Source: Candidatus Colimorpha pelethequi (lineage in GTDB: Bacteria; Bacteroidota; Bacteroidia; Bacteroidales; P3). Taken from it: a DNA stretch of 36,954 bases. Both the position numbers and the translations under genes were made by a program. The stretch is taken from the NCBI GenBank assembly GCA_018064245.1, contig JAGHVO010000014.1:1-36954 (forward strand). Direction: 5' to 3'. The notes below the pieces were generated by a model. That model searched no databases and was not told the origin of the DNA. It saw only the letters and a program-made list of their open reading frames with translations. Below are positions 1 to 36,954 of the stretch, piece by piece (positions within the stretch are counted from its first letter, which is position 1; each line of letters starts with the position of its first letter).

Positions 1-18
1 TATATATATAGTTGTGCT

Positions 19-1998
19 ATGAATCCTTTGAAGTCGCTGTGGAAATGGTATTTCACCAAGAAAACACTCCCTTATTGGGGTGTGTTGGCCATTGATTGTG
101 CCATAGTGCTTTTTTCGGGTTATATGGGAACCTATATTCATGTAGGAGGCTCTGTATTTGTATCTTGTTTCTGGCCAATGACCCGAGGTCTGCTGATAAC
201 GTTGGCGTTCTGTATGATCGCCTTTAAATCGTATCACACCTACAAAGGCATTATCCGATATTCGACTTTCATTGATTTGTTTCGTGTGTTCTCCGCGCTT
301 ATGACGGGTACCGTTTTGGCGGGGGTGTTTTCGGGTTTGGTGCGCAAGTTCGACCTTATCCCCAATACGGTCATTTACACTCCTTGCATACATACCCTTT
401 TCTATATTGTCATTCTTTCCACCCTGTTGATGTGGATGGAACGCATTTTTGTCAAGCATGTCTTCGACCAGTTCCGTATCTCTGCCACTACCAAGAAAGC
501 CTTCATCTACGGCGTAAAGGCAGGTGGCATCGCTTTGGCGAAGAGTATCCACAACCAGCAGCCGCAGGAATACACCCTTGTCGGTTTCGTCAGTCCCGAA
601 GGTGACCTCCAGTCCAAATTCCTTTTGGGCGTACAGGTTCGTCGCGACGGTCCCAATCTTGTCAAGCACATGCGAGAAGCCGGTGCTACGGATCTGTTGG
701 TGTCGCCCTTGATGGTTGACTGCTTCCGTTCCAACGAGGAGCAGATTGACAAGATTATCGCCGCGGGCATTCGCATCCTTATGGTTCCTTCTGCCGAGGA
801 ATGGGACGGCAAGTCGCCCCTCCAACAGAACAAACTCAAGGAGGTGGAGATTGAAGACTTGCTGCCTCGAGAGAAGATAGAGGTTGATATGAACGCCATT
901 GGTGCGCAACTCACAGGACGCAAGATTCTCATTACCGGCGCCGCAGGCAGTATCGGTTCGGAAATGGTGCGACAGGTGGCCATCTACCATCCTGCCGAAA
1001 TGATTCTGATAGACCAGTCCGAGACTCCTATGCACGACATCCGACTGATGATGGCAAAGCAGTTCCCTGATGTCAAGGCGCAGACTATCGTCGCCACTAT
1101 CACCGACCAAGGATTTATGGAGCAGCTGTTCTCCATCCACCGTCCCGAATACGTCTTTCATGCCGCAGCCTACAAGCATGTTCCAATGATGGAGGACAAT
1201 CCCGTTCAGGCGGTGCGCAACAACATCAGTGGAACCCGTATTATCGCCGATCTCGCAGTGAAGTACGGCACCAAGAAATTTGTGATGATTTCCACCGACA
1301 AAGCCGTCAATCCCACTAACGTGATGGGTTGCTCCAAGCGCATCTGCGAAATCTATTGTCAGAGCCTAAATATGGCAATTCAAAAGATTCAAGACGGTGT
1401 TGCAGAGTCTAAGGACAATCTCCGCCAAGTTGATGGAAGTCTTCCTGTAACCCAGTTTGTTACTACGCGTTTTGGAAACGTGCTTGGCAGCAATGGATCG
1501 GTCATACCTCTTTTCAAAGAACAAATCAAGCAAGGCGGACCACTTACCGTCACGCATCCCGACATTATCCGTTATTTCATGCTTATTCCAGAAGCTTGCA
1601 AACTTGTGTTGGAGGCAGGCACTATGGGCAAAGGTGGCGAGATATTCGTCTTTGATATGGGCAAGCCTGTGAAGATTGTCGATCTTGCAAAACGTATGAT
1701 TGCTTTGTCGGGGGCCAAGGATGTAGAGATTCGCTACACAGGACTTCGTGACGGTGAAAAACTCTACGAAGAAGTTCTTTCCGACAAGGAAAACACCATT
1801 CCTACAAAGCATCCGAAAATTATGGTCGCTCAGGTGCGCGAGTACGACTACGAGGTTGCTCTGAAGAACGAAATTGAGTTGCAGGCGCTCTCGGGATCGT
1901 TCGACAACCTTGCCATAGTTCGCAAGATGAAAGAAATAGTACCGGAATACATAAGTAAGAATTCCATTTATCAGCAATTGGATCAAGAGAATTCCTGA
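19..1998 (+). CDS. Nucleotide-sugar 4,6-dehydratase, FlaA1/CapD/WbpM-type membrane protein
   Basis: A 659-residue protein of the long membrane-bound dehydratase/epimerase class that makes activated deoxy-sugars for capsule, O-antigen or glycoprotein glycans. The N-terminal ~145 residues hold about four hydrophobic segments. A CoA-binding-like Rossmann region follows. The catalytic SDR domain starts near residue 303 with the NAD-binding motif TGAAGSIGS (about 305-313). STDKAVNPTNVMG (about 424-436) is the family's modified catalytic region with the conserved Lys. Length is normal for the family and the gene is complete, with an ATG at 19 next to the contig end, so its promoter is not visible. 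It converges with the minus-strand gene ending at 2037. The substrate (UDP-GlcNAc-type is usual) cannot be deduced here. Family call is secure; the specific sugar is unknown. Confidence 0.93.
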   Translation: MNPLKSLWKWYFTKKTLPYWGVLAIDCAIVLFSGYMGTYIHVGGSVFVSCFWPMTRGLLITLAFCMIAFKSYHTYKGIIRYSTFIDLFRVFSALMTGTVLAGVFSGLVRKFDLIPNTVIYTPCIHTLFYIVILSTLLMWMERIFVKHVFDQFRISATTKKAFIYGVKAGGIALAKSIHNQQPQEYTLVGFVSPEGDLQSKFLLGVQVRRDGPNLVKHMREAGATDLLVSPLMVDCFRSNEEQIDKIIAAGIRILMVPSAEEWDGKSPLQQNKLKEVEIEDLLPREKIEVDMNAIGAQLTGRKILITGAAGSIGSEMVRQVAIYHPAEMILIDQSETPMHDIRLMMAKQFPDVKAQTIVATITDQGFMEQLFSIHRPEYVFHAAAYKHVPMMEDNPVQAVRNNISGTRIIADLAVKYGTKKFVMISTDKAVNPTNVMGCSKRICEIYCQSLNMAIQKIQDGVAESKDNLRQVDGSLPVTQFVTTRFGNVLGSNGSVIPLFKEQIKQGGPLTVTHPDIIRYFMLIPEACKLVLEAGTMGKGGEIFVFDMGKPVKIVDLAKRMIALSGAKDVEIRYTGLRDGEKLYEEVLSDKENTIPTKHPKIMVAQVREYDYEVALKNEIELQALSGSFDNLAIVRKMKEIVPEYISKNSIYQQLDQENS

Positions 1999-2036
1999 TC
2001 GTCGGTGCAACTTTGCCGTGCGTTTTGTTGCGTGTC

Positions 2037-2942
2037 TTATGGGCGTATTGTTTTGCCGATAGGAATGTTTCTCCATACGGGCAAGTGGTCGCTCACGCCG
2101 CCTTGGTAGCGAACTCCGAGATAGGCTCGGTAAGGTTTTTCTCCCATATAGGTTTTGTCTTCGGTAAGCAGCCAGTCAAACTGGTAGGCTTTTGTGGGCG
2201 TTTCTCCGCAACGGCATTCGCCATAAAGGAAAATGTTGTCTATCCACGACCACACACCTTGGTATTTGTAAGATCCAAGTCCGTTTCCTTGTGCGAGTTG
2301 CGAGTTAAAATCCCCCATTGTAACGATGGTCGCTTGTGGATGCGCTGCGGCCAGACTGTCGCAGAGTCTGTCCAATTCTTTTGAGATGCGGTCGCGATGA
2401 CGTGCCGCTCGTTCTCCTCCAAGTTGTGAAGGCCAGTGGTTGACAAGCACAAACAGCGTGTCGGCCGAGTCAACGACGCCGCCTACCAACAAGATGTCGC
2501 GCGTAAAAAATCCTTCTGTCGAGTCCGACATGTTGCAAGGCTGAGATTCCAGTACCTTAAAGCGATTGCTCTGGTATAGAAGTGCGCAATCCACGCCACG
2601 TTGGTCGGGCGATTCGTAGTGCACATATTTGAAACCCAGCTTGCGAAGCGGTGTGCCTTGGCAAAGTTCTTCGAGCACATGGTCGTTCTCTACCTCAGCG
2701 AGTCCTATTACGATAGGATTCTCCATCGCGACGATGGTTTTGTAGAGGTTGTTTCGTTTTGCGTAGAACCGTTTTGGAGTCCAGTGGTAGGAGCCTTCTG
2801 GTAGAAATTCGTAGTCGTTCTTGAGTGTGTCGTGCCAAGTGTCGAAGTAATTCTCCATGTTCCAAAATGCCACATGAATCGAGTCTTGGGCGGCGACGCG
2901 AATGGTCAGCAAGGCGAATAGGCAGAGTAGGAGAGGCTTCAT
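2037..2942 (-). CDS. Secreted endonuclease/exonuclease/phosphatase-family protein
   Basis: A 301-residue protein starting at the ATG at 2942 (MKPLLLCLFALLTIRVAAQ), which gives a clean Sec signal peptide; the longer open frame to 3194 runs through the promoter and is not used. Mature-region motifs fit the DNase I/EEP fold: FWNMENYFD near the N-terminus, GLAEVEN (metal-binding Glu), VNHWPSQLGG, TMGDFNS (catalytic Asp/Asn) and the C-terminal SDHLPV (catalytic Asp-His). Such secreted EEP proteins are common in Bacteroidetes and may hydrolyse nucleic acids or phosphoesters in the periplasm or outside the cell; the substrate is not determinable. A -7 box lies at 3027-3034. It converges with the sugar dehydratase and diverges from the Kef antiporter. 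Confidence 0.9.
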   Translation of the reverse strand: MKPLLLCLFALLTIRVAAQDSIHVAFWNMENYFDTWHDTLKNDYEFLPEGSYHWTPKRFYAKRNNLYKTIVAMENPIVIGLAEVENDHVLEELCQGTPLRKLGFKYVHYESPDQRGVDCALLYQSNRFKVLESQPCNMSDSTEGFFTRDILLVGGVVDSADTLFVLVNHWPSQLGGERAARHRDRISKELDRLCDSLAAAHPQATIVTMGDFNSQLAQGNGLGSYKYQGVWSWIDNIFLYGECRCGETPTKAYQFDWLLTEDKTYMGEKPYRAYLGVRYQGGVSDHLPVWRNIPIGKTIRP

Positions 2943-3026
2943 TTTGGGGAGGATGTGAGAAATTGATTGTGAATGATGAAAGGTGAATTGTGTTTTGCGC
3001 AATCGTGAAGTGTCAGTTTGACGTTG

Positions 3027-3034
3027 CAAATATA
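3027..3034 (-). promoter_or_regulatory. Promoter -7 box (TATATTTG) for the EEP-family gene
   Basis: On the minus strand TATATTTG matches the Bacteroidetes TAnnTTTG box. TTGC lies upstream at 3056-3059 with a 21-nt spacer, a plausible -33 element. The box is 85 nt before the ATG at 2942. The leader between them is poor in G on the sense strand. Confidence 0.6.
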
Positions 3035-3165
3035 GGCTTTTTTTGTGGAAGTAAGGCAATAAAATATGATGGTGAACGTTATAAAATTTAGTTGTGATTT
3101 GTTGAATTGCGCGCAATTCATAAGTCGAAATTTTGCCTCCTGTATAAAGCTTAAAAATTAGAATA

Positions 3166-5400
3166 ATGCCGCCACTATTCCTTGACCTTGCCATTATACT
3201 TGTTACAGCTGGAATTATTACAGTGATTTTTAAGTGGTTGAAGCAGCCGTTGGTGCTGGGCTATATTGTGGCTGGCTTTTTCATCGGTCCTTATTTTCCT
3301 TGGTTTCCCGCTATTACCGACGACGCCAACATCCATGTGTGGAGCGATATCGGAATAGTGTTCCTCATGTTCGCATTGGGTTTGGAATTCAGTGTGAAAA
3401 AGTTGAAGAAAGTGGGCGCGACGGGTGCCATTACGGCATTGACGGAGTTGTTTTTGATGTTCCTCATTGGCTCTACGGTCGGGAAAATTCTTGGCTTCGA
3501 AAAGATGGACTGCATCTTTTTAGGCTGTATGCTGTCGATTTCATCCACCACAATCATCATCAAGAGTTTTGATGATTTGAAATTGAAACAGCAGAAATTT
3601 ACAGGTACGGTAACCGCTGTATTGGTTGTGGAGGATTTGATTGCCGTGTTGCTTTTGGTTGTGCTGAGTACCATCAGCGTGAGCAAGAGTTTCGATGGCG
3701 GCAAACTGGGAATGAGTCTCATCAAACTGGTGTTTTTCCTGATTGTCTGGTTCATGTTCGGCATCTATCTTATTCCTACCTTTTTGAAATGGATGCGCAA
3801 GTGGATGACCGAGGAAACTTTGTGCATTGTGGCTGTGGGACTCTGCTTCGGTATGGTCGTTTTCGCCTCCTATGCAGGCTTTTCTTCAGCTTTGGGCGCT
3901 TTTGTCATGGGCGCTATTCTTTCCGAAACCATCGAGGCGGATACCATCCATAGAATCATCACCCCATTGAAAAACCTTTTCGGCGCGGTGTTTTTTGTGA
4001 GTGTGGGTATGTTGGTGAATCCAGAAGTGCTTGTGAAATATATCGTTCCGATATTTGTGATTGCCTTGACCGTGGTGCTGTTCAAATCGAGTGCGGCGAC
4101 GATGGGTGTGCTGCTGAGCGGCAAACCTATCAAGACTGCGGTGCAGAGCGGTTTCTGCTTTTGCCAGATTGGTGAGTTCTCGTTCATCATTGCAGGATTG
4201 GGATTGAGTTTTGGCGTTATTGATGAGAATCTCTATCCGATAATCGTGTCGGTATCCATCATCACCACTTTTGTGACGCCCTATATGATCAAGGGTGCGT
4301 TGCCGTTCTACGACAAGATGTATCCCAAGGTGCCCGATAGATGGAAAGAGGCTCTGGAGCGCTACAGCGATCAGTCGAAGAGCGTGGAACACGATATCTC
4401 GGTGAAAAAGTTCCTGAAAAAACAGCTGTCTTCCATTTTGATATATGGTGCCATTCTTACGGCGCTTTTGTTGCTGTCGTTTTCGTTGTTGGGACCTTTT
4501 ATCGACAAGACCTTCGCCGAAGCGGGACTTGGCGCCTTCTGGGGCCGATTCTTGTCCGTTATTGTCACTTTGGCGGTGATGGCGCCTTTTGTGTGGGCAA
4601 TGGCGGTGAAGAACGTGAATAGGGACCGTATCAAACGTCTGCTGAGTGCCTATGGCCATAGCCGCGCCGTAGTAGTTCCCGTATTGCTTTTGCGCTACTT
4701 TACGGCAATTTTATTTGTAGGACTCACTGTGGCGCATTACATCGACATGGCGGTGGGCTTTGCCATCGTGCTGGCGGTGTTCTTGCTGTTGCTGTTCCTT
4801 TTCTCTCGTCATGTGATGGGTTTCTACCATCGTATCGAGAGCCATTTTGTGTCGAATTTCAACAAGCGGCAGGCGCAGAACTCTTTCAGGATTCCGGAGA
4901 ATCTGGAACAGTATTTCTACATGGAAAAAATGGTGCTGACGCCTTATTCGATCTTGGTGGGGAAAAGACTTTTCGAGTCGCGACTGAGACAGGACTATTC
5001 CGTGAATGTGGTGTCGGTGGAACGTGGCGGAAAAATCTATGACCTGCCCGACAAGGACTTCATGCTTATGCCGTTGGATAAGCTGACGATGATTGGCAAC
5101 GAGGAGCGGCTGGCGGCTTTCCGCAACATTGTGGAGGTGGAACCAGAAATGCTTGTGCACGACTATTCTGACCACGAAATCAATATCTATCGCTATGGAG
5201 TTGTGGCACATGGCCCCTTGTGTGGAAACGACTTGCTGCATGCTGATTTCCAGAAAAAATACAACGCCATGGTAATCGCCATCGAGCGGGGCGGCAACTA
5301 TTTGCTCAATCCTCCCGCCAGTACTATTTTCGCCGCAGGCGATATTGTGTGGTTCGTTTCTCCCGAAGTAATTAGCTTGCAACGTTTTGAAATGATGTAG
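3166..5400 (+). CDS. Kef-type monovalent cation:proton antiporter with TrkA_C regulatory domains
   Basis: A 744-residue CPA2-family transporter. About twelve membrane segments of the Na+/H+ exchanger domain occupy roughly residues 1-385. A soluble linker (about 386-420) follows, then four more hydrophobic segments (about 423-545). The tail carries two RCK/TrkA_C-like modules (about 590-665 and 670-744); the phrase VERGGKIYD in the first is echoed by IERGGNYLL in the second. Such proteins exchange K+ or Na+ for H+ across the inner membrane, gated by ligand binding to the C-terminal domains. The full RCK_N nucleotide-binding domain of E. coli KefC is not evident, so the ligand is uncertain. The start is the ATG at 3166. 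Divergent from the EEP-family gene. Confidence 0.92.
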   Translation: MPPLFLDLAIILVTAGIITVIFKWLKQPLVLGYIVAGFFIGPYFPWFPAITDDANIHVWSDIGIVFLMFALGLEFSVKKLKKVGATGAITALTELFLMFLIGSTVGKILGFEKMDCIFLGCMLSISSTTIIIKSFDDLKLKQQKFTGTVTAVLVVEDLIAVLLLVVLSTISVSKSFDGGKLGMSLIKLVFFLIVWFMFGIYLIPTFLKWMRKWMTEETLCIVAVGLCFGMVVFASYAGFSSALGAFVMGAILSETIEADTIHRIITPLKNLFGAVFFVSVGMLVNPEVLVKYIVPIFVIALTVVLFKSSAATMGVLLSGKPIKTAVQSGFCFCQIGEFSFIIAGLGLSFGVIDENLYPIIVSVSIITTFVTPYMIKGALPFYDKMYPKVPDRWKEALERYSDQSKSVEHDISVKKFLKKQLSSILIYGAILTALLLLSFSLLGPFIDKTFAEAGLGAFWGRFLSVIVTLAVMAPFVWAMAVKNVNRDRIKRLLSAYGHSRAVVVPVLLLRYFTAILFVGLTVAHYIDMAVGFAIVLAVFLLLLFLFSRHVMGFYHRIESHFVSNFNKRQAQNSFRIPENLEQYFYMEKMVLTPYSILVGKRLFESRLRQDYSVNVVSVERGGKIYDLPDKDFMLMPLDKLTMIGNEERLAAFRNIVEVEPEMLVHDYSDHEINIYRYGVVAHGPLCGNDLLHADFQKKYNAMVIAIERGGNYLLNPPASTIFAAGDIVWFVSPEVISLQRFEMM

Positions 5401-5468
5401 GTGATGTGATAGATTTTGTAAATTCAAATTACTGACTATTAACCATTTAATCTAAATTTATAGCTCAA

Positions 5469-7103
5469 ATGAAACACTTTTTTGCTGTTTGCTTGATTTG
5501 TGTTTTGGGATTTCAGGCGTTTGCCCAAGAGGACAAGGGTTTTGAGATCGCCAAGAATCTGGAGGTGTTTTCCAATGTTTACAAGAACCTTCATCTCTAT
5601 TATGTGGATGATGTGGATCCCGGCAAGACTATGAAAGTGGCTATCGACGCCATGCTTTCCTCCCTCGATCCCTATACCAACTACTATCCTGAAAGTGATA
5701 TGGAGGATGTGAAACTGCAGTTGCTGGGCCAATATGGCGGCGTGGGCGCTTTGATTCATCAGAAGGACAAAAACATCTATATCGCCGAACCCTACGAAGG
5801 TTTGCCGGCTGACAAGGCAGGACTGAAAGCTGGCGACCGTATTGTGGAGGTGAATGGCGAAAGCACCGAAGGCAAGAGTACTTCCGACGTGAGCAGCGCC
5901 ATGCGCGGACAGTCGGGTACTACCGTGGTGCTGAAGGTGGAACGTGACGGGAAAATGATGGAACGTACCCTTACCCGACGAGAGATCTCTTTGCCCAACG
6001 TTCCTTACAGTGGCATGGTGAGCGGTGAAATCGGCTATATCAAACTCAACGAGTTCACGCAGGATGCTGCCAAAAATGTACGTGAGGCATTTGTGAATCT
6101 CAAAAAGAACAATCCCGCAATGAAAGGTGTAATTCTCGACCTCAGAGGAAACGGTGGCGGATTGATGAACGAGGCTGTGGATATTGTCAATATGTTTGTC
6201 AAGAAGGGCGAGTTGGTTGTGGAAACGAAAGGCAAGGTGGCGTCGAAGACCATCAAGAGCTACACGCTGCATGCTCCCGAAGACTTGAATATTCCGATGG
6301 CGGTGTTGATTGACGGCTATAGCGCTTCTGCCAGTGAGATTGTAAGCGGCAGCTTGCAGGATTTGGACCGTGCGGTGATCATTGGCATGCGCAGCTATGG
6401 GAAAGGTTTGGTGCAGAATATCTTGCCGATGTCTTATAACAACCAGATGAAGATTACGGTGTCGAAATACTATATTCCCAGTGGACGTTGTATTCAGGCC
6501 ATCGACTATAGCCACCGCGACGAGAATGGTCGTGCCAGCAAGATTCCCGATTCTTTGAAGACCGCTTTCAAGACACGAAACGGTCGCACTGTATATGACG
6601 GCTATGGCATTGAACCCGACGTGGAGGTGGAGCCTCGCTATATGTCAAATATCGCCATTGGATTGATGAATAAATTATTGGTGTTTGACTACGCTACGGA
6701 ATTTGTGCGCAAGCATGAAAGCATTCCTTCCGCTGACTCTTTTGAAATTACCGATGAAATCTATTCCGATTTTGTGAACTATCTCGCCGACAAGGATTTG
6801 GAATATTCTACCGTAACGGAAAAGGTTATCAAGGAATTGCGAGATATTGCCAAGGAAGAGAAATACCTCGAATCCATCAAGGATGATTTGGACGCAATGG
6901 AAAAGAAATTCCAGGAGGAGAAAAAGGATGATTTGGAGAAGCATCGCGAAGAGATATCTGAGATGTTGAAGTCCGAAATTTTGGTGCGCTACTACTACGA
7001 AAAGGGCCGTTTGCAAGGAATGCTCAAGAGCGATCCCGAGGTGATGAAAGCCATCGAGATTCTCGGCGACAAGAGTCAGTACGAGAAACTCTTGGGGAAA
7101 TAA
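5469..7103 (+). CDS. S41 family C-terminal processing peptidase (CtpA/Prc-like)
   Basis: A 544-residue secreted serine protease. MKHFFAVCLICVLGFQAFAQ is a signal peptide. An N-terminal helical region contains the S41 phrase LDPYTNYYPESD. A PDZ domain covers about residues 85-170 (GLKAGDRIVEVNGES). The tail-specific protease core has DLRGNGGG (about 225-232), the serine motif GYSASASE (about 283-290) and the catalytic Lys motif SYGKGLVQ (about 308-315), giving the Ser-Lys dyad. The last ~100 residues are charged and helical. These enzymes trim or degrade periplasmic proteins from their C-termini. The gene heads a co-directional run with the O-antigen ligase-like gene (32 bp gap) and the M16 peptidase gene. 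Confidence 0.95.
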   Translation: MKHFFAVCLICVLGFQAFAQEDKGFEIAKNLEVFSNVYKNLHLYYVDDVDPGKTMKVAIDAMLSSLDPYTNYYPESDMEDVKLQLLGQYGGVGALIHQKDKNIYIAEPYEGLPADKAGLKAGDRIVEVNGESTEGKSTSDVSSAMRGQSGTTVVLKVERDGKMMERTLTRREISLPNVPYSGMVSGEIGYIKLNEFTQDAAKNVREAFVNLKKNNPAMKGVILDLRGNGGGLMNEAVDIVNMFVKKGELVVETKGKVASKTIKSYTLHAPEDLNIPMAVLIDGYSASASEIVSGSLQDLDRAVIIGMRSYGKGLVQNILPMSYNNQMKITVSKYYIPSGRCIQAIDYSHRDENGRASKIPDSLKTAFKTRNGRTVYDGYGIEPDVEVEPRYMSNIAIGLMNKLLVFDYATEFVRKHESIPSADSFEITDEIYSDFVNYLADKDLEYSTVTEKVIKELRDIAKEEKYLESIKDDLDAMEKKFQEEKKDDLEKHREEISEMLKSEILVRYYYEKGRLQGMLKSDPEVMKAIEILGDKSQYEKLLGK

Positions 7104-7135
7104 TCATTGGTTAACAACAACTCAACATTCTTCAT

Positions 7136-8692
7136 TTGGATTTTCTCGGTACACAGTCCTCGGTTTGTCGCTCTCGGCTTACAAGACACATCTACATTGC
7201 GCTCTTGTGTTTGTTGGCTGTAAGCATGACTACATCGACCTTTGTGGCCAATTTGGCGTGGGTGCTGTTGGCTGCCAATTGGATCGTGGAGTGGAACTGG
7301 AAGGAGAAATTCGCTGATTTCAAAGAAAATAGGTTGCTGCATCTTTGCCTATTGTTTTTCTTGTTGCATTGTATTGGATTGTTGTATAGTTCCAACTTGG
7401 AGTATGGGTTGAACGATATCCGTAAAAAGTTGCCCTTGTTGGTGGTTCCGTTGGTTGTGCTGACATCTAATCCGCTTTCTCGTAAAGAGTTGTGGTGCGT
7501 ATTTGGGTGCTATGCAACCACCATTTTTGTGGTCTCCATCATCGGATTGGTGCGCTACCTTACAATCCCTGATTTGCCTTATCGTGAGATTGTCCCTTTC
7601 ATCTCGCACATTCGTTTTGCGCTCAATGTTTGTTTTGTATTTTGCTTATTTGCATACTTTTTGATGCAAAAAACGCCATTCTCGATTGGTTGCTTCAAAT
7701 CAACAAATTTGATTGAAACAGATCAAACTCGTGATGGTAATAATCGGAAAATCAGTAAGTCAACAATAATCATAAGCGTACTGATGTTGTGGCTCTTGGG
7801 ATTCTTGCTTTTGTTGCGCTCTTATACCGCTTTCTTCGTGTTGTTTCTGCTGCCTATACTTTTTCTTTGTTGGGAAAAGGCGTGGCTTTCGTGGAAAGGT
7901 GCTGCTTATTTGGGCGTTGTTGTGTTGATGATGTTGCTTGTAGGTGGCTATGCACGAGATTATTTTGGAAATTGTGACCGTTCAGGCGGCGTGATAGAAA
8001 ATGGGTCGTACATAGAGTCCGACGTGTCGGAACTTTCTTTGCGCTCTCATTGGAATGAGGTGAGTAAAATGCCTATCGATGATCCTACTCCAAACGGCTA
8101 CGCCGTCTATCCAACCTTGGTGCGCTATCTCAACAGTTGCGGCTACCCCAAGGACCGTTCCGGAATTGCGATGTTGAGTGCCGAAGATGTACGCAATATC
8201 GAGAATGGGATGGCCAATGTGGTTTATGCCAATAGGTTGAGTCTGCGTAGTATGTGCTATGTGATTTTCTACGAATTGGAGTGCTATCGGGTCAGCGGAT
8301 CTTTGGGCGAATCCAGTTTTTTGCACCGAGTGGAATTGTGGCGGAACGGTTGGATGGTATTTCTGGAACATCCCTTTTTCGGAGTGGGAACGGGCGATGC
8401 GGTGGATGTCAGCCATGCTCGTCTGGATGCCACTGATTCACAACTTGCAGGCACAGGAAAACATACGCACAATCAATACCTTTCGCTTTTGTTGGCCTTT
8501 GGCATAGTGGGGTGTGGATTGTTGCTGTTCTTTTTTGTACGTGCGCTTTGCTCTCATTCCTTTGGTTTTCTTTTTGTGCTATCGTTGACTATCGTATTGC
8601 TGTCTTGCCTCTCCGAAGATACTTTCGAGACGCTGGCAGGGTGTCTCTTCGCTTGTATTCCTTGCTTGTTTTATCATCGAAATAGTGAGTAG
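7136..8692 (+). CDS. O-antigen ligase / Wzy-type polymerase family membrane protein
   Basis: A polytopic protein of the Wzy_C/WaaL superfamily, which polymerises or ligates surface polysaccharide on the periplasmic side. Several hydrophobic segments are followed by the hallmark large periplasmic loop (about residues 275-420), ending in the conserved FFGVGTGD and HTHNQYLSLLLAFG region, then three more membrane segments. The reading frame opens with TTG at 7136, giving 518 residues and including the first membrane helix. The first in-frame ATG is at 7226 (residue 31) and would cut that helix, so I prefer the TTG, with doubt. It lies 32 bp after the S41 protease gene and 52 bp before the M16 gene. 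Ligase versus polymerase cannot be separated from sequence alone. Confidence 0.82.
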   Translation: MDFLGTQSSVCRSRLTRHIYIALLCLLAVSMTTSTFVANLAWVLLAANWIVEWNWKEKFADFKENRLLHLCLLFFLLHCIGLLYSSNLEYGLNDIRKKLPLLVVPLVVLTSNPLSRKELWCVFGCYATTIFVVSIIGLVRYLTIPDLPYREIVPFISHIRFALNVCFVFCLFAYFLMQKTPFSIGCFKSTNLIETDQTRDGNNRKISKSTIIISVLMLWLLGFLLLLRSYTAFFVLFLLPILFLCWEKAWLSWKGAAYLGVVVLMMLLVGGYARDYFGNCDRSGGVIENGSYIESDVSELSLRSHWNEVSKMPIDDPTPNGYAVYPTLVRYLNSCGYPKDRSGIAMLSAEDVRNIENGMANVVYANRLSLRSMCYVIFYELECYRVSGSLGESSFLHRVELWRNGWMVFLEHPFFGVGTGDAVDVSHARLDATDSQLAGTGKHTHNQYLSLLLAFGIVGCGLLLFFFVRALCSHSFGFLFVLSLTIVLLSCLSEDTFETLAGCLFACIPCLFYHRNSE

Positions 8693-8744
8693 TGTGAAAA
8701 CGTCTGATTTTTCGATTCTAAATTTCAATTTTCAATTGTAAAAA

Positions 8745-9965
8745 ATGTTTTATCAATATTATAAATTAACCAATGGAGTGCGCATCGTATTCCGGCAGAC
8801 GACTTCGGATGTACTGTATAGCGGTGTCTATATCGGAGTGGGTTCTCGCGACGAGCAAGGATACGAGGAAGGTATGGCGCATTTTATCGAGCATTCTATT
8901 TTCAAGGGTACGGAACATCGTCGTTCCTATCATATCCTCAATCGTATCGATGGGGTGGGGGGTGAACTTAACGCATTCACTACCAAGGAGGAAACTTGCA
9001 TCTATGCCACGTCTTTGTCGGAGCATCTGGAGCGCTGTCTGGAACTTTTTGCCGATATTTTGTTCCACTCCGCTTTCCCCGAAAAGGAGTTGCAGAAGGA
9101 GAAAGATGTTGTGCTGGAGGAGATCAACAGCTACAAGGATTCGCCTGCAGACCAAATCTATGACGATTTTGAGGAATATATCCTGCAAGGTCATCCTTTG
9201 GCGCACAACATTTTGGGAACACCAAAAAACGTGCGTCGTTTTACGCCCGATGCTATTCGCGATTTCATGCGCCGCAACTATACCACCGACCGTATGGTGA
9301 TTACCGTTGTGGGCAATGTGAAGTTTGACAAATTGGTCCGTCTTTGCGAGAAATATTTCCAGCAGTATCCACTCACGCCTTCAACCTTGGTGCGCAACAA
9401 TCCACCGGAATATCGTCACTTCGAGACACATCTCAATCGTCGTACACATCAGGTGCACATGCTTTTGGGTTGCAAGGCGCCTCACTGCTATGATGAGAAA
9501 AAGGTTCCTTTTACCTTGCTGAACAACATTCTTGGCGGTCCTGCCATGAATTCCCGTCTGAATGTGGCTATTCGTGAGAAATATGGTTTCTGCTATACCA
9601 TTGAATCTCAATATGTGCCATTTACCGATGCGGGCTTGTTCTATATCTACGCTGGCGTGGATGCCGACGCTTGGGAACGTGCCACACAGTTGGTATTGGA
9701 GGAACTTGACAAATGTTGCCAGTCGCCGTTGCATCCTCGCCAACTTAAAGCCGCCCAACAGCAACTAATCGGTCAGATGACAATCAACAACGATTCGGGT
9801 CTCAACGAGATGCAGTCTATTGGCAAGGCATGCCTCAACTACGACCATGTTGATACGCTTGAAGAGATGAACCACGACATCTATTCTGTGACGCCCGAAG
9901 ATATCCTCACTGTTGCGCAGGAACTTTTTCAACCCGAGAATCTCAGTATCCTCTATTACAAGTAA
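8745..9965 (+). CDS. M16 family zinc metallopeptidase
   Basis: A 406-residue pitrilysin-family peptidase. The inverted zinc motif H46-F-I-E49-H50 is intact in MAHFIEHSIFKGT, and the downstream EEINSYKDSP region supplies the third zinc ligand. The C-terminal M16_C half includes the RExYGFCYTIES-type segment typical of the processing-peptidase-like branch. Length fits the short ~400-residue bacterial subfamily of mitochondrial processing peptidase homologues. No signal peptide is evident, so a cytoplasmic role in peptide or protein processing is likely. The ATG at 8745 follows a G-poor leader. It is probably cotranscribed with the two genes upstream. A repeat-rich non-coding stretch begins straight after its stop. 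Confidence 0.93.
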   Translation: MFYQYYKLTNGVRIVFRQTTSDVLYSGVYIGVGSRDEQGYEEGMAHFIEHSIFKGTEHRRSYHILNRIDGVGGELNAFTTKEETCIYATSLSEHLERCLELFADILFHSAFPEKELQKEKDVVLEEINSYKDSPADQIYDDFEEYILQGHPLAHNILGTPKNVRRFTPDAIRDFMRRNYTTDRMVITVVGNVKFDKLVRLCEKYFQQYPLTPSTLVRNNPPEYRHFETHLNRRTHQVHMLLGCKAPHCYDEKKVPFTLLNNILGGPAMNSRLNVAIREKYGFCYTIESQYVPFTDAGLFYIYAGVDADAWERATQLVLEELDKCCQSPLHPRQLKAAQQQLIGQMTINNDSGLNEMQSIGKACLNYDHVDTLEEMNHDIYSVTPEDILTVAQELFQPENLSILYYK

Positions 9966-10066
9966 TTAAAGTTTCTCAGGTTATAACCCTGAATGGGTGG
10001 CACAGACCAGCATAGGCCTGTGAATAAGGAGGCTGTTCCATTCAAGCCCTGTAGGTGCGCCCCTGT

Positions 10067-10118
10067 GCGGACCTCAGTCCGCATTGGGTAAGATGGGAAT
10101 TCCAAACAATATCCGTCA
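10067..10118 (+). repeat. Dispersed repeat element, component a, copy 1
   Basis: A 52-bp segment that matches the minus strand of 13789-13840 at 45 of 52 positions without gaps. It opens with a small palindrome (GCGGAC, 4-nt loop, GTCCGC) and closes with CAATATCCGTCA. REP-like dispersed intergenic element. Confidence 0.85.
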
Positions 10119-10201
10119 TGAATCCGCTAATAACTGAGGACGATTTAGAATTATTCCGTTCTGTCGTACCTACGGCACTCTTTTGACGAAATGACTTTCC
10201 A

Positions 10202-10221
10202 CACAGGGCTTGCGCCCTGTG
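10202..10221. repeat. Hairpin element
   Basis: CACAGGGC, TTGC tetraloop, GCCCTGTG: a perfect 8-bp stem inside the non-coding mosaic. There is no T-run, so it is not a terminator. Probably part of a dispersed intergenic repeat. Confidence 0.6.
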
Positions 10222-10373
10222 CTATAATGTATCGCTCCTACAGAGCTTATTTTATTTCTCCTCACTTTTTTAGTGTGTTGATAAAATATGCACCTTTGTG
10301 CAGTGAAAATTAAGTGTGGTAAGTCGCGTTGTAGGCATTGTGATAAGCAGTGTGGTTGCAAATCCGGCCTTGA

Positions 10374-10490
10374 GCAAAAAACGTTAATAAAATCCTCTTG
10401 ATAGCAGCAATTCAATGTGGATTTACTTCCTTACTGCGAAGCAGCATTAAATCCACATTGCTGCGTTCAAGAGGATTTTTAGTTTTTTGC
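10374..10490. repeat. Long imperfect inverted repeat (MITE-like)
   Basis: Left arm 10374-10425 and right arm 10448-10490 are inverted copies: GCAAAAAAC pairs with GTTTTTTGC at the tips, AAAATCCTCTTGA with TCAAGAGGATTTT, GCAGCAAT with ATTGCTGC, and ATGTGGATTTA with TAAATCCACAT. A few bases are inserted in the left arm. The 22-nt loop contains its own small hairpin (CTGC-GAA-GCAG). No coding potential. It ends five bases before the palindromic repeat at 10495. Confidence 0.8.
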
Positions 10491-10494
10491 GACA

Positions 10495-10552
10495 GCCGGG
10501 GTATTTTCTCTTTGCTTCGTTTCTCTTTTGTACAAGCAAAAGAGAAATGAAG
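10495..10552 (+). repeat. Dispersed palindromic repeat, component b, copy 1
   Basis: Starts GCCGGGGTA, then a long imperfect palindrome CTTCGTTTCTCTTTTG / CAAGCAAAAGAGAAATGAAG. It matches the minus strand of 13657-13711 with a 3-bp length difference. Degenerate partial copies of its second half follow up to 10630. Confidence 0.85.
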
Positions 10553-10741
10553 AGAACTTTACAAGCGAAAAGAAATTACAAGCAAAAAAGAACTGAAGAG
10601 AACCCCTTCAAGCAAAAGAGAAATGAAACGCTAAATATATCGCTCCTACAGAACTTCATCAACAAACGATTTCCGAAAAGACGTTTTGCTGGTTTGGAGG
10701 CTATTGTGACACGAAGTGTGTTTTCAACATTTTTTTTGATC

Positions 10742-12001
10742 TTACTTTCTTTTCTTGATTGTCTTCACGATGGCGTAAGGAGCTTGGTCTATGAGTTCTA
10801 TCTCGTAGCGGTGCTTGCCGTCTTTGCTTTGCGTGTAGCGCAGATTGCCTTTTGAATAAGGTGCGCAAGGTCGGGTCCCATAAATGGCGTAGCCGTTCTT
10901 TTCCAGCCAATAGCCTATCTCTTCCATCCTCTTTAGCGCTTCTGACGGTAGTTGTCCGTCTGCGTCAGGACCTACGTTGAGAATCAAGTTCCCGCCTTTG
11001 GCGACGATATCTATCAAGGTGTGGATGAGTTGTTTGGTGGATTTGTAGTTGTCGTTGGGAACGTACGACCAGCTGTCGCCCATGCTCATGCAGGTCTCCC
11101 AAGGGTAGGGGAGCACGGTGTCGGGCACTTGCTGCTCGGGGGTGCGGTAGTTCTCATATTTGCCGTGTACGGTGCGATCAACAATCAGCAGGTCTTTGTT
11201 GTTCTCTCGCGCCATCGCGGCAATCTTCGGCATATCGATGTCCTGTATGCGTTGGTAGCAGCCCAGCCATTCGCGGTATTCGTCGTTGAGGCTGTATTCA
11301 GGACGCACCCAGCCGCCGTCGAGCCAAAGGATGTCGATGTCGCCGTAGTTGTGGGTGATCTCTTTGATTTGGTTATAGGTGAACTGCTTGAAACGTTCCC
11401 AACGCTCGGGATGCTGCGCAATGTCGTAGTTCACGTTGCGGTCGGGTGTTGCCCATTCCTTTGCCCAGTAGTCGCCGTGATGCCAGTCGGCTTTGGAAAA
11501 ATAGAGTCCAATCCAGAAGTTCTTGGCACGGAAGGCGTTGACGAGTTCGCGAGTAAAGTCTCGCTGGGCGGGACATGCTTCGCCCATGGTGGTGTAGTCT
11601 GTCTCGCGACTGTCAAACATACAGAATCCGTCGTGGTGTTTGGTGGTGAAAACCATATATTTCATACCCGCCTGTTGTGCCGCTTTCGCCCATTGGGAGG
11701 CATCGAAATGCTTGGGGTTGAATGTCTTGTTGAGCGCTTGGTAGCGTGCTACATAGTCGTTGTAGTTGGCTCCTTTGCGGTCGATCCAAGGCTCATTGCA
11801 GATGCTCCACGACTCCACCACGCCCCATTGGGCGTACATGCCCCAATGAACCATGAAACCGAATTTGAGGTCTTGCCAAGCGTCAAGACGGGCGTTGATA
11901 GTGGTGTCGGTCTCTGGCTGTTGCAGCTCCTCGACGTTGTATTCCTGAGCAAAGAGCGTCGCATTCCAGCAGGATAGAAGAACAATAATCCATTTTTTCA
12001 T
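10742..12001 (-). CDS. Alpha-L-fucosidase, GH29, secreted
   Basis: A 419-residue GH29 glycosidase. I start it at the ATG at 12001 (MKKWIIVLLSCWNATLFAQ), which gives a signal peptide ending AQ; the frame extends five codons further but through the promoter box. Motifs: GFMVHWGMYAQWG, FTTKHHDGFCMFDS, ILWLDGGW with the probable nucleophile Asp at about residue 228, and GNLILNVGPDADG near the C-terminus. It would release fucose from host or plant glycans in the periplasm or outside the cell. No C-terminal carbohydrate-binding module is present. No SusC/SusD genes flank it, so this is not a canonical polysaccharide utilisation locus. The promoter box ends only four bases before the ATG. Confidence 0.94.
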   Translation of the reverse strand: MKKWIIVLLSCWNATLFAQEYNVEELQQPETDTTINARLDAWQDLKFGFMVHWGMYAQWGVVESWSICNEPWIDRKGANYNDYVARYQALNKTFNPKHFDASQWAKAAQQAGMKYMVFTTKHHDGFCMFDSRETDYTTMGEACPAQRDFTRELVNAFRAKNFWIGLYFSKADWHHGDYWAKEWATPDRNVNYDIAQHPERWERFKQFTYNQIKEITHNYGDIDILWLDGGWVRPEYSLNDEYREWLGCYQRIQDIDMPKIAAMARENNKDLLIVDRTVHGKYENYRTPEQQVPDTVLPYPWETCMSMGDSWSYVPNDNYKSTKQLIHTLIDIVAKGGNLILNVGPDADGQLPSEALKRMEEIGYWLEKNGYAIYGTRPCAPYSKGNLRYTQSKDGKHRYEIELIDQAPYAIVKTIKKRK

Positions 12002-12005
12002 AGTG

Positions 12006-12013
12006 CAAAGATA
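12006..12013 (-). promoter_or_regulatory. Promoter -7 box (TATCTTTG) for the GH29 gene; likely leaderless mRNA
   Basis: TATCTTTG on the minus strand ends four bases before the chosen ATG (12001). With transcription starting several bases past the box, the mRNA would begin at or next to the start codon. Confidence 0.6.
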
Positions 12014-12048
12014 CAACTTTATGGTTAATTCGTGGCAATTTGCGTTTT

Positions 12049-13371
12049 CTATCGGTCGTTCGTCAGTATAATTTGAGGCAGCAACGAAATGGCGTAAATG
12101 GGTAGTTCTATTACCGTCTCGCCATAAAGCATGGGCTCCATGGATGTTCTGATGATATGTTTGACGGGATATCGTTTTGAGAATTCCTTGAGTGATTTGG
12201 CTTGAAGATTTCGACCAGCTTTCGCCTCAATCGGGACGATTTCCCCGTTCAGCTGAACGACAAAGTCCACCTCGGCGACACCCACATCGGGGGTCCAATA
12301 ATGGATTTGAATCTCGGGCATCAACAACAATTCTTGCAATACAAACTGTTCAACCAAAGCCCCTTTGTACTGTGCAAAAAATTCGTTTCCATTAATCAAC
12401 GATTCCGCTGTCAGTCCGGCAATAGCACCCATAAGTCCAATGTCGAGGATGAAAAGCTTGAAGGCTTCCGTATCCTCAAACCCCGAAAGGGGCAATTCTC
12501 CTTTGTTTATGCGGGTTACTTTGTGTGTCATGCCAGCATCGCAAAGCCATTGGATGGCTGTCTCGAAATCCCTTGCCCGGGCTCCAGATTTGACCGCCGA
12601 AAAGACAAATTTTCGGTTTTCCTTTGCCAGCTGACCCGGTATGGAATCCCACAATATTTGCATTCGCTTGACAATCTCTTTGGGTGGGTGCTTGGAAAAA
12701 TCATGCTCATATGACCGCAAGATAGAAAGTTGCACCTTCCTTACCGCTTGATAATCTTTTTTTAATACAAAAGTTTTTACCACTTCAGGCATGCCACCTA
12801 TGTAGAAATATTGCCGCAATAAGTCGGCGTACTGCGACGCAAAAGCATTTATCGACACAGTGTCACGCGTTCGAAGCATATCAACCAATCCTTCCTTGCC
12901 AAGTGCCAACAGAAACTCCTCGAAAGAAAGTGGACGAATATAGAGAAAGTCAACCTTTCCGACGGGGAATGAGTCATCTTTATGGTCTATGACGCCCAGA
13001 AGCGAACCTGCCGCCATGACATGATATTGTGGTGCTTTGTCTTTGAAATACTTCAAAGCCAACAAACCACGCCGTGCATGTTGGATTTCGTCGAAAAACA
13101 GTAAAGTCTTCCTTGGAATTATTTTCTTCCCGCTTAACGACTGAATTGCAAGCAAAATCCTGTCGATATCGAAGTCCGCTTCAAAAAGTCCTTTAATTTG
13201 CTCGACATCTTCAAAGTTGACTTCCACGACATTGCTGAATTCAAGTTTTCCGAATTCCCTCGCCAACCATGTTTTTCCAACCTGACGAGCACCCTCTATG
13301 ATGAGTGGTTTGCGCTGCTCGTCTGGAGTGTTTTTCCATTGCTGCAATTGCACAAATGCCTGTCTATACAT
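12049..13371 (-). CDS. AAA+ ATPase with DUF4143-type PD-(D/E)XK-like C-terminus (copy 1)
   Basis: A 440-residue protein of the AAA_14/DUF4143 family (COG1373-like). Walker A is GARQVGKT at residues 27-34; Walker B is LLFFDEIQHAR near 90-100. A winged-helix-like middle follows. The C-terminal region has D369 (AEVDFVV), E382 and K384 (IEAKAG), spaced D-x12-E-x-K as in PD-(D/E)XK nuclease folds. The family is very common and multi-copy in Bacteroidetes and archaea; its biological role is not established. The same D-x12-E-x-K spacing occurs in the second ATPase (20010-21131). A 32-33-bp tandem array lies upstream (13516-13628). The start at 13371 follows a -7 box at 13389-13396 by 17 nt. Confidence 0.9.
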   Translation of the reverse strand: MYRQAFVQLQQWKNTPDEQRKPLIIEGARQVGKTWLAREFGKLEFSNVVEVNFEDVEQIKGLFEADFDIDRILLAIQSLSGKKIIPRKTLLFFDEIQHARRGLLALKYFKDKAPQYHVMAAGSLLGVIDHKDDSFPVGKVDFLYIRPLSFEEFLLALGKEGLVDMLRTRDTVSINAFASQYADLLRQYFYIGGMPEVVKTFVLKKDYQAVRKVQLSILRSYEHDFSKHPPKEIVKRMQILWDSIPGQLAKENRKFVFSAVKSGARARDFETAIQWLCDAGMTHKVTRINKGELPLSGFEDTEAFKLFILDIGLMGAIAGLTAESLINGNEFFAQYKGALVEQFVLQELLLMPEIQIHYWTPDVGVAEVDFVVQLNGEIVPIEAKAGRNLQAKSLKEFSKRYPVKHIIRTSMEPMLYGETVIELPIYAISLLPQIILTNDR

Positions 13372-13388
13372 ATACTTATATTTGAATG

Positions 13389-13396
13389 CAAAAGTA
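13389..13396 (-). promoter_or_regulatory. Promoter -7 box (TACTTTTG) for ATPase copy 1
   Basis: TACTTTTG on the minus strand matches TAnnTTTG and lies 17 nt before the ATG at 13371. No good -33 element was seen. Confidence 0.5.
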
Positions 13397-13461
13397 CGAT
13401 AAATTTTTGATTGTTTTCTTGTCGTTTCTGTTGTGTTTGAAACGTGATATATAATGTGATG

Positions 13462-13477
13462 TTTATCAATTGATAAA
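13462..13477. promoter_or_regulatory. 16-bp perfect palindrome, possible operator
   Basis: TTTATCAATTGATAAA is perfectly self-complementary. It sits between the -7 box of ATPase copy 1 and its tandem array, about 66 bp upstream of the box. Operator function is inference. Confidence 0.4.
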
Positions 13478-13515
13478 TATTGTTACTTTGTCTATTTTAA
13501 TCAAATGATTACACG

Positions 13516-13628
13516 TTTTGTTGACGACTTTTTAAGTATTTTTGCACATTTTGTTGACGACTTTTGGCTATTCTTGCACGTTTTATTGACGACTTTTTTG
13601 GTGTTCTGCCACATTTTATGGACGATGG
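13516..13628 (-). repeat. Tandem array of 32-33-bp units upstream of ATPase copy 1
   Basis: Three full units begin at 13516, 13549 and 13581 (periods 33 and 32), and a truncated fourth begins at 13614. On the plus strand each unit starts TTTTRTTGACGACTTTT; the first two end in TTGCACR and the third in TGCCACA. The fourth retains TTTTATGGACGA. An ACACG just before 13516 may be the remnant end of another unit. On the sense strand of the ATPase the core reads AAAAGTCGTCAAYAAAAYGTG. The whole unit is conserved, so there are no spacers as in CRISPR. Confidence 0.85.
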
Positions 13629-13656
13629 AAACATTCAATTGTATAATTGAGATAAT

Positions 13657-13711
13657 CTTCGTTTCTTTTCGCTTGTACGAAAAGAAACGAAGCAAAGAAA
13701 AGTACCCCGGC
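13657..13711 (-). repeat. Dispersed palindromic repeat, component b, copy 2
   Basis: Reverse-complement relative of 10495-10552. Contains a perfect 15-bp stem (CTTCGTTTCTTTTCG with CGAAAAGAAACGAAG) around a 6-nt loop, then the flank GCCGGGGTA on the minus strand. Confidence 0.85.
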
Positions 13712-13788
13712 CTGCGACCACCCCGCTTGCCACCCTTGCTTATCACATTGCTTTTTCTATATGTGTATTCCTACTATTTGCTTGGTTG

Positions 13789-13840
13789 TGACGGATATTG
13801 ATTGGAATTCTCGACTTGCCCAATGCGGACGGATGTCCGC
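13789..13840 (-). repeat. Dispersed repeat element, component a, copy 2
   Basis: Reverse complement matches 10067-10118 at 45 of 52 positions. Components a and b keep the same order and strand in both copies, but lie about 77 bp apart here and about 376 bp apart in copy 1. There the long inverted repeat and other sequence sit between them. Confidence 0.85.
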
Positions 13841-13928
13841 GTAGGGTGCGCCCTTGGTAGGTTCCAGCAAATTTTACGCAGGCGCTGGCCTTTCTTCTCA
13901 ATACTTCTTTCTGCCAAGAGAACGTGAA

Positions 13929-13946
13929 GAAAGTCCATGGACTTTC
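13929..13946. repeat. 18-bp perfect palindrome
   Basis: GAAAGTCCATGGACTTTC is perfectly self-complementary. It lies in a non-coding stretch near repeat component a, about 130 bp upstream of the BspA-like gene's promoter. Role unknown. Confidence 0.5.
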
Positions 13947-14076
13947 GATAGCGAAGCGGAGAATAAATTGATGTGGTTTGGAGGGAACCTCCAATAGGGG
14001 ACAAGACGTTTTTCTTCATTTATTCTACATTAGAGTTTTCTCGTGCGAAACTTGAATACTATTCACTATTTTTTTG

Positions 14077-14084
14077 TATCTTTG
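14077..14084 (+). promoter_or_regulatory. Promoter -7 box (TATCTTTG) for the leader of the BspA-like gene
   Basis: TATCTTTG with TTGA at 14052-14055 upstream (21-nt spacer). The upstream TACTATTCACTA plus T-run closely resembles the promoter at 16833-16861. Transcription would begin near 14090, about 280 nt before the ATG. Confidence 0.65.
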
Positions 14085-14089
14085 CAGTG

Positions 14090-14312
14090 TCAAAATTATT
14101 AATCAAAAACATATAGCAGATAATTAGATAGAAAATAACAAGTAAATAATAATCGAAAGCATTTTGCTATTCTTTGCACGTCCCGAAATCTGGTAAATTT
14201 CAAAACACAATGCAACCGAAAGCGGAAATGCTCACGAGTAACCGTGAGCTTTCTTGTTTGCATTGTAGGTGTTACCAGAACCTCGGACGTCAACAAAAGT
14301 TCGCGGTTTTTT
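14090..14312 (+). ncRNA. Candidate structured RNA leader ending in an intrinsic terminator
   Basis: Between the promoter at 14077 and the BspA-like ATG at 14372 lies an unusually long leader with three nested or adjacent helices. A 9-bp stem pairs ACAATGCAA (14207-14215) with TTGCATTGT (14258-14266). Inside it GCTCACG (14230-14236) pairs with CGTGAGC (14243-14249). A smaller GAAAT/ATTTC hairpin precedes them near 14184. The last helix is a terminator-like hairpin at 14281-14312. This could be a free small RNA or a cis-acting attenuator. I do not recognise a named family. The start and end are estimates from the promoter and terminator. Confidence 0.5.
14281..14312 (+). terminator. Intrinsic terminator-like hairpin inside the BspA leader
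   Basis: CCTCGGAC (14281-14288) pairs with GTTCGCGG (14299-14306) with one mismatch, and the stem extends by two A-T pairs into the run of six T that follows. It lies about 60 nt upstream of the ATG, so it would end transcription before the gene unless bypassed. Confidence 0.55.
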
Positions 14313-14371
14313 ACCAATATTGATAATGCTTTCGAATATTCAATAAATTAGAAATTCTAAAATCATTCAAC

Positions 14372-16723
14372 ATGAAAAAATATTTTGTTTTGTCAGTTTT
14401 GTTGGCTTGCTGTTTCGTCAGTAGAGCATACGATTTTAGTGCCGTTGCACCCACGGGGCAGACATTGTACTACAACATCTTGTCGGATTCAAGTTTGACT
14501 GTTGAAGTCACCTGTCCCGGTAACTATTGGTCGGGATACACTAAGCCTACGGATTCGTTGTCCATCCCATCCATGGTAAGTTATGGTGGAAATTTATATT
14601 CAGTGTCTGCAATTGGGGATAATGCTTTCTATTATTGCGACACACTCTCGAGTGTGACTATTCCTAATTCTGTGGCAACCATCGGTCATTATGCTTTCTC
14701 TAATTGCAGTGGTCTCGTAAGTGTAACCATCCCTGATTCTGTGACATCAATAGGAATATATACTTTCCAAAATTGCATTGGTCTTACGAGTGTGACTTTT
14801 AATGCGATTAATTGCATGACGACAAGTGTTACTATTATTTCGATGCCTATATTTGAAGGTTGTACTTCCTTGACTTCTATTACTATAGGAGAACAGGTAA
14901 CAACAATTCCATCTCGTATTTTCGATGGGTGTCGCGGATTGACAAGCGTGACCATCCCAAATTCTGTGGTTTCTATAGGCGCTTGTGCTTTTCAAAACTG
15001 CAGCGGTCTCACGAGCGTAATCATTCCCAATTCTGTGACGACAATCGGGGGATCTGCATTCTCTGGTTGCAGTGGTCTCACGAGCATGGTCATCCCTAAT
15101 TCCGTGACCTCAATCGGGGGAAGTGCTTTCCGAGATTGCAGTGGTCTCACAAGTATTGTCATTCCCAATTCTGTGATGACAATTGGAGTGTATGCTTTCA
15201 GTGGTTGCAGTGGTCTCACGAGCGTGGTCATCCCTAATTCCGTGACCTCGATCGGGGGATATGCTTTCAGTGGTTGCAGTGGCCTCGCAAGCATTGCCAT
15301 TCCCAATTCCGTTACATCGATTATGGAAGGTACTTTCTCTGGTTGTCGCGGTCTCACGAGCGTGACCATTCCCAATTCCGTGACATCAATTGGGTGGCAG
15401 GTTTTCTCTGGTTGCAGCGGTCTTACGAGCGTGACCATCGGCAATTCCGTGACCAGTATCGGAAGAAGAGTTTTTTATGGATGTTCAAGCTTGGATACTT
15501 TGTATTATAATGCTGAGGACTTTGTCTCGGATTATGATTGGGGAAATACAAGTAGCAACTACGATGACCGTGGGTTTCGTTGCTTAAATCTTCATGTAAT
15601 AATCATTGGCAACAATGTTCAGACACTGCCTTATGGTGCATTTTATGGTCAAGATGAGATTTCGAGTGTGAAGATTCCTAATTCAATGACATGGATTGCA
15701 GGGTACGCTTTCTATAATTGTAGTAGCCTTCGTACAATCTATTCCTATAACACGACAGCACCCTCGCTGGGTTTGAACACTTTTTATGGCTGTGCTATTC
15801 AGGATGTCTTCATCCCCTGTGGTAGTCATAGTTCATATAATTCAAGCTGGTATCAATATGGTGCTTATTTGGAAGAAACAGCAACTTTTGCGATAACATT
15901 GCATAGTGCAGATTCTTCGATGGGTGAGGTCTCGTTTTTGACATCAGTTTGTGTGGACCCGATTTCAATTGCAGCGACATCTAACTATGGCTATCATTTC
16001 ACGCAATGGAGCGACGGCGTTACCGACAATCCGCGTACTTTCGTTCTCACGCAAGACACCTCGTTTACCGCCCAATTTGGCTACAACTCCTATGCTGTTA
16101 TCAAAGTTTGTGATACACTTCAAGGAAATGTAATGGGTGAGGATTCCGCTGATTATCTTTCCAATGTTGTTTTGACGGCGGAGCCTAACTACGGCTACCA
16201 CTTCACGCAGTGGAGCGACGGCGTTACCGACAATCCCCGCACTTTCGTTCTCACGCAAGACACGACATTTGTGGCTGAATTTGACAGAAACAGCTACGCC
16301 GTTACTTGTGTTTCAGATGATGTCTCAATGGGACAGGTGCAAGGTGGCGGCACTTTCTTGTATCTCGACACCATAGTGTTTACTGCCGAGGCTGTAGAGC
16401 CCTATCGTTTCACTCATTGGCAGGATGGCGACACGGTAAATCCCCGCAGCATTGTGGTCTATTCCGATTCCACTTTTACTGCCTATTTCGAGAACAGTAC
16501 CGAAGGCATCGAGACGGTGCAGAAGAGCTACACGCTGACGGTGGTCGGCAATGCCATCCGCATCAGTGGCGCTATGGGCGAGACGATGAGAGTGTTTGAC
16601 GTAGTAGGACGCCAACTGCTGATAAAGAAACTCGACAGCGAGGAAATCCGACTGGACCAGACGGGCGTGTTCTTCGTTCAGATAGGCAACGCTCCGGCGG
16701 AGAAAGTTGTGTTGGTACGTTAG
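14372..16723 (+). CDS. BspA-like leucine-rich repeat surface protein with InlB-type repeats and T9SS sorting domain
   Basis: A 783-residue secreted protein. A signal peptide (MKKYFVLSVLLACCFVSRA) is followed by about twelve LRR_5 units of 23 residues (about residues 89-370), consensus CSGLTSVxIPNSVTSIGxxAFSG; one unit has a 6-residue insertion. A degenerate LRR-like stretch follows (about 371-500). Three divergent InlB B-repeat modules come next (about 505-710), with GYHFTQWSDGVTDNPRTF repeated almost exactly. The last ~70 residues form a type IX secretion C-terminal sorting domain (MRVFDVVGRQLL through GVFFVQIGN to EKVVLVR). It is probably exported by T9SS and anchored at the cell surface, where BspA-like proteins bind host proteins or other bacteria. 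A long structured leader precedes it. Confidence 0.93.
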   Translation: MKKYFVLSVLLACCFVSRAYDFSAVAPTGQTLYYNILSDSSLTVEVTCPGNYWSGYTKPTDSLSIPSMVSYGGNLYSVSAIGDNAFYYCDTLSSVTIPNSVATIGHYAFSNCSGLVSVTIPDSVTSIGIYTFQNCIGLTSVTFNAINCMTTSVTIISMPIFEGCTSLTSITIGEQVTTIPSRIFDGCRGLTSVTIPNSVVSIGACAFQNCSGLTSVIIPNSVTTIGGSAFSGCSGLTSMVIPNSVTSIGGSAFRDCSGLTSIVIPNSVMTIGVYAFSGCSGLTSVVIPNSVTSIGGYAFSGCSGLASIAIPNSVTSIMEGTFSGCRGLTSVTIPNSVTSIGWQVFSGCSGLTSVTIGNSVTSIGRRVFYGCSSLDTLYYNAEDFVSDYDWGNTSSNYDDRGFRCLNLHVIIIGNNVQTLPYGAFYGQDEISSVKIPNSMTWIAGYAFYNCSSLRTIYSYNTTAPSLGLNTFYGCAIQDVFIPCGSHSSYNSSWYQYGAYLEETATFAITLHSADSSMGEVSFLTSVCVDPISIAATSNYGYHFTQWSDGVTDNPRTFVLTQDTSFTAQFGYNSYAVIKVCDTLQGNVMGEDSADYLSNVVLTAEPNYGYHFTQWSDGVTDNPRTFVLTQDTTFVAEFDRNSYAVTCVSDDVSMGQVQGGGTFLYLDTIVFTAEAVEPYRFTHWQDGDTVNPRSIVVYSDSTFTAYFENSTEGIETVQKSYTLTVVGNAIRISGAMGETMRVFDVVGRQLLIKKLDSEEIRLDQTGVFFVQIGNAPAEKVVLVR
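14636..15481 (+). repeat. 69-bp tandem repeats encoding the LRR units
   Basis: Twelve units starting at TGC (Cys) codons. All are 69 bp except the third, which is 87 bp. The units from about 14987 to 15480 are the most alike at the DNA level (recurrent GGTTGCAGTGGTCTCACGAG, ATTCCCAATTCCGTGAC), so unequal recombination could change repeat number in frame. Confidence 0.85.
15989..16264 (+). repeat. Nearly identical 72-bp segments within two InlB-type repeats
   Basis: Segments at 15989-16060 and 16193-16264, 204 bp (68 codons) apart, differ at only a few positions while the surrounding repeat sequence is diverged. Recent duplication or gene conversion is likely. Confidence 0.75.
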
Positions 16724-16779
16724 GATTATACCTTGTTTATGTGTGGCGAAATCGTACGTTTGGGCTTATATAGAGTTTA

Positions 16780-16847
16780 TTCACTAATTCACTATTCTCT
16801 AGTTACTATTCACCAATCACTAATCACTAATTTACTATTCACTAATT
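16780..16847 (+). repeat. CACTAAT-type short repeats upstream of the DUF481 gene
   Basis: Eight or so imperfect 6-9-nt steps of TTCACTAAT, TCACTATT and ATCACTAAT run up to the promoter at 16854. Similar motifs precede the ATGs at 30111, 30855, 31258 and 28072 (minus strand). Confidence 0.7.
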
Positions 16848-16853
16848 TTTTCG

Positions 16854-16861
16854 TATCTTTG
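16854..16861 (+). promoter_or_regulatory. Promoter -7 box (TATCTTTG) for the DUF481 gene
   Basis: TATCTTTG, 35 nt before the ATG at 16897. The TACTATTCACTA and T-run just upstream (16833-16851) nearly match the promoter region of the BspA-like gene, with a 1-nt length difference. Confidence 0.65.
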
Positions 16862-16896
16862 CAAAAATTTTTTAGAAACTAATAATCTCAAACACA

Positions 16897-17622
16897 ATGA
16901 AACGTAAATTATTTGCAATCGTACTGATGCTGGCTTGTGTGGCTACTGTTTCCGCACAGAAGAAATGGTCCTACAATTTGGGCTTCGGTGGCGAACTCAA
17001 GAGTGGTAACGTCAACTCCATTACTTTCAACAACAATGGTGGTATCGAGCGTAACGACAGCGTGTTGTCGTGCAGCGCCGACTACAGCATCATCTATGGT
17101 GAAAAAGATCAAGTCAAATACGATGAAGGTTTCACCGCCAATGCAAAAGTTGACCTCTGGCAGTATGACCGTTGGTCTCCTTTCGCATCTGTTTCCTACA
17201 TCAACAACAAATTCAAGGGTTACGAATATAAGACCAGTCTCTTGCTTGGCGCTAAATATCGCATCTACACCCTCCCTGGCGTATGCGACTACTCTGTAAG
17301 TGCCGCTTTGGTATATGATTTTGTGCAATATACCGTTGAAGATGAGGCTTTGAAACCTCAGGTAATGCGTCTTTCTCTCCGCGCCAAGGGCAAGCACAAA
17401 ATCAGTGATGCCGTTACCGTAAAGGCAACTGTTTTCTATCAGCCTTCTTTCTATGATTTCGCTGGTGACTACATTGTTACGGGTATCGCTTCTCTCGAAT
17501 CCAAGCTCTCTGCTCACTTGTTCTTCGACATCAATTTCAACTACGAATATCGTAGCATCGTTCCTGAAGGTATCAAGAATCAGGATATCATCACTACGGC
17601 TTCTTTGAAACTGAAATTCTAA
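16897..17622 (+). CDS. DUF481 family outer-membrane beta-barrel protein
   Basis: A 241-residue protein with signal peptide MKRKLFAIVLMLACVATVSA and alternating beta-strand pattern throughout, ending in an aromatic outer-membrane C-terminus (SLKLKF). GFGGELKSGNVNSITFNNNGG and the spacing of aromatic strands fit DUF481 (YdiY-like, sometimes called salt-induced outer-membrane protein). It probably forms a small barrel in the outer membrane; no substrate or enzymatic role is known to me. It has its own promoter and is followed by the convergent GH3 gene with a 15-bp gap. Confidence 0.85.
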   Translation: MKRKLFAIVLMLACVATVSAQKKWSYNLGFGGELKSGNVNSITFNNNGGIERNDSVLSCSADYSIIYGEKDQVKYDEGFTANAKVDLWQYDRWSPFASVSYINNKFKGYEYKTSLLLGAKYRIYTLPGVCDYSVSAALVYDFVQYTVEDEALKPQVMRLSLRAKGKHKISDAVTVKATVFYQPSFYDFAGDYIVTGIASLESKLSAHLFFDINFNYEYRSIVPEGIKNQDIITTASLKLKF

Positions 17623-17637
17623 GCTTGCGTAGCTTTC

Positions 17638-19989
17638 CTACCAAGTGATAGGAATATCAATCAAATCGCGGTTTGCGCTGCTAAAACCTACTTGCAGCAC
17701 AAACCGCGATCCTTTTTTAGGCGCGATGAGTTGCTGTGAGGCTTCATCGTATTGGAGAAAACTGTCCGCTTCGAGGGGAATGGAGAACGCTATTTGCTGG
17801 CTGGACTGCGTGTCAGCTGTCACTTGCTTGAATCCGACAAGGCTTTTCTTGGGAGCCAAGGTGTCGTTCGGATTTTGTAGATAGACTTGTACGCATACGC
17901 GCTCTTGCGATAGCTTGGGATGCAGTTCAACGGTGATGTTTCCGTTCACGGTGTGTGTCGCGCTGTCGTACCAAACGGTATCTAATTGGTGCTGGCTGTA
18001 GCGCAATCCGTAGCCAAAAGGAAAAAGTGGCTCATCCTCCAAGTATCGATAGGTGCGCCGTTGCATGCTGTAGTCGTCGAAAGGTGGCAGTTGTTGTGTG
18101 TTGCGGTAGAAGGTGATGGGCAGGTTGCCGAAAGAGGCGTTGGCAGCCACTTGATGGACTCCGTCGTGACACGTCAGGTTCTCCCATAGCGCTTGTCCCA
18201 TGGCTTCGCCTCCGTACCACGTCACCACGATGGCATCCACGTAATCCTTGACGGCTTCCAGTCCGATGGCACTTCCCGTACATAGTACCAAAATGATAGG
18301 TTTGCCGGTCTTTTGTTTGATTGCTTGAATCATCTGTACCTGAATTTCGGGAAGTTCGATTTTGGTGCGGTCGCCTCGATAGAATCCTGGCAGATCGACT
18401 TGCAACTCTTCGCCTTCCACGGCAGGAGAGAGTCCTCCGACAAAAATCACGGCGTCGCTCTTTTGTAGTTGTTTCCAGAATTTTTTTGATACTTTGGTGC
18501 TGTTGGTCACAAGTCCGCAACCTTGCTCCTGGAACAGTGCGATGTTGTTGGGGCAGTTTTGCAGAAAAGCCTCTTTGATGCTGGTGTGGAGGAAGTGGTT
18601 CGGCGCACCATTGTAGTTGCCCAAAACCATGGCGGAATCGTCGTTGTTTGGACCTACCAACGCAAAGTTGCGTTTCACCGAAAGGTCTAAGGGTAGGATG
18701 CCGTTGTTTTGGAGCAGTACCATGCTTTGCTTGGCGACATTGACTTCAAGACGATGGGAGTTGTTTGCATTGTCGTAATAGGTGGCTATCGCTTGCATTG
18801 CTGCGGAATTCAAGCCTGTGGCTTTGCGTAACGCACTTGCCGTACTACAATTCTGTGGTATGTCGTCAATTCCCAATTCCATTCTTGTGGAGAGGATTCT
18901 GCGAAGGTGTTCGTCAATCTGTTTTTCTGAGATATAGCCCGAATCCACGGCATCGCGCAAGGCTTGCAGACCACTTCCACATTCCAGATCGACTTCCTTT
19001 CCGAAAGCGTCTTTTGCCGCCAGTGTGGCGGTGGAATGTGTTTCGTGTCTTGGCGTTTTGCTGTCTCGCTCCCAACAGTCGTTCAGCGCCCAGCAGTCGG
19101 TTACGATGATGCCGTTGTAGTGCCATCGGTTGCGCAGCATCTCTTCCAACAGCATTTCATTGGTGCTGCAGGGAATGCCGTTGAGTCGGTTGTAGGCACT
19201 CATTACTTGCTTCACGTCGCTGTGTTGGATGATATAGGCGAATGCGGGAAGGTAGGTCGTGTGTAAATCTCTTGCCGACACTTGTGCATCGAATTGGTGT
19301 CGCGTGCTTTCGGGACCGCTGTGAACGGCAAAATGTTTTAGGCAGGCTGCCGTTGCGAGTCTTTCCGAAAATGGCGCCTTTGAAGGCAGGTGTTGCAGCC
19401 CATTGACGGCGGCCAGACCCATCTGGGCGGTAAGCCATGGGTCTTCGCCAAAGGTCTCCATTCCTCTTCCCCAACGTGGGTCTCTGAAAATATTGATGTT
19501 GGGTGCGAAAAACGACAGTCCTGCATTGTCGGTGGACTGTACCGCAGGATGAAGCGTCGTACTGTCTGTCATTTGGCAAAGATCGGAGAGTATGGCTTCA
19601 ATAGATTTGTCGCTGTTGTTGTAAGAACTGTCTATTTGGGAGGCGAGGTACTTGATTCTCGCTTCAAGGGCAACGACGTTGAATGTCTTGCGTATCAAAG
19701 CGGTGTCCCATGTCGCCGCCAATGCGATGGGCATGGGAAAAACCGTGGCGCGACCGTTGCGTGCCACGCCGTGCAGGGCTTCGTTCCACCAGCTGTATGC
19801 GCCGAGTCCGAGTCTTGAAATGGGTGGGTTGCGGTGCTCCATCAGCGAGAGCTTCTCGTCCAAGGTCAGGTGTTCTAGCAAATCCTCTATGCGTTGGGAT
19901 ATGGGCAAAGAGGTGTCTTGGTATTGCTGCGCCGTGGCGCGCCAAGGTGCGACGATAATAAGTATCAGTATGAGGCATAATCGTTTCAT
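17638..19989 (-). CDS. Glycoside hydrolase family 3 (beta-glucosidase/beta-xylosidase-like), secreted
   Basis: A 783-residue GH3 enzyme. I start it at the ATG at 19989 (MKRLCLILILIIVAPWRATAQ), a signal peptide; the frame is open another 74 codons but those overlap the ATPase gene in another frame. The N-terminal barrel has WWNEALHGVARNG, DPRWGRGMETFGEDP, KHFAVHSGPE and the nucleophile region IIVTDCWALND with Asp about 298. The alpha/beta sandwich and a C-terminal fibronectin-III-like domain (LVGFKQV near 750) follow. The DC after the nucleophile Thr recalls the SDC of the beta-xylosidase branch, so xylosidase is a fair guess. It begins 20 bp after the ATPase stop and is probably cotranscribed with it. 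Confidence 0.92.
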   Translation of the reverse strand: MKRLCLILILIIVAPWRATAQQYQDTSLPISQRIEDLLEHLTLDEKLSLMEHRNPPISRLGLGAYSWWNEALHGVARNGRATVFPMPIALAATWDTALIRKTFNVVALEARIKYLASQIDSSYNNSDKSIEAILSDLCQMTDSTTLHPAVQSTDNAGLSFFAPNINIFRDPRWGRGMETFGEDPWLTAQMGLAAVNGLQHLPSKAPFSERLATAACLKHFAVHSGPESTRHQFDAQVSARDLHTTYLPAFAYIIQHSDVKQVMSAYNRLNGIPCSTNEMLLEEMLRNRWHYNGIIVTDCWALNDCWERDSKTPRHETHSTATLAAKDAFGKEVDLECGSGLQALRDAVDSGYISEKQIDEHLRRILSTRMELGIDDIPQNCSTASALRKATGLNSAAMQAIATYYDNANNSHRLEVNVAKQSMVLLQNNGILPLDLSVKRNFALVGPNNDDSAMVLGNYNGAPNHFLHTSIKEAFLQNCPNNIALFQEQGCGLVTNSTKVSKKFWKQLQKSDAVIFVGGLSPAVEGEELQVDLPGFYRGDRTKIELPEIQVQMIQAIKQKTGKPIILVLCTGSAIGLEAVKDYVDAIVVTWYGGEAMGQALWENLTCHDGVHQVAANASFGNLPITFYRNTQQLPPFDDYSMQRRTYRYLEDEPLFPFGYGLRYSQHQLDTVWYDSATHTVNGNITVELHPKLSQERVCVQVYLQNPNDTLAPKKSLVGFKQVTADTQSSQQIAFSIPLEADSFLQYDEASQQLIAPKKGSRFVLQVGFSSANRDLIDIPITW

Positions 19990-20009
19990 TTCGTGCGACT
20001 TGTTTGGTA

Positions 20010-21131
20010 TTACAACAAAAACTCTTCGATGTTTTTGGGTGTGATGATTTTGAACTCGTGGTTGGGGTAGGCTTGCTTGAACGATTCGGGTAGTCTCGCC
20101 TTCCGTAATGGGTTGAATTTCATTTCGTAGGCGCGCAGTATGCCGTCCTCGTCTTCTACGTAGTCTATCTCTGTTTGGTCCTTGGTGCGCCAAAAATATT
20201 TGTTGCACCAAATGCCGTTGTACTCAATCATTTTCATCCGCTCGGAGATGACGAAGTTCTCCCAAAGCGCTCCGTTGTCGCTGCGGATGTCAATGGGCGA
20301 GAAGTTGGAGATAAGCGCATTGCGGACGCCGTTGTCGTAGAAGTAAATCTTGCGACTGTTCTTGAGCTCGCTGCGCATGTTACGCTTGAGACTGCTGAGG
20401 CGGAACACGATATAGGCTTTCTCCAACATGTCGATATAGCTCTCGATGGTTTTGGCATCGAGTCCAACGGTTTGTGACAGTTCGTTATAGGATACCTGCG
20501 AACCGATTTGATAGGCGAGTGCTTGTAGCAGCAATACTAATTTGGTGGGCTTTTTAATGCCGCCCAAAGCAAAGATGTCTTTGTAGAGGTAGCTGTCGGT
20601 TAGTTGCTTCAGTATCTTTTTCTCGTTTCCTTTGGATGTTACGACCTCGGGGTAGTAGCCGTAAATCATCCTGTGAGGCAACATGCGCAACTCGGTTTGT
20701 AAGCCATGATGATCTACCATTTCGCCAAACGAAATGGGGTAGATGTGGTTCTCCCATTTCCTGCCTGTGAGTGGTTCGTTGAGACGGTTGGCGAGTTCAA
20801 ACGATGAACTGCCTGTGGCGAGAAGCCTGATATCAGGCATTTGGTCGGTGATGATTTTCATACGAAGTCCGATGTCGGGTATGCGTTGCGCCTCGTCAAT
20901 GACAATGGTCTTTTTGTTGCCGATAATGCTGCGCAGTTTCGGTGAGGTCATGTCAGAAAACAATAGTTGCGTATCAACATCGTCTCCGTAGAACCAGAAA
21001 TTTGAACCGTTTTCAGGAAACATCTCTTTGAGAATGGTCGTTTTTCCCACTTGCCTACAGCCAATGAGTATGATTGCTTTGCTGCTATCAAGTTGGTCTG
21101 TAATTATTTGGTTGATTTTTCGTGTTACCAT
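20010..21131 (-). CDS. AAA+ ATPase with DUF4143-type PD-(D/E)XK-like C-terminus (copy 2)
   Basis: A 373-residue AAA_14/DUF4143-family protein, clearly diverged from copy 1. Walker A is GCRQVGKT (residues 24-31); Walker B is IVIDEAQRIPDIG; the sensor region ATGSSSFELANRLNEPLTGR is typical. The C-terminal tail carries D323 (TEIDYV), E336 and K338 (YEMKFN), the same D-x12-E-x-K spacing as copy 1. The ATG at 21131 follows a -7 box at 21151-21158. A six-copy 32-bp array begins 18 bp upstream of that box. The GH3 gene starts 20 bp after its stop. The function of the family is not established; ATP-driven DNA remodelling or cleavage is inference from the motifs. Confidence 0.9.
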   Translation of the reverse strand: MVTRKINQIITDQLDSSKAIILIGCRQVGKTTILKEMFPENGSNFWFYGDDVDTQLLFSDMTSPKLRSIIGNKKTIVIDEAQRIPDIGLRMKIITDQMPDIRLLATGSSSFELANRLNEPLTGRKWENHIYPISFGEMVDHHGLQTELRMLPHRMIYGYYPEVVTSKGNEKKILKQLTDSYLYKDIFALGGIKKPTKLVLLLQALAYQIGSQVSYNELSQTVGLDAKTIESYIDMLEKAYIVFRLSSLKRNMRSELKNSRKIYFYDNGVRNALISNFSPIDIRSDNGALWENFVISERMKMIEYNGIWCNKYFWRTKDQTEIDYVEDEDGILRAYEMKFNPLRKARLPESFKQAYPNHEFKIITPKNIEEFLL

Positions 21132-21150
21132 TGTTGTCTCTGTTTTGGTG

Positions 21151-21158
21151 CAAATTTA
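21151..21158 (-). promoter_or_regulatory. Promoter -7 box (TAAATTTG) for ATPase copy 2
   Basis: TAAATTTG on the minus strand, 19 nt before the ATG at 21131. The expected -33 position falls at the edge of the tandem array (21177), so array occupancy could affect this promoter. Confidence 0.55.
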
Positions 21159-21176
21159 CAAATATTTTTTCAAATA

Positions 21177-21360
21177 ATTCCTAAAAAGTGGCGATATTTT
21201 GGGAATGTATTCCTGAAAGTAGGCGATATTTGTGGATTGTATTCCTAAAATGCAGCGATAATTTCGGACTATATTCCTAAAATTGGGCGATATTTTTGGA
21301 ATGTATTCCTAAAAAGTGGCGATAATTTCGGAATATATTCCTGAAATTAGGCGATATTGT
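21177..21360 (-). repeat. Six-copy 32-bp tandem array upstream of ATPase copy 2
   Basis: Units begin at 21177, 21209, 21241, 21273, 21305 and 21337, a period of exactly 32 bp. On the plus strand each unit starts ATTCCTRAAA and has RGCGATA in the centre; the first five end in GGAAT, GGATT or GGACT plus GT or AT, and the sixth decays after GATATT. In the first unit ATTCCTAAAA can pair with TTTTGGGAAT, a 10-bp stem with one wobble and a 10-nt loop; other units keep most of this. The array lies between the rocD terminator and the ATPase promoter. No spacers, so not CRISPR. Confidence 0.92.
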
Positions 21361-21435
21361 AGTGTCTTGGACAGCGCGAATATTTTTTGGAAAACCTATT
21401 AGGATCGTTTGTTGGGAATGGCGATGGAAGAGCGT

Positions 21436-21471
21436 AAAAAAAGTGAGGCGCCACAGTTGGTGGCGCCTCAC
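21436..21471 (-). terminator. Intrinsic terminator of the ornithine aminotransferase gene
   Basis: On the minus strand a perfect 12-bp stem (GTGAGGCGCCAC / GTGGCGCCTCAC, 5-nt loop) followed by seven T. It lies about 30 nt after the rocD stop and isolates it from the array and ATPase beyond. Confidence 0.92.
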
Positions 21472-21500
21472 AACTATTTGTTGTTTTGCTTATTCGCTTA

Positions 21501-22721
21501 TCATTCAAAAGAGGCGATGGCCTTCTTGATGATTTCCATTGCTTCACGCAACTGCTCTTCGGTGATTACCAGAGGAGGTGCGAAGCGGATGATGTGCTGG
21601 TGGGTGGGCTTTGCCAAAACGCCCATGTCGCGCATCTTCAAGCAAACGTCCCAAGCTTCTTTGCCGTTGTGGGGCTTGATGATGATGGCGTTCAAGAGAC
21701 CTTTGCCACGAACCTTCTCGATCATCGGGCTCTTGAAGTTGGACATCTCTTCGCGGAAGATCTTGCCGAGGCGATCTGCGTTCTCCATCAGTTTTTCGTC
21801 CTTGATAACCTGAAGGGCTGCGATGGAAACCTTTGCGGCGATGGGGTTGCCACCGAAGGTGGAGCCGTGCTCGCCGGGCTTGATGTTGAGCATGATTTCG
21901 TCGTCTGCGAGGACTGCGGATACGGGAACTACGCCACCGCCGAGGGCCTTGCCAAGGATAAGAATGTCGGGACGAACACCTTCGTGGTCGCAAGCGAGCA
22001 TCTTACCGGTACGTGCGATACCGCACTGTACTTCGTCGGCCATGAACAATACATTGTATTTCTTGCAGATGTCGTAGCATTTTTTCAGATAGCCCTCATC
22101 GGGTACATAAACGCCAGCTTCACCCTGGATAGGCTCCAACAAGAAACCGGCAATCTTGTCGCCATGTTCGCTCAAAACCTTTTCGAGTGCAGCGGGATCG
22201 TTGTAAGGAATGCGCATGAAACCAGGAGTCATAGGACCATAGTTGGCGTAGCTCTCGGGATCGTTGCTCATGGTGATGATGGTGATGGTGCGGCCGTGGA
22301 AGTTGCCTTCGCAGCAAACAATCATTACTTCGTCGTTCTTGATGCCTTTTTTCACGACACCCCAACGACGGGCGAGTTTCAGAGCGGTCTCGTCAGCTTC
22401 GGCGCCAGAGTTCATTGGCAGAACTTTTTCGTAGCCAAAATATTCGGTGACATATTTTTCCCATTCGCCGAGGCAGTTGTTGTAGAAAGCGCGGCTGCTG
22501 AGGGTGAGTTCGTGTGCCTGGTCGCAGAGGGCCTTCACAATCTTGGGGTGGCAGTGGCCTTGGTTTACTGCGGAATATGCCGAAAGAAAGTCAAAGTATT
22601 TTTTGCCTTCGCAGTCCCATACGAAAGCGCCTTCGCCCTTGGCGAGTACTACTGGTAGTGGATGATAGTTATGGGCGCCGTATTTGGCTTCCATTTCCAT
22701 GAATTGTTCTGATTTTGTCAT
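21501..22721 (-). CDS. rocD: Ornithine aminotransferase
   Basis: A 406-residue class III PLP-dependent aminotransferase converting ornithine and 2-oxoglutarate to glutamate-5-semialdehyde and glutamate. It starts at the ATG at 22721 ([19 protein letters not shown]); upstream codons in the frame overlap the promoter. The PLP lysine is in ILGKALGGG (about residue 258). [15 protein letters not shown] supplies the PLP-ring Asp. [22 protein letters not shown] and HGSTFGGNP also match the ornithine aminotransferase branch closely, as does the overall length. Its own promoter and strong terminator indicate a single-gene transcript, linking arginine/ornithine to proline or glutamate metabolism. Confidence 0.95.
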
Positions 22722-22762
22722 AATGTTAGTGTTTTTATTAAGTTTAACTTGATTCGATTTTG

Positions 22763-22770
22763 CAAATTTA
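22763..22770 (-). promoter_or_regulatory. Promoter -7 box (TAAATTTG) for rocD
   Basis: TAAATTTG on the minus strand, 41 nt before the ATG at 22721, in the 96-bp divergent gap to the ABC transporter gene. Confidence 0.55.
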
Positions 22771-22817
22771 CACAATTTTTCTAATAAAAAAACGTATTTA
22801 TAATAAAAAAAATTAGC

Positions 22818-24569
22818 GTGGACGCAAACACCCCTATATCACTGCAAAATGACAATGCCGTCGTCCTTCAGGTGGAAGGACTTTCGGTGGATTTTCTGAG
22901 AAACGGAAACTATCAAACGGTGGTGAAAAATGTTTCCTACCGTCTTTTCCGTGGCCGTACTTTGGGCATTGTGGGCGAGTCGGGCTCTGGCAAGTCGGTC
23001 AGCTCGATGGCTGTTATGCAGTTGTTGCCGAGGCCGCAGTCGCGAGTCTCGTCGGGAGAAGTATTGTTCACGCCTTCTGGCGGTTCCGCGCCTATCGATT
23101 TGTTGCAACTTTCCGACAAGGAGATGAATGTCTATCGCGGCAACCGTATCTCGATGGTGTTTCAAGAACCCATGACATCGCTCAATCCCGTTCAGAAATG
23201 TGGCGCCCAGGTGATGGAAATGTTGCTGTTGCACGAAAAGGTTACTCGTGAAGAGGCGCGTCAGCGGGTGCTGGATCTTTTCAACGAGGTGATGTTGCCT
23301 CGCCCTGAGAAGATTTTCGACAGCTATCCTCACGAAATCAGTGGCGGACAGAAACAACGTGTGATGATTGCCATGGCGCTGGTGTGTCATCCCGACATCT
23401 TGATTGCCGACGAACCCACCACGGCATTGGATGTAACGGTGCAGAAAACCATTCTTGAACTGTTGCGTTCGTTGCAGCAGAAATACGGCATCGGTATCAT
23501 TTTCATTTCCCACGATTTGGGTGTCATTGCGCAGATTGCCGACGATGTGGCGGTTATGTATAAAGGCGAGATTGTGGAGCAAGGCAAGGCCAATGATGTG
23601 TTGTCCAATCCTCAGCATCCCTACACCAAGGGACTTTTGGCATGCCGACCTCCGCTGGACGTGCGTCCGCGCAGGTTGCCTACGGTCAAGGATTTTCTGG
23701 CACAAGCCGCCCATCCTGAGGATCCGTTGCCGAGTGAATTTAGCGAGAAAGTCGTCCCTCGAGTTTTCGATTCTGAGGAACAACCTTTGCTCTCGGTGCG
23801 CAATCTTGAAGTGGTCTATGCATTGAAAAAGAATCTCTTCGGCAAGGTTTTGCAAGAGCTGAAAGCTGTTGATAAGGTCTCGTTTGATATTTATAAAGGT
23901 GAGACTTTGGGTTTGGTGGGTGAGTCGGGCTGTGGAAAAAGCACCTTGGGACGTGCCATTATGCGCTTGATTGACAGTCATTCGGGTGACGTGCTTTTTA
24001 ATGGCGTTTCGCTCCGTGACCTTTCCTCGGGTGAGTTGAAAAAACTTCGTCCCAAGATTCAGATTGTGTTCCAAGACCCCTATTCATCGCTAAATCCTCG
24101 CATTCCCATTGGCGATGCCATTTTGGAACCGCTCAAAAACTACAATATCGGAAAAAACGACCAAGAACGGCGTGCTATGGTGCTGGAATTGATGCAGCAA
24201 GTTGGACTTGAACCCGAGTGGTATGGTCGCTATCCGCATGAGTTTTCGGGCGGTCAGCGTCAGCGTGTCTGTATTGCAAGGGCGTTGGTATTGCGTCCCG
24301 AGTTGGTCATCTGCGACGAAAGCGTTTCGGCGTTGGATGTTTCGGTTCAGGCACAGGTGCTCAATTTGCTTAACGAGCTAAAGGAAAAATACAACTATAC
24401 CTATCTTTTCATTACCCACGACCTTTCGGTGGTCAAGTTTCTTTCCGACCGCATCATGGTAATGGAAAAAGGGCATATAGTAGAAATGGGGACTGCCGAT
24501 GAACTCTACGCAAATCCCCAAAAAGAATATACCAAGAAACTGCTCTCGGCAATACCGCGCATCAACTGA
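22818..24569 (+). CDS. Oligopeptide/dipeptide-type ABC transporter, two fused ATP-binding domains
   Basis: A 583-residue protein with two complete ABC ATPase domains (DppD-like then DppF-like, as in YejF or GsiA). Domain 1: Walker A GESGSGKS at residues 53-60, signature ISGGQKQR, Walker [13 protein letters not shown]. Domain 2: Walker [10 protein letters not shown] from residue 368, signature FSGGQRQR near 475, Walker [12 protein letters not shown]. Each domain ends with the oligopeptide-binding C-terminal extension ([27 protein letters not shown]). The start appears to be GTG at 22818; there is no usable ATG before Walker A. No permease or binding-protein gene lies nearby, so the membrane partners are encoded elsewhere. 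Confidence 0.93.
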
Positions 24570-24606
24570 CGGCGCTCAATTCCGTTTTTCGACTAGAAAA
24601 CGAGCC

Positions 24607-25008
24607 TTATTTTTTCTTGCTCAGCATTTCCTTGGCCTCGATGGTCATCGTTGCGTGTGGCACTACCATCAAGCGCTCTTTTGGAATGAGTTTGCCAGTG
24701 ACTTTGCAGATTCCGTAGGTTTTGTTCTCGATACGGATCAATGCGTCTCTCAAGTCGCGGATGAATTTCTGTTGGCGCGCTGCAAGACGTGCGTTTTCTT
24801 CCTTCGAAAGAACGTTGCTTCCTTCTTCAAGGGTCTTGAATGTGGGAGCAGTGTCGTTTACGTCGTTCTCATTGCCTGCAAGATTGGCTTTCAGTGCTTC
24901 TAAATTAAATTCCGCCTCTTCGATTTTCTTGAGTATGAGTTCTTTGAATTCCTGTAGTTCTTCGGCAGAATAGCAATTTTTTTCGATATTTTCACTCGTA
25001 TTACCCAT
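24607..25008 (-). CDS. DksA/TraR-family protein with degraded zinc finger
   Basis: A 133-residue protein with an N-terminal coiled-coil region (about residues 15-95) and the C-terminal DksA-type motif YGICKVTGKLIPKERL followed by VPHATMTIEAK. Only one cysteine of the four-Cys zinc finger remains; this cysteine-poor form is the usual Bacteroidetes type in my recollection. DksA-family proteins bind RNA polymerase through the secondary channel and adjust transcription during starvation together with ppGpp; whether this member does so is inference. A -7 box lies at 25034-25041. It converges with the ABC gene. Confidence 0.85.
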   Translation of the reverse strand: MGNTSENIEKNCYSAEELQEFKELILKKIEEAEFNLEALKANLAGNENDVNDTAPTFKTLEEGSNVLSKEENARLAARQQKFIRDLRDALIRIENKTYGICKVTGKLIPKERLMVVPHATMTIEAKEMLSKKK

Positions 25009-25033
25009 AGTAGTTTGTTTTGATTATTGGGGG

Positions 25034-25041
25034 CAAATTTA
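25034..25041 (-). promoter_or_regulatory. Promoter -7 box (TAAATTTG) for the DksA-like gene
   Basis: TAAATTTG on the minus strand with TTGC at 25063-25066 upstream (21-nt spacer), the same -33 form and spacing as at the EEP-family promoter. It lies 25 nt before the ATG at 25008. Confidence 0.6.
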
Positions 25042-25145
25042 CTAATAATTTGTTGTCGTTTGGCAATAAACTATCAACATAATGTTGAAAACGTGTTGTG
25101 GGATTGATAAATACAAGCTTGTCCCGATTTTCGATTTTATCGTCA

Positions 25146-25667
25146 TTAGGAAAGATAGAGGTCGATAAGTCCGGCCGGAGCGGTGATGAAAATCGTTTTT
25201 TGCGCCCTGTCGACCTTGTCGATTACTTGGTCTATCAAAGGAATGAGGATTTCCGTTTCGTCTTTCATTATTTGTAGCAGTGGCTGGGCGGGATATTCGA
25301 TGATGGTGCGTAAAACTCCGATGTCGCCATATTCCGAATCGATGATTTTGAAACCGATGACTTCGTGATAGTAGAACTGGTTCCCAGTCAGTTTGGGCAA
25401 ATTGCTCAAGGGCAGATAGAGTTCGCAACCCACCAGACTCAAAGCTTCTTCTTTGGAAATGTCTTCAAAAGCCAAGGTGGCTTTGTTTCCGTTAAGGTTT
25501 TGGATTTGAAAAAAGTAGGGGATGAGGTTGCCCTTGATTTCTACGAAAGCTGAATCCAAATCGGCATATTCACAGGGGTCGTCTACGTCAAGAAATAAGA
25601 TTACTTCTCCTTTTAATCCGTATGGTTTGGTTATTTTGCCTAAATAATAGCACTCCTCTTTGTTCAT
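25146..25667 (-). CDS. rimM: Ribosome maturation factor RimM
   Basis: A 173-residue protein with the RimM N-terminal barrel (YLGKITKPYGLKGEVILFLD) and the C-terminal PRC-barrel (YYHEVIGFKIIDSEYGDIGVL through ILIPLIDQVIDKVD). It assists 30S subunit head assembly by binding S19. In many bacteria rimM follows rpsP, but here rpsP is about 6 kb away and on the other strand. It is probably transcribed with the LRR-protein and RibF genes upstream on the same strand. A YTTRAC hexamer array occupies its upstream intergenic region. Confidence 0.93.
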   Translation of the reverse strand: MNKEECYYLGKITKPYGLKGEVILFLDVDDPCEYADLDSAFVEIKGNLIPYFFQIQNLNGNKATLAFEDISKEEALSLVGCELYLPLSNLPKLTGNQFYYHEVIGFKIIDSEYGDIGVLRTIIEYPAQPLLQIMKDETEILIPLIDQVIDKVDRAQKTIFITAPAGLIDLYLS

Positions 25668-25726
25668 TATGCTTTTTATATAGTTGAAAATTATGATATT
25701 AGAAGATTTGGAGATTATATTTAGCT

Positions 25727-25776
25727 AAGGGTTAAGGGTTAAGGTCAAGGTCAAAGTCAAGGTTAAAGTTAAGGTC
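25727..25776 (-). repeat. YTTRAC hexamer array, site A (upstream of rimM)
   Basis: On the plus strand two AAGGGTT heptamers are followed by six exact-register hexamers (AAGGTC or AAAGTT types). On the sense strand of rimM these read as YTTRAC. The array starts 5 nt after the stop of the LRR gene and ends 59 nt before the rimM ATG. Its distal edge, GATGATTAGTGACCTTAAC, recurs exactly at site C (32406-32424). Confidence 0.9.
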
Positions 25777-25781
25777 ACTAA

Positions 25782-26357
25782 TCATCTACAATTGCATGCT
25801 TGGTTCCACATTTTTTTCACGTTTGGGAGCATCTGGCTGATTTTTTCCTGGTCGTCACGAGTCAATGAACAAGCCCTCATGTCAAGCAGTTGCAGCGTGC
25901 CGTCGAGGGCTTCGAAACTGTCGGGAAGTTGCGCTACGCCAGTGCCCCAAAGGATGAGTTTTTCCAAGTTGTTGAGATATCCGATGATGTCGGGAAGTTC
26001 TTCTATGGGGTTTCTGTTGACGTCGATGACTTTTAATTTTGATAATAGTCCAATCTCCAATGGCAACGATTTCAAAAGGTTGCGTTCGATCTTCAGCTCT
26101 TCCAGATTTTGTAGCTCTACGATGTTGGAAGGAATTACGCTGATGTTGTTTTTCCCCAAGTCTAAAACCCTCAGATTGGTCATTTTGAATACTTCTGTGG
26201 GAATTTTCGTGAGTCTTTTGTGGTTTAGTTTTAGGATATAGACATCTTCGGGATTTTTGATTTCCTTGAGAGACTTGTACACCTTTCCAGGTTGCGCCTC
26301 AAGGGTCAGGAAACATCCCATGAAGAGGATGAGCAAAATATGGTTTAAGAGTTTCAT
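25782..26357 (-). CDS. Small secreted leucine-rich repeat protein
   Basis: A 191-residue protein. MKLLNHILLILFMGCFLTLEAQ is a signal peptide; a Cys at residue 15 lies inside it but lacks a good lipobox. About five LRRs of the 23-residue LPxxIxxLxxLxxLxLxxN type follow (LRVLDLGKNNISVIPSNIVELQNLEELKIERN and relatives, described here by short pieces: LRVLDLGKN, LEELKIERN, LKVIDVNRN, LEKLILWG). The C-terminus is Cys-containing (QACNCR). Probably a periplasmic or surface protein-binding module; no specific partner is evident. Located between ribF and rimM on the same strand. Confidence 0.8.
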   Translation of the reverse strand: MKLLNHILLILFMGCFLTLEAQPGKVYKSLKEIKNPEDVYILKLNHKRLTKIPTEVFKMTNLRVLDLGKNNISVIPSNIVELQNLEELKIERNLLKSLPLEIGLLSKLKVIDVNRNPIEELPDIIGYLNNLEKLILWGTGVAQLPDSFEALDGTLQLLDMRACSLTRDDQEKISQMLPNVKKMWNQACNCR

Positions 26358-26417
26358 ATTAATGGTTTTGGAGTTTCTTGCAAGAAATAGAATCTCAAGT
26401 AGTCGTGTGGTTTAAAA

Positions 26418-27329
26418 TCAATATGTTATAGCTTTGGAAAACAAGACTTTGCAATGAGCTTCGTCTAGTGCAAGCTGTGCGGTAAGTTCTTCCAAGGAAT
26501 CAAATCGTTGGATGTCTCTGATCTTGTCAATAAATTGTATGTTAAGTATTTGTCCGTAGATGTCCTCTTTCATGCCGAAGAGATTTACTTCAAGCACGTC
26601 GATCAGACCTTTGAAAGTGGGTTGGGGACCGAGATTGGCCATTCCGTTCCAAGTGTTGCCTTGGCGGTCAGAGGCGGCAATGGCATAAACGCCCTTTGCG
26701 GGAATGGCTTTCCACGGGTCGTTTATGGCGATGTTGGCGGTAGGAAATCCCATTTTTCGTCCCATCTGCTTCCCCTTAACAACGGTACCTTCCAAATTGA
26801 ATGTGTATCCGAGCATCTGGTTGGTTTTCTGCATGTTGCCTTCGCTAAGGGCTTTGCGTATCTGGGTGGAGCTGATGGGTGTGTCGCCGTCATACAAGGC
26901 TTCGTCGTGAACTAGGTCAATGCCAAGTTCTTGTGCAAGGATTCCAATTTGTCCGAAGTCGTCGCGTTGCTTGTTGCCAAAGGCGTTGTCGTAGCCCAGC
27001 ACCAACGCTTGCGCGTGAAGTCTGCCGGCAAGTTGGCTGCGCAGGAAATCGCATGCCGAGAGTGAAGCTGTCTCTTTGTCGAAATGCAACACCTCTACGT
27101 GTTCGATTCCGCTTTCTTTCAAAAGTTCGATGCGCTCCTCCGTAGTGGTCAAAAGTCGGAAATTGTCACCCGTTTTGCCCAAAACGATGCGAGGGTGTGT
27201 GTCGAAAGTCACCACGCAAGGCTCCAGTCCGCGTCGCTCAGCTTCGGCGCGTAACAATTTCAGAATGTGGCGATGGCCTTTGTGCACACCGTCAAACATA
27301 CCTACCGTTGCAACGCAATTTTTATTCAT
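26418..27329 (-). CDS. ribF: Bifunctional riboflavin kinase / FAD synthetase
   Basis: A 303-residue protein that makes FMN from riboflavin and then FAD. The N-terminal FAD synthetase domain has the nucleotidyltransferase motif GMFDGVHKGHRHIL and the ISSTQIRKAL motif (about residues 155-164). The C-terminal flavokinase domain has GKQMGRKMGFPTANI and VYAIAASDR with GMANLGPQPTF. Length is normal. The ATG at 27329 follows a -7 box at 27351-27358. Upstream of that promoter lies the longest YTTRAC array. Confidence 0.95.
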   Translation of the reverse strand: MNKNCVATVGMFDGVHKGHRHILKLLRAEAERRGLEPCVVTFDTHPRIVLGKTGDNFRLLTTTEERIELLKESGIEHVEVLHFDKETASLSACDFLRSQLAGRLHAQALVLGYDNAFGNKQRDDFGQIGILAQELGIDLVHDEALYDGDTPISSTQIRKALSEGNMQKTNQMLGYTFNLEGTVVKGKQMGRKMGFPTANIAINDPWKAIPAKGVYAIAASDRQGNTWNGMANLGPQPTFKGLIDVLEVNLFGMKEDIYGQILNIQFIDKIRDIQRFDSLEELTAQLALDEAHCKVLFSKAITY

Positions 27330-27350
27330 ATCCTTGCATCAATTAATTTG

Positions 27351-27358
27351 CAAAGATA
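27351..27358 (-). promoter_or_regulatory. Promoter -7 box (TATCTTTG) for ribF
   Basis: TATCTTTG on the minus strand, 21 nt before the ATG at 27329. It lies between the ribF start and the hexamer array at 27426-27479, so the array is outside the leader from this promoter. Confidence 0.6.
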
Positions 27359-27425
27359 GCGAATTTTGTTGATTTGGAGATTTGAAGATTATCGGATTGA
27401 GAACTTATCGAATTGAGAATTAGTT

Positions 27426-27479
27426 AAGGTTAAGGTCAAGGTCAAAGTCAAGGTCAAGGTTAAAGTCAAGGTTAATGTC
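27426..27479 (-). repeat. YTTRAC hexamer array, site B (upstream of ribF)
   Basis: Nine hexamers in exact 6-bp register (plus strand AAGGTT, AAGGTC, AAAGTC, AATGTC types). It begins 5 nt after the stop codon of the gene at 27485-28072 and lies 96 nt from the ribF ATG. The ribF-proximal flank contains AATTCTCAATTC on the sense strand, also seen at sites C and D. Confidence 0.92.
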
Positions 27480-27484
27480 ACACC

Positions 27485-28072
27485 TCAACACCTCTCCACC
27501 TCGATTTTTGTCAGTCCGCCTTTGTTTCCCACCACGAAAAGGGCGCTCTCGTGATTGGCTTGTACTAAGTTGTCGATGTACAGCGGTTGGTTGAGTATCA
27601 TCAACGAGCAGTGGAAAGTGTCGTTTGCTTTGAGTTTGGAATTGACGGATTCCAAAACCTCGAAATTGCCTTGCCCCAAAGCTTTCAGCAGACATTCCCG
27701 GTCTGGATTCCAGGCAATGCGAATCTGTGTGCCTTCAGCAAGGTCTTGAACGTTGAGCGATTCTCCAAACAGTAGTTTCGAACTCTCTTGGTCACTGTTG
27801 CAGTAGTTCTGCTCAAACGACTCCCAGTCTTTGTATCCCACGCAACGTGCCAAGATAGATAGGGTGGCGTAACGTGTTGTGTCGTAGCCATCGATATAGC
27901 CCCAGATTCGCTTGAGTGTGGTGACGCTGAGCATCTCCTTTGTGCGTTCCATAATGACGCCAGTGAGAAAACTGAAGTCTGTGGGAGTCTTGATTTTCCG
28001 TCCCACGGATTCTTCTATCAAATTGCGCAAAATGACTATATGTTGGCTTGTCTCGTCGTTTGGGTTCTTCAT
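27485..28072 (-). CDS. Uncharacterised protein with putative N-terminal DNA-binding region
   Basis: A 195-residue soluble protein with no signal peptide. I start it at the ATG at 28072 (MKNPNDETSQ), since the longer frame crosses the -7 box at 28131-28138. Residues about 45-90 (MLSVTTLKRIWGY ... LSILARCVGYKDWESFEQ) look like a helix-turn-helix segment seen in many uncharacterised Bacteroidetes proteins. The second half is beta-rich (RIAWNPDRECLLKALG, HESALFVVGNKGGLTKIEV). It is divergent from the Ser/Thr kinase gene with adjacent promoters, so it may regulate or be regulated with it. No function is assigned. Confidence 0.7.
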   Translation of the reverse strand: MKNPNDETSQHIVILRNLIEESVGRKIKTPTDFSFLTGVIMERTKEMLSVTTLKRIWGYIDGYDTTRYATLSILARCVGYKDWESFEQNYCNSDQESSKLLFGESLNVQDLAEGTQIRIAWNPDRECLLKALGQGNFEVLESVNSKLKANDTFHCSLMILNQPLYIDNLVQANHESALFVVGNKGGLTKIEVERC

Positions 28073-28130
28073 TTTGTGATTAGTGACTGGGGAAAAAGGG
28101 TGATTTGTTGATTTAGGTTGTTTTTGATTG

Positions 28131-28138
28131 CAAAGATA
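28131..28138 (-). promoter_or_regulatory. Promoter -7 box (TATCTTTG) for the 27485-28072 gene
   Basis: TATCTTTG on the minus strand, 58 nt before the ATG at 28072. The leader ends with CAGTCACTAATCAC immediately before AAAATG. Confidence 0.6.
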
Positions 28139-28210
28139 CGGCATTTTTCTTGAACCGATTCATCCTTTTTGGTCCTTAAATCTTTTGAGGCGTAAATCGT
28201 GAAAAATATG

Positions 28211-28218
28211 TACTTTTG
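28211..28218 (+). promoter_or_regulatory. Promoter -7 box (TACTTTTG) for the Ser/Thr kinase; decides its start
   Basis: TACTTTTG overlaps the upstream candidate start codons (GTG 28199, ATG 28208) and lies 7 nt before the ATG at 28226. If this box is used, translation must begin at 28226 with a very short or absent leader. Confidence 0.5.
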
Positions 28219-28225
28219 CAAAAGC

Positions 28226-29578
28226 ATGCAAGAGCAAAGTTCCATATCAACATCGGGAGAAATTGCTGACGTACAAGTGTCTGTTTCGTCGCAGTTCACC
28301 GACTTTACGCCATTGCCGTCGCACGGATTCAACCTACTATTCAAGGTCAAGCGCTACGGCAAGTGGCAGGTGCTGAAGTGTCTCAAAGAGGAACATCGTG
28401 GTAATGTGCTCTACGAAGAACTCTTGCGGAAAGAGTTTGAGTTGGGTGTGGCGTTGGAACATTCCTGTATTGTGCGTACTATAGGATACGAGAACGTTGA
28501 GGAATTGGGTCATTGCATTGTGTTGGAGTATGTCGATGGCCGTTCCTTGCGGGATTTTTTGCAAGAGAATCCTTCTGCCGAAAACCGCAAACGTGTGCTT
28601 TCCCATTTGCTGGACGCGATGGATTACTACCATAAATGTCAGGTGGTACATCGCGACCTCAAGCCTTCGAACATCCTTGTCACACGTAATGGCGACAATG
28701 TAAAGGTCATTGATTTCGGCCTTGCCGACAGCGACACCTATTCTATCCTCAAACAGCCGGCAGGCACCCTCCGATATGCCGCTCCTGAACAGAAAAATCC
28801 TCAGTGTGTTGTCGATTGTCGTGCCGATATCTATGCCTTTGGCGTTATGCTGCGCGAAATCTTTCCACACCGCTATGCATTTGTGGCAAGAAAATGTGTG
28901 CAACATAAAGCCGCAAATCGTTACCCCAACGCTCAGGCTGTGCGGCGGGCAATGCAAAAGGCAGACACGTTGCGTCGCTTCCATTGGTTGTTTCTAATGG
29001 CAATAGGCCTTGTCATAGTTCTGTTTCTGACATTTCCTGCCAAAGAAAAAACGAAGATTGAATTGGGGAGCGCTACCGTTGATGAAAAACCGATGGATAC
29101 TGTCGAAGCAGTTGATGCCGATACTGTCGACGTACAAGAATCTGTTTCAAATCAGCAAACAGAGTCTGCCCTCAAATTCAGTGATGATTATCAAGTATGG
29201 CTGAGAAACACTGTGGATGGCAATATTGCACCTTTGGAAAAAGCACTTCGGTCGGGAAGACAACGTTATTCCGAATTGGAAGCGTATGATGAACTGATTT
29301 GCGATGTTAAAACGCTCATCAGTGTGAAGCAGTATTTGAACAGACACCATATCAGTGACGCCTCTGAGCGCCAGCGCTATCTTGAATCCGCCGCGGAATG
29401 TCTTTTTTATGCCTTGCAAAAATTGCAAATGTTGCCACAGTATCAACGGCTTGAAAGTATATATGACGGCATTGATGCGGGCAAGTTTACACAAGCCCAG
29501 TTTGATTCCATCCAAAAAGAATGGAATTCCAAAGACCATCAGTTGAATGAACTGTCGAATCGCTTCGACAAGATGTAA
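28226..29578 (+). CDS. Membrane-anchored serine/threonine protein kinase
   Basis: A 450-residue Hanks-type kinase starting at the ATG at 28226, chosen because a -7 box covers earlier starts. Kinase domain about residues 30-240: Lys in VLKCLKEE, catalytic loop H142-R-D-LKPSN, D163-F-G, and APEQ in the activation segment. The glycine-rich loop is weak. A single transmembrane segment follows (about 252-271, WLFLMAIGLVIVLFLTF), then an extracytoplasmic region of ~180 residues that is charged and helical. This is a receptor-like layout with a cytoplasmic kinase. Bacteroidetes kinases of this type are poorly characterised; the signal is unknown. Divergent from a putative DNA-binding protein. Confidence 0.88.
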   Translation: MQEQSSISTSGEIADVQVSVSSQFTDFTPLPSHGFNLLFKVKRYGKWQVLKCLKEEHRGNVLYEELLRKEFELGVALEHSCIVRTIGYENVEELGHCIVLEYVDGRSLRDFLQENPSAENRKRVLSHLLDAMDYYHKCQVVHRDLKPSNILVTRNGDNVKVIDFGLADSDTYSILKQPAGTLRYAAPEQKNPQCVVDCRADIYAFGVMLREIFPHRYAFVARKCVQHKAANRYPNAQAVRRAMQKADTLRRFHWLFLMAIGLVIVLFLTFPAKEKTKIELGSATVDEKPMDTVEAVDADTVDVQESVSNQQTESALKFSDDYQVWLRNTVDGNIAPLEKALRSGRQRYSELEAYDELICDVKTLISVKQYLNRHHISDASERQRYLESAAECLFYALQKLQMLPQYQRLESIYDGIDAGKFTQAQFDSIQKEWNSKDHQLNELSNRFDKM

Positions 29579-29597
29579 ATTTCCTCCACGTTTCATT

Positions 29598-29635
29598 AAC
29601 TTCGTTCGGTTCCGTTTCCGTACGAAGTTTTTTTT
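29598..29635 (+). terminator. Intrinsic terminator after the Ser/Thr kinase gene
   Basis: AACTTCGT (29598-29605) pairs with ACGAAGTT (29622-29629), followed by a run of T. It begins about 20 nt after the stop at 29578. Confidence 0.85.
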
Positions 29636-29686
29636 GCGCTTTGAATTAGAACCAAAAAGGACCACGCGCCTATGTGGCATTCTCCG

Positions 29687-29694
29687 TAATTTTG
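29687..29694 (+). promoter_or_regulatory. Promoter -7 box (TAATTTTG) for the lipoprotein cluster
   Basis: TAATTTTG lies after the kinase terminator and 65 nt before the ATG at 29760, so the small-protein cluster has a transcript separate from the kinase. Confidence 0.5.
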
Positions 29695-29759
29695 CAACTC
29701 GAAAACGGAGGAAGCCGAAAATCCTTTTTAGAGTAGGCAAAACAAAAAAACATTAATAC

Positions 29760-30059
29760 ATGAAAAAAACAATGCTCCTTACAGCAATCATTTCCGTGGT
29801 CTTGCTTTTTGCGTCGTGCGGTAGCAAACCCTATCGGGAATACAAGAAACAGCTGAAAACCTTGACAAAAGAGGTCGAAGAAGCGGACAACTTGTCCGAA
29901 TTGGAAAAAATTGAAAAAAAGTATTGCGGACTCGACGATTGGTTGGATGACAGGCTCGAGGATGTCTCAGATTCGGAAATTGATGAACTTAGCGAGCTTG
30001 ATAAGGAATTTGAAAACATGCTTGACGCGAAAATCATGAAGTTTGAAGACGAGGAATAA
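29760..30059 (+). CDS. Small acidic lipoprotein, uncharacterised
   Basis: A 99-residue protein with a lipoprotein signal: MKKTMLLTAIISVVLLFASC places the lipidated Cys at residue 20. The mature part is helical, highly charged and acidic (LSELEKIEKKYCGLDDWLDD and similar). It has no recognisable enzymatic motif. First of four small co-directional genes (29760, 30111, 30855, 31258) that are all envelope-targeted. Confidence 0.75.
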   Translation: MKKTMLLTAIISVVLLFASCGSKPYREYKKQLKTLTKEVEEADNLSELEKIEKKYCGLDDWLDDRLEDVSDSEIDELSELDKEFENMLDAKIMKFEDEE

Positions 30060-30110
30060 CCAGCCAATAATCACTAAATCCGAGTCACAAATCACTAATA
30101 AAAAAACATT

Positions 30111-30803
30111 ATGAAAAAAATTACATTTTTCTTGACCACAATGTTGGTCGCAATGACAACTCTCGTCTCTTGTGCGAAACAAGAGGAAGAAGTGAAAATG
30201 ATTCCCGCCGATGCGGTGAAGATGTCGGGTATGCACAAAGACTTGCTCAAAATCACCTCGGATTCCATCAAGATCATGCTGGTCAAGGTTGACAAGGAGT
30301 GGCAGGTGCGTGCCATTATTCCTTTCGGCAACACTACGCTCTTTAGTGAGGTGCCTGAAACCGATCAGAGTGCCAATTCCTATTATCTGCCAACAATGGG
30401 AAACATGAACATCTCTTACACCGATCAAAACGGCAACACTTTGGACTATGTCGCCAATCCTGATTGGGGTATGATTGAGGGACTCCTCAAGTCTGCTCCC
30501 GGTCAAATGGAAGAAATGCAGTTCGGTAACGGTTGGGGCGACGGAAGTGGTAGCTACAAAGAAATGAAAGCCGTTTTTGACAAGGTCTCAGGACTGTTGA
30601 TCAGCAATATGGAACTAACCCGCGGCTGGAGCGCTTCTGGTGGCAGTTCCAGCGATAGCGATGACGATTTGTTCGATGACGACGACCTTGACGATTTGGA
30701 GAAAGCCGTCAAGGCCGAAAAGAAAATGCTCAAGGCTGCAAAGACCGCTTCCGACGTGATTGACGCCTACGAAGACGCGCTCGACGCATGGGATGACCTC
30801 TAA
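30111..30803 (+). CDS. Lipoprotein with Asp-rich tail, uncharacterised
   Basis: A 230-residue protein with a lipobox at LVSC (Cys 21 of MKKITFFLTTMLVAMTTLVSC). A beta-rich middle contains IKIMLVKVDKEWQVRAIIPFG. Near residue 185 a Ser/Asp-rich linker (SGGSSSDSDDDLFDDDD) leads to a helical Lys/Ala-rich C-terminus. I do not recognise a family. It follows the previous lipoprotein gene by 51 bp; the gap contains ATCACTAA and ATCACTAAT just before an A-run and the ATG. Confidence 0.75.
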   Translation: MKKITFFLTTMLVAMTTLVSCAKQEEEVKMIPADAVKMSGMHKDLLKITSDSIKIMLVKVDKEWQVRAIIPFGNTTLFSEVPETDQSANSYYLPTMGNMNISYTDQNGNTLDYVANPDWGMIEGLLKSAPGQMEEMQFGNGWGDGSGSYKEMKAVFDKVSGLLISNMELTRGWSASGGSSSDSDDDLFDDDDLDDLEKAVKAEKKMLKAAKTASDVIDAYEDALDAWDDL

Positions 30804-30854
30804 TTCACAGATCACAGTTCACAGATTACAGTTCACTAATTAAAAAAATGTATT

Positions 30855-31226
30855 ATGGAAGAAATGCAAAATCCTCAAACTCCTTTGTCAAATTCAAATC
30901 AACAGTTTAATAATGCAACGCCTCAGACCATAAATACCGCTCCTAATGCCGTGACCTCCATGATTTTGGGCATCTTGTCCCTCCTTTCTGGATGCTTGAT
31001 GGTGGGATTGGTTCTTGGCATTGTCGGCCTCGTGTTGGCAAACAATGGAATGAAAACTTACAATTTGAATCCCTCCATGTATTCGGGATTAGGAATGTTG
31101 AAGGCAGGAAAGGTGACCTCCATCATTGGCATCGTGTTTGGCGCTATCGCTGTTGTGGGAGGCATCATTTCCGCTATCTTTGTGGGCGGAGAACTCTTTT
31201 TCCTCGCCGATTTGCTGGATCTTTAA
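30855..31226 (+). CDS. Small membrane protein, DUF4190-like
   Basis: A 123-residue protein with a polar Asn/Gln/Pro-rich N-terminus (about 35 residues) and two hydrophobic segments: one at about 37-63 (SMILGILSLLSGCLMVGLVL) and one at about 87-113 (VTSIIGIVFGAIAVVGGI), joined by a short loop. The AxxSxILGILSL pattern resembles DUF4190 or similar small envelope proteins. Function unknown. The preceding 50-bp gap is made of TCACAGAT, TCACAGTT and TCACTAAT steps. Confidence 0.7.
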   Translation: MEEMQNPQTPLSNSNQQFNNATPQTINTAPNAVTSMILGILSLLSGCLMVGLVLGIVGLVLANNGMKTYNLNPSMYSGLGMLKAGKVTSIIGIVFGAIAVVGGIISAIFVGGELFFLADLLDL

Positions 31227-31257
31227 CTCCCATCCCTGTCACTAATCACTATGTTTG

Positions 31258-31539
31258 ATGCATCTTTTGCCGTGTGTCTATCATGAGCTTTTTGGCATCT
31301 GCTGTCCCTTCTGCGGATTCCAGCGCGCATCCGTTGCATTGATGCAGGGCGACATCTCCACGAGTGTCGCCCTCTACCCAGCGTTGATGCCCTTGATGTT
31401 CACCGCTTTGACGATGACGGCTCTTAAGTTGAGCGGTAGGCGGGTATTTGGCGGAATCACCAAAGGAATGCTTATTGCCGACCTTGCCATAATGCTTGTC
31501 GCTTGCCTCTTGAAAAACTTAGGAGTCCTTCCAGAGTAG
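31258..31539 (+). CDS. DUF2752 family small membrane protein
   Basis: A 93-residue protein starting at the ATG at 31258. CPFCGFQRA (about residues 17-25) is the DUF2752 hallmark (CPxCGxxR). Two hydrophobic segments follow. Function is not known for the family. The ATG lies eight nt after TCACTAATCACT. An out-of-frame ATG at 31251 opens an 11-codon frame that is probably irrelevant. A terminator follows at 31567, closing the cluster. Confidence 0.8.
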   Translation: MHLLPCVYHELFGICCPFCGFQRASVALMQGDISTSVALYPALMPLMFTALTMTALKLSGRRVFGGITKGMLIADLAIMLVACLLKNLGVLPE

Positions 31540-31566
31540 GGCGGGCCCTCATTTTTCATCTCTTTG

Positions 31567-31597
31567 AACGGGAAACAGTCATTGCTTCCCGTTTTTT
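31567..31597 (+). terminator. Intrinsic terminator after the DUF2752 gene
   Basis: AACGGGAA (31567-31574) pairs with TTCCCGTT (31586-31593), followed by T-rich sequence. Ends the small lipoprotein and membrane-protein cluster. Confidence 0.88.
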
Positions 31598-31684
31598 CAA
31601 TTTGCCAATAATTAATCGATAGTCATAAATCAATAAATATATTGCAGATTCAGAAAAAAAGTAGAGGGCTTTTTTCTCGACTCG

Positions 31685-31715
31685 GCATAGCAGGGGAAAA
31701 ATTTTCTTGCTATGC
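31685..31715. repeat. Hairpin just upstream of the rpsP promoter
   Basis: GCATAGCA pairs perfectly with TGCTATGC, and the inside contains a further GAAAA/TTTTC pairing. It ends 22 bp before the -7 box at 31738. It could be an operator or a remnant; role unknown. Confidence 0.5.
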
Positions 31716-31737
31716 GCTCTGTTTGCGAAAAAAGTTG

Positions 31738-31745
31738 TATCTTTG
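31738..31745 (+). promoter_or_regulatory. Promoter -7 box (TATCTTTG) for rpsP
   Basis: TATCTTTG, 52 nt before the ATG at 31798. The leader is AT-rich with no Shine-Dalgarno sequence. Confidence 0.65.
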
Positions 31746-31797
31746 CAAGTCTTTTGACAAATCAATATTTTATTAACAATATTAAAAACAATTAATT

Positions 31798-32346
31798 ATG
31801 CCTGCAAGAATTAGATTACAGCGTCATGGTAAAAAGAATCAACCTTTCTATCATATCGTTGTTGCGGACGGTCGTGCACCTCGGGACGGAAGATTTATCG
31901 AGAAATTAGGCACCTACAATCCGCTCACTAACCCCGCTACCATCGACCTCAACCTCGACAAGGCTGTTGAATGGCTCAAGAACGGTGCTCAACCCAGCGA
32001 TACCGCTCGTCGCATCCTTTCCTATAAGGGTGCTTTGTTGAAACGCCATCTCCAGATTGGTGTTGAGAAGGGCGCTATCAGCCAGGAACAGGCTGACGTT
32101 AAGTTCAACGAATGGCTCAAGGCTAAAGAGACCAAGATCGCTAATGTAAAGAGCGAAGTTGACAATGCAAAGCGTGATAGCAAAAAGGCTGCTATGGAAG
32201 CTGAAAAGAAAGCCAACGAGGCTAAGGCTGCTGCTGTTGCCGCTAAGCGTCAGGCTGCTGCTGAGGCAGAAGCTGCTGCTAAGGCAGAGGCAGAAGCCGC
32301 TGAGGCTCCCGCAGAAGAAGCTGCTGAAGCTCCCGCTGCCGAGTAA
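31798..32346 (+). CDS. rpsP: 30S ribosomal protein S16 with Ala/Glu/Lys-rich extension
   Basis: A 182-residue S16. The conserved core is at the N-terminus ([60 protein letters not shown], given in pieces). Residues about 105-182 form a low-complexity helical tail of Ala, Glu and Lys, common in Bacteroidetes S16 and roughly doubling the usual ~80-90-residue length. The gene is single, with its own promoter and terminator, rather than in the rpsP-rimM-trmD-rplS arrangement of many bacteria. Confidence 0.97.
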
Positions 32347-32368
32347 TTCGATGTTGCGAATCGACTAT

Positions 32369-32403
32369 AGGCGTGTCTGAATCCCAAAGGCACGCCTTTT
32401 TTA
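32369..32403 (+). terminator. Intrinsic terminator after rpsP
   Basis: AGGCGTG (32369-32375) pairs with CACGCCT (32391-32397), followed by a run of T. A hexamer array (site C) begins directly after. Confidence 0.9.
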
Positions 32404-32405
32404 AT

Positions 32406-32430
32406 GATGATTAGTGACCTTAACCTTAAC
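32406..32430 (+). repeat. YTTRAC hexamer array, site C (upstream of the amidase gene)
   Basis: GATGATTAGTGACCTTAAC (32406-32424, identical to the distal edge of site A) with two CTTAAC hexamers, ending 18 nt before the ATG at 32449. The proximal flank has TTTTCAATTCTCAATT. In-frame codons from 32404 to 32448 are this repeat, not gene. Confidence 0.8.
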
Positions 32431-32448
32431 ATTTTCAATTCTCAATTA

Positions 32449-33210
32449 ATGCGTCTCGCTTTCTATCAACAGGATATTGCTTGGGAAGATCCACAAGAGA
32501 ACTTTCGTAAGGTGGAACTTGCTTTTGAGGACGTTGCTGCCGACATTCTCATTGTGCCGGAGACTTTCTCTACGGGCTTTAGCGACAATATGGTGGCTAT
32601 GGCAGAGGCACCGAAGGGTGCCACCTATGACTTTGCTTTGCGTATGGCGCGCAAGCATGACGCGCTGTTTGTCGGCACTTGGACTGTAAAGGTTGATGGC
32701 GTGGTCTATAACCGTCTTCATTGGGTGCGTCCCGACGGCGAATTTGGCTTTTACGACAAGGCGCATACCTTCCGAATGAGTAGTGAGGCTTCGCAGTTGG
32801 GCAGGGGCTGTAGCCGAGAGGTTTTCGAGTGGCGTGGCTGGCGCATAAAGCCTGCAGTGTGCTACGACCTCCGTTTCCCCAAATGGCTCCGCAACGCACC
32901 GCGTGACTGTGAGACAATGGAGTATGATCTGATGTTGGTGTGTGCCAATTGGCCGGGGTCACGCCATGAGGCATGGAGTACGTTGCTCAAGGCGCGTGCC
33001 ATAGAGAATTTGAGCTATGTGGTGGGTGTCAATCGCGTGGGCACCGATGGAACGGGAATACCCTATACGGGAAACTCCGCCGCCATCGACTTCAAAGGCA
33101 TTGAGATTGCGGGTTGCGCCGACAAGGAAACTGTCGCCACCGTAGAACTGAATGCCGAAGCTCTGCAACGTTTCCGCCAGCATTGGCCGTTCTATTTAGA
33201 CTTTGATTAG
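32449..33210 (+). CDS. Carbon-nitrogen hydrolase, omega-amidase/YafV-like
   Basis: A 253-residue nitrilase-superfamily amidase starting at the ATG at 32449 (MRLAFYQQDIAWED); the 15 codons upstream in the frame are repeat DNA. The Glu-Lys-Cys triad is visible as E38 (VPETFSTGF), K104 (FYDKAHTF) and C138 (AVCYDLRFP). These contexts match YafV and omega-amidase, which hydrolyse 2-oxoglutaramate or 2-oxosuccinamate in metabolite repair after glutamine transamination. Upstream lies the rpsP terminator; mutS2 follows 87 bp downstream on the same strand after a hexamer array. Confidence 0.92.
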   Translation: MRLAFYQQDIAWEDPQENFRKVELAFEDVAADILIVPETFSTGFSDNMVAMAEAPKGATYDFALRMARKHDALFVGTWTVKVDGVVYNRLHWVRPDGEFGFYDKAHTFRMSSEASQLGRGCSREVFEWRGWRIKPAVCYDLRFPKWLRNAPRDCETMEYDLMLVCANWPGSRHEAWSTLLKARAIENLSYVVGVNRVGTDGTGIPYTGNSAAIDFKGIEIAGCADKETVATVELNAEALQRFRQHWPFYLDFD

Positions 33211-33218
33211 TTAAGAAC

Positions 33219-33260
33219 CTTGACCTTGACCTTAACCTTGACTTTGACTTTGACCTTGAC
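33219..33260 (+). repeat. YTTRAC hexamer array, site D (upstream of mutS2)
   Basis: Seven hexamers in exact register (CTTGAC, CTTAAC, TTTGAC types). It begins 8 nt after the amidase stop and ends 37 nt before the mutS2 ATG. The proximal flank has TTAACTCTTAACTCAATTCTC. Confidence 0.92.
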
Positions 33261-33297
33261 CTTTAGCTCTTAACTCTTAACTCAATTCTCAGCCCCC

Positions 33298-35757
33298 ATG
33301 ACTTTAGAAGAGAAATTAGGCTTTGACAAGATCCGCGAGATGCTCGCGGGTGAGTGCAGCAATCAGTTGGCGTTGCGAATGACGCAGGAAATGACTTTCC
33401 TGACGAATTACGAAAAGGTGTTGCGTGAGTTGCGCCAGACTGAGGAAATGCGCCAGATTGTGATGTTTGCCAGCTCATTCCCGTCTCAGGATTTTGTGGA
33501 TATGACTGAGGAATTGGCGCGCTTGAAAGTGGAGAATACGGTGATTGACGTGGAGGAACTGCTCAACCTCAAGGTGTCGCTCTCGACATTGCGGGATGTT
33601 TTGCGTTTTTTCCATGATTCCGCAGACGACCGAAACGAGTCTGGACAACCTTCTTATCCTGCCTTGACTCAACTTGCCGAGCGCGTGGAGTGGGATGATG
33701 CGGTGTTGCGCTCGTTGAACAAGATCGTGGACGATAAGGGCGATATCTATGATACGGCTTCACCTACGCTGAATGAAATTCGTCAGCGTATGCGCCGCAA
33801 ACGTATTGATGTGGACCTCCAGATCAGCAAGACTTTGGCTCATGCCAAGCGTGAAGGATGGGCTCCTGAGGATGCCGAGGCCACTATCCGTGACGGCCGC
33901 ATGGTGATTCCCATGCTCGACACGCACCGTCGCAAAATCAAGGGCTTGATTCACGACGAGTCAGCCACGCGCCGCACCGCCTATCTGGAGCCTTCCGAGG
34001 TGGTGGAACTGAACAACGACCTGCGCGAGTTGGAGTTTGACGAGCGCAAGGAGATAATCCGCATCTTGACGGCTTTCTCCGACTTGCTGCGTCCTCAGTT
34101 GGGTGCGCTGTTGTCTGCCTATTGGTTCTTGGCACGTATTGATTTCATCCGCGCCAAGGCTCGACTGGCGTTGCGTCTCAATGCGGGTATGCCTATCGTG
34201 AACGATGCGGTGTTGATGGAATGGCTTGACGCTCGCCACCCCTTGTTGGTGCTTGATGAGCGCGTGAAGGAGGTGGTTTCGTTCAATATTAAGTTGGACA
34301 ACGAGAACCATATCTTGATTATTTCGGGTCCCAACGCTGGCGGAAAGTCGGTCTGCCTCAAGGCGGTGGGATTGATTCAGTATATGTTGCAGTGTGGGTT
34401 GCTTGTGCCTTGCCGCGAGACGTCGGAGTTTGGCATCTTTGAGTCGGTGTTTATTGACATCGGCGACCAGCAGTCTATTGCCGACGATTTGAGTACCTAC
34501 ACTTCCCATCTTCAGAATATGAAGGCGTTGTTGGCGCGAGCCGACGAAAAGACGCTCTTCTTGTTGGATGAGTTGGGTGGCGGCACCGAGCCTCGTGCGG
34601 GCTGTGCCATTGCCGAGGCATTGTTGGAAGAACTTTGCCGCAGACATAGTTTTGGTGTTGTTACGACGCACTTTGCCGACCTAAAGTTGTTGGCAGACAA
34701 ACATCTCGGCATCGTGAATGGAGCCATGCTGTTCGACACCGAGCGGATGCGGCCACGCTACATGCTTGCCATCGGTCATCCTGGCAGTTCGTTCGCCTTT
34801 GAGATTGCCGCCAATATCGGGTTCCCTGCCGACGTGCTGGAGGCTGCCTCGCAGAAGGTGGGTGCTGAAATGCTTAATTTTGAGCATCAGCTGCAACAGA
34901 TGGAACTCGACAAGCAAGAGATTGCCCGCCAGAAGGAGGAACTTGCTGTGGCGGACAGCTTTTTGGCAGAGGTCGTGCAGAAATACCAGCGGCTGAACGA
35001 GAAGTTGGAAGCGAAGAAATATGATATTATCAGTCAGGCGAGGGCGGAGGCGAAGCAGATTTTGACCGATGCCAATCGTACGGTGGAGCAGACCATCAGC
35101 GATATCAAGACCGCCCAGGCTGAGAAGGAACAAACAGCTCAGGCACGTGGACGTTTGCGCGACAAGTTGGAGGAGGTAAAACAGAAAGAGGCTGTCGCGG
35201 CGGAGAAGCGTCGCAAATCCAAGTTGTCGGTTCAACAAATCAACAAATCAACAACTCAACACAGTGAGAGCGATGTCGTAGAAGGTGAGATTGCAGTGGG
35301 CGACATTGTGAAGATTGTCGGTCAGGAGTCGTATGGCGAAGTGGTGGAACTGAAAGGCAAGAAGGCGGTGATAGAGAGCAACAGTTTGCGTATGCGCATT
35401 GCCGTGGAGAACCTGCAAAAGACACGCAAGAAGGTCATTCCTGCCGATAAATCCAAGAAACAGGAGTCCCGTTTCCAATCCATTTTCGACGACATCAACG
35501 AGAAACGCAAGTATTTCAATCCTACGCTTGACCTTCGTGGCCAGCGTGCTGAGGATGCCTTGTCGCAACTCGATCATTTCTTGGATGAAGCACAGCTATT
35601 GGGTGAGAAGGAGTTGCGTATCTTGCATGGCAAGGGCTATGGCATTTTGAAGACTTTGATCCGGGAACGGCTGCAGCACAATCACGACGTGCAGTCGTTC
35701 CGCTCTGAGCGTCTGGAACTGGGTGGAGACGGCATCACGGTGGTAAATCTCAAGTAA
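33298..35757 (+). CDS. mutS2: Endonuclease MutS2
   Basis: An 819-residue MutS2. After the MutS core and clamp domains, the ATPase has Walker A GPNAGGKS (344-351), Walker B LFLLDELGGGTEP and the TTHFADLK switch. A long coiled coil follows (about 515-640), then a KOW-like beta segment (VGDIVKIVGQESYGEVVEL) and a C-terminal Smr nuclease domain (LDLRGQRAEDAL near 744; LRILHGKGYG near 772). MutS2 acts in recombination suppression or, in some species, on collided ribosomes, not in classical mismatch repair. Between coiled coil and KOW, residues about 645-656 are encoded by four 8-bp tandem repeats. Confidence 0.95.
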   Translation: MTLEEKLGFDKIREMLAGECSNQLALRMTQEMTFLTNYEKVLRELRQTEEMRQIVMFASSFPSQDFVDMTEELARLKVENTVIDVEELLNLKVSLSTLRDVLRFFHDSADDRNESGQPSYPALTQLAERVEWDDAVLRSLNKIVDDKGDIYDTASPTLNEIRQRMRRKRIDVDLQISKTLAHAKREGWAPEDAEATIRDGRMVIPMLDTHRRKIKGLIHDESATRRTAYLEPSEVVELNNDLRELEFDERKEIIRILTAFSDLLRPQLGALLSAYWFLARIDFIRAKARLALRLNAGMPIVNDAVLMEWLDARHPLLVLDERVKEVVSFNIKLDNENHILIISGPNAGGKSVCLKAVGLIQYMLQCGLLVPCRETSEFGIFESVFIDIGDQQSIADDLSTYTSHLQNMKALLARADEKTLFLLDELGGGTEPRAGCAIAEALLEELCRRHSFGVVTTHFADLKLLADKHLGIVNGAMLFDTERMRPRYMLAIGHPGSSFAFEIAANIGFPADVLEAASQKVGAEMLNFEHQLQQMELDKQEIARQKEELAVADSFLAEVVQKYQRLNEKLEAKKYDIISQARAEAKQILTDANRTVEQTISDIKTAQAEKEQTAQARGRLRDKLEEVKQKEAVAAEKRRKSKLSVQQINKSTTQHSESDVVEGEIAVGDIVKIVGQESYGEVVELKGKKAVIESNSLRMRIAVENLQKTRKKVIPADKSKKQESRFQSIFDDINEKRKYFNPTLDLRGQRAEDALSQLDHFLDEAQLLGEKELRILHGKGYGILKTLIRERLQHNHDVQSFRSERLELGGDGITVVNLK
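35232..35263 (+). repeat. 8-bp x 4 tandem repeat inside mutS2
   Basis: TCAACAAA, TCAACAAA, TCAACAAC, TCAACACA in exact register. The period is not a multiple of three, so gain or loss of one unit would shift the frame and remove the KOW and Smr domains. Confidence 0.9.
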
Positions 35758-35890
35758 ACTTAGATGCTTGCATCTCGTTTTGGCGCCTTACGTTCAATGT
35801 TTTAACGTCTATTAATAAAAAACATAATAAAGATGCAATTTTTGCGTTAGAAATAATACAAAATAATAAGAAAATCAAAAACTATCTGTT

Positions 35891-36310
35891 ATGAAAAAAA
35901 TTATTTTCCCCTTGCTTGCCCTCGTGCTGTTGGCAACGGGCTGCAGAAAAGACCCGGACATCATCAACTACTACACTGGTTCTGAAGTGCGTACTGCCTA
36001 TTATACAGTGCATGACAATCAGTGGATGAGTAATGGTGATTTCTATTTTGTAGATTGCGAGAATCCTGACATCACCAGGGCAGTTCTTGAAAACGGCGCC
36101 GTGGTGGCTTGTGTTTGGAACGCAGACAACTGGTACGACTTGCCTTATGTCTATCCAATGGAGACTTCCGCCGGTGTAGTTGTCCCTGAAAATGTTAGAT
36201 TCCAATACCGCGAAGGTATGGTGACCATCGTAATGCAAGACATGGATGGCTATCTGCCCGACGAGGTTTATGGCGACATGACTTTCAAGGTCTCTGTGAT
36301 TCGCCCGTGA
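35891..36310 (+). CDS. Small lipoprotein, paralogue 1 of a tandem pair
   Basis: A 139-residue protein with lipobox ATGC (Cys 18 of MKKIIFPLLALVLLATGC). The mature region is beta-rich: YYTVHDNQWM, CENPDITRAVLENGAVVACV, WYDLPYVYPM, then VIMQDMDGYLP-like VMQDMDGYLP and FKVSVIRP at the end. It is clearly homologous over its whole mature length to the next gene, roughly two-thirds identical by eye. I know no function. A surface or periplasmic lipoprotein is the safe statement. A terminator follows. Confidence 0.82.
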   Translation: MKKIIFPLLALVLLATGCRKDPDIINYYTGSEVRTAYYTVHDNQWMSNGDFYFVDCENPDITRAVLENGAVVACVWNADNWYDLPYVYPMETSAGVVVPENVRFQYREGMVTIVMQDMDGYLPDEVYGDMTFKVSVIRP

Positions 36311-36333
36311 AAATACCTTGTAATGTAATAAGG

Positions 36334-36368
36334 AAGGCGATTTGTGCTGCAAGTCGCCTTTCTTTTTT
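36334..36368 (+). terminator. Intrinsic terminator between the paired lipoprotein genes
   Basis: AAGGCGA (36334-36340) pairs with TCGCCTT (36354-36360), followed by TCTTTTTT. The two paralogues may therefore be separate transcripts or differ in level. Confidence 0.88.
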
Positions 36369-36401
36369 CCATTGATTTTTAATTCTTATAGAATGATAGA
36401 T

Positions 36402-36854
36402 ATGAAGAAATTGCTTTTACCTTTGCTTGCTTTCGCCTTTTTGCTGTCAGGATGCGAAAAGGAACCGGAGGTGATTCGTTATTATGTCCAGACGGAACCT
36501 GATGTGATTAATTATTACAATGGCGCCGAAATCTATACTTCCTATTATACCGTTCATGACTATGAGTGGATGAGTGGCGAAGACTTCTTCTACGTGAACT
36601 GCGAAAATCCCGACATCACTTCTACCGTAATGCGCAACGGTGCAGTGATTGCTTGTGTGGCTCTGGGCGAAAAATGGTATGACATGCCATACGTCTATCC
36701 GATGCCAACGCAGGCAGGAACGATTGTCCCTGAGAATGTACGGTTTGAATATGGCGAGGGAATGGTGACGATCGTGTTGCAAGATATGGACGGCTATTTG
36801 CCTGATCCAGTGGTGGGAGATATGACTTTCAAGGTGACGGTTATCCGTCCTTGA
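36402..36854 (+). CDS. Small lipoprotein, paralogue 2 of a tandem pair
   Basis: A 150-residue protein starting at the ATG at 36402, which puts the lipobox Cys at residue 18 (MKKLLLPLLAFAFLLSGC), exactly as in paralogue 1; an in-frame ATG at 36393 would add three residues. Shared motifs: YYTVHDYEWM, CENPDIT, NGAVIACV, WYDMPYVYPM, VLQDMDGYLP and FKVTVIRP. It has a short insertion after the signal (VIRYYVQTEPD), which duplicates the start of the mature domain (VINYYNG). Tandem duplication is evident; function unknown. Confidence 0.82.
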   Translation: MKKLLLPLLAFAFLLSGCEKEPEVIRYYVQTEPDVINYYNGAEIYTSYYTVHDYEWMSGEDFFYVNCENPDITSTVMRNGAVIACVALGEKWYDMPYVYPMPTQAGTIVPENVRFEYGEGMVTIVLQDMDGYLPDPVVGDMTFKVTVIRP

Positions 36855-36876
36855 GGTTTTGGATAAAGACAAAATC

Positions 36877-36912
36877 GGGGGGGGGGGCGGGGCCCCGCCC
36901 CCCGTTTTTTAT
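36877..36912 (+). terminator. GC-only palindrome with T-run at the contig end
   Basis: A run of G, then GGGGCCCC, then a run of C followed by six T. It is a perfect hairpin and could be the terminator of the lipoprotein gene. The extreme homopolymers here and the A- and T-runs to 36954 look like unreliable contig-end sequence. Confidence 0.4.
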
Positions 36913-36954
36913 TAAAAAAAAAATATAATTTTTTTTTTTTTTTTTGGTTTTGGG

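What the first reader, a model, noticed from the sequence alone, without database searches (positions are those of the whole stretch)
12049..21368. Two AAA+/nuclease-like ATPases, each with its own 32-33-bp tandem array upstream: a candidate ATPase-array module
Seen: two diverged DUF4143-type ATPases (12049-13371 and 20010-21131) share Walker motifs and an identical D-x12-E-x-K spacing at the C-terminus. Each has a spacer-less tandem array just upstream of its promoter: 3.4 units of 32-33 bp at 13516-13628, and 6 units of exactly 32 bp at 21177-21360. The unit sequences are unrelated, but period and placement agree. Known: the family is abundant and of unsettled function; D...ExK is a PD-(D/E)XK signature. 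Inference: each ATPase recognises its own array, as operator, nucleation site or self-marker, in a maintenance, selfish or defence role. A 32-bp period is about three helical turns, putting sites on one DNA face.
Basis: partly seen in the sequence, partly recalled or inferred. Interest (0 to 1): 0.78.

Follow-up and report, generated by a model that had tools for sequence, protein, structure and literature searches.

The report
Defence-like ATPases with self-operator repeat arrays
A very common, unexplained family of bacterial ATPase-nucleases (listed as a candidate phage-defence system) often carries, in front of its gene, a private row of short DNA repeats that the protein itself appears to read, which hands experimenters the missing DNA target of these proteins.

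Summary
Both window ATPases are AAA_14+DUF4143 proteins matching PADLOC's PDC-S01 candidate defence family, and each has a 32-33-bp tandem array upstream. All 12 DUF4143 matches of this genome have an array (period 23 in 7, 32-33 in 5). In one subfamily, 78 of 79 usable loci from Bacteroidota, Bacillota, Spirochaetota, Gardnerella and a Lentisphaeria bin carry 2-7 in-register 23-bp units; the 79th is partly masked. Control genes rarely do (5 of 283).

The protein appears to read the array. Repeat letters covary with residues at the predicted winged-helix recognition helix, wing and a nuclease-domain loop: Lys/Arg at residue 344 goes with C at unit position 2, other residues with non-C, in 79 of 80 proteins. 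ATPase 2's own subfamily independently points to its recognition helix (residues 225, 227). Arrays keep one orientation (90 of 90) and often base-exact register with the promoter, as operators do.

Best explanation: a AAA+-wHTH-nuclease that binds its own operator array and autoregulates, probably by repression. Defence, trigger, and any further array role are unproven. ATPase 1's array lies about 115 bp from its promoter, and several subfamilies lack arrays. I found no description of the arrays in the paper library searched.

The parts
12049..13371 (-). ATPase 1, AAA_14 + DUF4143 (440 aa); PDC-S01-type (PDLC04786)
13389..13396 (-). predicted -7 box TACTTTTG of ATPase 1
   Evidence: the motif TAnnTTTG is recalled
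13512..13626 (-). array 1: 3.5 units of 32-33 bp, core GTCGTCAAYAAAAYGTG; outside it the genome has only two sites with 2 mismatches
20010..21131 (-). ATPase 2, AAA_14 + DUF4143 (373 aa); PDC-S01-type (PDLC04789)
20340..20549 (-). predicted winged helix of ATPase 2 (residues 195-264); recognition helix residues 226-238
   Evidence: AlphaFold2 model mb8364dcaf88e, mean pLDDT 84.8; wing loop 251-256 is below 50
20451..20459 (-). codons of residues D225 to K227; 225 and 227 covary with half-site positions 4 and 5
20118..20165 (-). predicted catalytic D323-x12-E336-x-K338 of the nuclease-like domain
   Evidence: invariant in alignments
21151..21158 (-). predicted -7 box TAAATTTG of ATPase 2
   Evidence: motif recalled
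21177..21358 (-). array 2: 5.7 units of 32 bp, five with a GGAAT-nn-ATTCC-type palindrome; a half-degenerate sixth palindrome centred at 21175.5 lies 17 bp from the -7 box

Best explanation
Each array is the promoter-phased, multi-copy operator of the ATPase gene it precedes. The protein (AAA+ ATPase, winged helix, PD-(D/E)XK-like nuclease) binds the repeats with its recognition helix and wing, and in the WCGKTT subfamily also with a loop of the nuclease-like domain. Copies of the protein line up on successive repeats, presumably joined through the AAA+ domain, and set their own expression, most likely by repression. Repeat letters and protein residues evolve together, so paralogues in one genome mostly have separate operators. 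Shown by computation: arrays, their gene and period specificity, orientation and promoter register, covariation, predicted fold. Inferred: actual binding, oligomerisation, sign of regulation, and that the nuclease is released or activated on infection.
For: 12 of 12 DUF4143 matches in the genome carry arrays. Family 62 of 105 vs 12 of 418 control genes at self-score >=14 for offsets 22-24/31-34. WCGKTT subfamily: 78 of 79 loci with >=2 in-register 23-bp units; the other (L190) has 80 N in 409 bases, and L172 was dropped for lack of upstream DNA; 5 of 283 control genes at score >=12. 375-aa subfamily (ATPase 2): palindrome pairs 31-34 bp apart in 78 of 120 vs 14 of 600 shuffles and 4 of 418 control genes, peak at 32. 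440-aa subfamily (ATPase 1): at score >=14 offset 33 in 25 and 32 in 12 of 52; offsets 25-31 and 35-50 in 0. Covariation against DNA letters evolved on the protein tree: residue 344 x unit position 2 (z 9.4, 0 of 200 simulations; 79 of 80 consistent; Bacteroidota 45 of 46, Bacillota 22 of 22, Spirochaetota/Actinomycetota/Lentisphaerota 9 of 9, the last two with only 2 non-Lys/Arg rows each), residue 252 x position 11 (D-C 33/39, E-G 21/25, K-G 5/5), residue 284 x position 3 (R-C 70/73, Q-A 7/7). Second subfamily: residue 227 x half-site 5 (K/R/H-G 17 of 28, E-C 7/12, N-T 9/12; z 5.8, the top pair) and 225 x half-site 4 (D-G 25/41; z 4.3). These residues lie at the start of the recognition helix, in the wing and in a hairpin loop of the models. 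Orientation 90 of 90 the same; core end to -7 box 37-38 bp in 23 of 45 Bacteroidota and 27 bp in 7; -35 starts 5 bp after the core in 17 and 16 bp before its end in 11 of 38 other loci; palindrome centre 15-17 bp before the -7 box in 25 of 58.
Against: No binding or expression experiment. Array 1 ends about 115 bp from its -7 box, so an occlusion model does not fit ATPase 1 as it stands. Some branches lack arrays: at score >=14, 11 of 12 PRQxGK-type, 4 of 4 LFGARQTGKST-type and 6 of 8 GxRGxGKT-type genes, and 5 of 6 distant plasmid copies (the sixth, L411, is weak, 13.5 at offset 23; two of the five, L410 and L413, have one long palindrome before the start). In the 375-aa subfamily 42 of 120 had no clear pair. 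Covariation has exceptions, and many pairs were tested: 106 of 3863 reached 0 of 200 where about 19 are expected by chance, and 25 of 1496 in the second subfamily where about 7 are expected, so only the leading pairs are persuasive; in the second subfamily pairs with residues 126, 32, 207 and 138, away from the helix, rank beside or above 225. In Bacteroidota and Bacillota the WCGKTT array sits beside, not on, the core promoter, which also suits activation. A plain autoregulator does not explain the conserved nuclease residues.
Confidence: 0.8

Rival explanations
1. The array is mainly a loading or holding platform: the ATPase oligomer assembles on it and acts from there (sensing infection, licensing the nuclease), and promoter control is a by-product.
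For: Arrays have 2-8 units (90 arrays), more than a simple operator needs; ATPase and nuclease residues are conserved; a nuclease-domain residue covaries with the repeat; structural neighbours include ORC/Cdc6 origin binders and, for ATPase 2, STAND/Avs defence proteins; array 1 is about 115 bp from its promoter.
Against: Fixed orientation and frequent base-exact register with the promoter in several phyla is not needed for a platform.
Confidence: 0.3
2. The array is a self-marker or the module is a selfish cassette: the nuclease spares or is restrained by DNA that carries its own array.
For: Accessory presence: in 5 of 29 genus relatives examined the same two neighbour genes are adjacent without ATPase or array; copies with arrays on plasmids and viral contigs; paralogues with different arrays in one genome.
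Against: A marker needs no fixed phase to the promoter; two paralogues (L003, L007) share one motif; no targets identified; two unit patterns gave 0 hits in the viral collection (no others tried).
Confidence: 0.12
3. Another host protein, not the ATPase, binds the arrays.
For: Binding was not measured.
Against: Unit sequence differs between most paralogues in one genome and covaries with the adjacent protein's recognition helix.
Confidence: 0.04
4. The repeats are chance or slippage products of AT-rich intergenic DNA.
For: Simple 6-8-bp repeats are common between genes here.
Against: Sharp 23, 32 or 33-bp periods by subfamily, controls and shuffles.
Confidence: 0.01

Closest known systems
PDC-S01 (PADLOC phage-defence candidate, single gene)
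   Same: Both window proteins match PDC-S01 models over nearly full length (4.6e-165 and 3.2e-159). Described as ATPase fused to PD-(D/E)XK, fourth most common defence across prokaryotes, validation of most PDCs pending (PMC12988326, passages read).
   Different: The passages and word counts seen mention no array or operator: 'tandem' 0 occurrences, 'repeat' 4 and in other senses.
RptR, repressor of a phage-defence island
   Same: Defence-linked autorepressor acting through three direct repeats with palindromes at its promoter (PMC12255303, abstract and passages).
   Different: 9-kDa dedicated repressor, 9-bp repeats, one conserved motif; here the ATPase-nuclease itself would bind long-period repeats that differ by gene.
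Controller (C) proteins of restriction-modification systems (recalled)
   Same: Autoregulation of a DNA-cutting system through operators beside its own promoter.
   Different: Small HTH protein separate from the nuclease; two sites, not an array.
Iteron-binding initiators and ORC/Cdc6 (iterons recalled)
   Same: Winged helix and direct repeats; both models match SSO1545 (2fna) first, with ORC/Cdc6-DNA structures among the next hits.
   Different: Nuclease-like domain; low structural similarity (TM about 0.2-0.5); origin function not tested.

Membership tests
PDC-S01 | match to PADLOC PDC-S01 models | tested here: met
PDC-S01 | ATPase plus PD-(D/E)XK-like domain | tested here: met
   Pfam AAA_14 + DUF4143; conserved D-x12/13-E-x-K. 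The nuclease fold was not confirmed on its own: full-length Foldseek lists show one such nuclease, Card1, for the L186 model and none that I recognise in the top 50 for ATPase 2; that Card1 is of this fold is recalled
PDC-S01 | antiviral activity | not testable with these tools
   no experiment; reported as pending for most PDCs
PDC-S01 | embedded in defence genes | tested here: inconclusive
   only the nearest neighbours were scanned (fucosidase, LRR protein, GH3, aminotransferase, one 98-aa ORF without hit): none is a defence gene
Iteron replication module | initiator (Rep) domain | tested here: not met
   Pfam finds only AAA_14, DUF4143 and a sub-threshold AAA_22
Iteron replication module | origin of replication at the repeats | not testable with these tools
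   -
CRISPR array | spacers between repeats | tested here: not met
   units are contiguous
RptR-type repressor | small dedicated repressor, TAGCTA palindromes | tested here: not met
   373- and 440-aa ATPases; palindrome GGAATnnATTCC in array 2
Autoregulated operator (works like) | sites in fixed register with own promoter, read by own product | tested here: inconclusive
   register and covariation met; binding and regulation not measured

The most novel reading that the evidence does not exclude
The arrays are DNA addresses. Each PDC-S01 ATPase-nuclease forms a spiral oligomer on its own coded array that both silences its gene and holds the nuclease in check; infection (for example loss or remodelling of host DNA or transcription) breaks the complex, releasing effector and promoter at once. 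A genome with a dozen paralogues would run a set of separately addressed alarms.
Probability: 0.15. Interest if true: 0.93.

Novelty: new variant of a known kind. Interest (0 to 1): 0.82.

Why it matters
The family is counted in tens of thousands of genes (9,986 archaeal and 29,494 bacterial PDC-S01 in PMC12988326) and is the most frequent individual locus in a rumen survey (10,358 in PMC13356809), yet its ligand and trigger are not described in what I could read. The arrays give a specific DNA partner for many of these proteins and a partial residue-to-base code, so binding, regulation and activation become directly testable, and array presence can be used to sort the family into subfamilies.

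Tried and rejected
Chance or simple-repeat origin: rejected by controls. CRISPR: no spacers. Widely dispersed repeat: the motifs of array 2, array 1 and L003/L007 form no further array in the genome (the other units were not searched). Sequence search of the PDB gave nothing useful. Single-protein scans of viral contigs found no relatives; alignment scans found 8 and 2. Two unit patterns in viral contigs: 0 hits. PHROGs and NCBIfam: no family. TRF alone missed 2-copy arrays that are visible by eye, so palindrome and self-alignment scores were added. First-ATG starts are unreliable where the open frame runs into the array (L054, L111, L113), so upstream regions of the mixed family set were anchored on Walker A. 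Helical phasing was tried: the resultant is 0.76 at 10.5 bp but 0.75-0.76 at 10-12 bp, so the 10-bp ladder is only suggestive. The GH3 query was out of frame; one search repeated it in frame with the same five loci. Archaeal copies were not examined. Family members were a sample: of the matches listed I used those whose loci came with the search plus 40 fetched stretches. Rows dropped: L172 (19 bp upstream), 4 family members without Walker A, proteins over 90% identical before covariation (90 to 80, 78 to 73); L110, L163 and L190 gave no in-register 23-bp chain (L190 partly masked).

Literature: 'DUF4143' is in 1 paper (listing only) and 'PDC-S01' in 3 (passages of two read; the third seen as listing). 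None of the titles, abstract starts or passages I saw describes the arrays. Preprints and most subscription papers are outside the library, and the founding PDC paper was not among the 8 of 11 papers listed.
Full report
ATPase 1 (12049-13371, minus) and ATPase 2 (20010-21131, minus) are AAA_14 + DUF4143 proteins. PADLOC names both PDC-S01, a single-gene phage-defence candidate. [quoted passage not shown]

Observation. The same genome has 12 DUF4143 matches, 11 above the family cut-off, and all 12 have a tandem array upstream: period 23 bp in seven, 32-33 in five, mostly with different unit sequences (the weakest is L010 with 1.9 copies). In 282.8 kb of other stretches of this genome no comparable set appears, though simple repeats and one 22-bp array in L070 do.

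Generality. For 105 sampled family members with enough upstream sequence from this genome, 20 genus genomes and 30 order genomes, self-alignment of the upstream DNA peaks at offsets 23, 32 and 33 and their multiples; 62 of 105 pass a score of 14 at 22-24/31-34 bp, against 12 of 418 other genes of the same loci. By TRF the figures are 46 of 107 and 9 of 440; five of those nine windows overlap the upstream region of a divergent family member. The period goes with the subfamily. Control genes of the same loci: 5 of 283. These 80 are the closest relatives of the query, so the rate holds for this subfamily, not the whole family. Among 11 plasmid copies, those of Bacteroides (4), Collinsella (2), Treponema saccharophilum and Prosthecochloris show repeats of 23 or 32-33 bp (two units only in some), the Desulfosarcina one does not, and Actinomyces and Lentilactobacillus ones are weak. 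Of nine viral-contig copies examined, two of them (L402, L405) the same stretch, L398 and L403 are faint and the others clear; L407 was not examined. ATPase 2's subfamily (120 members) shows palindrome pairs 31-34 bp apart in 78, against 14 of 600 shuffles and 4 of 418 control genes, with 43 at 32 bp, 6 at 33 and 0 at 28-31 or 34-41 at score 22. ATPase 1's subfamily (52 members) peaks at 33 (25) and 32 (12). Several other subfamilies lack arrays.

The protein reads the repeat. I aligned 23-bp units and proteins for 80 WCGKTT loci (under 90% identical) and scored every unit position against every well-filled protein column, with a null in which the DNA letter evolves on the protein tree. Of 3863 pairs 106 beat all 200 simulations, about 19 being expected. 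The strongest (L003 numbering) are unit position 2 with residue 344, where all 46 Lys and 3 of 4 Arg go with C and 0 of 30 others do (three of these without a majority letter); position 11 with 252; position 3 with 284; position 2 with 281; positions 3 and 8 with 251; position 11 with 246. The position 3 changes are few (4 on the tree) and may be one clade. The 344 rule holds in Bacteroidota (45 of 46; exception L244), Bacillota (22 of 22) and the small rest (9 of 9), the last two with two informative non-Lys/Arg rows each. In the AlphaFold2 model of L186 (pLDDT 90.9; residue numbers 4 lower) 246-255 form the turn and start of the recognition helix, 281 and 284 lie in the wing (its loop partly below pLDDT 60), and 344 in a hairpin loop of the nuclease-like domain. 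Seven of the ten best average-corrected pairs fall in these regions, which hold 8.6% of columns, but I drew the regions after seeing the pairs and the model. ATPase 2's subfamily was treated alone (73 proteins): the best pair is half-site position 5 with residue 227, and position 4 with 225 ranks fifth; pairs with residues 126, 32 and 207 between them are not at the helix. Residues 225 and 227 stand at the start of the recognition helix in its model (pLDDT 84.8). The window gene has D225, K227 and the half-site GGAAT, as the trend predicts.

Why an operator. All 90 scorable arrays have the same orientation to the gene. The unit core ends 37-38 bp before the Bacteroidota -7 box in 23 of 45 loci with a box (51 in all) and 27 bp in 7; in the other 38 loci with a promoter match the -35 hexamer begins 5 bp after the core in 17 and 16 bp before its end in 11, so there the last repeat overlaps the promoter. 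In ATPase 2's subfamily the palindrome centre lies 15-17 bp before the -7 box in 25 of 58, that is between the two promoter elements, and 14 bp after the box start in 8; the window's sixth, half-degenerate palindrome is at 17 bp (coordinates; the detector took an upstream pair, 145 bp). That position favours repression; the WCGKTT position beside the promoter in Bacteroidota and Bacillota would also allow activation. Array 1, about 115 bp from its -7 box, is an exception.

Other facts. In 5 of 29 genus relatives the aminotransferase and GH3 genes that flank ATPase 2 are adjacent, 344-557 bp apart (about 1.5 kb in the window), with no match to ATPase or array; the other 24 show no GH3 within the 1.5-kb flank and say nothing. 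So array and gene come and go together at this site. The three unit motifs tested form arrays only before their own genes, though L003 and L007 share one motif, so separation is not complete. Foldseek places both models nearest to the archaeal AAA+ protein SSO1545; further hits include ORC/Cdc6 and clamp loaders for both, Card1, CED-4 and MalT for L186, and STAND and Avs proteins for ATPase 2, with low TM-scores.

Judgement. Recognition of the array by its own ATPase is strongly supported by computation; operator function is well supported; sign, trigger, nuclease role and defence are inferred. It works like an autoregulated defence promoter such as RptR's (PMC12255303, abstract and passages) but with the effector itself as the likely reader of a long-period, gene-specific array.

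Noticed in passing
window 13640-14000: Dispersed intergenic repeat: 22 matches in the genome counting itself, six others of over 100 bp at 88-92% identity. It begins just beyond the far end of array 1, and one copy (C76:23477-23587) lies just beyond the far end of the array of gene L002.
   Followed up: partly
window 10202-10247 and 29705-29739: Rfam matches Acido-Lenti-1 RNA and DUF805b RNA above gathering score.
   Followed up: no
L410 and L413, just before the start codon: Array-less distant relatives (Moraxella bovis and Runella plasmids) carry one long palindrome before the gene, perhaps the single-site form of the same control (by eye).
   Followed up: no
L003 and L007: Two paralogues in one genome share the unit core TCAACTTCCCGAA (8 exact sites, all in their two arrays), so cross-regulation is possible.
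   Followed up: partly
L163 (Collinsella plasmid): 23-bp array whose unit looks inverted relative to the gene by eye; it gave no score in the orientation test, so it is not among the 90.
   Followed up: no
L054, L111, L113: Open frames extend upstream through the array, so automatic annotation may call false N-terminal repeats.
   Followed up: no
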